In this document: positions 1 through 59,979 of the stretch, piece after piece
Position numbering within the stretch: position 1 is the stretch's first letter
Layout of the letters: each line of letters begins with the position of its first letter
NCBI GenBank assembly: GCA_902794395.1
Contig: CADBHB010000016.1
Span: 1-59,979, forward strand
Source: an uncultured Ruminococcus sp.
GTDB lineage: Bacteria > Bacillota > Clostridia > Oscillospirales > Acutalibacteraceae
Length of the DNA: 59,979 bases
Direction of reading: 5' to 3'
Notes under the pieces: model-generated
Seen by the model: the letters and a program-made list of their open reading frames with translations, nothing else
Databases searched by the model: none
What the model was told of the DNA's origin: nothing
Made by a program: the position numbers and the translations under genes

Positions 1-2
1 GT

Positions 3-80
3 TATGGTAATTATATCATTTATTCTAAAGAAATGCTATATCCCACCGAGTCAGGTTTCATTCATCGTGGCGCCGTCTAG
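3..80 (+). CDS. C-terminal end of an upstream protein (partial)
   Basis: Frame 3 is open from the window edge to a TAG at 78-80 and gives 25 residues with a protein-like composition (YGNYIIYSKEMLYPTES and so on). A strong intrinsic terminator follows about 50 bases downstream on the same strand, as expected behind a real gene. Frame 1 is also open to about base 96, so the frame choice is not certain. The fragment is too short to assign a family. Confidence 0.4.
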   Translation, partial: YGNYIIYSKEMLYPTESGFIHRGAV

Positions 81-132
81 CGGCATGGGGATTTAGTATT
101 AAAGCGATTTTTCGCCGTTTGGCAAAGAAATC

Positions 133-160
133 GGGCGCCCCGATTTGGGACGCCCTTTTT
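133..160 (+). terminator. Rho-independent terminator
   Basis: GGGCG and CGCCC arms with an inner CCC/GGG pairing and the loop GATTT are followed by a run of five T. It closes the transcript that enters from the left edge. Confidence 0.8.
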
Positions 161-239
161 CAGAGAGATTATTGTATATAAGAAAGGAGATGGAAATAGT
201 TAATTAAGTATCATTGTGAAATCTATGAAAATATACCTT

Positions 240-662
240 CTAACGTTTTGACGCGCATACACTGTGCACGTCCATGGTGTAGACATCGCGGTTTTTGTCT
301 ACCATAGCGATCGAAATCTCGGGAGCCAAGCGGTTGAATTTCACCAAAAAGCTCTCTTTTCCGCCGTCGTGCATACCCGCGACGATTTGCAAGGCGTTGT
401 TTTTCCTTGCGAAGTTTGCCGCTGATCTCGGCGCGTTTTCGCTGAAAATGATGGTCATATCCGCGCCCGCGCTTTTTGATTTGCGGTGGAGATATTCAAG
501 CTGATCGCTGATGAGCGCGTAGTTTTCGGTTGGTCTGAGCACGCTTAAAACATGAAGCTCGCAGCCGTACTCCTCCGCTGTTTGTTCTGCGGCGTCAATG
601 ATTCGGTCACATTCGTATTGGGTCGTCACACAGGCAACTACCGACGGGGATTTCTCTTGCAT
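240..662 (-). CDS. Universal stress protein-like (UspA/KdpD-type) protein
   Basis: This is a 140-aa single-domain cytoplasmic protein with the alternating strand/helix layout of the Usp fold. It opens with VVACVTTQYECDRIIDAA, continues with a CELHVLSVLRP strand, and has the late segment IVAGMHDGG followed by SFLVKFNRLAPEISIAMV. The order matches the Usp-like domain found in KdpD. The ATP-binding G-2X-G-9X-G(S/T) motif is not clear, so nucleotide binding is doubtful. An in-frame GTG three codons upstream overlaps the AAGGAGG ribosome binding site. The ATG at 662, correctly spaced from that site, is therefore the start. It is divergent from rplM and stands alone. Confidence 0.65.
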   Translation of the reverse strand: MQEKSPSVVACVTTQYECDRIIDAAEQTAEEYGCELHVLSVLRPTENYALISDQLEYLHRKSKSAGADMTIIFSENAPRSAANFARKNNALQIVAGMHDGGKESFLVKFNRLAPEISIAMVDKNRDVYTMDVHSVCASKR

Positions 663-980
663 CGGTTTCACCTCCTTTGTTTGCTGTGCCTATATACTAC
701 CCCCCGCGTTTGACCGCTGTATATTGATTTTGTGAAATGTCTGTGAAGATTTGCTAAGGTTTTTGTGTATTTTTTAAGCAGTGCGGAATTTGTACCTATA
801 CCTATATAAAATATATGAAGAAATCGAACCCGACAATATTGAAAAAGCGGAAACAGTCTTCCCGCCGCCGTTTGTTGCGAGGTTTTTAAAAATCGCCCGT
901 GAGCATTTAAGAGCATATGGGCGTATTTTTGAGATATTAAGAGATTTTAACGAGCTAAATTAAAAATTTTCAAAAAAGTG
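663..980. other. Divergent intergenic region without a supported gene
   Basis: This 318-base AT-rich stretch separates the Usp-like gene from rplM. It holds a 60-codon plus-strand frame (781-963, GTG start) without a ribosome binding site, which I do not accept as a gene. A promoter for the minus-strand Usp gene should lie here, but I cannot place it convincingly. Confidence 0.5.
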
Positions 981-1009
981 TTGACTTTGCGCATAAACTG
1001 TACTATAAT
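981..1009 (+). promoter_or_regulatory. Sigma-A promoter of rplM-rpsI
   Basis: TTGACT (981-986) and a perfect TATAAT (1004-1009) are separated by 17 bp. Transcription should start near 1016, leaving a leader of only about 28 bases. There is therefore no room for the L13 autoregulatory leader seen in some Firmicutes. Confidence 0.9.
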
Positions 1010-1043
1010 CATAAAGCATGAAAAAGTACAGGAGGAATGAAAA

Positions 1044-1472
1044 ATGTCAACATTTTTAGCAAAACCCGCTGAAGTTGAGCGTAAATGGTACGTTATCGAC
1101 GCTGCGGGCAAGCCGCTCGGCAGAGTTGCCGTACAGGCTGCCGTGCTGCTCAGAGGCAAGCACAAGGCGACCTTTACCCCTAACGTAGACTGCGGCGACC
1201 ATGTCATCATCATCAACTGCAAGGACGCTGTTCTCACCGGCAACAAGCTGACCCAGAAAAAGTGGCAGCGCCACACCGGCTATATCGGCCACCTCAAGGA
1301 AACCCGTTACGACACTCTTATGGCAACCAAGCCCACCAAGGCTATGGAGCTTGCCGTCAAGGGTATGCTTCCTAAGAACACCCTCGGCAGAAACGCTCTT
1401 CTGAGACTCCGTCTCTTTGAGGGCGCCGAACACAACCATCAGGCTCAGAAGCCCGAAGCGGTTGAAGCTTAA
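1044..1472 (+). CDS. rplM: 50S ribosomal protein L13
   Basis: The 142-aa product is a full-length bacterial L13. It shows the family's opening ([16 protein letters not shown]), the central [15 protein letters not shown] and the [11 protein letters not shown] segment. L13 is an early-assembly protein of the large subunit. AGGAGG sits seven to eight bases before the ATG. It is followed 17 bases later by rpsI, the near-universal bacterial pairing, and both are read from the promoter at 981. Confidence 0.97.
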
Positions 1473-1489
1473 GAAGGAGGCAAAACAGA

Positions 1490-1897
1490 ATGAGTATGTA
1501 TGATAAAAATTCCTACTTCTACGGAACCGGTAGAAGAAAAAGCTCCGTTGCCAGAGTAAGACTGTACCAGGGCACCGGCAAGATCACCATCAACGACCGC
1601 GACATCGACGATTATTTCGGTCTTGAGACCCTCAAGCTCATCGTTCGTCAGCCCCTCGCTCTCACCGAGACCGACGAGAAGTTCGACGTAGTATGCCGCG
1701 TTGCGGGCGGCGGCGTTACCGGTCAGGCGGGCGCTATCCGTCACGGCATCGCCAGAGCGCTGCTCCAGTATGACTCCGAGAACCTCAGAGGCAAGCTCAA
1801 GAAAGCCGGCTTCCTCACTCGTGACCCGAGAATGAAAGAGCGTAAGAAATACGGTCTTAAAGCAGCCCGTAGAGCGCCTCAATTCTCAAAGAGATAA
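1490..1897 (+). CDS. rpsI: 30S ribosomal protein S9
   Basis: The 135-aa S9 has the [13 protein letters not shown] opening, the central [19 protein letters not shown] and the conserved basic tail ending in FSKR, which reaches the decoding centre. AAGGAGG precedes the ATG. The last ~24 bases of the gene (from 1875) closely resemble sequences at 2028 and 2184 in the duplicated block downstream. This suggests that the 3' end of rpsI was part of the segment copied there. Confidence 0.97.
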
Positions 1898-1918
1898 TCA
1901 TATACTTTGGTTATTTAT

Positions 1919-1955
1919 CAGACCTTCCGTTTATTCGGAGGGTCTGTTTCTTTTT
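1919..1955 (+). terminator. rpsI terminator, first copy
   Basis: An 11-bp stem (CAGACCTTCCG with CGGAGGGTCTG, loop TTTATT) is followed by TTTCTTTTT. Confidence 0.9.
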
Positions 1956-2073
1956 GACCATTTCGGGTCCTCGGAGCACAGCTCCTGCGGCGGAGCGGAA
2001 AACAGTGCACCGCACTGTTTTCTTTTCGCTCCTACAATTATCCAAAAGATAATTTTTACGTTATCGTCTTTTA

Positions 2074-2111
2074 CAGACCTTTCGAGAAATCGGGAGGTCT
2101 GTTTCTTTTTG
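2074..2111 (+). terminator. rpsI terminator, second copy
   Basis: CAGACCT and AGGTCTG arms flank TTCGAGAAATCGGG and are followed by TTTCTTTTT. It is a duplicate of the terminator at 1919. Confidence 0.85.
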
Positions 2112-2229
2112 ACCATTTCGGGTCCTCGGAGCACAGCTGCCTGCGGCGGAGCGGAAAACAGTGCACCGCACTGTTTTCTTTTCGCTCCTACAATTTTCCA
2201 AGAGATAATTTTTACGTTATCGTCTTTTA

Positions 2230-2267
2230 CAGACCTTTCGAGAAATCGAAGGGTCTGTTTCTTTTTG
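2230..2267 (+). terminator. rpsI terminator, third copy
   Basis: CAGACCTTTCGA pairs with TCGAAGGGTCTG around GAAA and is followed by TTTCTTTTT. It is the last of three serial terminators before the padR promoter. Confidence 0.85.
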
Positions 2268-2325
2268 ACCGTTTCGGGTTATTATCGGGGTTTTCAAATT
2301 TTTTGAAAAAATTTTCCAAAATACA

Positions 2326-2365
2326 TTGACAAGTGATATACTTCGTGTTATGATGTATTACATCA
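2326..2365 (+). promoter_or_regulatory. padR operon promoter with overlapping palindromic operator
   Basis: TTGACA (2326-2331) and TATGAT (2349-2354) are 17 bp apart. A palindrome, TGATGTA-t-TACATCA (2351-2365), overlaps the -10 box and start site and ends just before the AAAGGAGG ribosome binding site. PadR regulators usually bind such dyads and repress their own operon, so autoregulation is the natural reading. Confidence 0.8.
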
Positions 2366-2378
2366 AAGGAGGTATCAT

Positions 2379-2696
2379 ATGGATATTCAGCTAAAGCGAG
2401 GGCTGCTGGATGTTTGCGTTCTGGCGGCGATAAAAAACGAGGACTCCTACGGCTATCAGATAATAAAGGAGCTAAAGCCGTATATCAAATTGTCCGAGTC
2501 TACCCTGTACACCATCCTCAAGCGGCTGGAAACCGCCGAAATGCTGACTGTGCGCACTGCGGAGCACAACGGCAGACTGCGGAAATACTACCACATAACC
2601 GAGTCGGGACGCGCCCGACTGGAGGATTTCAGGAGAGAGTGGGACGAGATAATGTCCATTTATCGGTATGTAACAAAGGAGGAGAACAATGAATAA
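2379..2696 (+). CDS. PadR-family transcriptional regulator
   Basis: This 105-aa winged-helix protein has the PadR signature LLDVCVLAAIKNEDSYGYQI, then LSESTLYTILKRLE (recognition helix) and GRLRKYYHITESGRARL (wing). The length fits the short PadR-s2 subgroup, which has one short dimerisation helix. It is first in a three-gene operon and overlaps the DUF1700 gene by 8 bases. Homologous operons pair such a repressor with envelope proteins, and the dyad in its own promoter supports autorepression. The inducing signal is unknown. Confidence 0.9.
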   Translation: MDIQLKRGLLDVCVLAAIKNEDSYGYQIIKELKPYIKLSESTLYTILKRLETAEMLTVRTAEHNGRLRKYYHITESGRARLEDFRREWDEIMSIYRYVTKEENNE

Positions 2697-3291
2697 ACAG
2701 GAATTTTTGGAAGCTCTGCGGCAAAAGCTGGCGGGTCTGCCGCAGGAAGACAGGGATGAGCGCCTGAATTTTTACAGCGAGATGATAGACGACCGCATGG
2801 AAGAAGGGCTTTCGGAGGAGGAAGCCGTTGCGGACGTGGGCAGCGTTGACGACGTTGTAACGCAGATAATCTCTGACACGCCGCTGTCCAAGCTGGTAAA
2901 GGAAAAGGTGAAGCCCAAGCGCCGTTTGCGTGTGTGGGAGATTGTTTTGATAGTCGCGGGCGCGCCCATCTGGCTTTCGCTGCTTTTAGCGGGGGCGGCT
3001 GTAGCGTTTTCGCTTTACCTCACCCTGTGGTCGCTTATCGCCGCGCTGTGGGCGGTCGATTTTGCCCTTGCCATGTCCTTCCTCTACGGCTGCGTGTCCG
3101 CCGTGGTGTTCGCAGTGCGCGGCTACGGCTTTTCGGCGCTTGCCACGCTGGGCGCCGGCTTGTTCAGCGCGGGCGCCGCTGTCTTTCTGTTCTTCGGCTG
3201 CGTGGCGGCTGCAAAGGGCGTCGTGCGGCTGACCAAACGAATAGTACTGGGCATAAAATCTCTGTTCATCCGTAAGGAGGGTTCAAAATGA
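2689..3291 (+). CDS. DUF1700 (HAAS-domain) membrane protein
   Basis: The 200-aa protein starts with the HAAS/DUF1700 helical domain (MNKQEFLEALRQKLAGLP, EERLNFY-like and MEEGLSEEEAVADVGS, residues 1-65). After a basic linker come three or four membrane helices at about 84-110, 112-132, 137-165 and 170-180, then a basic tail. In PadR-DUF1700-DUF4097 operons this protein is thought to be an anti-sigma-like or signalling partner of the neighbouring DUF4097 protein. Its exact role is not established. The start overlaps padR and its end overlaps the next gene, so translation is probably coupled. Confidence 0.85.
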   Translation: MNKQEFLEALRQKLAGLPQEDRDERLNFYSEMIDDRMEEGLSEEEAVADVGSVDDVVTQIISDTPLSKLVKEKVKPKRRLRVWEIVLIVAGAPIWLSLLLAGAAVAFSLYLTLWSLIAALWAVDFALAMSFLYGCVSAVVFAVRGYGFSALATLGAGLFSAGAAVFLFFGCVAAAKGVVRLTKRIVLGIKSLFIRKEGSK

Positions 3292-4250
3292 AAAAATCGG
3301 TAAAAATACTGATAGTTACCGCGTCTGTTCTGGTCGTCTCGGGAATACTCCTCTGCATAGGCGCGTTGGCGGCGGTTGGGTTTGACATTGAAAAGCTTTC
3401 CACCGTTACATATGTCACCAATACCCACGAGGTGTCGGCAGGCTTCGGCAGCATTTCGGTCGACTCCAACACCTCCGACATCACCTTTGCCCTCACCGAC
3501 GAAAAGGCGTGCAAGGTAGTCTGCTTTGAACAGGGAAAGATAAGCCACACGGTAGACGTGCAGGACAATACCCTGGTCATCCGCCAAAAAGACGAGCGCA
3601 AATGGTTTGACTATATAAACATCAGCTTCCGCTCGCCCAAGGTTACGGTGTACCTGCCCAAGACAGACTACGCCGCGCTTACGGTAAAGAGCACCACCGG
3701 CAACGTCAACATCCCCGAAGCCTTTACGTTTGACAGCGCTTCAATAAGATCCTACACCGGCAACGTAAGCTTCGGCGCGTCGGTCAAAAACGACCTTCGC
3801 GTTTCGCTAAGCACGGGCAACACCAAAATAAAGAACGCCTCCGCGTCGGGTGTCAGCCTGTCGTCCTCAACGGGAAATATCGAGCTTGAGAACGTAAAGG
3901 CGGCGGAAGACCTTGCGGTCAACACCTCTACCGGCAACATCAGGCTTGCCGAGGTAACCTGCAAAAACTGCCGCGCGGAAGCCTCTACCGGCAACATCAC
4001 CCTGAGCGACACCGTCGCCTCCGGCGATCTCCGCTTGACTTGCAGCACGGGCAACATCCGCTTCAGCAGCTGCGACGCGGCTGACATCACCGCGAAAACC
4101 TCCACCGGCAACATCACGGGCAGCCTGCGCTCGGAAAAGATATTCTACGCCGAGTCCTCCACCGGCAGCGTTGACGTGCCGCGCGGAGCCAAGGGCGGTA
4201 CCTGCAACGCCAAGAGCGACACCGGCAACATCCGCATCTCGGTAGAGTAA
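3288..4250 (+). CDS. DUF4097-family cell-surface beta-repeat protein (LiaG-like)
   Basis: The 320-aa protein has an N-terminal membrane anchor or uncleaved signal (KILIVTASVLVVSGILLCIGALA, residues 6-28). It is then almost entirely beta repeats of about 20 residues, each carrying STGN(I/V) or a close variant; I count about ten from residue 128 to the end. This is the DUF4097 solenoid, found beside LiaFSR-type and PadR-controlled envelope-stress genes. The 4-bp ATGA overlap with the DUF1700 gene and the terminator 33 bases after the stop make it the last gene of the operon. Ligand and function are unknown. Confidence 0.85.
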   Translation: MKKSVKILIVTASVLVVSGILLCIGALAAVGFDIEKLSTVTYVTNTHEVSAGFGSISVDSNTSDITFALTDEKACKVVCFEQGKISHTVDVQDNTLVIRQKDERKWFDYINISFRSPKVTVYLPKTDYAALTVKSTTGNVNIPEAFTFDSASIRSYTGNVSFGASVKNDLRVSLSTGNTKIKNASASGVSLSSSTGNIELENVKAAEDLAVNTSTGNIRLAEVTCKNCRAEASTGNITLSDTVASGDLRLTCSTGNIRFSSCDAADITAKTSTGNITGSLRSEKIFYAESSTGSVDVPRGAKGGTCNAKSDTGNIRISVE

Positions 4251-4282
4251 ACGGAGCGCGCCACATACATATATAAGTACTT

Positions 4283-4315
4283 AAAGAAGCATCCTGCGGG
4301 GTGCTTCTTTTTTTG
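4283..4315 (+). terminator. Terminator of the padR operon
   Basis: AAGAAGCA pairs with TGCTTCTT around TCCTGCGGGG and is followed by seven T. Confidence 0.9.
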
Positions 4316-4512
4316 TTTGAAAACGCGCCGCGGCGACTTTGCAAAAGTTGTTTTGGTGATTTCGTCAGGTAATTATAACATCTTGCGTACGATGTCCCGA
4401 AAGGCTTTCGGCGTTGCAGCCAAAGCGCATGTTGTATCTTGCTGATAAAATTTTTTAATCATTCTGTATATTCTTGCCTGTGATTATCCGAGATTTTTGT
4501 ATGTATATCTAA

Positions 4513-4606
4513 AGTTTGCTCAAATCTGTGTTTTTTGTGTTATTTTGTTGAATTTACTTGTGATTTAGTGTATACTATATAATGAAATAGTATAATTGAG
4601 CAAACT
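4513..4606. repeat. Perfect 11-bp inverted repeat flanking a promoter
   Basis: AGTTTGCTCAA (4513-4523) and TTGAGCAAACT (4596-4606) are exact reverse complements, 72 bp apart, with the only good promoter of the giant gene between them. This could be a pair of operator half-sites or the ends of a very short invertible segment. Confidence 0.75.
4548..4576 (+). promoter_or_regulatory. Promoter of the InlB-repeat/peptide/dockerin operon
   Basis: TTGAAT (4548-4553) and TATACT (4571-4576) are spaced by 17 bp. An overlapping alternative -10, TATAAT (4578-4583), lies 19 bp from TTTACT. The leader is about 75 bases. Confidence 0.7.
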
Positions 4607-4657
4607 ATCGGGTTATGATAGAAAGCACGAAAATACACGATAGAGGGAGATGAAGAT

Positions 4658-7600
4658 ATGAGCAAATTAATGAAAAGAACGCTGATGAGTCTGATGATAT
4701 TGACGCTTTTTTCAGCGGCGGCGGCGCTGACGATGATGGTATCTCACGCCGACGACTACTACACCATCCGCATAAACTATATATTTGAGGACGGCAGTCG
4801 CGCTCACGATCCCTACATAGGCACATATCACGCGGGCGACCCGGTCGACATCACCGTCACCAACCCCAAGATAGACGGCTATGTGCCGATGACTGCCCTT
4901 GAGGGCGGCGTTTCGGCGGAGACCAGCACGTTTCAAGTCGGCTCTCTTGACGGCAACCACACCGAGACCGTGTACTATATCGCGGGCTTGACGCATTACC
5001 GGGTAATGTATTACAAGCAGAATATCAACGACGACCTCTACACCCGAGACTACACGGTGGCGTCGGAGTACACCGACCGCTACGGCTACACCGGCACCAA
5101 CCCCACCGAGCTGGAGAGCGAGAACCTTTTTGAGGGCTTTACCAATCTTTTCCACGAGCCGGACGCCATAGCCGCCGACGGCTCTACGGTGTTCAGGGTA
5201 TACTACGACCGCAACTACTACTCCGTGTTGTTTGACCTGGGCGACAAAGGCTACGGCGTTGACCCCATCTATGCCAAGTTCCAGTACCCTTACCACATCT
5301 CGGAGCCTAAGCGTCTGGGCTACATCTTCAAGGGCTGGGCGCGCACCGACGCGGACTCCTCCTCGGGCGAGGAGGGCACCGACTGGCACTACATCGACGA
5401 GAACGGCAGCGTGATAACCCCCGAGGAGGCGGCGCGCACCGCCTTTACGTTCTTTGAGGGCGAGGTGCCGTCACACGACACCTACTACAAGGCTATTTGG
5501 GAGGCTACCGAGACCCAGTTCAGCATAGTCTACTGGCTCGAGAACACCGACAGCACGCTGGACATAAGCGAGGTAGACAGCGCGGCTACACTTGAGCAGT
5601 CAAGGGCTATCATCGGCTCAAACTACTCGGTAATAGCCACAAAGATAGTCAGCCCCGTCATTTCAGGCTCACAGATAAATCAGGAAACCGAGATAACAAA
5701 CGTCAAGGGCGAGAATATGAAGGTCAAAGACTTCTTTGATTATGACCTGACCGAGTCCGGCGATTTCCCGGATATGAGCACCGCGCTTAGAAATGAGCTG
5801 CTCGGAAAATCCAAATACTATGATTACTATCCGCAGTTGTCGGCGCTTCAGTTCACGGGTAGTCACGAAGACGAGCAAAAGACCCACCTGACCGTTTCCG
5901 GCGACGGTACCACGCGTATCAACATTTACTACAAACGTAAAACCTTTACGATGAAGTTTTATTACGCCAGGCAGGGCTTTAAGAACGGCGAGCCCGACCC
6001 GGATCAAATAAGCCTGACCAACTCAACCAAAACTTTCTCGGGTCATGACTACAAAAACCGCAACGCGCTGGAGGCGATAGCCAAGGGCCCGTGGAGCGAA
6101 AACATCGCCGAGACCATGCCCAGGATAAAGGATAAGTACCGGGCGGAAAACGGCGGCACCCTGACGGAGCTGTATGAGGACTATACCGATGCCAATACCC
6201 TATACCGCTTCTGGTACTATCAGGTAGAGGCTAAGTACGGCGCCTCTTTGGAGGGCAAGTGGCTGGTAGACGCCTTCACCGACGTGCACAAAAAGGGCTA
6301 CGCTGAAAATGAGATGTGCAGGTCCGGAAGCTGGGCGGTAGAATACGGTACCTACTATTATTACAGCCACACATCGGTCAATAACTACTCTATCAAGGGC
6401 TTTTATGAAAAGCTCGGCAATGAATTGATGTTCAAGGATACAAAAACCAACTACACCGAGCTTCATTACCTTGTTTCCTGGACGAACACAAACAGAGGCA
6501 ATAACTGGAACGGTAAGATAAGTAGGGTGCTGAACTTCACCTATGAAAACTACGTAGAGCTGCTCCCGCGCGAGTTGGATATGATAGCCGACACCGACGG
6601 CGACGGAACACCCGACGACCCGCAGGCGTTGATCGACAGCGAGATGTATGAAAGCGTTATCCCGCACACAGTCAACGGAGTCGAAAAATGGTACGGTCTG
6701 AAAACGGAATACGTGCCCCTTTCGCCGTACGAGCTGGCGCACAAGGACACGGACGAAAACGGAAACAACATCCCCGACCTTATTGACGACCACACCTTCA
6801 TAAAAATCAAGTATGTCGAAGAGGAAAACAAGTGGTACGGGCTTAAGTCGGTAAACCGCATAGAGACCACCGACTCGGGCGACCAGTATGATAGAGACAA
6901 GACGTTGGAACAAAAGAACGCAAACGTCCGCTCAAACCAAACCGCGGCAGAATTGACGGGCTTTACGATAGAGGACTACAGACTGAATGCTAAAGGTCAG
7001 ATAATACTAAACGACAACAACACCGATATAGACTGGTCGAGAGATACGGACTACGACCGCCATGCCACCATAAAGTTCTTCTACAAGCGCAACAAGTACA
7101 CTCTGAAATACTACAACAGCAACCGTCTGGAAGAAGACTACACCCACGAAGTAATGTACGGCGCGCCGCTCAACTCCAAGGACGCGCAGGGCAATTACCG
7201 CTATTACTATGAAAAGCCTACCTACTTCAACCCCGACCTGGTAGACTACTACACCTTTGAGGGCTGGTATTACACCCCCTACTACTACCGTCAGGTCAAC
7301 ATTAATAACTTTACCATGCCCGCCGAAGACGTCATCCTGTACGCCAAGTGGGACCCCAAGGAGATCAACGTGACCTTCTACCCCACCTACAACGACTTCT
7401 ACGCGGACGTCCACAAGCTGGACAACGAAGAGCACAAGGTGGGCGAGACCTTCAAGGTCAACTACGGCTCGTTCATCCCCACAAACAGGATACCCGCCGA
7501 CACAGACAGCTCCAGCCTCAACCGTCCGCTGCTTATACCGCCCGCCGATGAAGCGATGTTCGCGGGCTGGTACTACCTGCGCGACAACATCCCCATGCGC

Positions 7601-10600
7601 TTCGACCCCGAAAGCATACCCGTCACCGCGCTTACAAAGGAATCCAGCGAGGACGAAGGCAATCTTTGGCTGTACGCAGAGTGGGTCACCAGGGACGTAG
7701 CCAAGTACCAGATAACCTATGTGGAGAAGGACCACCCCGAAAACGAGGTTGCGCCGCCCACAACGGGCAGAGCCTTTGTGTGGAAGACCCGCACCTTCAA
7801 CGCCAAGTGCGGCAGCGAGCTGAACGAATCTCACCGCTTTAACGAAAACGACACACGCAACTGGTGGCCTACCGCAAACTCTCACTCGCTGGTCATAAAA
7901 GCCAACCAGCAGGGTCACGAGTACGAATACATGCCTAACGTGTACTCCTTTGAGTACATTCAAAAGTCAGGCGTTTACTACCGTGTGCAGTATCTTGACG
8001 CAGTTACCAGAACGCCGCTCAGGGACCCCTTAGACGAGTGCTACACCACCCACGCCTCCGTCAAGGAGGACGCTCCCTTCATCCCGGGCTACGTAGCCGA
8101 GGAGCTGTCCAAGACCCTGGTGCTGTCGGCTTCCGACAAGTCGACCCCCGAGGCTCAAAAGGCTGACGAGCTGGCAAACAACGTTATCACCTTCTACTAC
8201 CGCCAAAACGACTCCGAGTATCTGTACGAGGTGGAGTACTACAAGCAGAACATCGATAACGACGGCTACACCTTCTTCCAAAAGGACGACCTTGAGGTAG
8301 CCATAGCCCCCGAGGGACAGGATACCACCTTGGCAATACAGAGCCTTTTTGACGACCAGACCTCTGTAATGATAGAGGAAGAGGGATTTACGCGGCGGGC
8401 AAACGCTACCGAGGTCACCGTGTCCGACGAAACGGGCGCGACCGAGACCCGTAACGTAGCCGACGACGCTTCTGTGGTGATAACAGGCACCACCAAAACC
8501 ACGATAAAGCTGTACTTCGACCGCAACACCTACCCCTACCGCTACCAATATATCGACTACTCCGCCGAGCGCGCCTATCTTGACGCGACCGAAAGCGAGC
8601 GCGAGGGCATGTGGAACGGTGTGATGGAGAGTCACGACGGCGCTCAAAACGAACGTGTTGAAAAGACAGTTTCCATCCCCGCGCCGCAGGACCTGACCTA
8701 CGGAACCACTCCGTACACCCTCATAGGCAGCGACGACGTGACCCTGATGATCTCGCCCGCGTCGGAAAGCAACCCCGACATCAACCTCGTCAAGGTGTAT
8801 TACCGCAAGTTCAACGAGCGCGAGCTGCAGTACAAGCTGGTCTGCGCCAACGAGGACGACCCCGCCTCCGAGATCGACTATGACGAAACCACGGGCGACC
8901 CGCTGTACGGCGGCCTGTCTTTGACGATCCAAACGGTGGATAACTTCGATAACATCAACTCCGTCACCTTCTACAACTTCAACGACGCCAAGGTGACGCT
9001 TTCCGGCAGTACAAGCACCTACAAGCACCTGCACCGCTACACCTTCAAGGGCTGGTACACCAACCCCGAGGGCACCGGCACGCCGCTGACCGTTAATCCC
9101 GTGCTGACCAAGGAAGACCTGGGGCTGGACGGCGAGCTGCCCGCAAGAGATACCACCTATTACGCGGTGGTAGAGCAGGATATGGTAAAGGCGTACTTTG
9201 AGCTGCGATATGTCGAGGAGGACCTTCCCGAAGACGACGCGGAGGCGTCCGCAATAGTCGCCTCAGCGCCCACAGACGCCGACGGCAGCATAACAGGCTC
9301 GTACTTCATGTTCACCGACCCCGCGAACTACGAGAACAACACCAACATCCCCTGGCACAGGAACTCGGGCTACTCGCTAAAGCTTCTGCCCAACGATAAC
9401 CGCGTATACAAATATGAGTTAACAGAGTGGTGGGAGGAAGACACCTCTACCCACACCCTGATACGCAAGCACAACTGGCACAACAGCGAGTGGGCGCCCA
9501 CCGAGCTGGAAAAGCAGCTTGACCGCCACGGCGACAAGCACGTTATCGCGGTGTTCAAACGCCGCGAGGTGACCGAGCTGCCCTACACCATCACCTACAA
9601 ATTCACCGGCCGCGACGGCACAACGCGCTCCTATGTAAAGACCGGCACGCTTGAGGGAGATCAGCTGAAAGAGAACACGCAAAACGCCGCCGTAAACAGC
9701 GAGGGCGCCTTTGAGCTGACCGATGAGTTCATCATGAAGCTTGCTCCTTACGAGAGCAACCACGCCAAGGTCATCACCTGGACCAACAAAAAGTTCACAA
9801 AGACCTCTCGAAAGAGCGACGGCACCGAGGGCAGCGTTGACATGATATATACCGAGGCGGTCGCCCAAGAGGACGATAAACCCGTCGCCGTCTACTACAC
9901 CCTGACGCCAAACGCCAAAAAGTTCTCCTACTTCAAGACCGCCGCGGGCAACAACCGCCTTGATGATCCAAACATCGCCAAGCTTGATGTGCGCGACACC
10001 AACGACGGCTCCGGCACCTTCCTCTACTGGGCGATACGCAAGTCACCCGACGACGACGCGCCCATCATCGCCAAGTGCTATGAACCGCTGTTCAGCCTGA
10101 GGATATGGGATGATTACTACATTACTCCGGTGTTCGGAGAGGAAGGCGACGCCGACGGCGAAGAGAGCACCCCGTCGATAACGCTCTGCGCGCTGGACAA
10201 CACGCGCAACCAGTGGACGGACGAAAACGGCAATATGCTTGACAACGCCTACTCCGACTACCTCTACTGCGACCTTGAGGCGGCGTTCTCCGACGGCAGC
10301 GTCGATCTGTACAACAACCCCGATTACGAGGGCGGCTTCGTGTTTGAGATATGCGGCAAGTATACCGACAGCGAAACCCCCTTCGACCCCGACAGCTTCA
10401 ATTACTTCACGAACGACGAAAACCTCAAGGCAGGCATACTAAGCCTTCTGCAAAGCAATCCCGAGGGCGGCAACGGCAAGTTTGCCAACACCAATCCGGA
10501 GGCGGGCACCAACGCCAACCGCAGCATAAACGTCAGTCCGGTGCCGACCTCGCAATTCAGCACCCGCAGCCGAGTGCATTTCACCAAGCCGTACCGCAAC

Positions 10601-10777
10601 GTGTACAAGACTGTAAACGGCGAAAAGTCCTACACCAACGGCAGCTACATCTATAAGGTCAGAGCTTATCTGATAAAGAACGGCACAGTCACGCTCAGCA
10701 ACCCTGTTTATGTAAATCTTTACGGCGTTGCTACGCAGGACCTTGCAACAAACGATATGTGCGTGATAGTCCCGTAA
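4658..10777 (+). CDS. Giant secreted InlB B-repeat/MucBP-like surface protein
   Basis: The 2039-aa protein has a Sec signal peptide (residues 1-31, MKRT then hydrophobic LMSLMILTLFSAAAALTMM, cleavage after SHA). It then carries many degenerate beta-grasp repeats of the InlB B-repeat (List_Bact_rpt/Flg_new) and MucBP types. Typical segments are KYTLKYYNSN followed by YTFEGWYY and DVILYAKWDP near residues 810-900, VEYYKQNIDNDGY near 1195 and YTFKGWYTNPEGTG near 1465. Such repeats build stalks of adhesins and mucin- or glycan-binding proteins. There is no LPXTG motif, C-terminal membrane helix or dockerin, so how it stays on the cell is unclear. It leads a three-gene operon with a 47-aa peptide and an LRR-dockerin protein. 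Confidence 0.85.
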   Translation: MSKLMKRTLMSLMILTLFSAAAALTMMVSHADDYYTIRINYIFEDGSRAHDPYIGTYHAGDPVDITVTNPKIDGYVPMTALEGGVSAETSTFQVGSLDGNHTETVYYIAGLTHYRVMYYKQNINDDLYTRDYTVASEYTDRYGYTGTNPTELESENLFEGFTNLFHEPDAIAADGSTVFRVYYDRNYYSVLFDLGDKGYGVDPIYAKFQYPYHISEPKRLGYIFKGWARTDADSSSGEEGTDWHYIDENGSVITPEEAARTAFTFFEGEVPSHDTYYKAIWEATETQFSIVYWLENTDSTLDISEVDSAATLEQSRAIIGSNYSVIATKIVSPVISGSQINQETEITNVKGENMKVKDFFDYDLTESGDFPDMSTALRNELLGKSKYYDYYPQLSALQFTGSHEDEQKTHLTVSGDGTTRINIYYKRKTFTMKFYYARQGFKNGEPDPDQISLTNSTKTFSGHDYKNRNALEAIAKGPWSENIAETMPRIKDKYRAENGGTLTELYEDYTDANTLYRFWYYQVEAKYGASLEGKWLVDAFTDVHKKGYAENEMCRSGSWAVEYGTYYYYSHTSVNNYSIKGFYEKLGNELMFKDTKTNYTELHYLVSWTNTNRGNNWNGKISRVLNFTYENYVELLPRELDMIADTDGDGTPDDPQALIDSEMYESVIPHTVNGVEKWYGLKTEYVPLSPYELAHKDTDENGNNIPDLIDDHTFIKIKYVEEENKWYGLKSVNRIETTDSGDQYDRDKTLEQKNANVRSNQTAAELTGFTIEDYRLNAKGQIILNDNNTDIDWSRDTDYDRHATIKFFYKRNKYTLKYYNSNRLEEDYTHEVMYGAPLNSKDAQGNYRYYYEKPTYFNPDLVDYYTFEGWYYTPYYYRQVNINNFTMPAEDVILYAKWDPKEINVTFYPTYNDFYADVHKLDNEEHKVGETFKVNYGSFIPTNRIPADTDSSSLNRPLLIPPADEAMFAGWYYLRDNIPMRFDPESIPVTALTKESSEDEGNLWLYAEWVTRDVAKYQITYVEKDHPENEVAPPTTGRAFVWKTRTFNAKCGSELNESHRFNENDTRNWWPTANSHSLVIKANQQGHEYEYMPNVYSFEYIQKSGVYYRVQYLDAVTRTPLRDPLDECYTTHASVKEDAPFIPGYVAEELSKTLVLSASDKSTPEAQKADELANNVITFYYRQNDSEYLYEVEYYKQNIDNDGYTFFQKDDLEVAIAPEGQDTTLAIQSLFDDQTSVMIEEEGFTRRANATEVTVSDETGATETRNVADDASVVITGTTKTTIKLYFDRNTYPYRYQYIDYSAERAYLDATESEREGMWNGVMESHDGAQNERVEKTVSIPAPQDLTYGTTPYTLIGSDDVTLMISPASESNPDINLVKVYYRKFNERELQYKLVCANEDDPASEIDYDETTGDPLYGGLSLTIQTVDNFDNINSVTFYNFNDAKVTLSGSTSTYKHLHRYTFKGWYTNPEGTGTPLTVNPVLTKEDLGLDGELPARDTTYYAVVEQDMVKAYFELRYVEEDLPEDDAEASAIVASAPTDADGSITGSYFMFTDPANYENNTNIPWHRNSGYSLKLLPNDNRVYKYELTEWWEEDTSTHTLIRKHNWHNSEWAPTELEKQLDRHGDKHVIAVFKRREVTELPYTITYKFTGRDGTTRSYVKTGTLEGDQLKENTQNAAVNSEGAFELTDEFIMKLAPYESNHAKVITWTNKKFTKTSRKSDGTEGSVDMIYTEAVAQEDDKPVAVYYTLTPNAKKFSYFKTAAGNNRLDDPNIAKLDVRDTNDGSGTFLYWAIRKSPDDDAPIIAKCYEPLFSLRIWDDYYITPVFGEEGDADGEESTPSITLCALDNTRNQWTDENGNMLDNAYSDYLYCDLEAAFSDGSVDLYNNPDYEGGFVFEICGKYTDSETPFDPDSFNYFTNDENLKAGILSLLQSNPEGGNGKFANTNPEAGTNANRSINVSPVPTSQFSTRSRVHFTKPYRNVYKTVNGEKSYTNGSYIYKVRAYLIKNGTVTLSNPVYVNLYGVATQDLATNDMCVIVP

Positions 10778-10809
10778 ACCGAAACACCAGGAAAAGGAGG
10801 GCGGGAAAA

Positions 10810-10953
10810 ATGAAAAAAGAATATTTCTCGCCCGAATTGGAGATGATTATTTTGAATATTCAAAACCAAATGCTCTTGACGGGCAGCGTCGAACTTGGCG
10901 GCGACAACAGCTCCCCCAACGACGACAACGGTGACGAGGTAGAATTCGGCTAA
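10810..10953 (+). CDS. 47-aa acidic peptide of unknown function
   Basis: The ATG at 10810 follows AAAAGGAGGGCGGG and opens a 47-codon frame. The N-terminal half is MKKEYFSPELEMIILNIQ, followed by NQMLLTGSVELGG and an Asp/Asn/Glu/Ser/Pro-rich tail ending in EFG. The pattern (MKK.Y..PE.E followed by a short hydrophobic stretch, a G-S and a low-complexity tail) is one I associate with small unannotated proteins beside surface proteins in gut Clostridia. There is no cysteine, and no modifying enzyme is nearby. The frame sits 32 bases after the giant gene and 13 before the LRR-dockerin gene, so all three are co-transcribed. It could be a peptide signal, an RiPP-like precursor or a chaperone-like tag. 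I do not recognise a family. Confidence 0.7.
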   Translation: MKKEYFSPELEMIILNIQNQMLLTGSVELGGDNSSPNDDNGDEVEFG

Positions 10954-10966
10954 AGGAGGGCGAAAC

Positions 10967-11824
10967 ATGAAACACGTAAAAAAGCTTTTTGTCTTCATCC
11001 TCGCGGCGCTTACGCTCTGCACGGGGCTTTCGGCTCAGGCGGCGGACAACTACATGGAGCTGGACGGTCTGGCGTTCACGCTGCAAAACGGCGAGGCGGT
11101 CATCCGCGCCTACAACGGTGAAAGCGACAAGGTAATAATTCCCGAAACCCTGCTGGGCGAACCCGTGACCGCCATAGGCAGCGCCGCCTTCTTTGAAAAA
11201 GACATAGCCGCGGTCTATTTTGACAGCGCCGTGCAGCTGCGCAGTATCGGCAACAGCGCCTTTTCGTCCTGCACCGGTCTGAAATCCGTTGAGCTGCCCG
11301 ACAGCGTAACGCAGATAGAGTTCGGCGCGTTTCAGGACTGCGCCGCCCTTGAAACTCTTTCGCTGGGAAGCGGAGTGACCGCCATAGGCGCTCAGAGCTT
11401 TTGCAGCTGCGAAAGCCTGACGACCGTTGAGCTGCCCGAAAGCACCCGAAGCATAGGCAAATACGCCTTTGGCGACTGCGGCTCTCTGAGGCGCGTCCTA
11501 ATACCCTCGGGCGTGAGCGACATCTCCGCGTCGGCGTTCGACGACTGCGAAAAGCTCACTGTATACTGCTACACAGGCTCTGCCGCGCACGCCTTTGCGC
11601 AAGCGCAGTCGCTGCGTTACGTGCTGCTTGACGCCATGCTGTCGGGCGACGCAGACGCAAACGGCAAAGTAAATGTGAACGACGTCACCACCATCCAGCG
11701 GCACCTTGCGGACGTAGAGCCAATTTGGTGGCCCGCTGTTTCCTGCACCGACCTTGACGGCGACGGCTCCGTGACCATATCGGACGCCACCATACTGCAG
11801 CGCCGCCTGGCGGAATTTATATAA
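10967..11824 (+). CDS. Secreted BspA-like LRR protein with C-terminal type I dockerin
   Basis: The 285-aa protein has a signal peptide (residues 1-24, ending near SAQA). About seven LRR_5 (BspA/TpLRR) repeats of roughly 22 residues follow, from 40 to 200, with motifs such as SIGNSAFSSCTGLKSVELP and AIGAQSFCSC. A type I dockerin occupies residues 227-285, with two calcium-binding F-hand repeats (GDADANGKVNVNDVTTIQ and TDLDGDGSVTISDATILQ). A dockerin docks its carrier onto a cohesin-bearing scaffoldin, so this is probably a cellulosome- or amylosome-associated binding protein. AAAGGAGG precedes the ATG. It ends the operon begun at 4658. Confidence 0.9.
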   Translation: MKHVKKLFVFILAALTLCTGLSAQAADNYMELDGLAFTLQNGEAVIRAYNGESDKVIIPETLLGEPVTAIGSAAFFEKDIAAVYFDSAVQLRSIGNSAFSSCTGLKSVELPDSVTQIEFGAFQDCAALETLSLGSGVTAIGAQSFCSCESLTTVELPESTRSIGKYAFGDCGSLRRVLIPSGVSDISASAFDDCEKLTVYCYTGSAAHAFAQAQSLRYVLLDAMLSGDADANGKVNVNDVTTIQRHLADVEPIWWPAVSCTDLDGDGSVTISDATILQRRLAEFI

Positions 11825-11831
11825 AAAAACC

Positions 11832-11873
11832 AAACAGTCGGCTTCACGTTGATGTGAGCCGACTGTTTTTTTG
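11832..11873 (+). terminator. Terminator of the surface-protein operon
   Basis: AACAGTCGGCT pairs with AGCCGACTGTT around a TCACGTTGATGTG loop that forms extra pairs, followed by seven T. An A-run on the other side makes it potentially bidirectional. Confidence 0.9.
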
Positions 11874-11918
11874 CGTTGTGCGCGTGGCTTTGCTGCCTGC
11901 GCCCTGTTTTGTACTGCG

Positions 11919-11953
11919 AAAAAGGGAGCTGTCGCTTGTTTGCGGCAGCTCCC
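11919..11953 (-). terminator. nifJ terminator
   Basis: On the minus strand GGGAGCTG and CAGCTCCC arms are followed by TTTTT (the A-run at 11919-11923). Confidence 0.85.
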
Positions 11954-11985
11954 CTGTTGTTATGCGTATTATTCAGCGCTTCGCC

Positions 11986-14900
11986 TTATTCAGCGGGCTC
12001 CAGCTCGGAGAGCTGCTTGAGGTGAGCGTACTTCTGCTCTGCGTTCTTTTCCGCCTCGGTAAAGAGCTTTTCGGCTCTCTCGGGGAAGGAACGGGTGAGC
12101 GCGTTGTAACGTACCTCGCCCATGATGAAGTCACGGTAGGAAGCGGAGGGCGCCTTGCTGTCGAGCGTGAAGGGATTCTTGCCCTCGGCAGCCAGACGGG
12201 GATCGTAACGGAAGAGGTTCCAGTAACCGGCGTCAACAGCCTTCTTCTCCTCGAGCTGAGCGATGCCCATGCCGCCCTTGATACCGTGGTTGATACAGGG
12301 AGCGTAGCAGATGATGAGAGAGGGACCGTTGTAGCTTTCAGCCTCGACCATAGCCTTGAGCACCTGGTTGTTGTCGGCGCCCATAGCCACCTGAGCGGTG
12401 TATACATAGCCGTAGCTCATAGCGATAGCGGCGAGGTCTTTCTTCTTAACAGCCTTACCGGCAGCCGCGAACTGAGCGACCGAGCCGATGGGAGAAGCCT
12501 TGGAAGCCTGTCCGCCTGTGTTGGAGTAAACCTCGGTGTCGAATACGAGGATGTTCACATTTTCGCCGGAAGCGATAACGTGATCCAGACCGCCGAAGCC
12601 GATATCGTAAGCCCAGCCGTCGCCGCCGAAGATCCACATGGACTTCTTGGCAAGCTCGTCCTTGTCAACGAGGGTCTTTTTAGCCAGCTCGCCGACCTTC
12701 TCGTCGTCAACAGCCTTCTCGAGCTCTGCGATCAGAGCGTCGGTAGCCGCGCGGGAAGCGGTGGAATCGGTGATGGTGTCGAGGTAGTTTTGGCAGGCAG
12801 CCTTGAGCGCCTCGTCGTCGGCAGCAGCTTCGATCTCGGTCACATAGCCCGCAAGTCTGTCGCGGATAGCCTTTTGACCGAGAGCCATGCCCAGACCGAA
12901 CTCGGCGTTGTCCTCAAACAGGGAGTTCTGCCAAGCGGGACCGAAGCCCTTCTTGTTGGTGGTGTAAGGAGTCGCGGGTGCGGATGCGCCCCAGATGGAG
13001 GAGCAGCCGGTCGCGTTAGCGATGAACATTCTGTCGCCGAACAGCTGGGTAACGAGCTTCGCGTAGGGAGTCTCGCCGCAGCCTGCGCAGGCGCCGGAGA
13101 ACTCGAGCAGGGGCTGCTTGAACTGGCTGCCCTTGACGGTGGTGAACTTGAACTTGTCGGCAACCTCGGGCTTCTCGTCCAGGGTGATGCCGTAATCGAA
13201 CACAGCCTGAGTAGCTCTCTGAGAGTCGATGGGCTTCATAACCAGAGCCTTCTCGCCCTTCTTGCCCGGGCAGACCTGAGCGCAGGCGCCGCAGCCGGTG
13301 CAGTCGAGGGTGGAAACGGTCATGCTGAACTGCAGCTCCTTAAGACCGATCATCGGGATGGTCTTGGTGCCCTCGGGAGCGGCCGCTGCCTCGTCGGCGG
13401 TCATGGCGACGGGACGGATTACAGCGTGCGGGCAAACGATGGCGCAGCGGTTACACTGGATGCAGTTTTCAGCCTGCCACTCGGGAACGTCAACGGCGAT
13501 GCCGCGCTTCTCGAATGCCGAGGAGCCGTTGGGGCAGGTGCCGTCGATGTGATCGGAGAATGCGGAAACGGGCAGCTTGTTGCCCTTGTAAGCGTTTACG
13601 GGCTTGAGTACGCCGTTTACATACTCAACCAGAGCGCCGGTGCCCTCTACCTTGTCGGCAACAGCGTCGTCGGCGGCGTTGAGCCACTCGGCGGGGATCT
13701 CTACCTTCTTAACGTCCTCCATGCCTCTGTCAATAGCGGCATAGTTCATGTCAACGATAGCCTGACCCTTCTTCATGTAGGACTTCTTGGCAGCGTCCTT
13801 CATGTACTGCTTGGCTTCCTCGGCGGGGATGATGTCGGCGATCTTGAAGAACGCGGACTGCAAAACGGTGTTTACTCTGCCGCCCAGACCGATCTCTTTG
13901 CCGATCTTGATAGCGTCGATGGTGTAGAAGTTGATTTTTCTCTCGGCGAGGATGCGCTTCATCTTGCCGGGGAGACGCTTGGTGAGCTCGTCCACATCCC
14001 ACGCGCAGTTGAGCAGGAAGGAACCGCCCTCTTTGAGGTCCTCAACGATCTCGTACTTGTCAACGTAGGAGGGGTTGTGGCAGGCGACGAAGTCAGCCTT
14101 GGAGATGTAGTAGGTGGACTTGATGGGAGTTTTGCCGAAGCGCAGGTGAGATACGGTAAGACCGCCGGACTTTTTGGAGTCGTAGGCGAAGTAGCCCTGC
14201 GCGTACATGTCGGTGTGGTCACCGATGATCTTGATGGAGTTCTTGTTTGCACCGACGGTACCGTCCGCGCCGAGACCCCAGAACTTGCAGCTGTGGGTGC
14301 CTGCGGGAGTGGTGTCGGGATTCTCCTCAACGGGGAGAGAGAGGTTGGTAACGTCATCTACGATGCCGATGGTGAACTTTCTCTTGGGAGCTTCCGCCTC
14401 GGCGTTTCTGTAAACCGCGATGATGTCGCCGGGTGTGGTGTCCTTGGAACCCAGACCGTATCTGCCGGCGTAAACCTTTACGCCCGCGAACTTGGAGTCG
14501 TTGATGGCAGCCAGAACATCCAGATAGAGAGGCTCGCCGATGGAGCCGGGCTCCTTGGTCCTGTCGAGAACAGACAGGGTCTTAACGGTGTCGGGCAGCT
14601 CGTTTACAAGGTACTCGCCGACGAAGGGACGGTACAGTCTGACTTTCAGCAGACCCACCTTTTCGCCCGCGGCGTTGAGGTAGTCAACTACCTCCTCGGC
14701 GCAGTCGCATACGGAACCCATAGCTACGATAACGTGCTCGGCGTCAGCCGCGCCGTAGTAGTTGAAGGGCTTGTAGTCGGTGCCGATCTTCTCGTTTACC
14801 TTGTTCATGTACTCTACAACGACCTCGGGAACCGCGTCGTAGTAGGGGTTGCAGGCTTCTCTTGCCTGGAAGAAAATATCGTCGTTCTGAGCTGTACCTC

Positions 14901-15546
14901 TGGTAACGGGGTGCTCGGGGTTGAGCGAACGGCGGCGGAATTCTTCAACCGCGTCCCAATCCAGCATGTCCGCCAGATCGGCGTAATCCCACTCCTCGAT
15001 CTTCTGTATCTCGTGAGAGGTGCGGAAACCGTCGAAGAAGTGCAGGAAGGGCACTCTGCCCTTGATAGCGGTAAGATGCGCTACAGCCGCGAGGTCCATA
15101 CATTCCTGAGGATTGTTGGAGCAGAGCATAGCGTAACCGGTCTGACGGCAGGCGTATACGTCGGAATGGTCACCGAAGATAGAAAGCGCGTGGCTGGTGA
15201 GCGCACGGGCGGAAACGTGAATAACGCTGGGGAGCAGCTCGCCCGCCATCTTGTACATATTAGGGATCATCAGCAGCAGACCCTGCGATGCGGTGTAGGT
15301 AGTAGTCAGCGCACCCGCCGCGAGAGAGCCGTGAACAGCACCGGAAGCGCCGCCCTCAGACTGCATCTCGGTCACCTGAACTTCTCTTCCGAACAGGTTT
15401 TTCTGTCCCGCAGCCGAAAACTTATCGGTCAGGTCAGCCATAACGGAAGAAGGGGTGATGGGATAGATAGCAGCAACGTCCGTAAACGCATAAGATACGT
15501 GAGCGACCGCACTGTTACCGTCCATGGTTTTCATTTTTCTTGCCAT
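11986..15546 (-). CDS. nifJ: Pyruvate:ferredoxin (flavodoxin) oxidoreductase
   Basis: The 1186-aa single-chain enzyme oxidises pyruvate and CoA to acetyl-CoA and CO2 and reduces ferredoxin, the central step of clostridial fermentation. The domains run in the usual order. The alpha-type pyruvate domain has AAIYPITPSS near residue 30. The CoA/gamma-type domain has FWGLGADGTVGANKNSIKIIG near 420. An inserted two-[4Fe-4S] ferredoxin domain has CIQCNRCAIVCP near 697 and CTGCGACAQVCP near 752. The TPP-binding domain has GDGWAYDIGFGG near 977 and DTEVYSNTGGQ. The length matches the family. GGAGG precedes the ATG. It is monocistronic, with its own promoter and terminator. The leader is shared with the OmpA-like gene at 18353. 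Confidence 0.97.
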   Translation of the reverse strand: MARKMKTMDGNSAVAHVSYAFTDVAAIYPITPSSVMADLTDKFSAAGQKNLFGREVQVTEMQSEGGASGAVHGSLAAGALTTTYTASQGLLLMIPNMYKMAGELLPSVIHVSARALTSHALSIFGDHSDVYACRQTGYAMLCSNNPQECMDLAAVAHLTAIKGRVPFLHFFDGFRTSHEIQKIEEWDYADLADMLDWDAVEEFRRRSLNPEHPVTRGTAQNDDIFFQAREACNPYYDAVPEVVVEYMNKVNEKIGTDYKPFNYYGAADAEHVIVAMGSVCDCAEEVVDYLNAAGEKVGLLKVRLYRPFVGEYLVNELPDTVKTLSVLDRTKEPGSIGEPLYLDVLAAINDSKFAGVKVYAGRYGLGSKDTTPGDIIAVYRNAEAEAPKRKFTIGIVDDVTNLSLPVEENPDTTPAGTHSCKFWGLGADGTVGANKNSIKIIGDHTDMYAQGYFAYDSKKSGGLTVSHLRFGKTPIKSTYYISKADFVACHNPSYVDKYEIVEDLKEGGSFLLNCAWDVDELTKRLPGKMKRILAERKINFYTIDAIKIGKEIGLGGRVNTVLQSAFFKIADIIPAEEAKQYMKDAAKKSYMKKGQAIVDMNYAAIDRGMEDVKKVEIPAEWLNAADDAVADKVEGTGALVEYVNGVLKPVNAYKGNKLPVSAFSDHIDGTCPNGSSAFEKRGIAVDVPEWQAENCIQCNRCAIVCPHAVIRPVAMTADEAAAAPEGTKTIPMIGLKELQFSMTVSTLDCTGCGACAQVCPGKKGEKALVMKPIDSQRATQAVFDYGITLDEKPEVADKFKFTTVKGSQFKQPLLEFSGACAGCGETPYAKLVTQLFGDRMFIANATGCSSIWGASAPATPYTTNKKGFGPAWQNSLFEDNAEFGLGMALGQKAIRDRLAGYVTEIEAAADDEALKAACQNYLDTITDSTASRAATDALIAELEKAVDDEKVGELAKKTLVDKDELAKKSMWIFGGDGWAYDIGFGGLDHVIASGENVNILVFDTEVYSNTGGQASKASPIGSVAQFAAAGKAVKKKDLAAIAMSYGYVYTAQVAMGADNNQVLKAMVEAESYNGPSLIICYAPCINHGIKGGMGIAQLEEKKAVDAGYWNLFRYDPRLAAEGKNPFTLDSKAPSASYRDFIMGEVRYNALTRSFPERAEKLFTEAEKNAEQKYAHLKQLSELEPAE

Positions 15547-15633
15547 TGGAAATCGTCCTCCTTTAATCTAAACGGCACAGGGAAAATATGCCGTCTGTGT
15601 AATCTGATACATAATATATCACACTAGATTGTA
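15547..15633 (-). repeat. nifJ leader, copy 1 of a duplicated leader/promoter sequence
   Basis: The 90 bases before nifJ match the 90 bases before the OmpA-like gene (19076-19165) at roughly three positions in four. Identical cores include GGAAATCGTCCTCCTTTAAT and ATACATAATATATCACA (plus-strand reading). In the nifJ copy the leader can form an ACGGCA/TGCCGT hairpin. Confidence 0.8.
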
Positions 15634-15656
15634 CCACTTTTCGCCGCTTTTGTAAA
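15628..15656 (-). promoter_or_regulatory. nifJ promoter
   Basis: On the minus strand TTTACA (15651-15656) and TACAAT (15628-15633) are 17 bp apart. The leader is about 75 bases. Confidence 0.8.
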
Positions 15657-15754
15657 GTGGTTTTGTCTATTTTATCAATAAATGGCACGAATTGCACGGA
15701 GCTGACCGCCCTGCCGCGCGCCGTATTTTATTTTGTTTATATTTTGATAATATA

Positions 15755-15783
15755 TTGAAACTAAAGGTATGATATGCTACAAT
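15755..15783 (+). promoter_or_regulatory. Promoter of the lipoprotein gene at 15812
   Basis: TTGAAA (15755-15760) and TACAAT (15778-15783) have a 17-bp spacer. The in-frame ATG at 15782 lies inside the -10 box and cannot be the translation start. Confidence 0.8.
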
Positions 15784-15811
15784 GATAAAAACAAAAGGGA
15801 GGTATTCCATT

Positions 15812-16492
15812 ATGTTCAAAAAAACCATGCTTATCATCATCTCCGCCGCGTTGGTCGCGGTGGCGGCAAGCGGCTGTGACACAGGCAGCTCGGGCAAACC
15901 ATCCAAGACATCCTCTTCGCAGGCGACGTCCGAAGAAACAAGCGGACAGGCGTCCGAAGGCGGCAACAGCAGTGAGATGCCCGACGATAACGGCAGCGAG
16001 GTCACCGACGACACCTCCTCTGCCGAGGCGGAAACCTCCGACAGCGGCGTCACTCCCACGCAGAGCATCATCGGCTTCGGCGATCTGCCGTCCTCCTACT
16101 CCTACTACGCGGGCGCTATGAGCGCGCCGAAATCCTTCCTCACCATCAGCTCGGACGGAGCTTTTCATGTTGAGTGGAAACAGCTTACCCCGCAGTCCGA
16201 AACCGACTCGGAAACCGGAGAGGACCGTTCCCGCTCGGAGATGAACGGAACGCTGACTCCGCTTGAAAAGACCGACGAGGACTACTGCTACACCTGCAAA
16301 GTCGCCTCCAGCGACTCCAACGACTATCCCGCGGGACAAACCGTGACCTTCCTGCTGCCGGGCGCGCCCGTTTCCGCTCTGCCCGACAAGCATTATCCCG
16401 AGGTGATCGCCGGCTACGAGAACGACACGCTGACGGCAGCGCATGTGTATTTTGAGCTGCAGGACTCCGTATACGTAGCGACGCCCAACTGA
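15812..16492 (+). CDS. Lipoprotein of unknown function
   Basis: The 226-aa protein starts at the ATG at 15812, seven to eight bases after GGGAGG. A lipoprotein signal MFKKTMLIIISAALVAVAASGC gives lipidation at Cys22. A Ser/Glu/Asp/Thr-rich low-complexity linker (about 23-85) leads to a compact C-terminal domain with FLTISSDGAFHVEWKQL, DYCYTCKVAS and PGAPVSALPDKHYPEV. The domain layout suggests a small surface beta-domain, but I recognise no family. It lies between nifJ (divergent) and the membrane sigma factor (same strand, about 120 bases on). Confidence 0.75.
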   Translation: MFKKTMLIIISAALVAVAASGCDTGSSGKPSKTSSSQATSEETSGQASEGGNSSEMPDDNGSEVTDDTSSAEAETSDSGVTPTQSIIGFGDLPSSYSYYAGAMSAPKSFLTISSDGAFHVEWKQLTPQSETDSETGEDRSRSEMNGTLTPLEKTDEDYCYTCKVASSDSNDYPAGQTVTFLLPGAPVSALPDKHYPEVIAGYENDTLTAAHVYFELQDSVYVATPN

Positions 16493-16525
16493 TATTTAAA
16501 AGATTTTAAAAAATTTTTAAATATC
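16490..16525 (+). terminator. Possible weak AT-only hairpin
   Basis: GATATTTAAAA (16490-16500) and TTTTAAATATC (16515-16525) are perfect inverted repeats over the stop codon of the lipoprotein gene. No clean T-tract follows, so its role as a terminator is uncertain. Confidence 0.35.
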
Positions 16526-16526
16526 A

Positions 16527-16554
16527 TCAAACCTTTTCCCTTTCTTTGTGTCTT
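16527..16554 (+). promoter_or_regulatory. Candidate ECF-type promoter of the membrane sigma factor gene
   Basis: TCAAACCTTTT (16527-16537) followed by GTGTCTT (16548-16554) resembles the AAC-rich -35 and GTC-type -10 boxes of ECF promoters. No sigma-A promoter of comparable quality precedes the gene. Self-activation would be typical, but this rests on motif resemblance only. Confidence 0.35.
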
Positions 16555-16614
16555 TTGTAATGAAAGGCTTTTAAAGTTACCTTAAAGCAAGGAGCGGAAA
16601 GAGAGGTAATTCCG

Positions 16615-18114
16615 ATGAAAAAACAACCGAAGTATAAAATAGATAACGCCAAACTCACCAGGCTGGCGGCAAAGGCGCAGAAGGGCAACGAAAAAGCGAC
16701 CGAGGACGTTGTGAACATGATAAGCGGCTATCTGTACTACTACAGCCTCGGCATGCTGGGTGACGAGGAAAAGGCAAAGGACGCCGTGCAGGACATCCTG
16801 CTGATGATGCTGCAAAAGCTTGACACCCTTGAAGACCCGAAGGCGTTTTTGGGCTGGATAAAGATGATGACCGCCAACCACTGCCACAACCTGATTACCC
16901 GCAAAAAGAGCTGTGTCAGCATCGACGAAGTATGCGCGGAGTACCGTGACGAAGACGAGCAGGTATGTCCCGAGAAGGCGGCAGAATCTGCGGAGGTCTG
17001 CTCGATCGTGCGCGGCGCCGTGAATGCACTGCCGCTCAATCAGCGCGAAAGCGTGCTGATGTTCTACTTTCAGCAGCTCAGCATCAGGGAGATCGCCGAA
17101 GCCCTCTCTGTCAGTGAGAACACTGTCAAAAGCCGCTTATTTTCGGCGCGGCAGTCACTGAAAAAGAAACTCGAGGCGGCAGGCGCGGCGGCTTTCGCCT
17201 CCTGTGCGATCCCCGCGATGAAGCTGATCTCCTTCAGCCTGATCACCGAAGCGGAGGAACAGACAGGCGTGATGATCCCCTACACCACTCCCTCGAGCGC
17301 CGTGAAGGTCGCCTCCTTCCGCACCGCCCCCGCTGCGTCTGCGCTGCCGCTGAAAATCGCCGCGGCGGCTTGCGCGGCACTGATCGTGACGGGCGGCGTC
17401 TGCGCGACGATCACGGGGGCGCGCTCTGCGGACAGCGGCAAGGCTTTCGCAGGCAGCCCGGTCAAACGGCCGCAGAACGCGGTGTTGCAGACGACCGCGC
17501 AGGAAACAGCGCCCGAAACCGTCGCAGTATTGACTTCGCCTTCGCTATTCGCCGTTTCCTCGGAGACGCAGCCTTCGACGCAGCTGACCGTCCCGCCCGC
17601 CGAGCCGGCGATCAACCGAAACGAGCCCCTGAGTGACACGGAGGAAACCGTCGCCGCGACCGTTCCCGCACAGACCGTCCCCGAGACAACGATTCCGGAA
17701 ACGACCGTCCCGCCGGAAACGCAGCCTGTCACGCAGCCTGCCACGGAGCCTGCCACGCAGCCGCCGAAGACCTCACAGCCCATCGTGTATTTCAACACGA
17801 CAGGCTGGCAGGATTTTACAAAGGTTTATTGCTATGTTCATGAAAAGGGCGGCGAAGGCTTTTATACCTGGATGAGCAAACAGACGCTCTGCACCCACTA
17901 CCGCCGCTCCTTCTACAGCTACGATCTCAGCGCGCTTGATCTTGACCCTAACAAACAGTATGTTTTGATATTCAGCGCGGACAACGGCGCTCAGACGAGC
18001 AGTGTGGAGTTCACCACCGCGCGTTACGGCGAGACCGTAGAGCTGAAATCTGCAAATCAAGTCTGGGGTAACTCAGATTCCTCCAAACACACCTACGACG
18101 CAGGCTGGAAATAA
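16615..18114 (+). CDS. Membrane-tethered ECF sigma factor with extracellular CBM26-like domain
   Basis: The 499-aa protein joins three parts. Residues 1-95 are ECF region 2 (YYYSLGMLGDEEKAKDAVQD, then ILLMMLQKLDTLEDPKAFLG). Residues 130-187 are region 4, with the helix-turn-helix LSIREIAEALSVSENTVKSR. A membrane helix spans about 246-268. A Thr/Pro/Glu-rich linker follows (about 290-387, PETTIPETTVPPETQP and repeated TQPAT). The C-terminal domain (about 388-466) has VYFNTTGW, a YCYVHE strand, an RRSFYSYDL strand and YVLIFSADNGAQT. That order and the aromatic positions resemble starch-binding module CBM26. The sigma domain would be cytoplasmic and the CBM outside, so glycan contact could control sigma activity or release. 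The closest known analogues, SigI/RsgI of cellulolytic clostridia, split these roles between two proteins. No separate anti-sigma gene is adjacent. Confidence 0.8.
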   Translation: MKKQPKYKIDNAKLTRLAAKAQKGNEKATEDVVNMISGYLYYYSLGMLGDEEKAKDAVQDILLMMLQKLDTLEDPKAFLGWIKMMTANHCHNLITRKKSCVSIDEVCAEYRDEDEQVCPEKAAESAEVCSIVRGAVNALPLNQRESVLMFYFQQLSIREIAEALSVSENTVKSRLFSARQSLKKKLEAAGAAAFASCAIPAMKLISFSLITEAEEQTGVMIPYTTPSSAVKVASFRTAPAASALPLKIAAAACAALIVTGGVCATITGARSADSGKAFAGSPVKRPQNAVLQTTAQETAPETVAVLTSPSLFAVSSETQPSTQLTVPPAEPAINRNEPLSDTEETVAATVPAQTVPETTIPETTVPPETQPVTQPATEPATQPPKTSQPIVYFNTTGWQDFTKVYCYVHEKGGEGFYTWMSKQTLCTHYRRSFYSYDLSALDLDPNKQYVLIFSADNGAQTSSVEFTTARYGETVELKSANQVWGNSDSSKHTYDAGWK

Positions 18115-18126
18115 GCTTCCTCTTTT

Positions 18127-18284
18127 AAGGCAACACCGCACAATTCGCGGCGCACGCCTTGCTTGAATATTGTTCCGTCAGCCTGCCCAAAAAATCTCGG
18201 CAAGGCGTCAGCCTTACCTCAATGCACCCTGACGAAAAAATCTTACTTCGCAATCCGCACACCTGAATTGTGCGGTATTGCCTT
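18127..18284. mobile_element. MITE-like element with 20-bp terminal inverted repeats
   Basis: The left end AAGGCAACACCGCACAATTC (18127-18146) and the complement of the right end (18265-18284) agree at 19 of 20 positions. Both ends sit in TTAA. The 158-bp interior codes for nothing plausible. Related sequences occur at 25348, 31647 and 56264, so this is a small dispersed family, probably mobilised in trans or once so. Confidence 0.75.
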
Positions 18285-18304
18285 AACAGTTTTCTTCTGA
18301 ATAT

Positions 18305-18345
18305 AATCGGCTCCGACCCTTTTCGGATCGGAGCCGATTGTGTTT
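18305..18345 (+). terminator. Terminator downstream of the sigma factor gene
   Basis: AATCGGCTCCGA and TCGGAGCCGATT arms (loop CCCTTTTCGGA) are followed by GTGTTTTTA on the plus strand. It may also shield the convergent OmpA-like gene. Confidence 0.8.
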
Positions 18346-18352
18346 TTATTCG

Positions 18353-19075
18353 TTATTCGGCGACAAAGCAAACTCTGCGTGAAGCAGCCATGTCAACGGA
18401 GCCGTCGCTTTTATATACAGGGTAGTCGTATGAGCAGCCCTTGGCAACCAGGTATCCCTTCAGCTCGGGATGCAGCTCGTTGCAGTAATTCATTACAGCT
18501 GTTGCCCTTTTCTCGGAAAGCTGCAAATTGTAATCGTATGATCCGTCGGTATCGGTATGACCCTCAACGGTTATTTTTTTAACGTCGGTCGTGCCGTCCT
18601 CTTTGAAAATAGCATTTACATAATCATCTATAAAGCCCTTGACGCTTTCCTTTCCGCTATCCGAAAGCTCTGAACTGTTGTAGGCAAACAAGACCTCGGC
18701 GTCCAGAGAGATAGCGCCGCGATTATCAGTAGCGACATACGGACTTGCTTGGACGCTTTCGTTGATCTCCAAATTGATTTCGGGGATAGTCGGTATTGTG
18801 ATCTGCACGTCCTGCGCCGCAACTGTGGGAATATCCAGGTCAAGTTCTTGTTTGGAGTATTCTATTTTCATGCTCGGAGAGGAGCTCTCCGCCCCGGAAT
18901 TGTTCACAGCATTATTTTCCGCATCCGGTTTTTCTGCTGTTGTACCCTGCTTTTCGGTTGCCGATGTTTGGGTATCGGCGGATTCCGCCTTGGCTTTGCT
19001 TGTTTGTTTTGAAGTACACGCTGCCGCCGAAAGCAAAACAATAAGAGCTAACGATACTATAAGCGCTTTTTTCAT
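18353..19075 (-). CDS. Lipoprotein with C-terminal OmpA/MotB-like domain
   Basis: The 240-aa protein has a lipobox (LLSAAAC, Cys20) and a Ser/Thr/Glu/Ala-rich linker (about 21-75). The OmpA-like peptidoglycan-binding fold occupies about 135-240: LDAEVLFAYNSSELSDSGK, then ITVEGHTDTDGSYDYNLQLS, then EKRATAVMNY. The GHTD motif and the following LS..RA are the family signature for binding meso-diaminopimelate or related peptide. In a monoderm this would link the outer leaflet of the membrane to the wall. The ATG at 19075 lies after AAAGGAGG, and an upstream in-frame start lies inside the leader. The leader and promoter resemble those of nifJ. Confidence 0.85.
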   Translation of the reverse strand: MKKALIVSLALIVLLSAAACTSKQTSKAKAESADTQTSATEKQGTTAEKPDAENNAVNNSGAESSSPSMKIEYSKQELDLDIPTVAAQDVQITIPTIPEINLEINESVQASPYVATDNRGAISLDAEVLFAYNSSELSDSGKESVKGFIDDYVNAIFKEDGTTDVKKITVEGHTDTDGSYDYNLQLSEKRATAVMNYCNELHPELKGYLVAKGCSYDYPVYKSDGSVDMAASRRVCFVAE

Positions 19076-19165
19076 TTGGAAATCGTCCTCCTTTAATTGA
19101 AACGGCAAAGTGAAACGTTGCAGTTTATGTAATCCGATACATAATATATCACAATAAAATGTACT
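19076..19165 (-). repeat. OmpA-like gene leader, copy 2 of the nifJ-type leader
   Basis: Counterpart of 15547-15633. The -10 region TATATTATG and the Shine-Dalgarno block are conserved, but the hairpin arms and the -35 region have diverged. I cannot place a good -35 box here. Confidence 0.75.
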
Positions 19166-19195
19166 GTTTTGAGTTCAGATCATTTCATGCAGGGT

Positions 19196-21175
19196 TTAAG
19201 CTACTTTTTTGCTGCTCGACCACGCGCCGTAGGCGGTGCCGTTGTTTTGGGTGGCGTACATCGCGCGCACCTGGTAAACGTCGCCGCTTTTGCCGCTGGT
19301 GTCTACGATCGAGCGCTTGGTGGTGGTGTAATAGACATAGCTTGACGAACCCACGGGTTTCTTGGCTACCTCAAATTTGTTCGCGCCGCCAACGGCGTTC
19401 CAGCTCAACTTTGCGCCGTTGGACACCTTTGTGAGGGTGACGGCGGGCTGACCGATGAAGGTCAGGCTTTTTACCTTGGAGTACAGACCCTTGGTGCCGT
19501 TGAACACGGGCTGTACCTGCACGCAGTACAGGGTGCCAGAATTGGTGTTGAGATAGGCGAAGTAGTTGTTTTTGGTGGTGGTTGATGACCAGTTAGCGCC
19601 CGACGGCTTATAGTATACGATATAAGCGGTCGCACCGGCTACCTTGCCCCACTCGGCGCGGATTCCGTTCGACTTGTTGGAAAGCGACACATTGGGCTTG
19701 ACCTGCGGCACATAGATAAGCGTCTTAACGGCGGAGTAGTTGCCCTGGATGCCCGAGCCTATGCTTTGCACCTGCACCTGATAACCCGCTCCCGCGGTGA
19801 GGTTGAGCAGCGGATAGTAGTTGTTGGCGGTCTGTGCCGACGACCAGTTAGAGGTGCCGTACTTTCTGTAGAATACCTTGTACTTCACAGCGCCCGTTAC
19901 CTTGTTCCAGTCGGCGCGGATGCCGTTGCTTTTGTTGGAGAGCGTAACGGTAGGCGCGGCGGGCTTCACAGCCGGAATACTGGAAGAGAACGCGATGCTG
20001 TTGGCATTTGCGAAGCGGTGGGCAAAGGAGTTGTATGTGCCGTAGATCACCATGTTTTTATGATGATAGCGGAAAACATTGTTGTCAACCAGGCTGTTGC
20101 CGTTTGCCTTACCTATGGCGGTAACGGTGGAGGGGATGACAACGGAAGTCAGCTCATAGCAAAATTCAAACGCTTCTGTACCGATGACAGTGGTGCCGTA
20201 GGCGATGCTTACCGACTTTAATTTGCTGCAGGAACCGAAAACAGATTCCTCCATGGTTTTAACGCCGCTGCCGATAGTCAGGGAGGTCAATGCTTTGGCG
20301 CTGTAGAACGCATCGTGGAGTATTTGTGTAACAGAGTTGGGGATGGTTACGGATTTCAGCTTATAGTTCCAGGCAAACGAAAACGCTCCGATTGTTGTCA
20401 GCTTATTGTTAAGGTAGAGGACTGACAGATTGCAGTATTCAAAAGCTCCGGTATCAACCGTCCGCACGTTGCCCGGAAGCGTGAAGCCGGGTAACGCGGT
20501 GCAGTTCGCAAAGGCGTATTTACCGATAATGGTGATGGTGGAGGGGATCTTTATGGAGCTGAGCGCGGTGCAGTTTTTAAACATAAAATCACTGATAGAG
20601 GTACAGCCCTCGGCGATGGTGACTGATTTAAGCGCGGTGCAGCCGTAAAAGGTGTCGGTACCCGGATCGCCGACAGCGCCTTCGATAGACGCGGAGGTCA
20701 GCGCGGTGCAGCCGTAAAAAACATAGGCGCCGAGTTTTGTCACACTCGCGGGGACAGTGATTGTCTGCAAGGCAGTGCAATTATAAAACGCGTAGTTGTC
20801 GATGCTGTGCAGCGTTGCGGGGAATTTGATGGTCTGCAGGGTGGTGTTTCCGGAAAATGCATTATTTCCGATACCGACGACAGTGTAGCCGTTGAGCTTG
20901 TTGGGAACGGTAAGGTTTGAGATATTGCCGTTGTATTTGTAGATATAAGCCTGATTGTTCGTCAAATAATACTCATAGCTGCCGGAGGTGCTGTAGCTTA
21001 CACTTTCCTCCGCCTCGGCGCCCACCGCTTCCGGCGCGGCTTCCTCAAGCGGAGCGGCAACGGCAGGCTCGTCGGTCTCTGCGGCTGTGATCGTCAGCGG
21101 CGCGACAGCCATTACGCCCGATGCTATCAACGCCGACAAAAGGACGGACAATGTCTTTTTGAATGAATGTTTCAT
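19196..21175 (-). CDS. Secreted BspA-like LRR protein with fibronectin type III-like domains
   Basis: The 659-aa protein has a signal peptide (residues 1-32, cleavage near ITAA) and an acidic Ala/Glu-rich spacer to about 60. Around a dozen LRR_5 repeats of 22-23 residues run from about 85 to 385 (for example VGIGNNAFSGNTTLQTIKFP and TSISDFMFKNCTALSSIKIP). Three FN3-like beta domains follow, from about 400 to 659, the first two opening with VTLSNKSNGIRADW-type and VSLSNKSNGIRAEW-type segments. BspA-type LRRs are common on gut bacterial surfaces and bind host or glycan ligands; the ligand here is unknown. No wall anchor is visible. AAGGAGAG precedes the ATG. Confidence 0.88.
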   Translation of the reverse strand: MKHSFKKTLSVLLSALIASGVMAVAPLTITAAETDEPAVAAPLEEAAPEAVGAEAEESVSYSTSGSYEYYLTNNQAYIYKYNGNISNLTVPNKLNGYTVVGIGNNAFSGNTTLQTIKFPATLHSIDNYAFYNCTALQTITVPASVTKLGAYVFYGCTALTSASIEGAVGDPGTDTFYGCTALKSVTIAEGCTSISDFMFKNCTALSSIKIPSTITIIGKYAFANCTALPGFTLPGNVRTVDTGAFEYCNLSVLYLNNKLTTIGAFSFAWNYKLKSVTIPNSVTQILHDAFYSAKALTSLTIGSGVKTMEESVFGSCSKLKSVSIAYGTTVIGTEAFEFCYELTSVVIPSTVTAIGKANGNSLVDNNVFRYHHKNMVIYGTYNSFAHRFANANSIAFSSSIPAVKPAAPTVTLSNKSNGIRADWNKVTGAVKYKVFYRKYGTSNWSSAQTANNYYPLLNLTAGAGYQVQVQSIGSGIQGNYSAVKTLIYVPQVKPNVSLSNKSNGIRAEWGKVAGATAYIVYYKPSGANWSSTTTKNNYFAYLNTNSGTLYCVQVQPVFNGTKGLYSKVKSLTFIGQPAVTLTKVSNGAKLSWNAVGGANKFEVAKKPVGSSSYVYYTTTKRSIVDTSGKSGDVYQVRAMYATQNNGTAYGAWSSSKKVA

Positions 21176-21222
21176 GTTATCTCTCCTTTTTGAAAATTAT
21201 ATCTTGATATAGAACAATAGTA

Positions 21223-21251
21223 TTATATCATTTTAACATAGAGTTTGTCAA
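21223..21251 (-). promoter_or_regulatory. Promoter of the LRR/FN3 gene
   Basis: On the minus strand a consensus TTGACA (21246-21251) and TATAAT (21223-21228) are separated by 17 bp. Confidence 0.9.
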
Positions 21252-21338
21252 CAAAAACATAACGACAAGCAGAACACTATTTGTGCAAAACGGTAATATG
21301 ATACAACGCAAACACAGTGCCTTTCCTGTATAAAACCC

Positions 21339-21367
21339 TTGAGAAAATCCGTGCGGTATGTTATAAT
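21339..21367 (+). promoter_or_regulatory. lepA promoter
   Basis: TTGAGA (21339-21344) and TATAAT (21362-21367) are 17 bp apart. The nominal TTG start of the longest frame is this -35 box, which rules it out as a start codon. Confidence 0.88.
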
Positions 21368-21398
21368 CTTCTTATCAACAACGAACAGGAGAATGAAA

Positions 21399-23210
21399 AT
21401 GTCATTTCCTCAGGATAAAATACGCAATTTCAGCATCATCGCGCATATCGACCACGGCAAAAGCACCCTCGCCGACCGTATACTCGAGCTGACCAACTCG
21501 GTTTCCGCCCGCGACATGGAGGCGCAGCTGCTTGACGATATGGAGCTTGAGCGCGAGCGCGGCATAACCATCAAGGCGCGCGCGGTCAGCGTTATATACA
21601 AAGCCGACGACGGCGAACAGTACCTATTCAACCTTATCGACACCCCCGGTCACGTGGACTTCAACTACGAGGTTTCGCGCTCTCTCGCCGCCTGCGAGGG
21701 CGCTATACTGGTGGTGGACGCGTCGCAGGGCATTGAGGCGCAGACGCTCGCCAACACCTACCTTGCGGTGGACAGCGGTCTGGAGATAGTGCCGGTGGTA
21801 AACAAGATAGACCTGCCGAGCGCCGACCCCGACAGAGTCATAAAGGAAATAGAGGACGTTATCGGCATCCCCGCCGAGGACGCGCCCAAGATCTCCGCCA
21901 AAGCCGGCATAAACATACACGACGTGCTTGAGAAAATAGTAAGCGACATCCCCGCGCCCACGGGCGACGCCGACGCGCCGCTGCGCGCGCTGATATTTGA
22001 CAGCTACTACGACAGCTACAAGGGCGTAATAATCTATGTGCGCCTCAAGGAGGGTCAGATACACCCGGGCGACGAGTTCAAGCTGATGGCCACAGGCAGC
22101 GCGTTCAACGTTGTGGAGTGCGGTCTGATGCACGCCACCACCATGGAAAAGACCGACGGTCTGTACGCGGGCGAGGTGGGCTATATCGCCGGCTCTATCA
22201 AAACCCTCGCCGACGCCAAGGTGGGCGACACCGTGACGCTGGTAAACAACCCCGCCGCCGAGCCGCTGCCCGGCTACCGCGAGGCGCAGCCCATGGTGTT
22301 CTGCGGCATATACCCCGTGGACGGCGCCAAATACGGCGACCTGAAGGATGCGCTTGAAAAGCTGCAGCTTAACGACGCGGCGCTCAGCTTTGAGCCGGAG
22401 ACCTCGGTGGCACTGGGCTTCGGCTTCCGCTGCGGCTTTCTGGGTCTGCTGCACATGGAGATAATACAGGAGCGGCTTGAGCGCGAGTATCTGCTTGACC
22501 TGATAACCACCGCGCCCAGCGTTATCTATAAGATACACCGCACCGACGGCACGGTGGAGAACATAGACAACCCCACCAACTACCCCGACCCGTCGCTGAT
22601 ACAGGCGGCAGAGGAGCCGGTGACCGACGCGCACATCTACACGCCCAAGGAGTATGTGGGCAATATTATGGACCTGTGCCAGGACAGACGCGGCACCTTT
22701 GTGGATATGCAGTACATCGACGCCGACCGCGTTGACCTGCATTACGTGCTGCCGCTGGCTGAGATAATCTACGACTTTTTTGACACGCTTAAAAGCCGCA
22801 CCCGCGGCTACGCCAGCTTTGACTATGAGCTTAAGGGCTATGTCCCCAGCGAGCTGGTCAAGCTTGACATAATGCTAAACGGCGAGGTGGTGGACGCGCT
22901 CAGCTTTATCATCCACAAGGACAAGGCGTACCCCCGCGCGCGCAAAATGGCAGAGAAGCTCAAAGAGAAGATACCGCGCCAGCTGTTCGAGGTGCCCATA
23001 CAGGCGTGCATCGGCGGCAAGATAATCGCCCGCGAAACCGTTAAGGCGATGCGCAAGGACGTGCTTGCCAAGTGCTACGGCGGCGACATAACCCGAAAGA
23101 AAAAGCTGCTTGAAAAGCAAAAGGAAGGCAAAAAGCGCATGCGCCAGCTGGGCACCGTGGAGGTGCCGCAGGAGGCGTTCATGGCAGTGCTAAAGCTGGA
23201 TACGGACTAG
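21399..23210 (+). CDS. lepA: Elongation factor 4 (LepA)
   Basis: The 603-aa product is a ribosome-associated translational GTPase that back-translocates or remodels stalled ribosomes. It has G1 [10 protein letters not shown]2/G3 with RGITIKA and DTPGHVDF, and G4 [10 protein letters not shown]. The EF-G-like domains follow. The LepA-specific C-terminal domain ends with [43 protein letters not shown] and [11 protein letters not shown]. The second of two close ATGs (21399) is seven bases from AGGAG and gives the standard family length. It is monocistronic. Confidence 0.97.
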
Positions 23211-23339
23211 GAGAAAAAGTCCCGCCGGCACCCGCCTTGTCTTGCAAACAATATCCTCGCAAATCTTTGTCTGCTTTTTATCTGAGATCAGTATTAAAGA
23301 TGAATATAGAGAAACCAAAACGGCGGGCGTCCGAGGACG

Positions 23340-23487
23340 CTTTCTCCGCCTTAGGGCGCCGGTGGGCGCTTTCTCCGCCTTTGGGCGCCGGTGGGCGCTT
23401 TCTCCGCCTTTGGGCGCCGGTGGGCGCTTTCTCCGCCTTTGGGCGCCGGTGGCTTTGGGCGCCGGTGGGCGCTTTCTCCGCCTTTGG
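23340..23487 (+). repeat. 29-bp tandem repeat, about 4.5 copies
   Basis: The unit reads CTTTCTCCGCCTTTGGGCG then CCGGTGGGCG. There are full copies at 23340, 23369 and 23398, a 26-bp copy at 23427, then a 19-bp and a 16-bp partial copy. The units abut with no spacers, so this is not CRISPR. A single related sequence in the opposite orientation lies at 23581-23605. The period is not a multiple of three, so the ORFs through it are accidental. The rest of 23211-23609 holds only the ilvB terminator. Confidence 0.9.
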
Positions 23488-23504
23488 AAAGATAGATATA
23501 TAGG

Positions 23505-23553
23505 AAAAAAAACACAACGGCGGGTCGAACCACTGAGGTTTGACCCGCCGTTG
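23505..23553 (-). terminator. ilvB terminator
   Basis: On the minus strand CAACGGCGGGTC and GACCCGCCGTTG arms close a loop containing a smaller AACC/GGTT pairing and are followed by eight T (A-run 23505-23512). Confidence 0.9.
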
Positions 23554-23609
23554 ATGACGTTATAAAATTAAATGGAAGTTCTCCAAAGGCGGAGAAGACG
23601 CCCTCCGCG

Positions 23610-25277
23610 TCACATTTCGGTTACTATTTCGTTTACGGTTTTGCCCGGGGGTATCATGGGCAGCACATTTACGTCGGGGCTGATTTGACAGTCTATGACG
23701 ACGGTGGTGTGCATGTCCAGCGCTTTCTTCAGAGTGGGCATGATTTCCTCGCTCTTTGTTATGCGCATACCCTCAACACCGAAGGCGTTTGCCAGCTTCA
23801 CAAAGTCCGTCGCGCGGTGCGGATCGGTCTGTGAGAAGCGGCTGCCGTAAAAGAGCTTTTGCCACTGGCGCACCATGCCGAGCACGGTGTTGTTCATAAC
23901 CAGCACTATTATCGGCAGGTCGTAGGACTTCATGGTTACCAGCTCGTTGAGGTTCATATGGAAGCTGCCGTCGCCCGTAAACAGGAACACTCGCCTGTCG
24001 GGGTGCGACACCTGAGCGCCGATAGCCGCGCCCATGCCGAAGCCCATAGTGCCCATGCCGCCGGAGGTGAGCAGGGTCTTTTCGTGCTCGATCTTGGCGA
24101 ACTGAGCTACCCACATCTGGTGCTGACCCACGTCGGTGGCGATAATATCGTCGTCAGCCTTGAGGGAGTTGACCGCTTCGATGATCTCCTCGGGGAAGGG
24201 ATATTCGCTGTAGGGCTTGGGTGCGTTGTCAAGATAATGCTTCCAAACGTCTATCTTGCTCATCCAAACATTGTGCTCCTGCTGCTCAAGTCCCTGCAAC
24301 AGCGCCTGCAAAATAAGCTTGGCGTCGCCGAGTATATATTCGTCGACCTTGACGTTTTTGTTTATCTCATTTTTATCTATCTCGAGCTGGACTATCTTAG
24401 CCTGCTCGCCGAACTTTTCGCGGTCGCCCGCCACGCGGTCGGAAAAACGCGCGCCTATGGCGATTATAAGATCGCAGGCGGCGGTTATCATGCCGGTTTC
24501 GTAGCCGCCGTGCATGCCTATGTTGCCCACGCAAAGGCGGTGAGCCGCCGGTATGCAGCCCAGTCCCATAAGCGAGCAGCAAACAGGCGCGTCGATAAGC
24601 TCGGCAAACCGCACAAATTCTTCGCAGGCGTCCGCGCTGAGTATGCCGCCTCCGGCGTAGATCATGGGACGTCTGGACTTGCGGATCATTTCCTGCACGC
24701 GCGCTATGCTGTCGGGATTGGCTACAGCGTCGGGCTGAGGCTGCTCGGGCGCCACAGGCTCGTACTCCGCGGTCATGGCGGTGATGTCCTTGGGCACGTC
24801 CACCACAACGGGGCCTTTTCTGCCGCTGTGCGCCAGACGGAACGCCTTGCGGATGGTGGGCGCCAGCTCCTCTACCTCGGTAACCAAAAAGCTGCCCTTG
24901 GTAATGGGCTTGACGATATTGACGATGTCTACCTCCTGGAAGCTGTCGCGTCCCAGCTGGTCGCGGTTTACGTTCGCGGTGATGGCTACCAGCGGTATGC
25001 TGTCGATGTTAGCGGTGGCAAGACCTGTGACGATGTTGGTCGCGCCGGGGCCCGAGGTGGTGATGATGACACCCGTTTTGCCCGTGGAACGCGCGTAACC
25101 GTCCGCCGCGTGAGAAGCGCCCTGCTCGTGCGCTGTCAAAACGTGTTTTATCCTGTCGCTGTATTTGTAAAGCGCGTCATAGGTGTTGAGCGCGGCTCCG
25201 CCCGGGTAACCGAACACGGTGTCGACGCCCTGCTCCAAAAGACATTCGCAAATGATATTTGCACCCGTTAACTTCAT
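23610..25277 (-). CDS. ilvB: Acetolactate synthase, large catalytic subunit
   Basis: The ~555-aa enzyme condenses two pyruvates, or pyruvate and 2-oxobutyrate, in the first common step of valine, leucine and isoleucine synthesis. It has the TPP-dependent fold: PYR domain with GVDTVFGYPGGAALNTYDAL and the catalytic Glu in LTAHEQGASHAADGYARS. The FAD-binding middle domain has IIAIGARFSDRVAGD. The PP domain has FTGDGSFHMNLNELVTM and the metal motif continuing into NNTVLGMVRQWQ. It is the anabolic FAD-type enzyme, not the AlsS type. The second ATG (25277) is spaced seven bases from AAAGGGG; the first is too close. No regulatory subunit gene ilvN is adjacent. There is no T-box or peptide leader in the short upstream region. 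Confidence 0.95.
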   Translation of the reverse strand: MKLTGANIICECLLEQGVDTVFGYPGGAALNTYDALYKYSDRIKHVLTAHEQGASHAADGYARSTGKTGVIITTSGPGATNIVTGLATANIDSIPLVAITANVNRDQLGRDSFQEVDIVNIVKPITKGSFLVTEVEELAPTIRKAFRLAHSGRKGPVVVDVPKDITAMTAEYEPVAPEQPQPDAVANPDSIARVQEMIRKSRRPMIYAGGGILSADACEEFVRFAELIDAPVCCSLMGLGCIPAAHRLCVGNIGMHGGYETGMITAACDLIIAIGARFSDRVAGDREKFGEQAKIVQLEIDKNEINKNVKVDEYILGDAKLILQALLQGLEQQEHNVWMSKIDVWKHYLDNAPKPYSEYPFPEEIIEAVNSLKADDDIIATDVGQHQMWVAQFAKIEHEKTLLTSGGMGTMGFGMGAAIGAQVSHPDRRVFLFTGDGSFHMNLNELVTMKSYDLPIIVLVMNNTVLGMVRQWQKLFYGSRFSQTDPHRATDFVKLANAFGVEGMRITKSEEIMPTLKKALDMHTTVVIDCQISPDVNVLPMIPPGKTVNEIVTEM

Positions 25278-25320
25278 TTTCATACCCCTTTATGAGTTCT
25301 TCAAATAAACGCTAACAATC

Positions 25321-25349
25321 ATTTTACCGCATTAAAGCGTTGTTGTCAA
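25321..25349 (-). promoter_or_regulatory. ilvB promoter, -35 touching a MITE end
   Basis: On the minus strand TTGACA (25344-25349) and TAAAAT (25321-25326) are 17 bp apart. The last two bases of the -35 region overlap the AAGGCAATACC repeat that ends mtnN. Confidence 0.85.
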
Positions 25350-25377
25350 GGCAATACCGCATAATTCACGGCGCGGC
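25348..25377. repeat. MITE-family end fragment at the 3' end of mtnN
   Basis: This 30-bp stretch matches the left end of the element at 18127 plus its next ten bases with only a few differences. It contains the mtnN stop codon and abuts the ilvB -35 box. Only one end is present, so it is a remnant. Confidence 0.7.
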
Positions 25378-26073
25378 TTCGTATTTTGCCGTAAAAATAT
25401 CCACGGCAAACACGGTCTTTTCCGCCGCCAGCGCACAGAACTTTACAAAATCCATGCCCTTGTTTTCGTTGATGTCGTCGGAGATAGCGCGAAGGATAAC
25501 AAAGGGCACTCCGCAACAGCTGCACACATGCCCTATCGCCGCGCCCTCCATTTCGCAGGCGAGAGCGCCGAAGCGGTCGTTGAGGCGCAGCCGCTGTGAG
25601 CGGTTTGAGATGAAAATGTCGCCGCTGGCGATAACGCCGCGCGCCACCTTGGTGTCCTTCAAACCGGAGCAAGCCTCCTCCAGCACGCGCGCCGCCGCCT
25701 TGTCACATTCAAAGAAAGTACGCTTGCCGTCCGGGAACAACACCTCTCCCTGTCTGTCGCCCAGCGCGGTGGTGTTCATATCGTGTTCTACCGCCTTGGT
25801 GCCTACGACGATGTCGCCAATGCTGACCAAAGGAGACACCGCGCCGGCTACGCCGCTGTTGATGACCAGCGCCGGACGGTACTCTTCAATAAGCGTGACG
25901 GCGCACATGGCGGCGTTTACCTTGCCGATGCCGCACACCACGATCACAAGCTCCTTGTCGCGGAGCGTTCCGCGGGTAAAGGTCATGCCGAACTTTTCGG
26001 TCACGGTCACGTTATCGCAGAGGGCGATGATGCCGTCCGCTTCTATCTGCATAGCACAAATAATTCCTATCAT
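25366..26073 (-). CDS. mtnN: 5'-methylthioadenosine/S-adenosylhomocysteine nucleosidase
   Basis: The ~235-aa enzyme hydrolyses the N-glycosidic bond of MTA and SAH for methionine salvage and the activated methyl cycle. It has IGIICAMQIEAD at the start, VVCGIGKVNAAMCA, INSGVAGAVSPLVSIGDIVV, the SGDIFIS loop, ACEMEGAAIGHVC with the substrate-binding Met-Glu pair, and ILRAISDD with the catalytic Asp. AAAGGGA precedes the ATG at 26073; the longer TTG frame reads through that site. The last residues (EAAP) and stop codon lie in a MITE-like repeat, so the native C-terminus may have been slightly altered. It follows rsmE by 17 bases in one operon. Confidence 0.93.
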   Translation of the reverse strand: MIGIICAMQIEADGIIALCDNVTVTEKFGMTFTRGTLRDKELVIVVCGIGKVNAAMCAVTLIEEYRPALVINSGVAGAVSPLVSIGDIVVGTKAVEHDMNTTALGDRQGEVLFPDGKRTFFECDKAAARVLEEACSGLKDTKVARGVIASGDIFISNRSQRLRLNDRFGALACEMEGAAIGHVCSCCGVPFVILRAISDDINENKGMDFVKFCALAAEKTVFAVDIFTAKYEAAP

Positions 26074-26090
26074 ATCTTTTCCCTTTCTTA

Positions 26091-26804
26091 TCAATCAAAG
26101 TTTCCGGTAAGGTACATGATGATCGAGAGCGCTGCCAGCGGCGCGGTCTCGGCTCTTAATATCCGCTTGCCCAGAGTGGCGGTACGGGCGCCGTTTTGCA
26201 CAGCCAAATCGACCTCTGCCTGCTCAAATCCGCCCTCGCTGCCTATGAACATACCCAGCGTTTTCGGCTTGTCGGTCAATATGCTGCCGACGGGCGAGCC
26301 GCCCATTTCGTAAAAGAAAACCGTGGCGTCGTTTTGCGCGGTAAGCGCCGCCGCCTCGCCGAACGAAACACAGTCCGCCACCTCGGGGATGATACCTCGG
26401 CGGCTCTGCATAGCCGCCTGCAGCGCTATCTTTTGCCAGCGGACGCGCTTTTTGCCAAGCGCTTTTTCGTCCGGACGCGACACGCACCGCGCCGAGAGCA
26501 CCGGAACTATGCGGCTGACGCCCAGCTCCACGCATTTTTGCACAATATAGTCCATTTTGTCGCCCTTTGGCAAAGCCTGATAGAGTGTGACGAACACATC
26601 CGGCTCGTTTTCGCAGGGTCTGCGCCCCGTGACCCGCAGCGTGTTTTCACCCTCAAGCACACAGTCGCACTGTTCGCCCGAGGGGGTGACCACGGTAACC
26701 GCCTCGCCCTCGCGCAGTCTGAGCACCCTTGCGTGCTTTTGGTTGTCTCCGCTGAGCACACAGACGTCGGACGCTATCTCTTCTTCGCTGAAAAACCAAG
26801 CCAT
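26091..26804 (-). CDS. rsmE: 16S rRNA m3U1498 methyltransferase
   Basis: The ~237-aa SPOUT-class enzyme has an N-terminal PUA-like barrel (QKHARVLRLREGEAVTVVTP, then TLYQALPKGDKMDYIVQKCVELGV). The C-terminal knotted methyltransferase domain has MFIGSEGGFEQAEVDLA and LGKRILRAETAPLAALSIIMY, the trefoil-knot SAM site. Two adjacent ATGs occur; the second (26804) is better spaced from GGAGGG. It is divergent from pncC and co-transcribed with mtnN. Confidence 0.95.
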   Translation of the reverse strand: MAWFFSEEEIASDVCVLSGDNQKHARVLRLREGEAVTVVTPSGEQCDCVLEGENTLRVTGRRPCENEPDVFVTLYQALPKGDKMDYIVQKCVELGVSRIVPVLSARCVSRPDEKALGKKRVRWQKIALQAAMQSRRGIIPEVADCVSFGEAAALTAQNDATVFFYEMGGSPVGSILTDKPKTLGMFIGSEGGFEQAEVDLAVQNGARTATLGKRILRAETAPLAALSIIMYLTGNFD

Positions 26805-26861
26805 CATATCCCTCCGTTTCGGTCATGGCAATATGTATATGATAAACCAAAAATAAAACAA

Positions 26862-26890
26862 TTGCAATATCCTTATTTCAATGGTACAAT
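26862..26890 (+). promoter_or_regulatory. pncC promoter
   Basis: TTGCAA (26862-26867) and TACAAT (26885-26890) have a 17-bp spacer. Confidence 0.8.
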
Positions 26891-26910
26891 AGATTAAACG
26901 AGGTGAAAGT

Positions 26911-27459
26911 ATGGTAACATTGACAGACATCGATTTGATACAACTGCTTAGAAAGAACAACCTAAACCAAGACACCCTTCAGGAGGACGTGGTGGCAAAG
27001 CTGCGCGCGCTGGGTCTTAAGGTCGCCACCGCCGAAAGCTGCACCGGCGGCTTGATAAGCGAGCGCATAACCCGAGTCAGCGGCTCGAGCGAGGTGTTCG
27101 ACTGCGGTATCTGCTCCTACGCCAACGAGATAAAAAGCAAGGTGCTGGGCGTGCGCGAGGACACTTTGGCGATTTTGGGGGCGGTATCCGCCGAGACCGC
27201 CATACAGATGGCGGAAGGCGTGCAGAAGCTTTCGGGCGCGGACATCGCCGTGAGCACCACGGGCATAGCGGGTCCCACCGGCGGCACCGCCGAAAAGCCC
27301 GTAGGTCTGGTTTTTATGGGCGTTTGCACCAAGGAAAAGGCTTATGCCGTAAAGCTGATGCTCGGCGGCGTGAACACTCAGAACAACCGCTCCTACATCC
27401 GCAAGCTCGCCAGCGACGCGGCGCTGTTTACGGTTTTGTCAGAGTGTCACACCATGTGA
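26911..27459 (+). CDS. pncC: CinA C-terminal-like nicotinamide-nucleotide amidase
   Basis: The 182-aa protein is the stand-alone amidohydrolase domain of CinA, which deamidates nicotinamide mononucleotide for NAD recycling. The first 22 residues form a short extension (IDLIQLLRKNNLNQDT). The core has KVATAESCTGGLISERITRVSGSS with the catalytic Ser in ESCTGG, then YANEIKSKVLGV and STTGIAGPTGGTAEKPVGLV. GAGGTG lies about seven bases before the ATG. Its last 13 bases overlap the end of a convergent araC-type gene. Confidence 0.92.
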   Translation: MVTLTDIDLIQLLRKNNLNQDTLQEDVVAKLRALGLKVATAESCTGGLISERITRVSGSSEVFDCGICSYANEIKSKVLGVREDTLAILGAVSAETAIQMAEGVQKLSGADIAVSTTGIAGPTGGTAEKPVGLVFMGVCTKEKAYAVKLMLGGVNTQNNRSYIRKLASDAALFTVLSECHTM

Positions 27460-28244
27460 GAGAACACATTTTCTCTGAACTGCGTGGGCGTGTGGCCGTT
27501 GGTTTTTTTGAACACCCGCGAAAAATACATTTGGTCGGAAAAACCGCAGGAATACGCTACGTCCTTGACGGACAGCGCGGCGTTTGACAGCAAAATCTCG
27601 GCGCGGGCGATGCGTCGGTGAATGATGTAGTCTATAACCGAGATACCCATTTCATCCTTAAATAAACGATACAGGTGGCTGCGGTCGATTTTCAACCGTT
27701 CAGCCACATTTTTTACCCCGAATTCGGGGTCGGTGTAGTGATCCTCGATATAGCGGCGCGCCTTGATGACGTAGCCTGTGGACTCCATGGTTTTGCCCGG
27801 ATAGCGCTCCATGTAATATGACATGAGCACCATTATGCGTCCGCCTACGCGCCACCGTATGCATGGCTCCTCCGAGCGCTCGCCCAAATCGAACAGCTCC
27901 TCAAAATGCTCCACGTTCATATCCCGCACGACCGGGTGGGTCTGCGTAATGGCTATCCTGCCCATTATGCCGGTCACCTCAAAGCCCGAAAACTCTATCC
28001 AGCAGTAACGCAGACCGGAGCTGTTGTATATCCTGAAACGGCTGTACGGAAAGGCGACAAAGGAGCAGCCCTCCTCAAGCGCGTAGCTCTTTCCGTCTAT
28101 ATCTACGGTGCAGTTGCCACTGTAAATATATATCAGTTTATAGCTTTCGTCACGGGCGGTTTTTTCGGAAAACTCGCCTTGCTTCTCATTGTTTCCGAAT
28201 GAGTGACACATAAAATCTATCAGGTTTTTTTTATAAGTCTCCAT
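27447..28244 (-). CDS. AraC-family transcriptional regulator
   Basis: The 265-aa protein has an N-terminal cupin sensor domain (YIYSGNCTVDIDGKSYALEE, then CSFVAFPYSRF, residues 35-85). The C-terminal pair of helix-turn-helix motifs is typical of AraC/XylS: FGVKNVAERLKIDRSHLYRLFKDEMG near 180 and VKDVAYSCGFSDQMYFSRVFKKTNG near 230. Such proteins usually control sugar uptake or use, but no transport genes adjoin it. GAGGGA precedes the ATG. It is divergent from a second AraC-type gene. Confidence 0.9.
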   Translation of the reverse strand: METYKKNLIDFMCHSFGNNEKQGEFSEKTARDESYKLIYIYSGNCTVDIDGKSYALEEGCSFVAFPYSRFRIYNSSGLRYCWIEFSGFEVTGIMGRIAITQTHPVVRDMNVEHFEELFDLGERSEEPCIRWRVGGRIMVLMSYYMERYPGKTMESTGYVIKARRYIEDHYTDPEFGVKNVAERLKIDRSHLYRLFKDEMGISVIDYIIHRRIARAEILLSNAALSVKDVAYSCGFSDQMYFSRVFKKTNGHTPTQFRENVFSHMV

Positions 28245-28305
28245 ATCGTCCCTCGCAACATTTGTCTATACAAAACAAACAAAAATACATAGCAATAAAC
28301 ATTTA

Positions 28306-28334
28306 TTGCGTATATACTAGTATTATATTACAAT
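28306..28334 (+). promoter_or_regulatory. Promoter of the second araC-type gene, beside a CAATAAA dyad
   Basis: TTGCGT (28306-28311) and TACAAT (28329-28334) are 17 bp apart. A perfect dyad CAATAAA-CA-TTTATTG (28293-28308) overlaps the -35 box and could be a shared operator of the two divergent regulators. Confidence 0.6.
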
Positions 28335-28383
28335 GTTTTTAGTTTTTCAAGGGAAACCCCATTTTGCAAGGAGTCAATAAAAA

Positions 28384-29223
28384 ATGGATTATCAATTCGA
28401 CGTAGTAAGCTACGACAAAAACATTCCCGCGAATATCATGCGTCTTGACCTGTCTTCCGACACCCACAAAACCGAGCTTCAATGGCACCGTGAGCCTGAG
28501 ATAGTGTATGTTATAGAGGGAAGGTCGGAATGCAGCCGCAACGGAGAGTCTCAGATAGTGGAACAGGGCGATATTATTCTGTTCAACAGCGAGGACGTTC
28601 ATTTGGTACGCCCCGCAGACAGCCGGGGATGCCGCTTGCTGTGCGTCAATTTTTCGTTTGAGTACATCCGGATGTTCTGCAAATCCATTGACAGCCTGTT
28701 TTTTGACACCTCAGCCGATCCCGAGACTCACTCCGCTATTGTCGAAGCGCTGCAAAAGCTCTCCGAGGTAGACGTAAACAGCGACTACGCGGCGCTGCTG
28801 CAAATAGCCTACATAAACCAAATTTACTATTTGCTGCTGACCAAATGCGTCCGCTTCAAGCGGCCGGGCGGCGACCCGCAGCTTCCGAAGCGCGACTTTT
28901 CCTACGCGAAAACCGCTATCGCATATATCAACGAGAATTTCCGCCACGAGATCCCGCTGGACGAGATCGCGGGCGTGGTAAACCTTTCGCCTTCCTATTT
29001 TTCAAAGTATTTCAAGAACGTTACTCAGGTAAGCTTCTCGGAATACCTGGCGAACCTGCGGCTTGAAAACGCCGTAAACAGTATGCTGGCGTACAACACC
29101 ACCGTTTCCACCGCGGCGCTGGAAAACGGCTTTGCAAATGTCAAATCCTTTATAACCCAGTGCAAAAAGGTCTACGGCTGTACTCCGGCACAGTACAAAA
29201 AGAAACTGCTGTCAAAAAAATAA
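28384..29223 (+). CDS. AraC-family transcriptional regulator
   Basis: The 279-aa protein has a cupin-type sensor domain (LQWHREPEIVYVIEGRSECS, GDIILFNSEDVHLVRP, residues 32-82) and a C-terminal AraC DNA-binding domain. Its helix-turn-helix segments are IPLDEIAGVVNLSPSYFSKYFK near 198 and VSTAALENGFANVKSFITQCKK near 245. AAGGAG lies nine bases before the ATG. It is divergent from the other AraC gene, with no obvious target genes nearby, and ends in a strong terminator. Confidence 0.9.
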   Translation: MDYQFDVVSYDKNIPANIMRLDLSSDTHKTELQWHREPEIVYVIEGRSECSRNGESQIVEQGDIILFNSEDVHLVRPADSRGCRLLCVNFSFEYIRMFCKSIDSLFFDTSADPETHSAIVEALQKLSEVDVNSDYAALLQIAYINQIYYLLLTKCVRFKRPGGDPQLPKRDFSYAKTAIAYINENFRHEIPLDEIAGVVNLSPSYFSKYFKNVTQVSFSEYLANLRLENAVNSMLAYNTTVSTAALENGFANVKSFITQCKKVYGCTPAQYKKKLLSKK

Positions 29224-29244
29224 CGGTTCTTGTTCTCTGCTGCG

Positions 29245-29285
29245 CGGCAGGGTCCGGCTTTTTCGGACCCTGCCGCTTCTGTTTT
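29245..29285 (+). terminator. Terminator of the plus-strand araC-type gene
   Basis: A 12-bp perfect stem (CGGCAGGGTCCG with CGGACCCTGCCG, loop GCTTTTT) is followed by CTTCTGTTTT. Confidence 0.85.
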
Positions 29286-29296
29286 GCCGCCGCTTA

Positions 29297-30028
29297 TTAT
29301 CCGAAAAGTATCTTGGTTATCTGACGCACGTCGCCGTCCATCACGGCGTAGGTGGCGCGCAGCTCGCCGTTTATGTCGGGCGAGATAGCCTGGTGGATAT
29401 ACAGGCTGTCGATGCCGAAGTCAGCCGCGCCGCCTATGTCGGAAAGAAAGTCGTTGCCGACCATGACGGACTCCTCTTTTTTCAGCCCGTAGCGGTCAAA
29501 CAGGATTTGGAAATAGTGGGAGTCGGGCTTGGAGCACTCCTCGTCCGAGCTGATGCAGATGCCGTCGAAATACGGTGTTAGCCCCAGCATATTCAGCTCG
29601 TTTTCGGTAAAGGTGCGCTGCGCGTTGGACAGCAGATATATCCTGCCGCCGTTCGCCTTGATGGTGTCGAGCAATTCGGTCACGCCGTCATACAGCTTCA
29701 AAAACTTGGTGGAAAAGCAGCGGAACACCTCGCAGACCTCCAGCACCAGCGCCTTTTTGGGTCGAACGCCCTTTTGCGTAAACAGGCGGCGAAACACCTT
29801 TTCTATTTTGATGTCGATGACGGTGTATTCGGGATGCCGCCTGCGCACAGCGCGCTTTTCTTTGTCTACCAGCGACCCGTAAGCCTGACCCAGCTCCTTG
29901 TAGGTGTAGTGCGCGCCGTAGTAGCCGTAGAGGATAGCCATTTTTTTCCAAAGCTGAGCGCTCCACTCGTTGGTGCGTATGTCGATAAGCGTGCCGTATA
30001 AGTCAAAAATATAGTTTTTATATTTCAT
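29297..30028 (-). CDS. HAD-superfamily hydrolase, YjjG-like
   Basis: The 243-aa enzyme has HAD motif I FDLYGTLID (residues 9-17), motif II LLSNAQ near 133, motif III Lys in CSKPDSHYF near 166 and motif IV VGNDFLSDIGGA near 190. A helical cap lies between motifs I and II. The layout matches the YjjG-like group, which includes nucleotidases acting on non-canonical pyrimidine nucleotides; substrate is unproven. GGAGG precedes the ATG. It is divergent from nth. Confidence 0.85.
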   Translation of the reverse strand: MKYKNYIFDLYGTLIDIRTNEWSAQLWKKMAILYGYYGAHYTYKELGQAYGSLVDKEKRAVRRRHPEYTVIDIKIEKVFRRLFTQKGVRPKKALVLEVCEVFRCFSTKFLKLYDGVTELLDTIKANGGRIYLLSNAQRTFTENELNMLGLTPYFDGICISSDEECSKPDSHYFQILFDRYGLKKEESVMVGNDFLSDIGGAADFGIDSLYIHQAISPDINGELRATYAVMDGDVRQITKILFG

Positions 30029-30075
30029 TTTTTCGCCTCCGTTCGTACCTTTATTCTACCAATATCCGACGGTAA

Positions 30076-30104
30076 TTGCAATACCTTTTAAAATGTGGTA
30101 CACT
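30076..30104 (+). promoter_or_regulatory. Promoter of nth and the Cof-type HAD gene
   Basis: TTGCAA (30076-30081) and TACACT (30099-30104) have a 17-bp spacer. Confidence 0.78.
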
Positions 30105-30121
30105 GAACAAGAGGTGGTTTT

Positions 30122-30772
30122 ATGAAAAAACAAGAGATAGCGCTGCTGGCGGTGGAAGCGCTTAAACGGGAATACCCCGACGCAAAATGCTCGCTGCTTT
30201 ACAAAACGCCTTTACAGCTGCTTATAGCCACGCGTCTTTCGGCACAGTGCACCGACGCCCGCGTCAATTTGGTGACGCCCGCGCTGTTTGAGCGGTTTCC
30301 TACCGTGGACGACTTTGCCGAGGCGAGCGTTGACGAGGTGGCGGAGTACATAAAAAGCTGCGGTCTGTACAAGACGAAGTCAAAGGACATAGTCGCTTTA
30401 AGCCAAAAGCTCCGCGACGAATTCGGCGGCGAGGTGCCCGACACCATAGAGGCTCTGACCACACTTCCCGGAGTGGGCCGCAAGACCGCCAATTTGATCT
30501 GCGGCGATGTTTTCGGCAAGCCCGCCGTAGTGGTAGACACCCACTGCATACGCATCACCACCCGCCTGGGGCTGCACAAGCAGACCGATCAAAAGAAGAT
30601 AGAAACCGAATTGAAAAAACTGCTTCCGCCCACCGAGAGCAACGACTTCTGTCACCGCATTGTACTGCACGGCAGAGCGGTGTGCACCGCCCGCAGTCCG
30701 AAATGCGCGGACTGCTGCATGAGGGAGTTTTGCCGCAGGCGCGGAGTTGCAGTCCCCGCGAAAAAGCCTTGA
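30122..30772 (+). CDS. nth: Endonuclease III (DNA glycosylase/AP lyase)
   Basis: The 216-aa base-excision repair enzyme removes oxidised pyrimidines. The helix-hairpin-helix LPGVGRKTANLI (near 118) carries the catalytic Lys, and VVVDTHCIR holds the catalytic Asp. The C-terminal cluster ligands follow the C-X6-C-X2-C-X5-C rule (CTARSPKCADCCMREFC, about 187-203) for the [4Fe-4S] cluster. The length is standard. GAGGTG precedes the ATG. The HAD gene downstream starts 25 bases later on the same transcript. Confidence 0.96.
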   Translation: MKKQEIALLAVEALKREYPDAKCSLLYKTPLQLLIATRLSAQCTDARVNLVTPALFERFPTVDDFAEASVDEVAEYIKSCGLYKTKSKDIVALSQKLRDEFGGEVPDTIEALTTLPGVGRKTANLICGDVFGKPAVVVDTHCIRITTRLGLHKQTDQKKIETELKKLLPPTESNDFCHRIVLHGRAVCTARSPKCADCCMREFCRRRGVAVPAKKP

Positions 30773-30797
30773 CAGGACACTGAAAGAGGTGCTTTAT

Positions 30798-31634
30798 ATG
30801 ACGCCGATAAAACTTATCGCCCTTGACCTTGACGGCACGGCGCTGAGGTCGAACAACACCCTGTCGCCCGCGGTCGCCGCCGCTATAGAACGCGCCGCGG
30901 ACCTCGGCATAGAGATAATTGCCGCCAGCGGCAGACCCTACGGCTCTATGCCCGAAAGCGTGCTGGGGCTGCGCGGCGTAAACTACGTCATCTCCTCCAA
31001 CGGCGCCGCCGTATACGACCGCGCGGGAAAGCGGCTGCGCGAAACGCCCATGCGCGAGGACGAGGTGAAAAAGCTTTTGAACCTCACCGCCGCCTACGAT
31101 TTGATTTGGGAGGCGTTCCTGGACGGCGCCACCTACACCGATAACCGCTATCTGCGCGATCCGCTGAAATACGGCTGCACGCCCGCCTACGTCGCCTATG
31201 TGCAAAACTCGCGCGGCGGCTTGGACGATATGCGCGCCTACATCTACGAGAACCGAAGGCGGCTTGACAGCGTTGAGTATGTCTGTCCCGACCCCTTGCT
31301 GCGCGAGGAGGTGCGCGCGATTTTGGAAAAGGAGCTGACCGACACCTACATCACCTCAAGCTCGTCGTCCTTTGTGGAGTTTTCGCACCGCGACGCCTCC
31401 AAAAGCAACGCGCTTAAATGGCTGTGCCGTCACCTGAGCATACCGCTTCGCCAAACGGCCGCCTGCGGCAACGCCGACAACGATGCCGACATGATAGCCT
31501 GCGCCGGTCTGAGAGCGGCAGTCGGGAACGCCGGCGAAAGCTGCAAAAAAGCCGCCGACGTCATTCTTCCGTCCAACGACAACGACGGCGTCGCCGAGCT
31601 GATAGAGCATATTATATACAGCCGAAGGGCTTGA
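30798..31634 (+). CDS. Cof-type HAD-IIB sugar-phosphate phosphatase
   Basis: The 278-aa enzyme has motif I ALDLDGTAL (residues 7-15), motif II AASGRPYG, the C2B cap in the middle and motif III/IV KSNALKWL with ACGNADNDADMI. This is the Cof/YidA type, which usually dephosphorylates sugar phosphates or nucleotides. The ATG at 30798 follows AGAGGTG. A longer in-frame start overlaps nth and lacks a ribosome binding site. Confidence 0.88.
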   Translation: MTPIKLIALDLDGTALRSNNTLSPAVAAAIERAADLGIEIIAASGRPYGSMPESVLGLRGVNYVISSNGAAVYDRAGKRLRETPMREDEVKKLLNLTAAYDLIWEAFLDGATYTDNRYLRDPLKYGCTPAYVAYVQNSRGGLDDMRAYIYENRRRLDSVEYVCPDPLLREEVRAILEKELTDTYITSSSSSFVEFSHRDASKSNALKWLCRHLSIPLRQTAACGNADNDADMIACAGLRAAVGNAGESCKKAADVILPSNDNDGVAELIEHIIYSRRA

Positions 31635-31646
31635 CCCGACAAAATA

Positions 31647-31680
31647 AAGGCAATACCGCGTTACGCGCACGGTATTGCCT
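31647..31680. terminator. Compact AAGGCAATACCG palindrome acting as a bidirectional terminator
   Basis: AAGGCAATACCG pairs with CGGTATTGCCT around CGTTACGCGCA. The plus strand continues with GTTTT and the minus strand with TTATTTTG, so it can stop transcripts from both sides. The arms match the MITE family ends at 18127, without the interior. Confidence 0.75.
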
Positions 31681-31719
31681 GTTTTAGTACTCTGTTTTAG
31701 TACTCTGTTTTAGTACTCT
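31681..31719 (-). repeat. 13-bp direct repeat, three copies, at the end of the 83-aa gene
   Basis: GTTTTAGTACTCT is repeated three times without interruption (31681, 31694, 31707). Each copy reads EY-stop on the minus strand. The first-encountered copy ends the 83-aa gene and the others are downstream duplicates. Confidence 0.9.
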
Positions 31720-31961
31720 GTTTTCACCTGATCCAGGTCATACATTTCCTTGAATTTGCGCATGTCCTCAGGCGAGCGGATGAGCATTACCTCGGTGAAG
31801 TGACCGTCCTCTCTGCTTTTGAAGCCCGCCACCTTTTCGCCTGTGCAAATGGAGCTGCGCACCACCGCCACCTGGCGGTCGGGGTCGTATGACACCACAT
31901 TGTCAAATTTTCCCGCGCTGTCCGACGCTTTGCCGAACGACAGCCATTTATGCTTTTTCAC
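31710..31961 (-). CDS. Hypothetical 83-aa protein
   Basis: It starts at a GTG six bases after GAGG and overlaps the DUF3783 gene by 14 bases, so it is translationally coupled. The sequence is soluble and mixed: KWLSFGKASDSAGKFDNVV, YDPDRQVAVVRSSICTGEK, FTEVMLIRSPEDMRKFKEMY. I recognise no family. It is last in the Nudix-DUF3783 operon. Confidence 0.7.
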   Translation of the reverse strand: MKKHKWLSFGKASDSAGKFDNVVSYDPDRQVAVVRSSICTGEKVAGFKSREDGHFTEVMLIRSPEDMRKFKEMYDLDQVKTEY

Positions 31962-32340
31962 GGTTTGCCTCCTCGTGCGCGGTCGTGCCCTTCGCTATGG
32001 CGTCGCGCTCGGCGCTCAGCTCCCTGAACAGCTCGAAGGAGGTAAACTGCACGTTGGTGTCTGTTTTGACCGCCTTGAGAGCGACGCCCAGCTTTTGGCG
32101 ACGCATACGGTCGAGGACGAGGTTCAGAAAACCGCCGTTGATGTCGGCAAAATACACCATTTCCTCATTGAAGGACGCCTCGGGAGCTTCGCCGCTTCCG
32201 CCGCCCGAGAGCAGGTCGGCTATTTTTTTGCCGTAGTCGGCGGGAGCTACCTCTACCGCTTCGATAAAAAAGTTACGGCAGAGCATTTTCAGCTTTGCCG
32301 CTTTGGTTGGATGAATGTTGTATAACAATACCTTTGCCAT
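31948..32340 (-). CDS. DUF3783-domain protein
   Basis: The 130-aa cytoplasmic protein opens with AKVLLYNIHPTKAAKLKMLC. The core has EEMVYFADINGGFLNLVLDRMR and VALKAVKTDTNVQFTSFELFRELSAERDAI. This resembles the DUF3783 family of Clostridia, which has no known function. GAGGAA lies seven bases before the ATG. The gene starts one base after the Nudix stop codon. Confidence 0.75.
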   Translation of the reverse strand: MAKVLLYNIHPTKAAKLKMLCRNFFIEAVEVAPADYGKKIADLLSGGGSGEAPEASFNEEMVYFADINGGFLNLVLDRMRRQKLGVALKAVKTDTNVQFTSFELFRELSAERDAIAKGTTAHEEANREKA

Positions 32341-32341
32341 G

Positions 32342-33037
32342 TCAATTCCTCATAAGATGGATGGTGGTTTCCGCCTTTTCAATGATCCTCAGGTCATTGT
32401 CATAGGTGCAGAGCTTGCGCGCCTGCTGCAGATCGACCCAAATGTAGCTGTCGATCTCCTCCTCCTGTATCTTCACGTTGTCGGTGAAGGCGCGCGCGAG
32501 GAAAAACACCACTCGTTTGCGGATCTTGCCGAAGGGACAGTACTCGCTTATCTCGCGGAAATTGTTGACGATGGTGACGTCAAGCCCCGTTTCCTCCTTG
32601 ATCTCGCGGACAGCGGTCTCCTGCTCGGTCTCGCCGTCCTCTATATGCCCCTTGGGGAAGCTCCAATATCTGCCGTTGTTGTTTTTTACCAACAGTATGC
32701 GGGTGTTTTGGCGGGTCTTGTAAAAGATTATGCCGCCGCAGGATTTCTCGTACAGACAGCGTATGCTTTTTACGGTAACGTTTTTCAGCTTGGCGATCAG
32801 GCGGCGCAGCTCGGGCTCGTAGTACACCTCGCCGGGCTGCGCGACGATAAGCCGCTCGCCCTCCATGCCCTCGAACTCGGCGACAGCAATGACAACACCG
32901 TCAAAATACTCTTTTATTTTTTTGCGTGTCACCACATAAGCGCTGCGGTTGCTGATGGCAGACGAACTGACGTACGCCGAATAAAGACCCTCGGAAATGC
33001 TTCCGTACAGTGTGCCTCTGACGTTTTCGGCTATCAT
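32342..33037 (-). CDS. Nudix hydrolase with N-terminal pyrophosphatase-like domain
   Basis: The 231-aa protein has a C-terminal Nudix domain (about 98-231) with an intact box, GHIEDGETEQETAVREIKEETGL (G-X5-E-X7-REUXEEXGU). It would hydrolyse nucleoside-diphosphate derivatives using Mg2+. Residues 1-85 (KKIKEYFDGVVIAVAEFEGM, ERLIVAQPGEVYYEPELRRL) resemble the barrel strands of family I inorganic pyrophosphatase, but I do not see a complete set of acidic catalytic residues. The arrangement suggests a pyrophosphatase-derived, possibly inactive, module ahead of a Nudix enzyme. TAAGGAGGTG gives a strong start. It leads a three-gene operon. Confidence 0.8.
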   Translation of the reverse strand: MIAENVRGTLYGSISEGLYSAYVSSSAISNRSAYVVTRKKIKEYFDGVVIAVAEFEGMEGERLIVAQPGEVYYEPELRRLIAKLKNVTVKSIRCLYEKSCGGIIFYKTRQNTRILLVKNNNGRYWSFPKGHIEDGETEQETAVREIKEETGLDVTIVNNFREISEYCPFGKIRKRVVFFLARAFTDNVKIQEEEIDSYIWVDLQQARKLCTYDNDLRIIEKAETTIHLMRN

Positions 33038-33083
33038 TGCTTCACCTCCTTATCGTTTTTGCCGGCAGACCTTACTGCCGTGT

Positions 33084-34391
33084 TCAGTCGAACAGCTCTT
33101 CCATGCTGTCAAGCTGTATCTGTGTGTTGGCGCTCATTATTCCGTTGAGGAACAGCACGTCGGTAATGTTGTTCTGCAGACAATAGGTCTTGAAATCTAC
33201 AGACGACGCCTCGCGGAAATAGCGCAGATCCACTACGTGGACCTCCTCAAAATTCTGAGTGAGATACGGCACAAAGGCGTTGCCGTAGCTCTCCTTGACC
33301 ACCGCGATCCTCTTGCCGCTCTGCGCGTTCTCGGACTGCGACCTCAACACGGTAAGCGGGTTGTCGCCGTAAATGAAGGTGCCGTAGGTCAGCGTGCCCG
33401 CTTCCTCGCCCTCAAAATAGGGGCTGTCGTAGGAGGTGACGTTGCCGCTTGAATCGGTGATGTCCATTGAAACGCTGTACGGGAACTGCCAGTAGTGCAC
33501 CGAATCGGTTTTTAAGCCGTTAGCCAGATTGGTGAAGGTGCCCGTGAAGCCGTCGATCTGCTGCTCGGTGCAGTCGTTGAGATCGAGCGGAGTGAGCCCC
33601 AGAGTATCGGCAAACGCCTTGTAGGCGTAGTAGGAACCGAGCCCCGTCCAGTGGTGGTCGGAATTGAAGTAGATGTATTCGTTGCAGTGCTCGGAAAGAT
33701 AGTTGTATGCGTTGACGGGCGTGACCTTGGTGGTGTCCATCGCGGCATAGGCGTTTTTGATGTTCTCCGCCTGCGAGTTGGTGTTGACCTCGTTTTTAAG
33801 GCGGTCGGGAAGTCCCATCTCGGTGTGGTTTGGTATCACCATGCTGTAGACATTCATGTTTTGCAGCTTCTCGGCAAAGCTGTTGATGGTTTCGCCGTAG
33901 GTCTGCGCGGTAAATTCGCTGCCGCCGAACAGCTCAAAGCCCGTTTCGTTCCACACGTAAATGCTGCCCGCGTCATAGCCTGTGCCGTTGCTGTCGGTGG
34001 GATTGGGCGGATTGAAAACAGCGGGAGAAAGCGCGTCGTTGCTCTGCTGAATGTCGTTGCCCTGCGGTTCGCCGACGGTGCTCTGCTGCTTTGCTTTGAT
34101 GTCGGTGGAAATAGCCGTGGGGCTCTTTTTGTTGTTCTTGCAGCCCTTTAGCGCCACCGCGATAAGGGTGATGAGCAGCGCCAGCACCAGCAGCGCCGAA
34201 ACCACTATAACGATACGGTTGCGCGTGCGGGTGGAAATGCCTCTTTTTTTCGGTCTGCGGCGGTTGTAGGGCGGTCTTCTGTTATTGGGAGAACGGCGAT
34301 AATCAGCCTGACGGCGGCGGTAATCGCGGCTGTCGATGCTGTCGTCGAAATTATCCAAATCGAAATAATCATCTCTGTTTCTGTCACTCAT
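33084..34391 (-). CDS. DHHW-family membrane protein (AlgX/SGNH-like)
   Basis: The 435-aa protein has a charged, Arg-rich cytoplasmic N-terminus (residues 1-58), one membrane helix (IVIVVSALLVLALLITLIAV, about 60-80) and an extracellular domain. That domain carries NSDHHWTGLGSYYAYKAF, the signature of the DHHW family, and late segments RIAVVKESYGNAFVPYLTQNF and VHVVDLRYF. This is the arrangement seen in SGNH-like acyltransferases of the AlgX/DltD type, with the DHH residues as catalytic candidates. It may O-acylate a surface polymer; the nearby polysaccharide locus is an obvious candidate. The ATG at 34391 follows GGGG at eight bases. Confidence 0.82.
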   Translation of the reverse strand: MSDRNRDDYFDLDNFDDSIDSRDYRRRQADYRRSPNNRRPPYNRRRPKKRGISTRTRNRIVIVVSALLVLALLITLIAVALKGCKNNKKSPTAISTDIKAKQQSTVGEPQGNDIQQSNDALSPAVFNPPNPTDSNGTGYDAGSIYVWNETGFELFGGSEFTAQTYGETINSFAEKLQNMNVYSMVIPNHTEMGLPDRLKNEVNTNSQAENIKNAYAAMDTTKVTPVNAYNYLSEHCNEYIYFNSDHHWTGLGSYYAYKAFADTLGLTPLDLNDCTEQQIDGFTGTFTNLANGLKTDSVHYWQFPYSVSMDITDSSGNVTSYDSPYFEGEEAGTLTYGTFIYGDNPLTVLRSQSENAQSGKRIAVVKESYGNAFVPYLTQNFEEVHVVDLRYFREASSVDFKTYCLQNNITDVLFLNGIMSANTQIQLDSMEELFD

Positions 34392-34431
34392 CTCACATAC
34401 CCCATCTCTATACAAAAACATATATATAGAC

Positions 34432-34460
34432 ATTATACTACATATTCCGCGCAAAGACAA
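34432..34460 (-). promoter_or_regulatory. Promoter of the DHHW gene
   Basis: On the minus strand TTGTCT (34455-34460) and TATAAT (34432-34437) are 17 bp apart. Confidence 0.75.
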
Positions 34461-34510
34461 TACACTTTGTCAATTTTTTTCTTTCGGTTGGATATTCCCG
34501 TTAGAACGCA

Positions 34511-34545
34511 CAAAAGGAGCAGGCCCGACGCGCGAGCCTGCCCCT
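34511..34545 (-). terminator. Terminator of the polysaccharide operon
   Basis: On the minus strand GCAGGC and GCCTGC arms extend with GGGG/CTCC pairing and are followed by TTTTG. It lies about 30 bases after the last gene. Confidence 0.8.
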
Positions 34546-34576
34546 GCGGATTTTGTATTATATTTGCTTTTCGCGG

Positions 34577-36712
34577 TCATTTTGTGTCAAACGACGGAAG
34601 CTGAGCGAATGTCTGCGACAGTACGGCGTAGCTTTGCTTTAGCCGCTGTGTATAGGTCACCTCGCCCACGCCCGAGAATCCGGTGTCGTACAGCTTTATC
34701 TCGCCGCCCTTGCCCGCGCCGAGCTTCAGTCCCTTAAAGGTGGTAAAGCTTATCTTGTCGCCCTTGAGCGGCGCGTAACACGCCATTGTGCGCGGGTTTT
34801 TTATGCCCAGCAAATACCACGCCAGCCTTATTTCGAGCTTGTTGCCCTCGGCAAGGCAAAAATCCGCCTGTGAATCATAGCTGTCGCTGTCGGGGTCGGC
34901 ACAGCCGTAACGCAGCAGTCCCGTTTCCAAAGCCTGCGGCTCCAGCGTCACGCCCTCGTCGGGAAGGTACATTTCGTTGGAGATAAGCATTTGGGTGTTG
35001 TTGTAAACTCCGCTGTTTTCGACGGCGGGCGCCGCCTTGTCCGCTCCGTATATTTTGCGCAGCACGTTGTTTTGAAAGTAAAACACGTCGCGCGCGGCGT
35101 CGCATTTGACGCGCGTGTTGTTTTTACCGCGTATCTCAATAAGGTAATCTGTCGGCTCGCCGAAGGTCAGCCCCTCGTTCGCGGCGAAGGTGCTGCCCTC
35201 GCCCGTGACCTGAACGGGCACATAGTAGGTATCCTTTTCAAAGTCGAAGCCCTCGGGCAGCGACACCAGCAGATGGAGGTACTCGGCGTCGTACTGCACG
35301 CACACGCGGCTCTCCCCTATTCCGGTGCTCTGCGCCCATTCCGAGAGGTCTCCGTCGGGGACGCACCGCGCGGTATCAAACGCCATAACGCCGTACCCCT
35401 GCTCGGCAGAGGACAGATCGTGCGTGCGCTGACTCGCCTTGGGCGGATAGTACATCGGGCTGTTCCAGGTGCGCTTGAACCACTCGTCCTGCCACGAAAA
35501 CAGCAGTCCGCCGCAGCAGCCCGCCTCGCATATATCGCGCGACATCCGCGCGTCCAGCTCGCCCTGCTCGCGCTCGTTAAGACCGCCCTGCCTGTATCCG
35601 TTAAGCCCCTCGTGCGCCACGCCCCGCGCGGTGCTCAGCCCGTATTCCGCTATCAAGAGCGGCACGCTGTACTGCGTTTTTAAATCCTTTAGGTATGCCA
35701 AGTAATTATCATCCGCCTCGGCATGCTCCTTTTGATGGTTCATAAACTCGGGATAATAGGGGTAAACGTCGACCGCGGCGAACAGCCCCGCGTGATAGCC
35801 GTCCTTTGGGATGATGTTTTCGGTGTTGACGCTGACCGCGTCCTCCTCGTCGGCAAATGGCTCGGCGCTGTGGGTGAGGGTGTCGAGCGTCTGCCAGTTG
35901 AGGAAGGAAACAGGAATTTGACAGGTGTACGCCTGCGTTTCGTAGGTGATGAGGCTGTCGCCCACCTCGCAGAGAAACGCCTCGAACGGCGACGCGCCGT
36001 CCTTGGTTTTGAGATAGCTGCCGTCAAAGGAGCTTTGGTCGGGGTGCGAGGCGTTTGTTTCTATTACAAAGCCTGCGGGGTATTCCAGCCCCAGCACATA
36101 GCCGACGACATGATCCGACACATCGCGGTCGTAGATGGCGGGTCTGTGGGTGCCGTAGGAGGTGTAGTCGCTGGAGCCGTGGATGATGTCTACGGTTTCC
36201 TTTGCCGAACGCAGGAAGGCGGAGATAAGTATGCGGTCGCTTTCGAGCGCGTCGGTAAGCTGCTCCATAAGCTCCTCCGAAAACCAGATGCCCTGCACCA
36301 GATAAAGCGGGCTGTCGGCGTGACCGGCGTTGTAATCCGCAAAGGCGGAGTAAAATTCGGGGTTCATCACCGTGAACACGCGCACGGTGTTGATGTTCAT
36401 TGACGCCATCTGAGTGAACCATTCGATGTAGGTGTCGTAGGAGATGTCGGGCGCCGCCAAATCGGTTTCAGGCTCGGTCAAGCCCATGTTGACGCCCTTG
36501 ATGTAAAACAGCTCGCCCGTGGTTTCGTCGGCTCGGCGGTAAAAATACCCGTTGTCACAGGCGAAGAAAGGCACAAAGACGCCGTCCGTGTCGGGGAGCT
36601 CGCGAGTTCCCGCCACAGCGGCGCCGTTTTTTTTCGGTTGTTGCTGAGCGCGGCAGGCGGCGAACGCCAATAACGTCGCCGCCGCCAGCAAAATTGCCAA
36701 CAAACGTTTCAT
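34577..36712 (-). CDS. Lipoprotein glycoside hydrolase-like protein (TIM barrel plus CBM9-like)
   Basis: The 711-aa protein has a lipobox (LLAFAAC, Cys20). A TIM-barrel region (about 50-430) has [32 protein letters not shown] and [14 protein letters not shown], then [18 protein letters not shown]. Glu210 (LGLE) and Glu356 (IAEYG) sit where clan GH-A enzymes carry acid/base and nucleophile. A C-terminal beta domain opens with [10 protein letters not shown] and resembles CBM9. It is a close paralogue of the preceding gene (36721). The start at 36712 follows an AGG nine to ten bases upstream, 8 bases after the preceding stop. It probably trims or holds the polymer outside the cell. The GH family is not identified. 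Confidence 0.78.
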
Positions 36713-36720
36713 AACAGAAC

Positions 36721-38940
36721 CTATTTCTCTTTGTCTCGGTACTGCTGCAAGTACGATTGCAGCTGATAATACGAGGGCTTTAGCCGTTCGTGCCACGTGG
36801 GGGTGTTCCACTCCTTGTAGGAATAGCTGCCCTCGAATTTTATTTTCATTTGCAGCGAAGAGTTTTTGACAAAGCCGAAGCCGAAGTCAAAGCTCTCAAA
36901 ATCCTGCGGGGTAAAGACCTGGTCCTCGAAGAAGTCGCCGATCTGCTGGTGCGTGGAGGGGTCCATAACATTTAGCAGCTGCCACGGGATGCGCAGCTCT
37001 ATGCCGCCGTCGCCGTAGCAAAAATCTGTCAGAGAGGCGTAGTCACCTGAGTCGGGGTTGGCGTTGCCGTACTGCAGCCTGCCCGTTTCGTAGGTTTTGT
37101 CGGGGATCTCCTTGTTGGTGCCCTGAATGGTCATGTGATAGCCGTAGCACATCAGCATTTCGTCAAAGACGCCGCTGTCCTTTTGGTCGGCGTCCTTTAT
37201 CACAGGATAATCCGCCAGTATCCGCGACTCTACAAAATGGTAGTTGAAGGCGTCGTAGTAGCGGTCCACAAAAATATGGGAATCGCCCGCGCCGTGTATC
37301 TTTATCAAAAAGTCCGCGCCGTCGTCAAAGGTTAGGTGGTAGTCGTTTGCCTTGGTGTTGCCCTGCCCCGAAATAGTGTTGATCGGGATGTAGAGGGTGT
37401 CGTTGTTGAAGTCGAATTTCTCGGGTTTGACCAGCATATAGAGATAGCGCTCGTCGCTTTGTATATACAGCTTGCCCTGGTTGTTTGTGACTGTTGGCTC
37501 AACGCCGTTCCAGTCGCCCAGCTCGCCGTCGGGATAGCACAGACAGTACTTTTCGCCGGGGTCAAAAGCGAGGATGCCGAAGTTTTGCTCGGTGGTCTGT
37601 ATGTTTGACCAGAAGGGTCTGCGGTCGGGGATGTCGAACATGACGTTGTTCCACGTGCGCTTGAACCACTCGTCCTGCCAGGTGAACATAAGACCGCCGG
37701 CATAGCCCTCGCGGTGGATCGAGTTTATCATGTCCTCTAGCATCGCGCCCTGAGCGTTTTCGTCCACCCGCCCCTGATTGTAGCCCATAACGCTTTCGTG
37801 ACCCATGCCGCGCGAGGTAGGTATGCCGAATTCCGCGACCAGCATAGGCATGGTGTGGACCAGCCTCAGATCCTTGAGGTAAGCGGAGTAGGTGTCCACC
37901 TCGCCCTCCTCGTTGAGGTTGGCAAGGTAGTCCTCCTGATAGTTCAGGCTGTCGGGGTAGTAGGGATAGATGTGGTATGAGGCGAACATCCCCGCGCCGA
38001 AGTTGCGCGTTTTGATGTTTTCGGTGTTTACGGTCGCCTTGTCCTCGTCAAAGTGAGGCTCGTTGGGGTGGCTGAGCGGGTCGGTGGTGATCCAGTTGGT
38101 GAAGGCGAGCGGCGCCTGAAACCGATACTCTTCCACCTCGTGCTCCACCAGCGCGTCGCCCACGCGGCACAAAAATGCCTCAAAGGGCGTGGCGGACTGG
38201 GTGTACAGGTACTTTCCGTCGTAGTCGCGCTGCTCGGGATGCTGGTCGTCGGAGTTGATAACGAGGTTGGGGTCCCACTCTATACCGATTATCCAGCCCG
38301 CCAGCCAGCGCGAAACGTCGGCGTGATAGGTGCCCGACGCCTTGCCCGGAGATTCGGGGATGGTGGCGTTGCCGTGGATGACGTCTACCGTGGCAAGGGT
38401 GTCCGCCTTGAAGCCGTTGAGTATCTTCTCGTTTTCGGCGTAAACATCGCCAAGGCGCTCGATGTCGTCCTCGTTGACCCACACGCCCTGAAACAGATAT
38501 ATCGGTTTGTCGGCAGACTTGTTGAAGTCGCTTAGCGCCAGATAAAACTGCGGACGCATAGTGGTGTAAACGCGGATGCAGTTGCAGTTCATCTCGCTTA
38601 TATACCCAAACCACCGCAGGTAGGTATCGTAGCTGATGGTCAGGTCGCCCGGGAACAGCGCGGGCTCGGAGGCGCCTATGTTGACGCCGGTCATAAACAG
38701 CTCTTTCCAGTCGCCGTTTTGATACAGGTGAAAATAGCTGCCGTCCACCTTGAAGCGGTAGCTGACGTGGTTGGCTACGTCGGAATACTCCTCCTTCGAC
38801 TTCTCCACACCGGTGCGCTTTACCTTTTCACGGGTGAAAAACGACACCTGCTTGACGCCAAAGGGCGCCAGTATGCCCGTTTGCGCCAGAAAAAACAGAA
38901 CAAGGATGGTGGCGAGCACCGAAATGATAATCTTTTTCAT
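36721..38940 (-). CDS. Membrane-anchored glycoside hydrolase-like protein (TIM barrel plus CBM9-like)
   Basis: The 739-aa protein has an N-terminal membrane anchor (residues 3-25, [19 protein letters not shown]) and no lipobox. The barrel matches the paralogue downstream: [31 protein letters not shown] with Glu221, [18 protein letters not shown] with Glu370, and [18 protein letters not shown]. The C-terminal CBM9-like beta region starts at [13 protein letters not shown] (about 480) and includes [16 protein letters not shown]. Both predicted catalytic Glu are present. Its start overlaps the synthase stop codon by ATGA, so expression is coupled to the GT2. Confidence 0.8.
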
Positions 38941-40349
38941 TGCTCAAACTCCTTGCGTTTTATTTTGCCCCAGCTCTTTCGCAGCTTGCGGTATTTTAAT
39001 ATACCCTCCATGCGGAAGATAGTGATTATCTGACGGTAGCCGAAATTCTCAAGCACCGCGTAAACAGAGATAGCTATGCTCTGCTTGGCGGTCATCGCCG
39101 CGCGGTGGGTGTACTGCTCGATAACCAGACTGCCCTCGGAGAGGATAACGCCCAATGACACCGCCAGCAGGAAATATATGACGAAGAAAAACATATTCAG
39201 CTCGCCCATGAGCAGCGTGAACGGTATTAGGAAGTAACCGATGGTTTCGACCAGCGCGCCGAACAGCTCGAATATCCAGTTGTAGGGAACGCTGAGCAGC
39301 CCCACAAAGCCGTAGCGCGGGTTGAGCGTCATGCCGGCGTGCGACAGCAGGGTGTCCATAAGCCCGATTTGCCAGCGCCTGCGCTGACTGCGGATGTCCT
39401 TTAGGGACATGGGTCCCTGGGTCCAGCATATTGAAAACTCGTCGAATTTGACGCGGTATTTTTTATGGTTCTTGCGCATATAGCGGTGTATGCGCACCAC
39501 TATCTCCATGTCCTCGCCTATGGTGTTGCGCTTGTAGCCGCCGATGTCGATAACGGTCTGCTTGCGGAACAGCCCGAAAGCGCCCGAAACTATCAGCAGA
39601 GAATTGGTGCTGCTCCAAAACACGCGCCCCATCAAAAAGGAACGGTAGTATTCCACAATCTGGAAGCGCTCGATGAGCTTTTGTGGCATAGTAAAGCCCT
39701 TCAGCTCGCCGTCAACTATTTTGGAGCCGTTGGCTATACGCACCAAACCGCCCGCGACCACGGTGCGGGAATCCTTGATGAACTCCATGGAAAGCCGCAG
39801 CAGCGCGTCCTTTTCGATTCGGGAATCCGCGTCCAGACAGGTGAACAGCGGGTAGCGCGAGATGTTTATGCCCGCGTTGAGGGCGTCGGACTTGCCGCCG
39901 TTTTTCTTTTGGACATACAGCAAATTGGGGTATTCCTTGCTGAAATACACTCCCTCTATGTCCTCGGTGGGTATCTGATAGCGAATGGAGGTCTCGATTT
40001 TGTGCATATGGAAGGCGTTGACGACCAGCTCTCCGGTTTTGTCGGTGGAGCCGTCGTTGACGACGATGACCTCGTACATCGGATAGTTTATCTTCATCAG
40101 CGAGCGGACGTTTTGCACGATGTTCTCCTGCTCGTTGTAGGCGGGGATTATAAGTGAGATCGGAAGCAGGTTGTCGCTGTCGACATAGCTGTGGAAGTCA
40201 TCCGAGAAGGTTTTGTTGTAGTTATGGTGTACGCGGAACAGCGACACGAACAGCTGGATGATGTAGATAACATTCAGCAGCAGCGTGAACGCCATACAAA
40301 AGTAATTGAATACGACGATGAAGTCGCGGATCCAGTTTAGAAAGCCCAC
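38937..40349 (-). CDS. Processive family 2 glycosyltransferase (polysaccharide synthase)
   Basis: The 470-aa enzyme has an N-terminal hydrophobic segment (about 8-36). The GT-A domain has LIIPAYNEQENI, VNDGSTDKTGEL, GGKSDALNAG, the DXD-type CLDADSRIE and the acceptor/processivity motifs GEDMEI and QRRRWQ. Three or four membrane helices follow after residue 320 (for example MFFFVIYFLLAVSLGVIL). This is the layout of NodC/IcaA/BcsA-like synthases that polymerise a glycan and extrude it. No PilZ domain is visible. The start is the GTG at 40349, six bases after AAGGAGG; the TTG two codons before overlaps that site. It is the core of the 34.5-47.9 kb locus. Confidence 0.88.
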   Translation of the reverse strand: MGFLNWIRDFIVVFNYFCMAFTLLLNVIYIIQLFVSLFRVHHNYNKTFSDDFHSYVDSDNLLPISLIIPAYNEQENIVQNVRSLMKINYPMYEVIVVNDGSTDKTGELVVNAFHMHKIETSIRYQIPTEDIEGVYFSKEYPNLLYVQKKNGGKSDALNAGINISRYPLFTCLDADSRIEKDALLRLSMEFIKDSRTVVAGGLVRIANGSKIVDGELKGFTMPQKLIERFQIVEYYRSFLMGRVFWSSTNSLLIVSGAFGLFRKQTVIDIGGYKRNTIGEDMEIVVRIHRYMRKNHKKYRVKFDEFSICWTQGPMSLKDIRSQRRRWQIGLMDTLLSHAGMTLNPRYGFVGLLSVPYNWIFELFGALVETIGYFLIPFTLLMGELNMFFFVIYFLLAVSLGVILSEGSLVIEQYTHRAAMTAKQSIAISVYAVLENFGYRQIITIFRMEGILKYRKLRKSWGKIKRKEFEQ

Positions 40350-40504
40350 CGGCAACCTCCTTCTTCCGTGAGTGACATTTCACCAAGACTGCGCCCGCGG
40401 TCTGCGGCGCCATACTTGTCAAAAGCCCTTTTCCCTGCCGAAGCTCCGCGCTAAAGCCGTCACGGTCTGTCGGTACGGGAAACGAATGTTTTCGCTGTAT
40501 CGCC

Positions 40505-41581
40505 TTATACGTAAGATTTATACAGCACCGCCTTCATGGCGTCGGCGGCAAAGCGGTCGTAGCCGCCAAGTATCTCCTCAAGATCGCCGGGAGAAATATC
40601 CATGTGCGCAAAGGACTGAGCCGCTGTCTGACGCACCCACCACTCCTTGTCGCTGAGCGCGTTTTTCACGGCGTTCAGCGCGGTGGTGGTTTTAAGCAGC
40701 GATAACCCCCTTATCGCCGCGGCGCGTATGACCCAGTTTTTGTCATTAGCCGCCATTTGCAGCAGCTGCTCGTCCTCGGGGCGGCCGAACGCCGCCAGCG
40801 CCTTTACGCAGGCTATCTTGAGCTGGCCGTCGTCGCCTCCCGCGCCCTCGATATACATCGGGCGGAAGGCTTCTATCTTATAGCCCGCCAGCGTTTTAAT
40901 TATGGTGCACCGCATATAGGGGTTGCACTCCTCAAACAGCTTTTCCGCCAGCTCTTGGCGGCTGCCCGTGAACTGCGCGAAAAACTCGTTTATTATCCGC
41001 GCGGAATAAAGCCTGTCGTTTTCTATGCTCATAAGGTAGCGCGCCACGTCGTCGGTCTCGCCCATATGGCACAGCGCCATGGCGGCGTTGTACGCCAGAT
41101 CGCGGCTTTTGCTGTCGGCAAGCTCGCGGATCTCGTCTGTGTATTCCGTCGCCTCCAGCTCCGCCATACGGCGGCAGGCGTAGCCCTGGTGGTAAATATC
41201 GCCCGAGCTGAGCATCGGCGCGTAGATGGTCTCGGCGGGCTTTATGCGCTCGTTTATGCGTTCCACCAGGTTTTCCAGCGCCTGCTCGTCCGCGTCTATC
41301 GCGCTGCCCTTGTGCTCGCGGATAGCCTGCATAGCCATTTCATACACTTCAAAATCCTCGCCGATCTCCTCGGCAAGCGCGTCTATCTCCGCGTCGCGGC
41401 TGCTTTCGGTGGGGGCATAGAGCACCCCCTCAACGTGAATGGACAGCCGCTGGCGGATGTTTTCCACTCGAGTAGTGTGTTCATCCTGAAGCTCAGCCAG
41501 CCTGTAGTGAAGAATGTACTCTATACCTATCGCCAAAAGACACAGCAACAGCGCGATAACGCTTATAAGTTCCATTTTCAT
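40505..41581 (-). CDS. Membrane-anchored HEAT-repeat protein
   Basis: The 358-aa protein has one N-terminal membrane helix (ELISVIALLLCLLAIGIEYIL, residues 3-23). Alpha-helical pairs then end in a clear HEAT/PBS-lyase array from about 230: LKIACVKALAAFGRPEDEQL, KNWVIRAAAIRGLSLLKTT, KEWWVRQTAAQSFAHMD. It probably faces the cytoplasm as a scaffold for the neighbouring synthase; HEAT proteins next to GT2 synthases are a recurring arrangement. GGAG lies eight bases before the ATG. The 155 bases between it and the GT2 hold nothing I recognise. Confidence 0.8.
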   Translation of the reverse strand: MKMELISVIALLLCLLAIGIEYILHYRLAELQDEHTTRVENIRQRLSIHVEGVLYAPTESSRDAEIDALAEEIGEDFEVYEMAMQAIREHKGSAIDADEQALENLVERINERIKPAETIYAPMLSSGDIYHQGYACRRMAELEATEYTDEIRELADSKSRDLAYNAAMALCHMGETDDVARYLMSIENDRLYSARIINEFFAQFTGSRQELAEKLFEECNPYMRCTIIKTLAGYKIEAFRPMYIEGAGGDDGQLKIACVKALAAFGRPEDEQLLQMAANDKNWVIRAAAIRGLSLLKTTTALNAVKNALSDKEWWVRQTAAQSFAHMDISPGDLEEILGGYDRFAADAMKAVLYKSYV

Positions 41582-41606
41582 GCTGTTGTCTCCGGAAAAA
41601 TCAATA

Positions 41607-44600
41607 TCAGTTTTCGGCGTAGTAGTTTTTAAGCTCGCCGAAGCTGTCTTTTTGACGGGTGGTGAATTTCGCGGTTTCCCAAGGCTCCCATCTAAAGGTT
41701 TTGTAGCCCGGGTCGTGCTTTTCCTTCGGGAAGCCGTAGAACAGGTCGCCCGACTTGCGCTCGCCTATCATTACCGAGGCGAGCACGCCGTTGGTGGTGA
41801 CGGTCTTTGCCTGTACGCCGTCGTAATCCTTGTCGTTTATGACCAGCCGCTTAGAGGGGTCGGCAACGTTGAGCCACGTCCACGGCAGGCGGACATAAAC
41901 CGTAGAGCCGGTTTGATAGAACTGGTTGTCGCCCGAGGCAAAGCTGCCGTAGCTGAGAGAGGCGACCTTGTTGTAGCTGCCTGTGTAGCTCTCCTTGGTG
42001 ACGATGGTGCCGCGCGAGCGGTCGTAGCTGCTCATAACATACAGCGCCGCCTCCTGCTTGCCGTCAAAGCGCAGGGAAAACTCCATGCCGGAGAGCGAGT
42101 TTGCGGTGAAGTCTTTTGAGTAGAAGTATTCGCCGTCGTTGCGCTGGAAGGTATCCAGCCCCACAAACATAGCCTGCTCCTTGAAATCCAGCTCCTCATA
42201 AAGCTGCAAGGTGATGTAGAAATAACCCGTGTCGCTGCTTAACGACACCGCCTGCACCAGATCGTCATCGCTGAGCACCAGCCCCGGGGTGTCGGGAGGC
42301 ACGCTGTCAAGAGCGATAACGCCTGTGCGCTGGGTGCTGTCGCAGGTGTTGTGCCACAGGTAGGCGCTGTTTTCCGCCGAGGTAAAGGGCTTCATCTCAG
42401 GCGAAGTCTGCGCCCAGCTGTCGTTTAGGTCAAAGATCACCGCGCCCAGCACGCCGCTGTCCTTGGCGGCTCGAAGTATCTCTGTCAGACCCTCGCCCTG
42501 CTCCTCCTCGGTAACGGCCTCCTGCCCGTAAACCGCGTTCACATCGGCAAGAGTTATGCCCGAGAGCAGCGTCGAAGGCACCTTTTGCTTCAATTCGCCG
42601 AACACAGAGGCATATCGGTCGTAGCGCGTTTTGGCGTTGACCTCCTCCGCGATCTCGTTGTCTATAAGTATATCGTTGTAAAAATACTGTGCGCGGTCGC
42701 TGTCCGCCAAAACAGCGGGCGCGTAGGCGATTTTGTCCGCGGCAAAGGTGGTGTCCGCCACCATCTGCATCCGCGCAGCCACCGCCACAGGGGTGTAGTA
42801 TTCGTAGTTGTCGTAGGAGGCGTGCTGAGCCGCGTCGTACAGATAGGCGGCAAATCCCTGCGCTCCGCTGAAGGAGCCGGTGTATTCGCCCTTGAAGCTG
42901 TAGGAGCTGAGCCGCTTGACCGCGGAAAGACCTTCGGCGTCAAGCTCGGGGTCCACCGTTATACCCAGGATATAGGCGGATACATCGGTGAAGAAGTTCG
43001 CCTCTCCCACTCCGCGGATCGTCGCCGTGCCGTCGCCGTGCAGCGCCTTGACCGTTTCGGTAACGGCGTTTTTCCACTGCGTCAGCCCGTCGTTTGTCAG
43101 GTAGCTGCCCGCGTCCAGACCCTCGGGCGGCGTTATCCGCTGCTGGATGTATATGATTTGATCGGCGTTTTTGTTGTGGCGGCCCACAGCGGAGTAGAAC
43201 TCCGGCGGCAGCAGGGTTTTTGCCACCAGACAGTTCACGCCCAGCTCCTGCGCCTGCTCCACCAGCCCTTCGTAGTAGGTGAAGTCGCGTGAATACTGCG
43301 CCTCGCCCGGCTTTTGCGCGTTTATCGCCATAGCCTTCAAGTTAAGGCTTCGCCACTTTTCGTCGTCATATATCTGGAAGGTGTCGTTGTTTACGCGCGC
43401 CACCTCCTTGTGCTTGCTCTGCTCGGGCGTGTAGTCCTTGGCATTGGTGTCCTTGAGTATGCGCCGCATCAGAGGGTCGTAAAACCGCCAGAAGAAGTTG
43501 GAAATATCGCCCTGACGGTCGTATGAGATGAATTTAAAGAAGGTGTTGGCAAAAAGGAATTTCCCGTAGCGGTTGCCGTTGACGTAGTCGTTGAAGTCGC
43601 CCGCGAAGAAATACACGGGCGGATAGCCCTTTTCCTGCTTGCGGGTGATGGCGCAGAACCGCGGGGTGTTGCTGATGTTTTTGATTTTTTCCATGCCCGT
43701 GGCATTGAGGTCGAACTCAAAGGTGGCTATGTCCTCGGTGCCGTAATTCGGCTCTACCAGCTCGAACCAGTTGTAGAAATTGCACTTGCCGCAGCCGCCG
43801 AATTCCTTTTTGTATTTGTCCTTGATGTAGATTTTAAGCAGATTTTTGGAGTCAAAATCCGTGTTTTGCTCCAACACGATTATCTCTCCGTCGTAGGAGA
43901 TCAATAATATGCCCGGTCCGGAAAAGCGCCATTCAACGCCCTCCTGCTGTTCATACATGGGCGGCGCCCAGTCGGGAACATCGGAAAAATCCTGCAGATC
44001 AACGATGTACCTGCCCAGCCATTTGGTTGGGGTCACGCCCAGCAGCGCCGACATCTGGTTTTTGACCGAGTCCTCCATAGGCGTGCTGAACAGCGCCGCC
44101 TCAGCGATGATAGGCGCGCCGCTTTCGTAGGCAAACGAGATGTACGACATATCGTCGGAAGTGATGCCGCCGTTGAGCGGTTTGCCGCCGTTGAAGTGTC
44201 CGAAGGTGTCGTTGCCCAGACCGTAGGCGTCCGAGATGTATACCAGATCGGGCTTTGAGGTAGCGGTGGACAGCTCGCGGCTGTGGTCAAAGGCGCCCTC
44301 GTCGTCCACCACGGGTCCGTAGTAATCGGTTTTATAGTTGTATGTGCCGCCGTTGGACTTAACGTACTTTTGCTGGTTGAGTATCCAGAAAAAGCCCTGG
44401 TGCTTGCGGTATATATTCGCCTTGTTTATATCCTCGTCCTCGGAATAGGAGAGCACGGTTTTGTCGAGCACCACCACATTGAGCGTTTTTTTCGGTTTGA
44501 CGTGCCAGCCGCCGAACAGCACGATCAAAAACAGCACCACCGCGGCAGCCACGATATGATACCATTTGATGCGGCGGCGCAGCTGTTTCATCTTTGCCTT

Positions 44601-44681
44601 GCGGGCGTTTTGATGCTCCTCAAATGCCTGCTCTTCTTTTGTAGGCTCTGCGGCGCTTTTGGCTTTGGTTTTTTTCGCCAT
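41607..44681 (-). CDS. Large membrane protein with degenerate glycosidase-like barrel
   Basis: The 1024-aa protein has a basic cytoplasmic tail and one membrane helix (WYHIVAAAVVLFLIVLFGGW, about 40-59). An alpha/beta domain follows (about 65-420, with TLNVVVLDKTVLSYSEDEDI, PDLVYISDAYGLGNDTFG and VYFFAGDFNDYV). The second half parallels the two barrel paralogues downstream: AYILGITVDPELDAEG replaces GWIIGIEWD, and VPSTLLSGITL replaces MLVAEFG. Thr575 stands in for the first catalytic Glu and no Glu occupies the second site, so it is probably a pseudo-enzyme. The CBM9-like C-terminal part is kept (VYVRLPWTWLNVADPS). A structural or polymer-guiding role beside the synthase is likely. AAGGACG lies eight bases before the ATG. 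Confidence 0.78.
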   Translation of the reverse strand: MAKKTKAKSAAEPTKEEQAFEEHQNARKAKMKQLRRRIKWYHIVAAAVVLFLIVLFGGWHVKPKKTLNVVVLDKTVLSYSEDEDINKANIYRKHQGFFWILNQQKYVKSNGGTYNYKTDYYGPVVDDEGAFDHSRELSTATSKPDLVYISDAYGLGNDTFGHFNGGKPLNGGITSDDMSYISFAYESGAPIIAEAALFSTPMEDSVKNQMSALLGVTPTKWLGRYIVDLQDFSDVPDWAPPMYEQQEGVEWRFSGPGILLISYDGEIIVLEQNTDFDSKNLLKIYIKDKYKKEFGGCGKCNFYNWFELVEPNYGTEDIATFEFDLNATGMEKIKNISNTPRFCAITRKQEKGYPPVYFFAGDFNDYVNGNRYGKFLFANTFFKFISYDRQGDISNFFWRFYDPLMRRILKDTNAKDYTPEQSKHKEVARVNNDTFQIYDDEKWRSLNLKAMAINAQKPGEAQYSRDFTYYEGLVEQAQELGVNCLVAKTLLPPEFYSAVGRHNKNADQIIYIQQRITPPEGLDAGSYLTNDGLTQWKNAVTETVKALHGDGTATIRGVGEANFFTDVSAYILGITVDPELDAEGLSAVKRLSSYSFKGEYTGSFSGAQGFAAYLYDAAQHASYDNYEYYTPVAVAARMQMVADTTFAADKIAYAPAVLADSDRAQYFYNDILIDNEIAEEVNAKTRYDRYASVFGELKQKVPSTLLSGITLADVNAVYGQEAVTEEEQGEGLTEILRAAKDSGVLGAVIFDLNDSWAQTSPEMKPFTSAENSAYLWHNTCDSTQRTGVIALDSVPPDTPGLVLSDDDLVQAVSLSSDTGYFYITLQLYEELDFKEQAMFVGLDTFQRNDGEYFYSKDFTANSLSGMEFSLRFDGKQEAALYVMSSYDRSRGTIVTKESYTGSYNKVASLSYGSFASGDNQFYQTGSTVYVRLPWTWLNVADPSKRLVINDKDYDGVQAKTVTTNGVLASVMIGERKSGDLFYGFPKEKHDPGYKTFRWEPWETAKFTTRQKDSFGELKNYYAEN

Positions 44682-44700
44682 AACAAATCCGTCCTTTATA

Positions 44701-46893
44701 TCAGTCGCGCTGCTCCTCCAAACACGTTAAGAACAGCTTGACGAGCTTGGGGTCAAATATCTTTCCGGCGTTGTCCGTGATGTTGTCCTTCGCCTCCTGC
44801 GGGGTCCACGCCTTTTTGTAGGCGCGCTCGCTGGTCAGCGCGTCATACACGTCGCAAACGGTGACGATGCGCGCTATCAAGGGGATGTCCTCGCCCTTGA
44901 GGGCGTTGGTGCCGGTGCCGTCGTAGTGCTCATGGTGATACCGCGCGATTGTCGCGGCATCGGAGATAAGAGGGTCGTCGGCGTAAGCCGAGAGGATGGT
45001 GTAGCCGAACTTGGTGTGGCTGTTTACAATTACCCGCTCCTCCTCGCTCAGCCTGCCTTCCTTGTGGATGATGTACTTTGGCACGGCTATCTTTCCCAGG
45101 TCGTGCAGCTTGGACGCCAGCGCTATCCGCGACGACTCCTCCTCGCTCATGCCCAGCTTTTGACACAGCGCATAGGTGTAGCGGCTGATATTCTGCAAAT
45201 GCTCCACCGAGCAGCCGTTGTCCAGCTCAGCGTTTTCGGCGAGCTCCTCAAAGATAATGTTGATGGCGCGCTGACTGCCGCGGGACACCGTGTTTTCGTA
45301 GGTGGTTTCCAGCCCGCAGTAGGTCGCCTCCATCATGCCGATGAAGAAAACATCCAATCCGTTTTTGATGTTCTCAAAATGGAAAATCGCGCCGACTTCG
45401 TCGCCGTCCTTTAAGATATATTCAAAATAGGTTTCGCAAAACACACAATTTTTACGGTTGGCGGTCGCGTTTTGCTCTATGCGCCGATAGTCGCAGCCCG
45501 CAACGCCCTCTGAAATGACCTCGCGGTAGCCCTCGCCGTCCCTGACCGCGGCACAGCAGCGCAGCTCGGCGTTCTCGGGGTCGAACTTCACCAGCAGCGC
45601 GCGTATCTCCTCCACCGCGCTTTCAAAAAAGCTCTCCGCGTCGGAGCATTTCAGCATATTGCGTATAAACATGGAGATATTGTCAACGGTTGCGCCGTAG
45701 CCCTCGGTGTTCTCGCGCAGCTTGCTGTTTTTGCGCTGATAGCGGTAATCCGCGATATAGATGTACTCCATAATGCAGGCGACCGCAAGCGTAGGCACCG
45801 CCACGGTGTATTGATACAGCGCGCGGAAGCGGAACAGCAGCATAAAGCCCGCCAGCGTTATCATAAGCGTGTAGTAGCCGCAGATTACAAACACGGGCGT
45901 CGCGTATTGGGTGCGGCGCTCCAGATGAGTGGCAGCGACGCGCAGAGTATACAGCGCGGCGAGCAGGCACAGAACGCTCATCGCCGCCACCGACAGCTTT
46001 AGCAGCGTAGGGGTGAACGCCAGCAGCATGACAAGCACCGACAGCGCGGAGGCAAAGCCCACCGCGACGGCGGATTTGCGGCGGTCGCGGAAAAGGTTGT
46101 TTACGCAGACCAGCGTAGCCATGAACGTCAAGTGCACGGGGAGCAGCAAAAGCCTGAGCGTGAGCGGCGCGTTGAGCAGGTAGGTCGCCTCGGGCAGCAT
46201 ATTCAAAAAGACCGCCAGACCCGTGCAGGAGAAGATAGCCGCGCCCGCTATGGAGCGGTGTATCTTTCGCCTTATCGCGGACAGCACCGCAAGCAGCAGG
46301 ATGCCCAGTATGCCCAGCGCGAACATAGCCGCCGAGAACACAAGTCCGAAGCTCCACTCAAAGGCGGGGCTGGAGTTAGTGTTGGTGTACGCCTCAAAGC
46401 GCACCGAAAGCGGCAGCTTTATAAACACCTCTATTTGCTGCTCGTGGGTGGATGGCTCAAGCCTGACGGCGTTGTAGCAGTTGCCTACATACGCCTCGTC
46501 AAAGCGGTTGTTGTATATCTCCTTGCCGTTCAACTTGATTTTTACGGGCGAATAATCGGTTAGGATGACCAGCGTTTTGCCGCTGTCCTTGGGGTCGATG
46601 GTTTTGGTAAGGTACAGGTTTTCCCTTTTTACTCCCTTTTCGGTGAGAATGGGATTTTGCGCGTTGAATATGCGCAGCTCGCCCGCGGGAGTCGCGCCCG
46701 GTCGGGTGGTGTAAAGATACTCCCAGTTGGAAAGCGTGTTTTCCTTGGGCAGACTGGCGGCGACATAAGACGCCACAAAATACACCGCTATCGTCAGTAC
46801 AAAGACGATTACGGACACGCCTAAAAGAGGGATAGCTCCCCCTTTGGTTTTATTGCTCTGCCACTTTTCCCGAAAAACATTCTTTTTGCTCAT
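44701..46893 (-). CDS. 7TM sensor protein with HD-GYP domain
   Basis: The 730-aa protein has a membrane helix (about 20-46) and an extracellular jelly-roll domain (about 90-165, KTLVILTDYSPVKIKLNGKE). Seven or so membrane helices follow (about 180-385), as in 7TMR-DISM receptors. A GAF-like stretch comes next (about 410-530). The C-terminal HD-GYP domain (about 550-730) has LASKLHDLGKIAVPKYIIHK and RYHHEHYDGTGTNALKGEDIPL. HD-GYP enzymes degrade c-di-GMP. The metal residues (HD, HH, D) are present, but GYP is replaced by GTN, so activity may differ. The external domain suggests sensing of a sugar. It lies inside the polysaccharide operon, third in order. Confidence 0.83.
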   Translation of the reverse strand: MSKKNVFREKWQSNKTKGGAIPLLGVSVIVFVLTIAVYFVASYVAASLPKENTLSNWEYLYTTRPGATPAGELRIFNAQNPILTEKGVKRENLYLTKTIDPKDSGKTLVILTDYSPVKIKLNGKEIYNNRFDEAYVGNCYNAVRLEPSTHEQQIEVFIKLPLSVRFEAYTNTNSSPAFEWSFGLVFSAAMFALGILGILLLAVLSAIRRKIHRSIAGAAIFSCTGLAVFLNMLPEATYLLNAPLTLRLLLLPVHLTFMATLVCVNNLFRDRRKSAVAVGFASALSVLVMLLAFTPTLLKLSVAAMSVLCLLAALYTLRVAATHLERRTQYATPVFVICGYYTLMITLAGFMLLFRFRALYQYTVAVPTLAVACIMEYIYIADYRYQRKNSKLRENTEGYGATVDNISMFIRNMLKCSDAESFFESAVEEIRALLVKFDPENAELRCCAAVRDGEGYREVISEGVAGCDYRRIEQNATANRKNCVFCETYFEYILKDGDEVGAIFHFENIKNGLDVFFIGMMEATYCGLETTYENTVSRGSQRAINIIFEELAENAELDNGCSVEHLQNISRYTYALCQKLGMSEEESSRIALASKLHDLGKIAVPKYIIHKEGRLSEEERVIVNSHTKFGYTILSAYADDPLISDAATIARYHHEHYDGTGTNALKGEDIPLIARIVTVCDVYDALTSERAYKKAWTPQEAKDNITDNAGKIFDPKLVKLFLTCLEEQRD

Positions 46894-46908
46894 AGTTATC
46901 TTGTGAAA

Positions 46909-47109
46909 TCACAGTCTGGAGTATTTTTTCAACAGGTTTATTACCGCCTCGTCGGTGACGGGAGCGTGCTTCGCCGCTTCTCTGCTTTCGATTATGTCCT
47001 TTACCCCTTCGAGGATCTTGTCGATCTCTTTTTGGTGGTCGGCAACAGCGCGCAGCGCCTCGCACAAACGGGCGTTTTCGGCTTCCAGCTTTGAAAGCTT
47101 TTCTTCCAT
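46909..47109 (-). CDS. Small coiled-coil protein
   Basis: The 66-aa protein is almost entirely heptad-like in residues 1-45 (KLSKLEAENARLCEALRAV, then IDKILEGVKDIIES), followed by TDEAVINLLKKYSRL. AGGCGG lies eight bases before the ATG. It sits between the lipoprotein and HD-GYP genes with gaps of 11 and 15 bases, so it is part of the operon. It is probably an adaptor for a membrane partner; no family is recognised. Confidence 0.72.
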   Translation of the reverse strand: MEEKLSKLEAENARLCEALRAVADHQKEIDKILEGVKDIIESREAAKHAPVTDEAVINLLKKYSRL

Positions 47110-47120
47110 GGTGATACCGC

Positions 47121-47813
47121 CTATTCTGTCTTGAGCGCGCTGATGGCAGCCGCGCCGTTTTGTACGGTTACGGTCAGCGTGGTCCTGCCCAGCATGGTGG
47201 AGCGCGCCAGCTCGTTGTAGAAGGTGGTGATGATGTCAGCCTTGTTGCCCTCTACGTTGACCGCGTCGATGGTATAGTAGATGTTGCAGCCGTAGTCGGG
47301 CATCCACATCTCAAATATCTTTTCGGAGGGTTTATAAAGCTCCGCTTTTGTGAGGTCGGCGTCCACCGTGCCGAACAGCTTTTGCAGCTCGGCCTGGATC
47401 TGCTCCAGGGTGGCGGTGCGGTACTCCATAGTCTTGTTGGTGGTTTCGTTGAGGTTGGGCAGCAGCACGTGAGAAAATCCGTACTGTGTCAGCACATCCA
47501 CCGAAAGCTGATTCGGTGAGCTGAACTCCTTTTGCCCCATCATGTACGCCAGCTCATAGCTGCGCACGGCATAGCTTTTTACGTTGATCGAAACACCGCC
47601 TACCGTGACCGGCTCGGTCTTTCCGGTGCCGTAGGAATGAAAGCCCGGAAGCTCTGTTTCGGTGGTTTCACTGCTGTTCATGTCCACATTGTACTCGTTT
47701 TTTTGACCTTCCTTCGCTTTTACGTTAGGGTCCTTTGTGCACGAGGTAGCCAAAAGCGCTAAAAGTATCAGTGAACACAGAACAGCAGTCCACTTTTGGA
47801 TTTTCAGTGTCAT
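47121..47813 (-). CDS. Lipoprotein, first gene of the polysaccharide operon
   Basis: The 230-aa protein has a lipobox (LLALLATSC, Cys25), a polar Thr/Glu-rich spacer and a compact domain. The domain has VGGVSINVKSYAVRSYELAYM, LTQYGFSHVLLPNLNE, KIFEMWMPDYGCNIYYTID and a final strand TTLTVTVQNGAAA. I do not recognise the family. GGGAGG precedes the ATG. It directly follows the operator-promoter at 47832-47871. Confidence 0.75.
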   Translation of the reverse strand: MTLKIQKWTAVLCSLILLALLATSCTKDPNVKAKEGQKNEYNVDMNSSETTETELPGFHSYGTGKTEPVTVGGVSINVKSYAVRSYELAYMMGQKEFSSPNQLSVDVLTQYGFSHVLLPNLNETTNKTMEYRTATLEQIQAELQKLFGTVDADLTKAELYKPSEKIFEMWMPDYGCNIYYTIDAVNVEGNKADIITTFYNELARSTMLGRTTLTVTVQNGAAAISALKTE

Positions 47814-47831
47814 AAAAATCCTCCCTTTATT

Positions 47832-47871
47832 AGAATATTCCTTGACCCGGCAAATGTCAAGTCAAGGAATA
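47832..47871 (-). promoter_or_regulatory. Polysaccharide operon promoter inside a perfect inverted repeat
   Basis: On the minus strand TTGACA (47855-47860) and TATTCT (47832-47837) are 17 bp apart. A perfect 11-bp inverted repeat, TATTCCTTGAC and GTCAAGGAATA, occupies 47836-47846 and 47861-47871 with a 14-bp gap. It straddles the promoter and looks like a repressor site. A hairpin reading as a weak terminator for the beta-helix gene is the alternative, but no T-tract follows. Confidence 0.7.
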
Positions 47872-47910
47872 CCAACTAAATCACTTTTTTATATTTTGTT
47901 TAAAATATCA

Positions 47911-49995
47911 TCAGTAGGGCCATACATAGTCCTTGTAACATTCTTCGGGATTCTCCTCGTCGATCTCCACAAAGACATTCGCCCTGGCGAACTCGACATA
48001 GTTGTCGTAAGCAATCGCCTCAACGGTGGAACCGAGCGGCAGGTTGACGGAGAGATACTCAAGAGGCTTGTTGTACTGGAAGTCGTCGAGAGTGTTCTCG
48101 TGGTCGATGCCGGTGTCATAAACCACCTTTTCGATGCCCGTCTGCTTGTTGTAATCGCCGTTTTCAAAGGTGAAGCGATAAGCCATGAAGCATCTGTTGG
48201 TGTCGGTCCTCAGGACGGGGTCGCCCTTAGGCAGTACAAACGCGTGGTTTTCGGCGTCGTAGCTGCGCTCGTTGTACTTATCGGACACGCGAACGGTGTA
48301 TACCACGGTGCCTCTGAAGCCGCGGGTCTCATCCTCGTAAATGCCGTGCTCGGGAGTGAATACCTCGTAGGGTCTGTGGATCTTCTTCTCGCTGTTGGCG
48401 TCTCTGGTGCTCCAGTCTACGCAACACATCTGGAAACGGTATTCCTTGCCGATTTCGATTTCCACGGTGTCGCCGCTGTAGTACACGCTGCCGTCCTCAA
48501 AGCGGACCGCCATTGCAAGAGGAGTCACGATACCGAGCTGAGCCTTTTGGGGAGTGGGCTCGTCGCCGGGCTCATCGGGATCTACGATGTTTGCCCAAAG
48601 GGATACGGAGCCGGTTGGAAGAGCCTGATAGGTTTTCTCGCCCTTGGTGCTCTCTGCCTTAACGCTTGCGACGTCCGCGATGGCAACGGCGTCCTCGCCG
48701 AAGAACCATCTGTCGGAGCTGCCGAATACCGCGTCGCTGACGCTGAACGATGCAGCGTCCTTATCTACCGCGTAAGCGCCTGCGGAAACCGCGTACAGGG
48801 TTACGCCGTCGCCGATGGTGATGCTCTGCGCAACGGGGATAGCGCCGTCAACGGGAGATTTCTGCTTGCTGGCGCCGATGGCGGGTGCCTGTGTCGCGGA
48901 GATAGCGGTAACCTTAGCGCTGCCGCCGATCTCGATCACGCCGCCGGTGTGGCTGCCGCGTCCGGAGCCGATAGCCGCGCCCGCGGACTGGTTTGCCTCG
49001 GAGCCGCCCGGTACGGCTCTGCTGCTCGCGGTCATAGCGGTAACATCCGCGTTGCCGCTGATATATACGTTGGATTTGTAAGCGTTTTGATTGTACTTTT
49101 CAGCCTTGCTGCATCCGCGTCCCGCGCCGATGCCCGCGCCGCCGCAGGAGCCTCTGGCAACTACCTTGCCGCCGTTGATCTCAATGTGGGAAGCCGAAGC
49201 GCCGTAGCCGCCGCCGATGCCCGCCGCAAAGGAGCCGGGGTCGGACGCGTTGAGCGCCGCAAGGTCGCTGTAGTCAAAGCTCTGGTTCCACTCGGTGCCG
49301 GCGTAAACCTCGCCGCCGTTGATGATGATGGTGCCGCTGTCGTACTCGCCGACCGCCGCTACACCGATAGCGCCGCCGCTGGTGCCGTAGCCGCAGCCGA
49401 TGCCCGCGCCGCACTCTTTGCCGTAGGCGTGGATAACGCCGCCGTTAATGGTGATCTTGTTGCCGTTGACGTGGTAGCCCGCGCCAATACCGGAGCCTCT
49501 TCTGCCTGCAAAAGCGTTGATGTTGCCGCTTTCGATGGTGATCTCACCGACCTGCACGCGCTGCTCCTCGGGAATGTTGATGTCGGTGCCGTAGGAGCCG
49601 ATAGCCGCGCCCCACTTTCCGCCTGTGACATTCAAAGTGCCCTCGCCCGTAAAGGTGACCTTGGAGCCGTATTCGACCTGAATGCCGCAGGAATAAACAT
49701 TTTCGTTGCCCTTAATGGTGCTGAAGCCTACCAGCACAAAGGTGACGTCTGCGCCGTCCTTGACATGGATCGCGGAACGGTTGTGATTTTGAATGTTGGC
49801 GTTGTCAAGCGTTACAGTCGCTTTAGCGCCTGAGATGTCCAGAGGACCGTTCTGTTCACAGTCTATTGTGTACTCGCCGTCCTCCGAGATAGTTGTGACG
49901 GTGCTTTCGGCATCCGTCTCCTCCGCCTGCACCGCCAGCGGCATGACCGTCAGCAGCAGAACGGAAGCAAGTAAGATTGCTAATACTTTCTTCAT
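47911..49995 (-). CDS. Secreted right-handed beta-helix protein under riboswitch control
   Basis: The ~694-aa protein has a signal peptide (residues 1-24, cleavage near VQA). A long glycine-rich solenoid (about 45-395) has repeated ITINGG/IEINGG strands and GAGIG, AAIGSGRG and GIGAGYG turns. A non-repetitive C-terminal part follows (about 440-694, YRFQMCCVDWSTRDANSEK, YTVRVSDKYNERS, FEFARANVFVEI-like end). There is no anchor motif. Similar solenoids occur in adhesins and polysaccharide-binding proteins. The second ATG (49995) is correctly spaced from AAAGG. It is preceded by a c-di-GMP-I riboswitch with a terminator, so its expression follows the second messenger. Confidence 0.83.
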   Translation of the reverse strand: MKKVLAILLASVLLLTVMPLAVQAEETDAESTVTTISEDGEYTIDCEQNGPLDISGAKATVTLDNANIQNHNRSAIHVKDGADVTFVLVGFSTIKGNENVYSCGIQVEYGSKVTFTGEGTLNVTGGKWGAAIGSYGTDINIPEEQRVQVGEITIESGNINAFAGRRGSGIGAGYHVNGNKITINGGVIHAYGKECGAGIGCGYGTSGGAIGVAAVGEYDSGTIIINGGEVYAGTEWNQSFDYSDLAALNASDPGSFAAGIGGGYGASASHIEINGGKVVARGSCGGAGIGAGRGCSKAEKYNQNAYKSNVYISGNADVTAMTASSRAVPGGSEANQSAGAAIGSGRGSHTGGVIEIGGSAKVTAISATQAPAIGASKQKSPVDGAIPVAQSITIGDGVTLYAVSAGAYAVDKDAASFSVSDAVFGSSDRWFFGEDAVAIADVASVKAESTKGEKTYQALPTGSVSLWANIVDPDEPGDEPTPQKAQLGIVTPLAMAVRFEDGSVYYSGDTVEIEIGKEYRFQMCCVDWSTRDANSEKKIHRPYEVFTPEHGIYEDETRGFRGTVVYTVRVSDKYNERSYDAENHAFVLPKGDPVLRTDTNRCFMAYRFTFENGDYNKQTGIEKVVYDTGIDHENTLDDFQYNKPLEYLSVNLPLGSTVEAIAYDNYVEFARANVFVEIDEENPEECYKDYVWPY

Positions 49996-50086
49996 GTCTC
50001 TCATCCTTTCTCTGTGGATTGAGGTGTGCCTAACCTCGGGGTCTTGTTCATACGGAAGCTGCCCGTGTGTCGTTTTTTGGGGAAAT

Positions 50087-50132
50087 AAAAAACCGACTGC
50101 AACAAATCACGAAAACGTGTTTGATGCAGCCG
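50087..50132 (-). terminator. Expression-platform terminator of the c-di-GMP riboswitch
   Basis: On the minus strand CCGGCTGCATCAAACACG pairs with CGTGATTTGTTGCAGTCGG around TTTT and is followed by six T. Its 5' arm overlaps the 3' strand of aptamer helix P2. Folding of the ligand-bound aptamer should therefore compete with termination. Confidence 0.88.
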
Positions 50133-50205
50133 GTCGGTCATATAGCTAACTAATTAGACACCTGAGCTTTGCGTCACCGCCTTTCGACGGCTTTGCCCTT
50201 CTATA
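50124..50205 (-). ncRNA. Cyclic-di-GMP-I (GEMM) riboswitch aptamer
   Basis: Read on the minus strand, the RNA has GGGCAAAGCC, a CCGUC-GAAA-GGCGG stem with the GNRA tetraloop and the invariant GACGCAAAGC. A second helix (AGC and GGU with ACC and GCU) follows, carrying the tetraloop receptor halves CUAA and UAUG. The order and spacing match GEMM-I aptamers such as Vc2. It lies directly downstream of a promoter and upstream of a terminator in the leader of the beta-helix gene. Confidence 0.88.
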
Positions 50206-50216
50206 ACGTATAATAC

Positions 50217-50245
50217 ATTATATCACATATATTGCAAAATAGCAA
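50217..50245 (-). promoter_or_regulatory. Promoter of the riboswitch-controlled beta-helix gene
   Basis: On the minus strand TTGCTA (50240-50245) and TATAAT (50217-50222) are 17 bp apart. Transcription would start near 50210, just before the aptamer. Confidence 0.8.
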
Positions 50246-50356
50246 TACTAAAAGTATAAAATATTTTCAACGATTTTTGTGTGTTTTTACCAATATTCAC
50301 ATCGCTTCCTGCGCGCGGTTGAGTGCCAGCGGCGACTTGCTGCGCCGCTTGTTGCG

Positions 50357-50638
50357 TTACATCTCCTTGTCCGCCTTGTTGAACAACTCGTAGGTGTTTA
50401 CGCTTGTCGTGGTGCGCGTGGCGCAGCCAAACGCCAGGTCCAGCTTTGCCTCGGCGTCGCGATTGTATTTTCCTATCGCCTTCAGCATTTTGCGCAGCAC
50501 CGCCGTAAGCGCCGCCGCGCGGTTGCGGTCGAACCTGCGGTAAATAAGATAACCCGGCAAAAACAAGGTGGACGCCACCGAAACAAAGAGCAGGAAGAAC
50601 AATACATAAATAAAATTCTCCCGCAGATAACTGCCCAC
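50357..50638 (-). CDS. Small membrane protein of unknown function
   Basis: The 93-aa frame has one membrane helix (FIYVLFFLLFVSVASTLFLPGYLIY, about 9-33) and a basic alpha-helical tail (RRFDRNRAAALTAVLRKMLK). The start is a GTG with no clear ribosome binding site, so the N-terminus is uncertain. It lies between the beta-helix gene and the GGDEF gene on the same strand. A link with c-di-GMP signalling is possible from position alone. Confidence 0.55.
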   Translation of the reverse strand: MGSYLRENFIYVLFFLLFVSVASTLFLPGYLIYRRFDRNRAAALTAVLRKMLKAIGKYNRDAEAKLDLAFGCATRTTTSVNTYELFNKADKEM

Positions 50639-50751
50639 GTCGCGTGAACGAGGTGTTTGCGGCGCCGTATGTATCCGTCAAGGCGCTGCGGGCAGACCCC
50701 CGGGGCGCGCGGCTCACGGCTTTCGTTTTGATTTACCCATAGGTATAATAG

Positions 50752-51882
50752 TTATTTGACCCCGCTGTTTTTTGCCAGCTGCTGCTTATATTTGCGCTTT
50801 TCGCCGTAAAGCAGCTCGTCGGCGTCGTGTATCACCTCGAAGAACTCCGCGGGGGTGTCGGGGTGCGCCGCCACACAGCCGAAGCTGCAGGTCAGCCGCA
50901 GCTCCTCACCCTTTGGAGCAGTGACGCAAAAGCTTTCGTTCACGCGGTCAAATCTCTTTTTAAACTCCTCAAAGTCCGCTCCGACACAAACCACCAAAAA
51001 TTCGTCGCCGCCGTAGCGGAACACCTCTTGCTTGTCGAAGCAGCCGATGAGTATTTTTCCGAAGCGCTCCAGCACGGCGTCACCTGCGGGGTGTCCGTAG
51101 GTGTCGTTGATAGCCTTGAAGCGCTTGATGTCGCCCATCGCCAGACAGATGTCCTTTTCCAAAAACTCGTGCACGCGGCAGTTTAGCGCGTAGCGGTTCT
51201 GCAGCCGCGTGGTGCTGTCGTGGCTGGCTATATACTCAAACGATTCGTTCAGCATTTTCGCCCTGTTTTTTTCCTTTATGTGGTTGACGGTCAGGCGGTA
51301 GTTTATAAGCGCGCCCGCCACCAGAATACACGCCATCATCATAAAGTTATAACGGTTTATCATGCCCGCCTTGACAAAGCCGTTTAGATAAACATAAAAG
51401 ATGATATAGGACGAAAGTATTATCGCCGCGTTTAACACGGGGCGCAGCTTGATGAACAGCACCGCCACCAGCTGTATGGTATAAAAGGTGACCATCTGCT
51501 GTCCCAAAACGAAGTAGCACGACGACACATACATCGACCACACGCTGAGCAGGCAGAAATACACGCACACAAATACGTTTATGAGGGTGTGGTGCTTTTC
51601 CGCAAAGCCCTCGGAGTGCATCATCCGTCCCGAAACGAAGAACGCCGACAGGCAGATGACCACGCTCATAAAGACAGTCAGCACGCGGCTGGTGAAGCTT
51701 GAGGTGCCGATCATGTCCCGGTGAAAGCCCAGATACACGAAGATAGACAGCGCCTGCACAATGCCGATAACGATGGCAGTATAATGGATGTTGCCGATGT
51801 TGAGCAGGTCCAGCTCGCGGTCGATTTCCTTATCTGTCTCGGGAAAACCCCAGTATCGGATAAAATCTGTTATTTTTTTCAT
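50752..51882 (-). CDS. Membrane GGDEF diguanylate cyclase
   Basis: The ~376-aa protein has six predicted membrane helices (about 35-195) as sensor domain. The C-terminal GGDEF domain (about 215-370) has SHDSTTRLQNRYAL, MGDIKRFKAINDTYGHPAGD with the metal Asp, and an intact RYGGDEFLVV active site. It should make c-di-GMP from two GTP. I see no RXXD inhibitory site at the usual place. The ATG at 51882 follows GGGTG; a GTG at 51891 is the alternative start. The HD-GYP gene upstream ends 56 bases before it, so the pair may be co-transcribed. Confidence 0.9.
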   Translation of the reverse strand: MKKITDFIRYWGFPETDKEIDRELDLLNIGNIHYTAIVIGIVQALSIFVYLGFHRDMIGTSSFTSRVLTVFMSVVICLSAFFVSGRMMHSEGFAEKHHTLINVFVCVYFCLLSVWSMYVSSCYFVLGQQMVTFYTIQLVAVLFIKLRPVLNAAIILSSYIIFYVYLNGFVKAGMINRYNFMMMACILVAGALINYRLTVNHIKEKNRAKMLNESFEYIASHDSTTRLQNRYALNCRVHEFLEKDICLAMGDIKRFKAINDTYGHPAGDAVLERFGKILIGCFDKQEVFRYGGDEFLVVCVGADFEEFKKRFDRVNESFCVTAPKGEELRLTCSFGCVAAHPDTPAEFFEVIHDADELLYGEKRKYKQQLAKNSGVK

Positions 51883-51938
51883 TTGTATCACCCAACTTAC
51901 CCCTTGTTTGATACACTGTCAAATATCCATATTCATTA

Positions 51939-54059
51939 TCAAATATCCATATTCATAGCCGCTACCCGGCGCACCTCGTCCTCGGCGTCCAAAAACGCGC
52001 GGACCACGTTGGGATCGAAATGGTTTCCGGAGCCCTCGCGGATTATATCCAAAGCCTGCTCTACGCTGAACGGCTCTTTGTAGCTGCGGCGCGACACCAG
52101 AGCGTCAAACACATCAGCCACCGCCATCACGCGGGCGGACAGCGGGATGTCCTCGCCCGAAAGCCCGTTGGGATAGCCCTTGCCGTTCCATTTTTCGTGG
52201 TGCGACTGCGCGAGGTTCTTAGCTTCGTTCAGATACTCCGATTCCTCGGCGACCAGACCGATAGCCTTGTCGATGATTTTGCCGCCCTCGGTGGTGTGGG
52301 TCTGCATGGTGAGGAACTCCTCGTCCGTCAGCCTGCCGGGCTTGTTGAGGATGGCGTCTGAAACCGCTATCTTTCCCACGTCGTGCAGCGGCGCCGAGCT
52401 TACGACCTCGTTTATATATTCCTCGCTGAGCCGATCTTCGTAAATGCCCTCCTTCTGCATCTGCCGCAGGATTATCTCGGTGTACGCGGCGGTTTTGCGC
52501 ACATGGTCGCCGGTGCACTTGTCGCGGCTCTCTACCATATCGGCGAGCACCATTATCAGCCCGTTTTGCAGCTTGGTGATCTGATTGCTCTTTTGCTGCA
52601 CCTCGTCTATATAGCGCACCGTGTCGGCGGTCGCGTCACGGTAAGCCGTGTATAGGTTTTCGATCTCGTCGCCGGTGTCGATGTCAAGGTTTTCCACCAT
52701 TTTAAGGCTTTCCTCACGCGCCTGAGGCGTCTCGTAGGAAAAGCGGTTCGCCGCGTCGGCTATATCGTTGATGGGAGAGATGATCTTCCTCTCCGCCATC
52801 CACACCGCGTAGGTGCGTATCACCAGCAAAAAGCCGAGGAACAGCGAGATTATCTTCGCCAAAAACGCAAATTCCTCTGCGCGCAGATCGTTCATGGACA
52901 TATCCACGCCTACGTAGCACATGGTTTTGCCGTTGTCGTCGCGGATGGGACGGTAGACCGAGAGCACCCAGCCGTAAACATCGTCGCTGATGTCAACGGG
53001 GATCTCCTCGCCCCTGAGCAGGGCGTCGCGGTACTTGGTGATGGTTTTGTCGTAGGGGATCACATCGCCCGCCTCAGCCGCCTTGACCTCCTCGGTATCG
53101 AGGTCAAACACCACATGGGTGCCGTCCTCGCGAATATCGTAAATGTAAATGAACTCTATCTCGGGCGACGCCTCGCGGATTGCGCAGAGCAGGTCCTCCG
53201 TTTGCGCGTAGTCGGCGGCTTGTCTGCCCTTGTTTTTGTATTCGAGCAGCTTGTTTTTGTCCATTCGCTCGGCGATGACGCGCGTAGCGTGTTCGCCTAC
53301 CTGAGAATACTCCTGGATGGTAGCGTTATGGTACTGCACGATGCTGACGCCTATCGCCGTAGCGGCTACCAGGGTGGTGGACGCCGCCACCAGCAGCGTC
53401 ACCTTGACGCGCAGGGATATTTTTTTGCGGTTGGATTTTGCCTGCTTTTCAAATTCCGCCAAAAAGAACCAGCTTCTGCTTTTCAAAAACTCCTTCAAGC
53501 GCTTTGGCATAAGGAAAAACAGTAGCAGGGCAACGGCGGTGACTATCGCCTTGTCCACCGCGTCCACCAGGAACACGGAAAGCAGATTGGAGAGAAAATA
53601 TCCCATGGGCAGAGCGCTGTTTATCCGCGCCGCCAAATCGACCGCATACCCTTCGCCGAAGCTGAAGCCGTTGATGAGCCACGTGAGCAAACCGCCCACC
53701 GCGCCGCCGATAAAGGCGAACACCAGCACCGCCGCGATAACGGAAGGGAACCGCGTGAGCATTTTCTTTTTTGCCATGACCACCGCGGTAGCCGCGATGA
53801 GCACGCTGATTACGCAGTAGTAGATGGTGAAGGAATCGGTAAAGCCGCCTACGATATTTGTAAGGAAGCCGACGGTGATACAGGGTATATACCCACCCGC
53901 CAGCGCCGAGAGCAGCGTTCCGATATTATCCAAAAACAGCGGAAGCCCCAGCAAGGTGTTGATATTCTTGCCGATGAGGTTGAGCGCGACGCCCGCGACT
54001 ATTACACCGAGCAGCGACAGCCAAGCGCTTGCGGCTCGTTTTGCGTTTTTCTGTTTCAT
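51939..54059 (-). CDS. HD-GYP phosphodiesterase with transporter-like membrane domain
   Basis: The ~706-aa protein starts with five or six membrane helices (about 10-190), including SALAGGYIPCITVGFLTNIVGG, that look like the substrate-binding S component of ECF vitamin transporters. An extracellular sensor region follows (about 245-390, YIYDIREDGTHVVFDL, YGWVLSVYRPIRDDNGKTMC, YVGVDMS), then a membrane helix, a HAMP-like segment (about 415-480) and a full HD-GYP domain (about 495-700). The active-site motifs are LHDVGKIAVSDAIL and HHEKWNGKGYPNGLSGEDIPL. It should degrade c-di-GMP. The second ATG (54059) is six bases from GAGG; the first is too close. A long structured leader precedes it. Confidence 0.87.
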   Translation of the reverse strand: MKQKNAKRAASAWLSLLGVIVAGVALNLIGKNINTLLGLPLFLDNIGTLLSALAGGYIPCITVGFLTNIVGGFTDSFTIYYCVISVLIAATAVVMAKKKMLTRFPSVIAAVLVFAFIGGAVGGLLTWLINGFSFGEGYAVDLAARINSALPMGYFLSNLLSVFLVDAVDKAIVTAVALLLFFLMPKRLKEFLKSRSWFFLAEFEKQAKSNRKKISLRVKVTLLVAASTTLVAATAIGVSIVQYHNATIQEYSQVGEHATRVIAERMDKNKLLEYKNKGRQAADYAQTEDLLCAIREASPEIEFIYIYDIREDGTHVVFDLDTEEVKAAEAGDVIPYDKTITKYRDALLRGEEIPVDISDDVYGWVLSVYRPIRDDNGKTMCYVGVDMSMNDLRAEEFAFLAKIISLFLGFLLVIRTYAVWMAERKIISPINDIADAANRFSYETPQAREESLKMVENLDIDTGDEIENLYTAYRDATADTVRYIDEVQQKSNQITKLQNGLIMVLADMVESRDKCTGDHVRKTAAYTEIILRQMQKEGIYEDRLSEEYINEVVSSAPLHDVGKIAVSDAILNKPGRLTDEEFLTMQTHTTEGGKIIDKAIGLVAEESEYLNEAKNLAQSHHEKWNGKGYPNGLSGEDIPLSARVMAVADVFDALVSRRSYKEPFSVEQALDIIREGSGNHFDPNVVRAFLDAEDEVRRVAAMNMDI

Positions 54060-54250
54060 GGTCATCCTCTCCGACAGGCTCCTGCGACCGCTGCGGCAGG
54101 GGTCCTCCTGTCTTGTTTGTGTTCTGTTGAAAATACCGCGTGGTTTTAGGGAAGTATCCCCTGCGCGGAAGCTTTGCCGCGGTGTTGTTTCAGCGCCGAA
54201 GCGACGTTTATTTGAAATTTTTGTCTACTTCACCATTTTAGTACTATATA
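54060..54250 (-). promoter_or_regulatory. Long structured leader of the HD-GYP gene
   Basis: The transcript starting near 54248 has about 185 untranslated bases. They contain a CGUCGCUUCGGCGC hairpin, an outer ACCGCG/CGCGGU helix enclosing AGGGG/UCCCU, and a GACAGG/CCUGUC helix enclosing CCUGC/GCAGG close to the start codon. It matches no riboswitch class I can name. Confidence 0.5.
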
Positions 54251-54254
54251 TTAT

Positions 54255-54283
54255 ATTATAAGCTATTTTTCATTAATATTCAA
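54255..54283 (-). promoter_or_regulatory. Promoter of the HD-GYP/GGDEF pair
   Basis: On the minus strand TTGAAT (54278-54283) and TATAAT (54255-54260) are 17 bp apart. Bases 54284-54399 upstream hold nothing recognisable. Confidence 0.82.
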
Positions 54284-54399
54284 TCCTGTTTTACAAATTT
54301 TGTCGTGTTTTTTCGCTTTTTTGCTATGTCGCCTTCTCGCTCTTATCGACCTTTAAAGACCTCGCTCAGCTCCCCCCGAAAAACTTTCCCGACCAAAGC

Positions 54400-54444
54400 A
54401 AAAAGCGCCGGCTCAAGCCCCTTTTTCGGGAGCTGAGCCGGCGC
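54400..54444 (-). terminator. leuCD terminator
   Basis: On the minus strand GCGCCGGCTCA and TGAGCCGGCGC arms (inner loop with CCCGAAAAAGGGG) are followed by five T. Confidence 0.9.
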
Positions 54445-54463
54445 CTGTGCCGTTTTATTTTAA

Positions 54464-54946
54464 TCAGTCCAAGATGGAATTGATGAGTCCGCCCTTTGAA
54501 ATGATGTTCTGGATAAACTCGGGGAACGGCTCTGCCTGATAGGTCTTGCCGGTGGTCTCGTCGGTGATAACGCCCGTGTCGAAATTGACGCTCACGATGT
54601 CGCCGTCGCCGATCTCACGCGCCGCCTCGTCGCACTCCAGGATCGGCAGTCCGATGTTGATGGAATTGCGGTAGAAAATGCGCGCGAAGGTGGAGGCGAT
54701 TACACAGGACACGCCGCTCGCCTTGATTGCGATGGGCGCGTGCTCACGCGAGGAGCCGCAGCCGAAGTTCTTTTCGGCAACCATGATGTCGCCCTCCTGC
54801 ACCTTATTTACGAACTCCGCGTCAATATCCTCCATGCAGTGCGCGGCAAGCTCCTTGTGGGAAGCGGTGTTGAGATAGCGCGCGGGGATTATTACGTCGG
54901 TGTCGACGTTGTCGCCGAATTTATGTACTCTGCCTTTTGCGTTCAT
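54464..54946 (-). CDS. leuD: 3-isopropylmalate dehydratase small subunit
   Basis: The 160-aa swivelling subunit of isopropylmalate isomerase forms the active site together with LeuC. Conserved features are [20 protein letters not shown], the [19 protein letters not shown] loop that orders substrate, and [15 protein letters not shown]. The length fits the short archaeal/clostridial LeuD type. AAGGAGG precedes the ATG. It follows leuC by 19 bases. Confidence 0.95.
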
Positions 54947-54965
54947 AACGATTCTCCTCCTTTTC

Positions 54966-56231
54966 TTAAACCTTCGCGGGGTCGGTGATGTAGCCCTTGA
55001 CGGCGCTTGCCGCCGCCACAGCGGGACTCGCCAGATAAACCTCGCTGTCCACGTGACCCATTCTGCCTACGAAGTTGCGGTTGGTAGTGGAGATCGCGCG
55101 CTCGCCCGCGGCAAGAATACCCATGTGGCCGCCCAGGCACGGACCGCAGGTGGGAGTGGAAACCACCGCGCCGGCTTCAACAAAGATGTCAAAAAGCCCC
55201 TCGTGCATAGCCTGCAGCCAGATGCTCTGTGTGCCGGGGATGATGATGCAGCGCACGCCCTTTGCTATCTTTTTGCCCTTGAATACCTCTGCCGCCGCGC
55301 GCAGGTCAGAGATCCTGCCGTTGGTGCAGCTGCCGATGACGCACTGGTCTATCTTTACCTCGGTCTCGCCGATCTCGTCCACCGTTCTGGTGTTTTCGGG
55401 AAGGTGAGGGAAGGCGACCGTCGGGCGCAGAGTGCCAAGGTCGATGGTGTACTCCTCGTCGTACACCGCGTCCTCGTCGGCGGTGTACTCCACCGGCGTG
55501 CCCTGATACCTGCCGTCGCAGTAGGCGCGGGTGATGTCGTCCACGGGGAAGATGCCGTTTTTAGCGCCCGCTTCGATAGCCATGTTAGCTATGCAGAGGC
55601 GGTCGTCGATGTTGAGATACTGCAAGCCCTCGCCCGCAAATTCCATCGACTTGTAGAGCGCGCCGTCCACGCCGATCATACCGATGATGTGAAGGATAAC
55701 ATCCTTGCCGCTGATAAAGCCCTGCGGCTTGCCCACGATGTTGAACTTGAGCGCGGAGGGGACCTTGAACCACGCCTTGCCGCTTATCATGCCCGCCGCC
55801 ATATCGGTGGAACCGACGCCGGTGGAAAACGCGCCGAGCGCGCCGTAGGTGCAGGTGTGAGAGTCGGCGCCGATGCACAGACAGCCGGGACCCACCAGAC
55901 CTTTTTCGGGCAGCAGCGCGTGCTCAATGCCCATCATTCCCACGTCCATAAAGTTTTTGATGTCGTATTTGTCGGCGAAGGTCCTGGTCTGCTTGACCAG
56001 CGTAGCCGCCTTTATGTCCTTGTTGGGGGTAAAGTGGTCCATTATCATGGCTATCTTGGTATTGTCAAACACCGCGGTCGCGCCGTTTTCCTCAAACACA
56101 TTGATAGCCACGGGCGAGGTAACGTCGTTGCCGAGCACCATATCGAGTTCGGCGTTTATAAGCTGACCCGCCTTCACCTCGCTGAGACCCGCGTGTGCCG
56201 CGAGAATCTTTTGGGACATCGTCATTCCCAT
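54966..56231 (-). CDS. leuC: 3-isopropylmalate dehydratase large subunit
   Basis: The ~421-aa [4Fe-4S] aconitase-family enzyme isomerises 2-isopropylmalate to 3-isopropylmalate in leucine synthesis. It has [33 protein letters not shown] with the first cluster Cys, [18 protein letters not shown] with the second, and [17 protein letters not shown] with the third, plus [10 protein letters not shown]. The start at 56231 follows AGGAG by eight bases. An in-frame extension upstream runs through a MITE-like repeat and is not credible. LeuA and leuB are not in this window. Confidence 0.95.
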
Positions 56232-56263
56232 AATCATCACTCCTGTTTTTTGTTTTTCTATAA

Positions 56264-56354
56264 TAGGCGATGCCGCATGTTTCATGTGTGCGGATCGCGC
56301 AGTAAGATCTTCAATAAGGCTCACGCCTAGGACAGCGCGGCACTGCCGGTATCT
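56264..56354. mobile_element. Diverged, shortened copy of the MITE-like element
   Basis: Its left 55 bases (AGGCGATGCCGCATGTTTCA, then TGTGTGCGGATCGCGCAGTA) align with the complemented right end of the element at 18127-18284. The inner part is deleted and the other end is degraded (GCGGCACTGCCGG). It fills most of the gap between leuC and the transglutaminase-like gene. Confidence 0.6.
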
Positions 56355-56377
56355 TTGCCCGGTCAAACGGTTATGGC

Positions 56378-57622
56378 TCACTCGTATTCAAGCTGAAACG
56401 CCAAAAGCCTTTTGTCCTCGTAGGTGACCGCCTTGCCGTCTGCGGTGAGCTTGCCGGTTTTCTTGGTGAAATGGTTTGCGCCGTCTATCCACGACACCGC
56501 GTATTCGTCGATGATCCTGTCGCACATGGAGGAAAAATCGACGCTGTCGTCTATCACATAGGCGACATAGTCGCGTTTGCGGCGCGAGGCTTCGATGAGC
56601 GCCGCCAGAATATCGTCGTCGGCCTCGGGGTCTTTGATGGTGACGTAATTCAAGCGGAAATAGTTTAGCTCGTCGCTGTTGCAGACGGGCACAAAAATAT
56701 TGAAATACTGACCCGCGTTGTCCGCGCGGTGAGCAAAGTCGCCGCTGATGACGTGGTCGCGCTTTATCTGCTCCTCCGTGAGGTTCAAATAAAAGTAATG
56801 CTCGGCTTCGCACAGCGCGCGCGGTGAATCGTTCCACGTAACGTCCACGTGATACCAGTTGCCGTTGAGCAAAACACAGTTCCACATATGGCCGTCCTCG
56901 TGATCGCTGTTGAAGTCGGAGGTGCCGTCGACCGTGGTGCACTCTATACCCAGACGTCGGCAAAGCAGCTGGAACGCGTGCGAATACCCGTCGCACACCG
57001 CCTGACCCTGCACCAGGGCGCCGTAGGAGGAGTGCTTCATCTCGCCTTCGGAGGAGTACTCGCACACCTCGCCGAGATAGTCGTTGAGATAAAGCTCTAC
57101 CTCATAGTCCGAGGCGTTGTCGGGCGCGCCTGCCGCCGCAAGCTCCACGGCGTCGCCGAGCGCTTCGCGGTCTGCCTTGAGCTGTTCGCCCGATTCGGAA
57201 AAATTCAACTCCACATTGAGCTTGTCGCCGTAATCGTAATACTTGTAGCCCGACGCGCTGTCCACCCAAAACACCTCCGGGTGGTCGTTCAAAAACGCGT
57301 TCATCGCTATTTTGAAATCGTCAAAAGACGCCTTATAAAGCCAAAACGCCGCGCCGTCGGTCTGCAAAACGCAATCGGAGATCTCGCGGTATGCCTCCTC
57401 CTGACCTTCGCCGCTGAGTTTGCTTCGGCAAAGCTCAAGACTCAAGGGCGCGCGATCCTTGAGCGGCTTTTTCTCAAGCGTCACCTCAACCTTTTTCAGC
57501 TTTGGTTCGCTGCGGAAAACATATTTTCCTTTACTCATATATACGCGAAACGCGAAAAACCCTGTCACGGCAGCCGCCGCAAGCAGCACTCCCGCCGCAA
57601 CCGTCCTGATGCTGATTTTCAC
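56378..57622 (-). CDS. Membrane-anchored transglutaminase-like protein
   Basis: The ~414-aa protein has an N-terminal membrane anchor ([22 protein letters not shown], near residue 8-29). An alpha/beta spacer precedes a transglutaminase/cysteine-protease core at about 200-275. That core has [20 protein letters not shown] with the catalytic Cys, [22 protein letters not shown] with the catalytic His and Asp, and [12 protein letters not shown]. Extracytoplasmic members act as peptidases or cross-linkers on wall or surface proteins; the substrate is unknown. I favour the GTG at 57622 after GGGTGA; the longer frame starts at a TTG. It has its own promoter. Confidence 0.8.
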
Positions 57623-57747
57623 ATTATCACCCGACGCTACGAACTCGCAAGCCAACCATCTATACCAAACTCAGAAAAGACATATCGAACCCGGTCCGCT
57701 TTTTCCGAGTCGGGTACAGCGCGCAAAAACAACAAGCCTGCCTATTC

Positions 57748-57776
57748 ATTGTACTTTATTTTTTCCGCTACGTCAA
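57748..57776 (-). promoter_or_regulatory. Promoter of the transglutaminase-like gene
   Basis: On the minus strand TTGACG (57771-57776) and TACAAT (57748-57753) are 17 bp apart. The region closely resembles the promoter at 59112-59140. Confidence 0.8.
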
Positions 57777-57782
57777 GCGGAT

Positions 57783-57824
57783 AAAAGCGACCGCCGCAAA
57801 AACAGCTTTTGTTCCCGCGGCGGT
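57783..57824 (-). terminator. Terminator of the LRR lipoprotein gene
   Basis: On the minus strand ACCGCCGC and GCGGCGGT arms (inner AAAAGCTGTTTTT pairing) are followed by CGCTTTTAT. Confidence 0.75.
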
Positions 57825-57839
57825 GTTCATTTATTCCGT

Positions 57840-58979
57840 TTAGTCGGCAGCGCCGTACTCGGTGTTTTCGGTAATGCCGTAGACGTATTTTTCGATCATA
57901 AACTCAGGCGTCAGGGCGTTGCCCTCCTTGTCGCGCAAGTATGTGCTGTACTCCCGTCGGCTCAGTCGAAAGACGCTGCTGCCGCCCGGGATCAGCTTTT
58001 CCGGCGCGTAGCCCAGGTCATACAAGCCAAACCAGCCCAGCAGCTCGTCGGTTTTCGCGTTCCAAAAGCTGATACGGTATGAAATAAGATACTCTATATC
58101 CGCGTTTGCGGTGCTTCCGTAATACCGGTCCCTGCTGCCGGTCGCCTCAACCAGCGCGTATACACCTGAGTCGCTGTTGCTCTCGGCTACGGCTTTATCC
58201 TCGGCAGAAAGCGCGCCCTGCGCATTACGGCAGTCAACCGCTATAAGCCTCATCTTTTCGGAGATCTTATCCGCCGCGTAATTTTCGGGAATACCGTCGG
58301 CGCACATGTCTGTGTAGATTACCGATCCGTTGAGCCGCGTGCGGAACTCCGCCGCGTCTTCCGCCTTGATCTTTGTTTTATCGTCCCATTTTTCACCCAA
58401 ATGACTGCGCACCTGCTCGAAGCGCTCCTCTGTATCCAAGCCGTTGTTCCAATCGAAATAGTCCTGCGTTCCTACCGTTACGCCGTCTTCATAGGTGTAG
58501 CTTTTTACTTTGCTGCCGTCGGGCAGAACTATCGGCTCAAGCTTCGGGCAGCCCTCAAAGATAGAATAAACGTAATCTACCGCGCCGCCGAAGGTTATCG
58601 TTTTCAGCTCGGGACAGTTCTCGAAAGCGTCCTCGGAAATACCCTGCACTCCTCCCTCAAAGGACACGGAGCTAAGTTTGGGGAACCCTGTGAACGTCCC
58701 GTCATCAATGCTGTACAGCGAAGCGGCAACGACGAGCTTTTCGAGGTTCGGACAGCCGCCTTTTTCGGTTTCAAGCGAGGTAACCTTTTTGCCGTTGTAA
58801 TCCGCCGGGACCGTCACCTCCGCCGGCGCGTCCTTTGTTATCGTGCACAAATAATTGCCGTTTTTTCTCTGTCTAAACGTGAGTCCGGCGTAGTTTGGAG
58901 CTTTCTTGTTCCCGTTGCAGCCCGCCAAGCAGCCGGCAGCCAAAACGACAATCAGGGCTAAGCTGAGAATCTTTTTCAT
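57840..58979 (-). CDS. LRR_5-containing lipoprotein
   Basis: The 379-aa protein has a lipobox (CLAGC, Cys21). About four BspA-type LRR_5 repeats follow (about 45-165: VTSLETEKGGCPNLEKLVV, SIDDGTFTGFPKLSSVSFEG, GISEDAFENCPELKTITFGG). The C-terminal half is unassigned, with GVYALVEATGSRDRYYGSTA and YLISYRISFWNAKTDELLGW. GAGGAGG precedes the ATG. It is divergent from queT, with back-to-back promoters. Confidence 0.83.
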   Translation of the reverse strand: MKKILSLALIVVLAAGCLAGCNGNKKAPNYAGLTFRQRKNGNYLCTITKDAPAEVTVPADYNGKKVTSLETEKGGCPNLEKLVVAASLYSIDDGTFTGFPKLSSVSFEGGVQGISEDAFENCPELKTITFGGAVDYVYSIFEGCPKLEPIVLPDGSKVKSYTYEDGVTVGTQDYFDWNNGLDTEERFEQVRSHLGEKWDDKTKIKAEDAAEFRTRLNGSVIYTDMCADGIPENYAADKISEKMRLIAVDCRNAQGALSAEDKAVAESNSDSGVYALVEATGSRDRYYGSTANADIEYLISYRISFWNAKTDELLGWFGLYDLGYAPEKLIPGGSSVFRLSRREYSTYLRDKEGNALTPEFMIEKYVYGITENTEYGAAD

Positions 58980-59111
58980 CCGTGTTCCTCCTCGTCGAAT
59001 ACTATTATAAATAGTATATATGCGTTTTGCAAAAACAGACTGCCTGTTTCACCGCTCAAAAGCTGTAGCGCGGCGCGGCGAAAGCCCAAAAGGCCGCAAG
59101 CCTGTGCTCTC

Positions 59112-59140
59112 ATTGTACTTTATTTTCCGCGGAACGTCAA
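59112..59140 (-). promoter_or_regulatory. Promoter of the LRR lipoprotein gene
   Basis: On the minus strand TTGACG (59135-59140) and TACAAT (59112-59117) are 17 bp apart. Its -35 box abuts the -35 box of the queT promoter. Confidence 0.8.
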
Positions 59141-59169
59141 TTGAATTTTCCCATATTTTGTGGTACAAT
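59141..59169 (+). promoter_or_regulatory. queT promoter
   Basis: TTGAAT (59141-59146) and TACAAT (59164-59169) have a 17-bp spacer. The longest frame's nominal start is this -35 box, so it is not a start codon. Confidence 0.82.
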
Positions 59170-59175
59170 TTATTA

Positions 59176-59240
59176 CACAGGCAGGGTCGACTGCATGAAA
59201 ACAATACCGCGACGCCGAAAAAACACTAACGAGGGTTTAG
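59176..59240 (+). promoter_or_regulatory. queT leader, possible preQ1 riboswitch
   Basis: The ~65-base leader has GCAG/CUGC pairing around GGUCGA, an alternative GUCG/CGAC plus GGC/GCC pairing and an A-rich tail (GAAAAAACACUAACGAGG). The tail resembles the tail that closes preQ1 pseudoknots and leads into the ribosome binding site. Gene context supports it, but I cannot match a class with confidence. Confidence 0.35.
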
Positions 59241-59242
59241 AT

Positions 59243-59782
59243 ATGAAAAATAAAACACCTTTATTCATAGCGCAGGCGGCGATCATCGCCGCGCTGTACG
59301 CCACGCTGACTATCCTGCAAAACGTGCTGTTGCCGGGCTCGGCATCAATGGCAGTGCAGTTCCGCGTTTCGGAAGCACTGTGCATCCTTGCCGTATTCAC
59401 ACCCGCGGCGATCCCCGGGCTGACCGTCGGCTGTGTACTTGCGAACATCAGCTCGCTCTCCTCGCTGGGACCCTGCGACCTGGTGTTCGGGTCGCTGGCA
59501 AGCTTCTTTGCCGCGCTTCTGATGTACTCGCTGCGCAAACTGCGCTTCTTCAAGCTGCCGGTGCTCGCGGCGCTGATGCCCGCTTTGATGAACGGCATCT
59601 TCGTCGGCTTTGAAATCGACTTCTTCTTCGTTAATCAGGGAGCTGCTTTTGACTTCCGAGATTTCCTGATTCAGGGCGGATTAGTCGCGCTCGGCGAGCT
59701 GGCGGTGCTGCTCGTGCTGGGACTGCCCCTTTGCAGACTTATAGAGGTCCGCGGTCTGGGCAAGCAGTTCAAATCAAAATAA
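59243..59782 (+). CDS. queT: QueT-family transporter substrate-binding (S) component
   Basis: The 179-aa integral membrane protein has five or six helices. The family's features are QAAIIAALYATLTILQNV, a VQFRVSEALCILAVFTPAAIPGLTVGC block and LGPCDLVFGSLASFFAALL. QueT is the S component of an ECF-type importer for preQ1 or related queuosine precursors. It works with the shared EcfAAT module, which is not in this window. The ATG at 59243 follows GAGG by about nine bases. The longer frame begins within the promoter. Confidence 0.88.
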   Translation: MKNKTPLFIAQAAIIAALYATLTILQNVLLPGSASMAVQFRVSEALCILAVFTPAAIPGLTVGCVLANISSLSSLGPCDLVFGSLASFFAALLMYSLRKLRFFKLPVLAALMPALMNGIFVGFEIDFFFVNQGAAFDFRDFLIQGGLVALGELAVLLVLGLPLCRLIEVRGLGKQFKSK

Positions 59783-59797
59783 TGTATACTAATAAAA

Positions 59798-59833
59798 GGC
59801 TCTATAATAAAAGTTGGGGTAACAAATAGAGCC
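59798..59833. repeat. Subterminal hairpin of the insertion sequence
   Basis: GGCTCTAT (59798-59805) and ATAGAGCC (59826-59833) are exact inverted repeats with 20 bases between them. Confidence 0.7.
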
Positions 59834-59922
59834 TACTAAAATGAAAACAAAAAAGTAGAGCATATTTGCACCAAATCCGGTAAAATGGAATTGTCGAGAA
59901 ACCAGAAACGGAGGTTGCTAAT

Positions 59923-59979
59923 ATGCTCTACACTTATTCTACAGAAGAACTCATCGGATTGCAAGACTTAATTATCAAA
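59923..59979 (+). CDS. Transposase, N-terminal fragment
   Basis: The ATG at 59923 follows GGAGG. Nineteen codons remain before the window ends, MLYTYSTEELIGLQDLIIK. The LIGLQDLIIK segment resembles the start of ISL3-type transposases. The family call is tentative because the catalytic part is outside the window. Confidence 0.5.
   Translation, partial: MLYTYSTEELIGLQDLIIK

Follow-up and report, generated by a model that had tools for sequence, protein, structure and literature searches.

The open reading frame at 16615-18114 on the forward strand of the window (the whole 59,979-nucleotide stretch analysed here, part of contig 16 in the 2.2-Mb genome of a gut bacterium that is probably a relative of Ruminococcus bromii) encodes a protein in which an ECF sigma factor is joined through a membrane segment to a starch-binding-like domain. 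We consider it reasonably probable that this protein is a transmembrane receptor and a sigma factor for starch in one molecule, with release of the sigma half by the mechanism proposed below. Starch binding, topology and release are the parts of this reading that we infer. The features of the locus are as follows.

16528-16555, forward strand: putative ECF-type promoter, CAAACC-N16-GTCTTT, conserved upstream of the receptor gene in relatives, its strict form unique in the own genome
16615-18114, forward strand: ECF sigma/membrane segment/CBM26-like fusion protein of 499 residues (open reading frame, Pfam and sequence)
16729-16908, forward strand: sigma region 2, residues 39-98 (PF04542, E 1.3e-7, 31.7 bits, above the cut-off)
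17008-17160, forward strand: sigma region 4, residues 132-182 (PF08281, Sigma70_r4_2, E 2e-14, 53.4 bits, above the cut-off)
17176-17268, forward strand: conserved, predicted cytoplasmic segment after sigma region 4, residues 188-218 (62% mean pairwise identity among eight clade members)
17356-17412, forward strand: predicted membrane segment, residues 248-266 (hydropathy 2.16)
17419-17772, forward strand: linker rich in Pro, Thr and Ala, about residues 269-386 (sequence; 16% mean pairwise identity among eight clade members)
17776-18111, forward strand: CBM26-like or Sas20 domain 1-like domain, residues 388-499 (profile and predicted fold)

The reading frame is unbroken from the ATG at 16615, and the protein scored 71.4 bits with the sigma70-ECF superfamily model TIGR02937, whose cut-off is 42.9. 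An earlier note on this DNA had placed ECF regions 2 and 4, a membrane segment near residues 246-268 and a Thr/Pro-rich linker within one frame, and each of these was recovered, the hydrophobic peak lying at 248-266. Membrane segments were called by a hydropathy script with a threshold of 1.6, not by a trained predictor, and the script counted two in this protein; the second, at residues 192-210, is weaker (mean hydropathy 1.69) and only just passes. Were that segment to cross the membrane as well, the C-terminus would lie on the inner side. K247 was almost invariant in an alignment of 24 sequences. The full-length model (mean pLDDT 63.8) was weak except in the sigma and sensor parts; with low confidence it placed helices at residues 201-217 and 249-259. 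The conserved segment at residues 188-218 is predicted to be a regulatory helix.

The proposal that the sensor is a built-in part of the sigma factor was also supported. The fusion lies in one continuous frame, and as relatives with its layout come from other genomes, it is not an assembly join. The absence of an adjacent anti-sigma gene was likewise borne out, with no anti-sigma match in the three neighbours tested. The lipoprotein encoded upstream at 15782-16492 was considered as a partner and rejected, as it had no BLAST match at the other compared loci; one 20-residue stretch of it resembled the sensor of another receptor (E 0.001). On the other side, at 18353-19108 on the reverse strand, an OmpA-family lipoprotein-like gene is convergent with the receptor gene, in what is presumed to be a Gram-positive-type genome, and it too had no BLAST match at the other compared loci.

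Of 100 genomes sampled from the genus, eight carried the receptor clade, the window's own among them (7 of the 99 others), and a further member occurs in the rumen bin RUG202. The RUG202 gene (L056, 5001-6452) is broken into two frames in the linker, by an assembly error or in reality. Mean identity among eight clade sequences was 70% in sigma region 2, 73% in sigma region 4 and 62% in the segment that follows, falling to 16% in the linker and 23% in the sensor. A family profile detected the CBM26-like domain in seven of nine clade members, four of these seven having been seeds of the profile; it gave no match to the domain in the other two (G095 and G064).

In the mechanism that we favor, the sigma half would be cytoplasmic and kept inactive at the membrane, and binding of an alpha-glucan by the sensor outside would lead to its release or activation. 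Release would most likely occur by regulated intramembrane proteolysis through an RseP-type site-2 protease, and an inhibitory or hand-over role would fall most plausibly to the segment after sigma region 4. The freed sigma factor would then act at CAAACC-N16-GTC promoters, that of its own gene first (positive autoregulation), and in relatives at genes for starch-binding proteins that carry dockerins and belong to an amylosome-like complex. An M50 peptidase of the RseP type is present in the own genome, which says little because M50 peptidases were found in all 14 control genomes.

CadC-type membrane regulators act while tethered, and a sigma factor could do the same, its ligand altering conformation or clustering with no proteolysis involved. 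We judge this possible for the window protein and rather unlikely. It would fit with our finding no cleavage site in the receptor, including a site-1 signature, and the conserved segment after sigma region 4 might mask or expose that region without cleavage. Against it, studied examples of fused ECF proteins are described as undergoing proteolysis, in the case of IutY (PMC8999054), or have been proposed to do so, in that of SCO4117 (PMC5826349), as far as the available parts of these papers go.

The C-terminal domain had been likened in the earlier note to CBM26, and profile and structural searches agreed in this. The Pfam model PF16738 matched residues 391-464 with E 1.4e-4 and 22.4 bits in a search with the whole protein, below the curated cut-off of 28.1, and at 26.4 bits, still below it, in a genome search. 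A profile built from 18 domains, the window's included, matched domain 1 of Sas20 in the PDB (7RFT, 7RAW) with E 1.1e-24 (6e-24 with another version of the profile) and the CBM26 of Amy13K with E 3.2e-4; the window domain alone gave no match in a PDB sequence search. The model of residues 385-499, the region for which structure prediction had been suggested, was almost all beta (mean pLDDT 78.4). Its top PDB match by Foldseek was again Sas20 domain 1, with E 5.6e-6 and a TM-score, normalized to the query length, of 0.71, and the next matches included the CBM26 domains of Eubacterium rectale and Bacillus halodurans. The resemblance to CBM26 was supported, with Sas20 domain 1 closer than CBM26 proper.

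The available part of the Sas20 study (PMC9112005) describes a sugar platform formed by Y60 and W72 in domain 1, with further contacts from Q127, N130, N151 and T152; the W72A mutant bound neither tested ligand, and loss of the helical bundle lowered the affinity for maltoheptaose about 100-fold. In our alignment, the window residues at these six positions, taken in the same order, are His, Trp, Gln, Ser, Gly and Asn, so that W72 and Q127 are kept and four are changed. The position of W72 is held by Trp in five, Tyr in two and Ala in one of eight sigma-fused domains, and by Trp in all the free (unfused) copies tabulated. The beta domain is the last part of the window protein, and the C-terminal helical bundle of Sas20 is absent; the L012 paralog and the G074 copy extend past the beta domain, with the PDB match ending before most of the bundle. 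Starch binding by the window domain, as predicted from these comparisons, is plausible, but it may be weak, or the ligand may be a different one, all the more because the bundle is absent.

That the sensor re-uses the CBM26 fold for a ligand other than starch, such as another glycan or a protein (for example, an amylosome component), we regard as unlikely. The partial retention of binding-site residues in the sigma-fused copies would suit such a ligand, as would the failure of the family profile to find the domain in G095 and G064 and the divergence of the clade sensors relative to their sigma regions. Set against these points, the window protein retains the Trp that is essential in Sas20, and the neighbors and predicted targets of the relatives' receptors, described below, bear the same kind of domain.

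An outside location of the starch sensor is supported by the company that its relatives keep. Within the genus, some occur in frames of about 360 residues, the one tested matching an LPXTG anchor, and others are part of larger dockerin proteins, one of which carries X25 pullulanase modules. A Cys pair was considered as proof of this location and set aside: 31 of 44 domain sequences have both residues, eight have one and five none, and as these sequences are related the pair is merely suggestive.

ECF-type promoters carry AAC at -35 and GTC at -10, and the putative promoter at 16528-16555 ends 59 bases 5' of the receptor ATG. AACC-N16/17-GTC was found upstream of all 20 top-ranked sigma frames, among which are the window's own and near-copies. 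With a spacing of 15 to 17, the pattern occurred in 37 of 99 sigma upstream regions (one of the 100 sigma frames being dropped for its short upstream region), against 3.6 expected from mononucleotide shuffles, and in 23 of 431 upstream regions of non-sigma frames. The short core is not rare in itself, with two occurrences in the window against 2.0 expected. The presence of the motif before the 20 top-ranked frames suggests that the promoter, as predicted by motif, is autoregulatory.

The full motif, CAAACCTTTT-N12-GTCYTT, had eight sites in 100 genomes and its reversed control none. These sites were confined to seven genomes, all among the eight that bear the receptor clade. Six of the eight precede receptor genes, a partly circular result because the motif was derived from them, and two precede dockerin genes whose products start with signal-peptide-like sequences, the distances from the end of the site being 35 and 46 bases. 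One of these proteins has a Sas20-like domain and a dockerin match of 17.9 bits, under the cut-off of 22.9, with two repeats recognizable by eye; the dockerin match of the other exceeds that cut-off. A looser pattern searched in seven relatives was less clean, giving 17 sites that comprise the seven receptor promoters and ten others, these ten set against six for the reversed control. Two of those ten precede dockerin genes, one (L207) falls within a presumed ribosomal protein gene, another (G061, contig 12) lies 12 bases 5' of a 166-residue frame, and the remaining non-self sites were unconvincing. In the own genome, the strict motif occurred once, at the receptor's own promoter (control, none), and a search there for further targets with two mismatches was rejected, as 63 sites against 58 for the reversed control is no clear excess.

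Dockerin genes with a CBM26-like domain were also found 3' of the receptor gene, on the same strand, at four of nine clade loci (G061, G095, G064 and RUG202), which span three different gene neighborhoods; at G064 the start of the dockerin gene is clipped and its match to CBM26 is weak (E 0.034). G052 is a fifth locus with a dockerin gene, there in divergent orientation to the receptor gene. No dockerin gene adjoins the receptor at the window locus. From the promoter sites and these adjoining genes, a tie in the relatives between the receptor and starch-binding surface proteins gains support. It is very improbable that the protein is a surface starch adhesin whose sigma part controls its own gene alone, without a wider regulon, as the single strict promoter in the own genome and the lack of an adjoining dockerin gene in the window might suggest, given the full motif before two dockerin genes and the dockerin genes 3' of the receptor in relatives.

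The own genome is dockerin-rich and starch-oriented, and the usual SigI/RsgI sensor was not found there. Searches of it returned 57 dockerin matches (55 above the cut-off), 22 CBM26 matches (18 above the cut-off, the window's own being below) and no match to RsgI_N. Within the window, a dockerin match lies at 11645-11809 on the forward strand (E 9.2e-8), in an open frame of 293 residues.

Among published designs, ECF52 of Actinobacteria comes closest. According to the available text of PMC5826349, SCO4117 of Streptomyces coelicolor resembles the window protein in having an ECF domain, a transmembrane region, a proline-rich stretch and a C-terminal carbohydrate-binding domain, and proteolytic release was proposed for it, as here; its class was stated to be exclusive to Actinobacteria. 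The two differ in that ECF52 has a zinc finger, for which the window protein gave no Pfam match, the pattern HxxxCxxC being absent from all 93 membrane-type sigma frames. In addition, the carbohydrate domain of ECF52 is smart00776, in Actinobacteria, whereas that of the window protein is CBM26/Sas20-like and from a different phylum. Glycosyl hydrolase and carbohydrate-binding domains are predicted in some members of ECF52 and ECF53, according to a review (PMC10766802, in the part available).

Other known systems share single aspects of the proposed receptor. In the SigI/RsgI systems of Clostridium thermocellum, an outside substrate sensor likewise controls a sigma factor and cellulosome genes; unlike the window's single protein, these consist of two proteins, the anti-sigma factor having an autocleaved outer domain (PMC12203970, available part). 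RsgI is a precedent for release where the anti-sigma factor is a protein of its own. IutY, an ECF factor fused to an anti-sigma part, is a membrane-anchored sigma factor freed by RseP-type cleavage, but it responds to the siderophore aerobactin, and the available part of PMC8999054 mentions no carbohydrate-binding domain. Domain 1 of Sas20 and a Sas20-like cell-wall protein of Ruminococcus bromii share with the window protein the sensor family, the fold and part of the binding site (PMC9112005, available part). The Sas20 proteins are, however, structural starch-binding proteins, Sas20 itself belonging to the amylosome, and the term "sigma factor" is absent from the text of PMC9112005.

The window protein has many counterparts among membrane-type sigma factors whose sensors have been exchanged. 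Related loci (the best 80 of 556) came from Ruminococcus, Oscillibacter, Flavonifractor, Blautia, Christensenella, Lachnospiraceae and others. We picked 100 distinct sigma frames by likeness to the window protein, 74 from these 80 loci and 26 from further genomes including the own, and 93 of them had a hydrophobic segment after sigma region 4; four of the seven without one were truncated by the end of the locus. Among 89 complete membrane-type frames, exactly one segment was counted in 78, and at least 200 residues lay beyond it in 82. Pfam searches (E up to 0.01) covered 86 of 87 outer parts, one fragment (L029) being dropped. Among the 25 of 34 families listed, each present in at most six members, were LRR_5 (six), Big_2, CBM26, FG-GAP and MucB/RseB (three each), SnoaL_2 and LolA-like (two each), and RCC1 and CAP (one each); some matches, among them those to CBM26, MucB/RseB and SnoaL in members scanned singly, were below curated cut-offs.

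Comparison of family members indicated that the sigma halves are conserved and the sensors exchanged. The second membrane-type ECF sigma protein of the own genome (L012, 3770-5497, reverse strand, contig 21; 575 residues) and its G074 counterpart (L037, 15579-16991) share 91.5% identity across a stretch of 213 residues in their sigma parts. The sensor of the former is Sas20-like (E 8.7e-14 to 7RAW) and that of the latter differs, with weak SnoaL-like matches; near-identical sigma parts with unlike sensors point to a clean exchange of sensors. The L012 paralog keeps the equivalents of Y60 and W72 and is perhaps better suited to binding tests than the window protein.

Several further observations concern this family. 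In both the L012 and L037 genomes, a conserved small frame of about 42 residues (starting MNDSFL) lies upstream of the sigma gene (at 5497 and 16991, respectively), between it and a promoter-like AAAAC(A/C)TTTTT...CGTTATA site. A third membrane-type ECF sigma protein of the own genome (L013, 4597-5826, forward strand, contig 4; 409 residues) has a weak outer SnoaL-like match. Two sister receptors (L024 and L025) have weak, sub-threshold outer MucB/RseB matches, and L025 a LolA-like one too; MucB/RseB and LolA-like folds are employed by known sigma regulators.

In the open-access papers searched on membrane-anchored or extended sigma factors and on CBM-bearing sigma factors of Ruminococcus, we found no description of such proteins from gut Clostridia, and the available parts of PMC9112005 and PMC5814915 contain no description of starch sensing or the control of amylosome genes in degraders of the R. 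bromii type. Membrane-type sigma proteins of Clostridia may already bear an ECF group number in the 2021 classification. Taking the family as a whole, we see an even chance that a large class of transmembrane sigma factors, each made of a single protein, exists in gut Clostridia as a further layout next to sigma/anti-sigma pairs and one- and two-component systems. In this class, a conserved ECF half would be joined to outside sensors that are freely exchanged (starch-binding, LRR, Ig-like, RCC1 and CAP, with RseB/LolA-like, SnoaL-like and FG-GAP weakly matched), and each receptor would drive its own expression and that of surface proteins with the same sensor domain.

The finding supplies a testable receptor, a promoter and, in relatives, target genes for starch sensing, where detection of starch and activation of genes could be the work of one protein. 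If the reading is true, gut Clostridia would have a compact form of signalling in a sigma factor that spans the membrane and takes exchangeable sensors, and such a sigma factor would be a possible chassis for engineered sensors.
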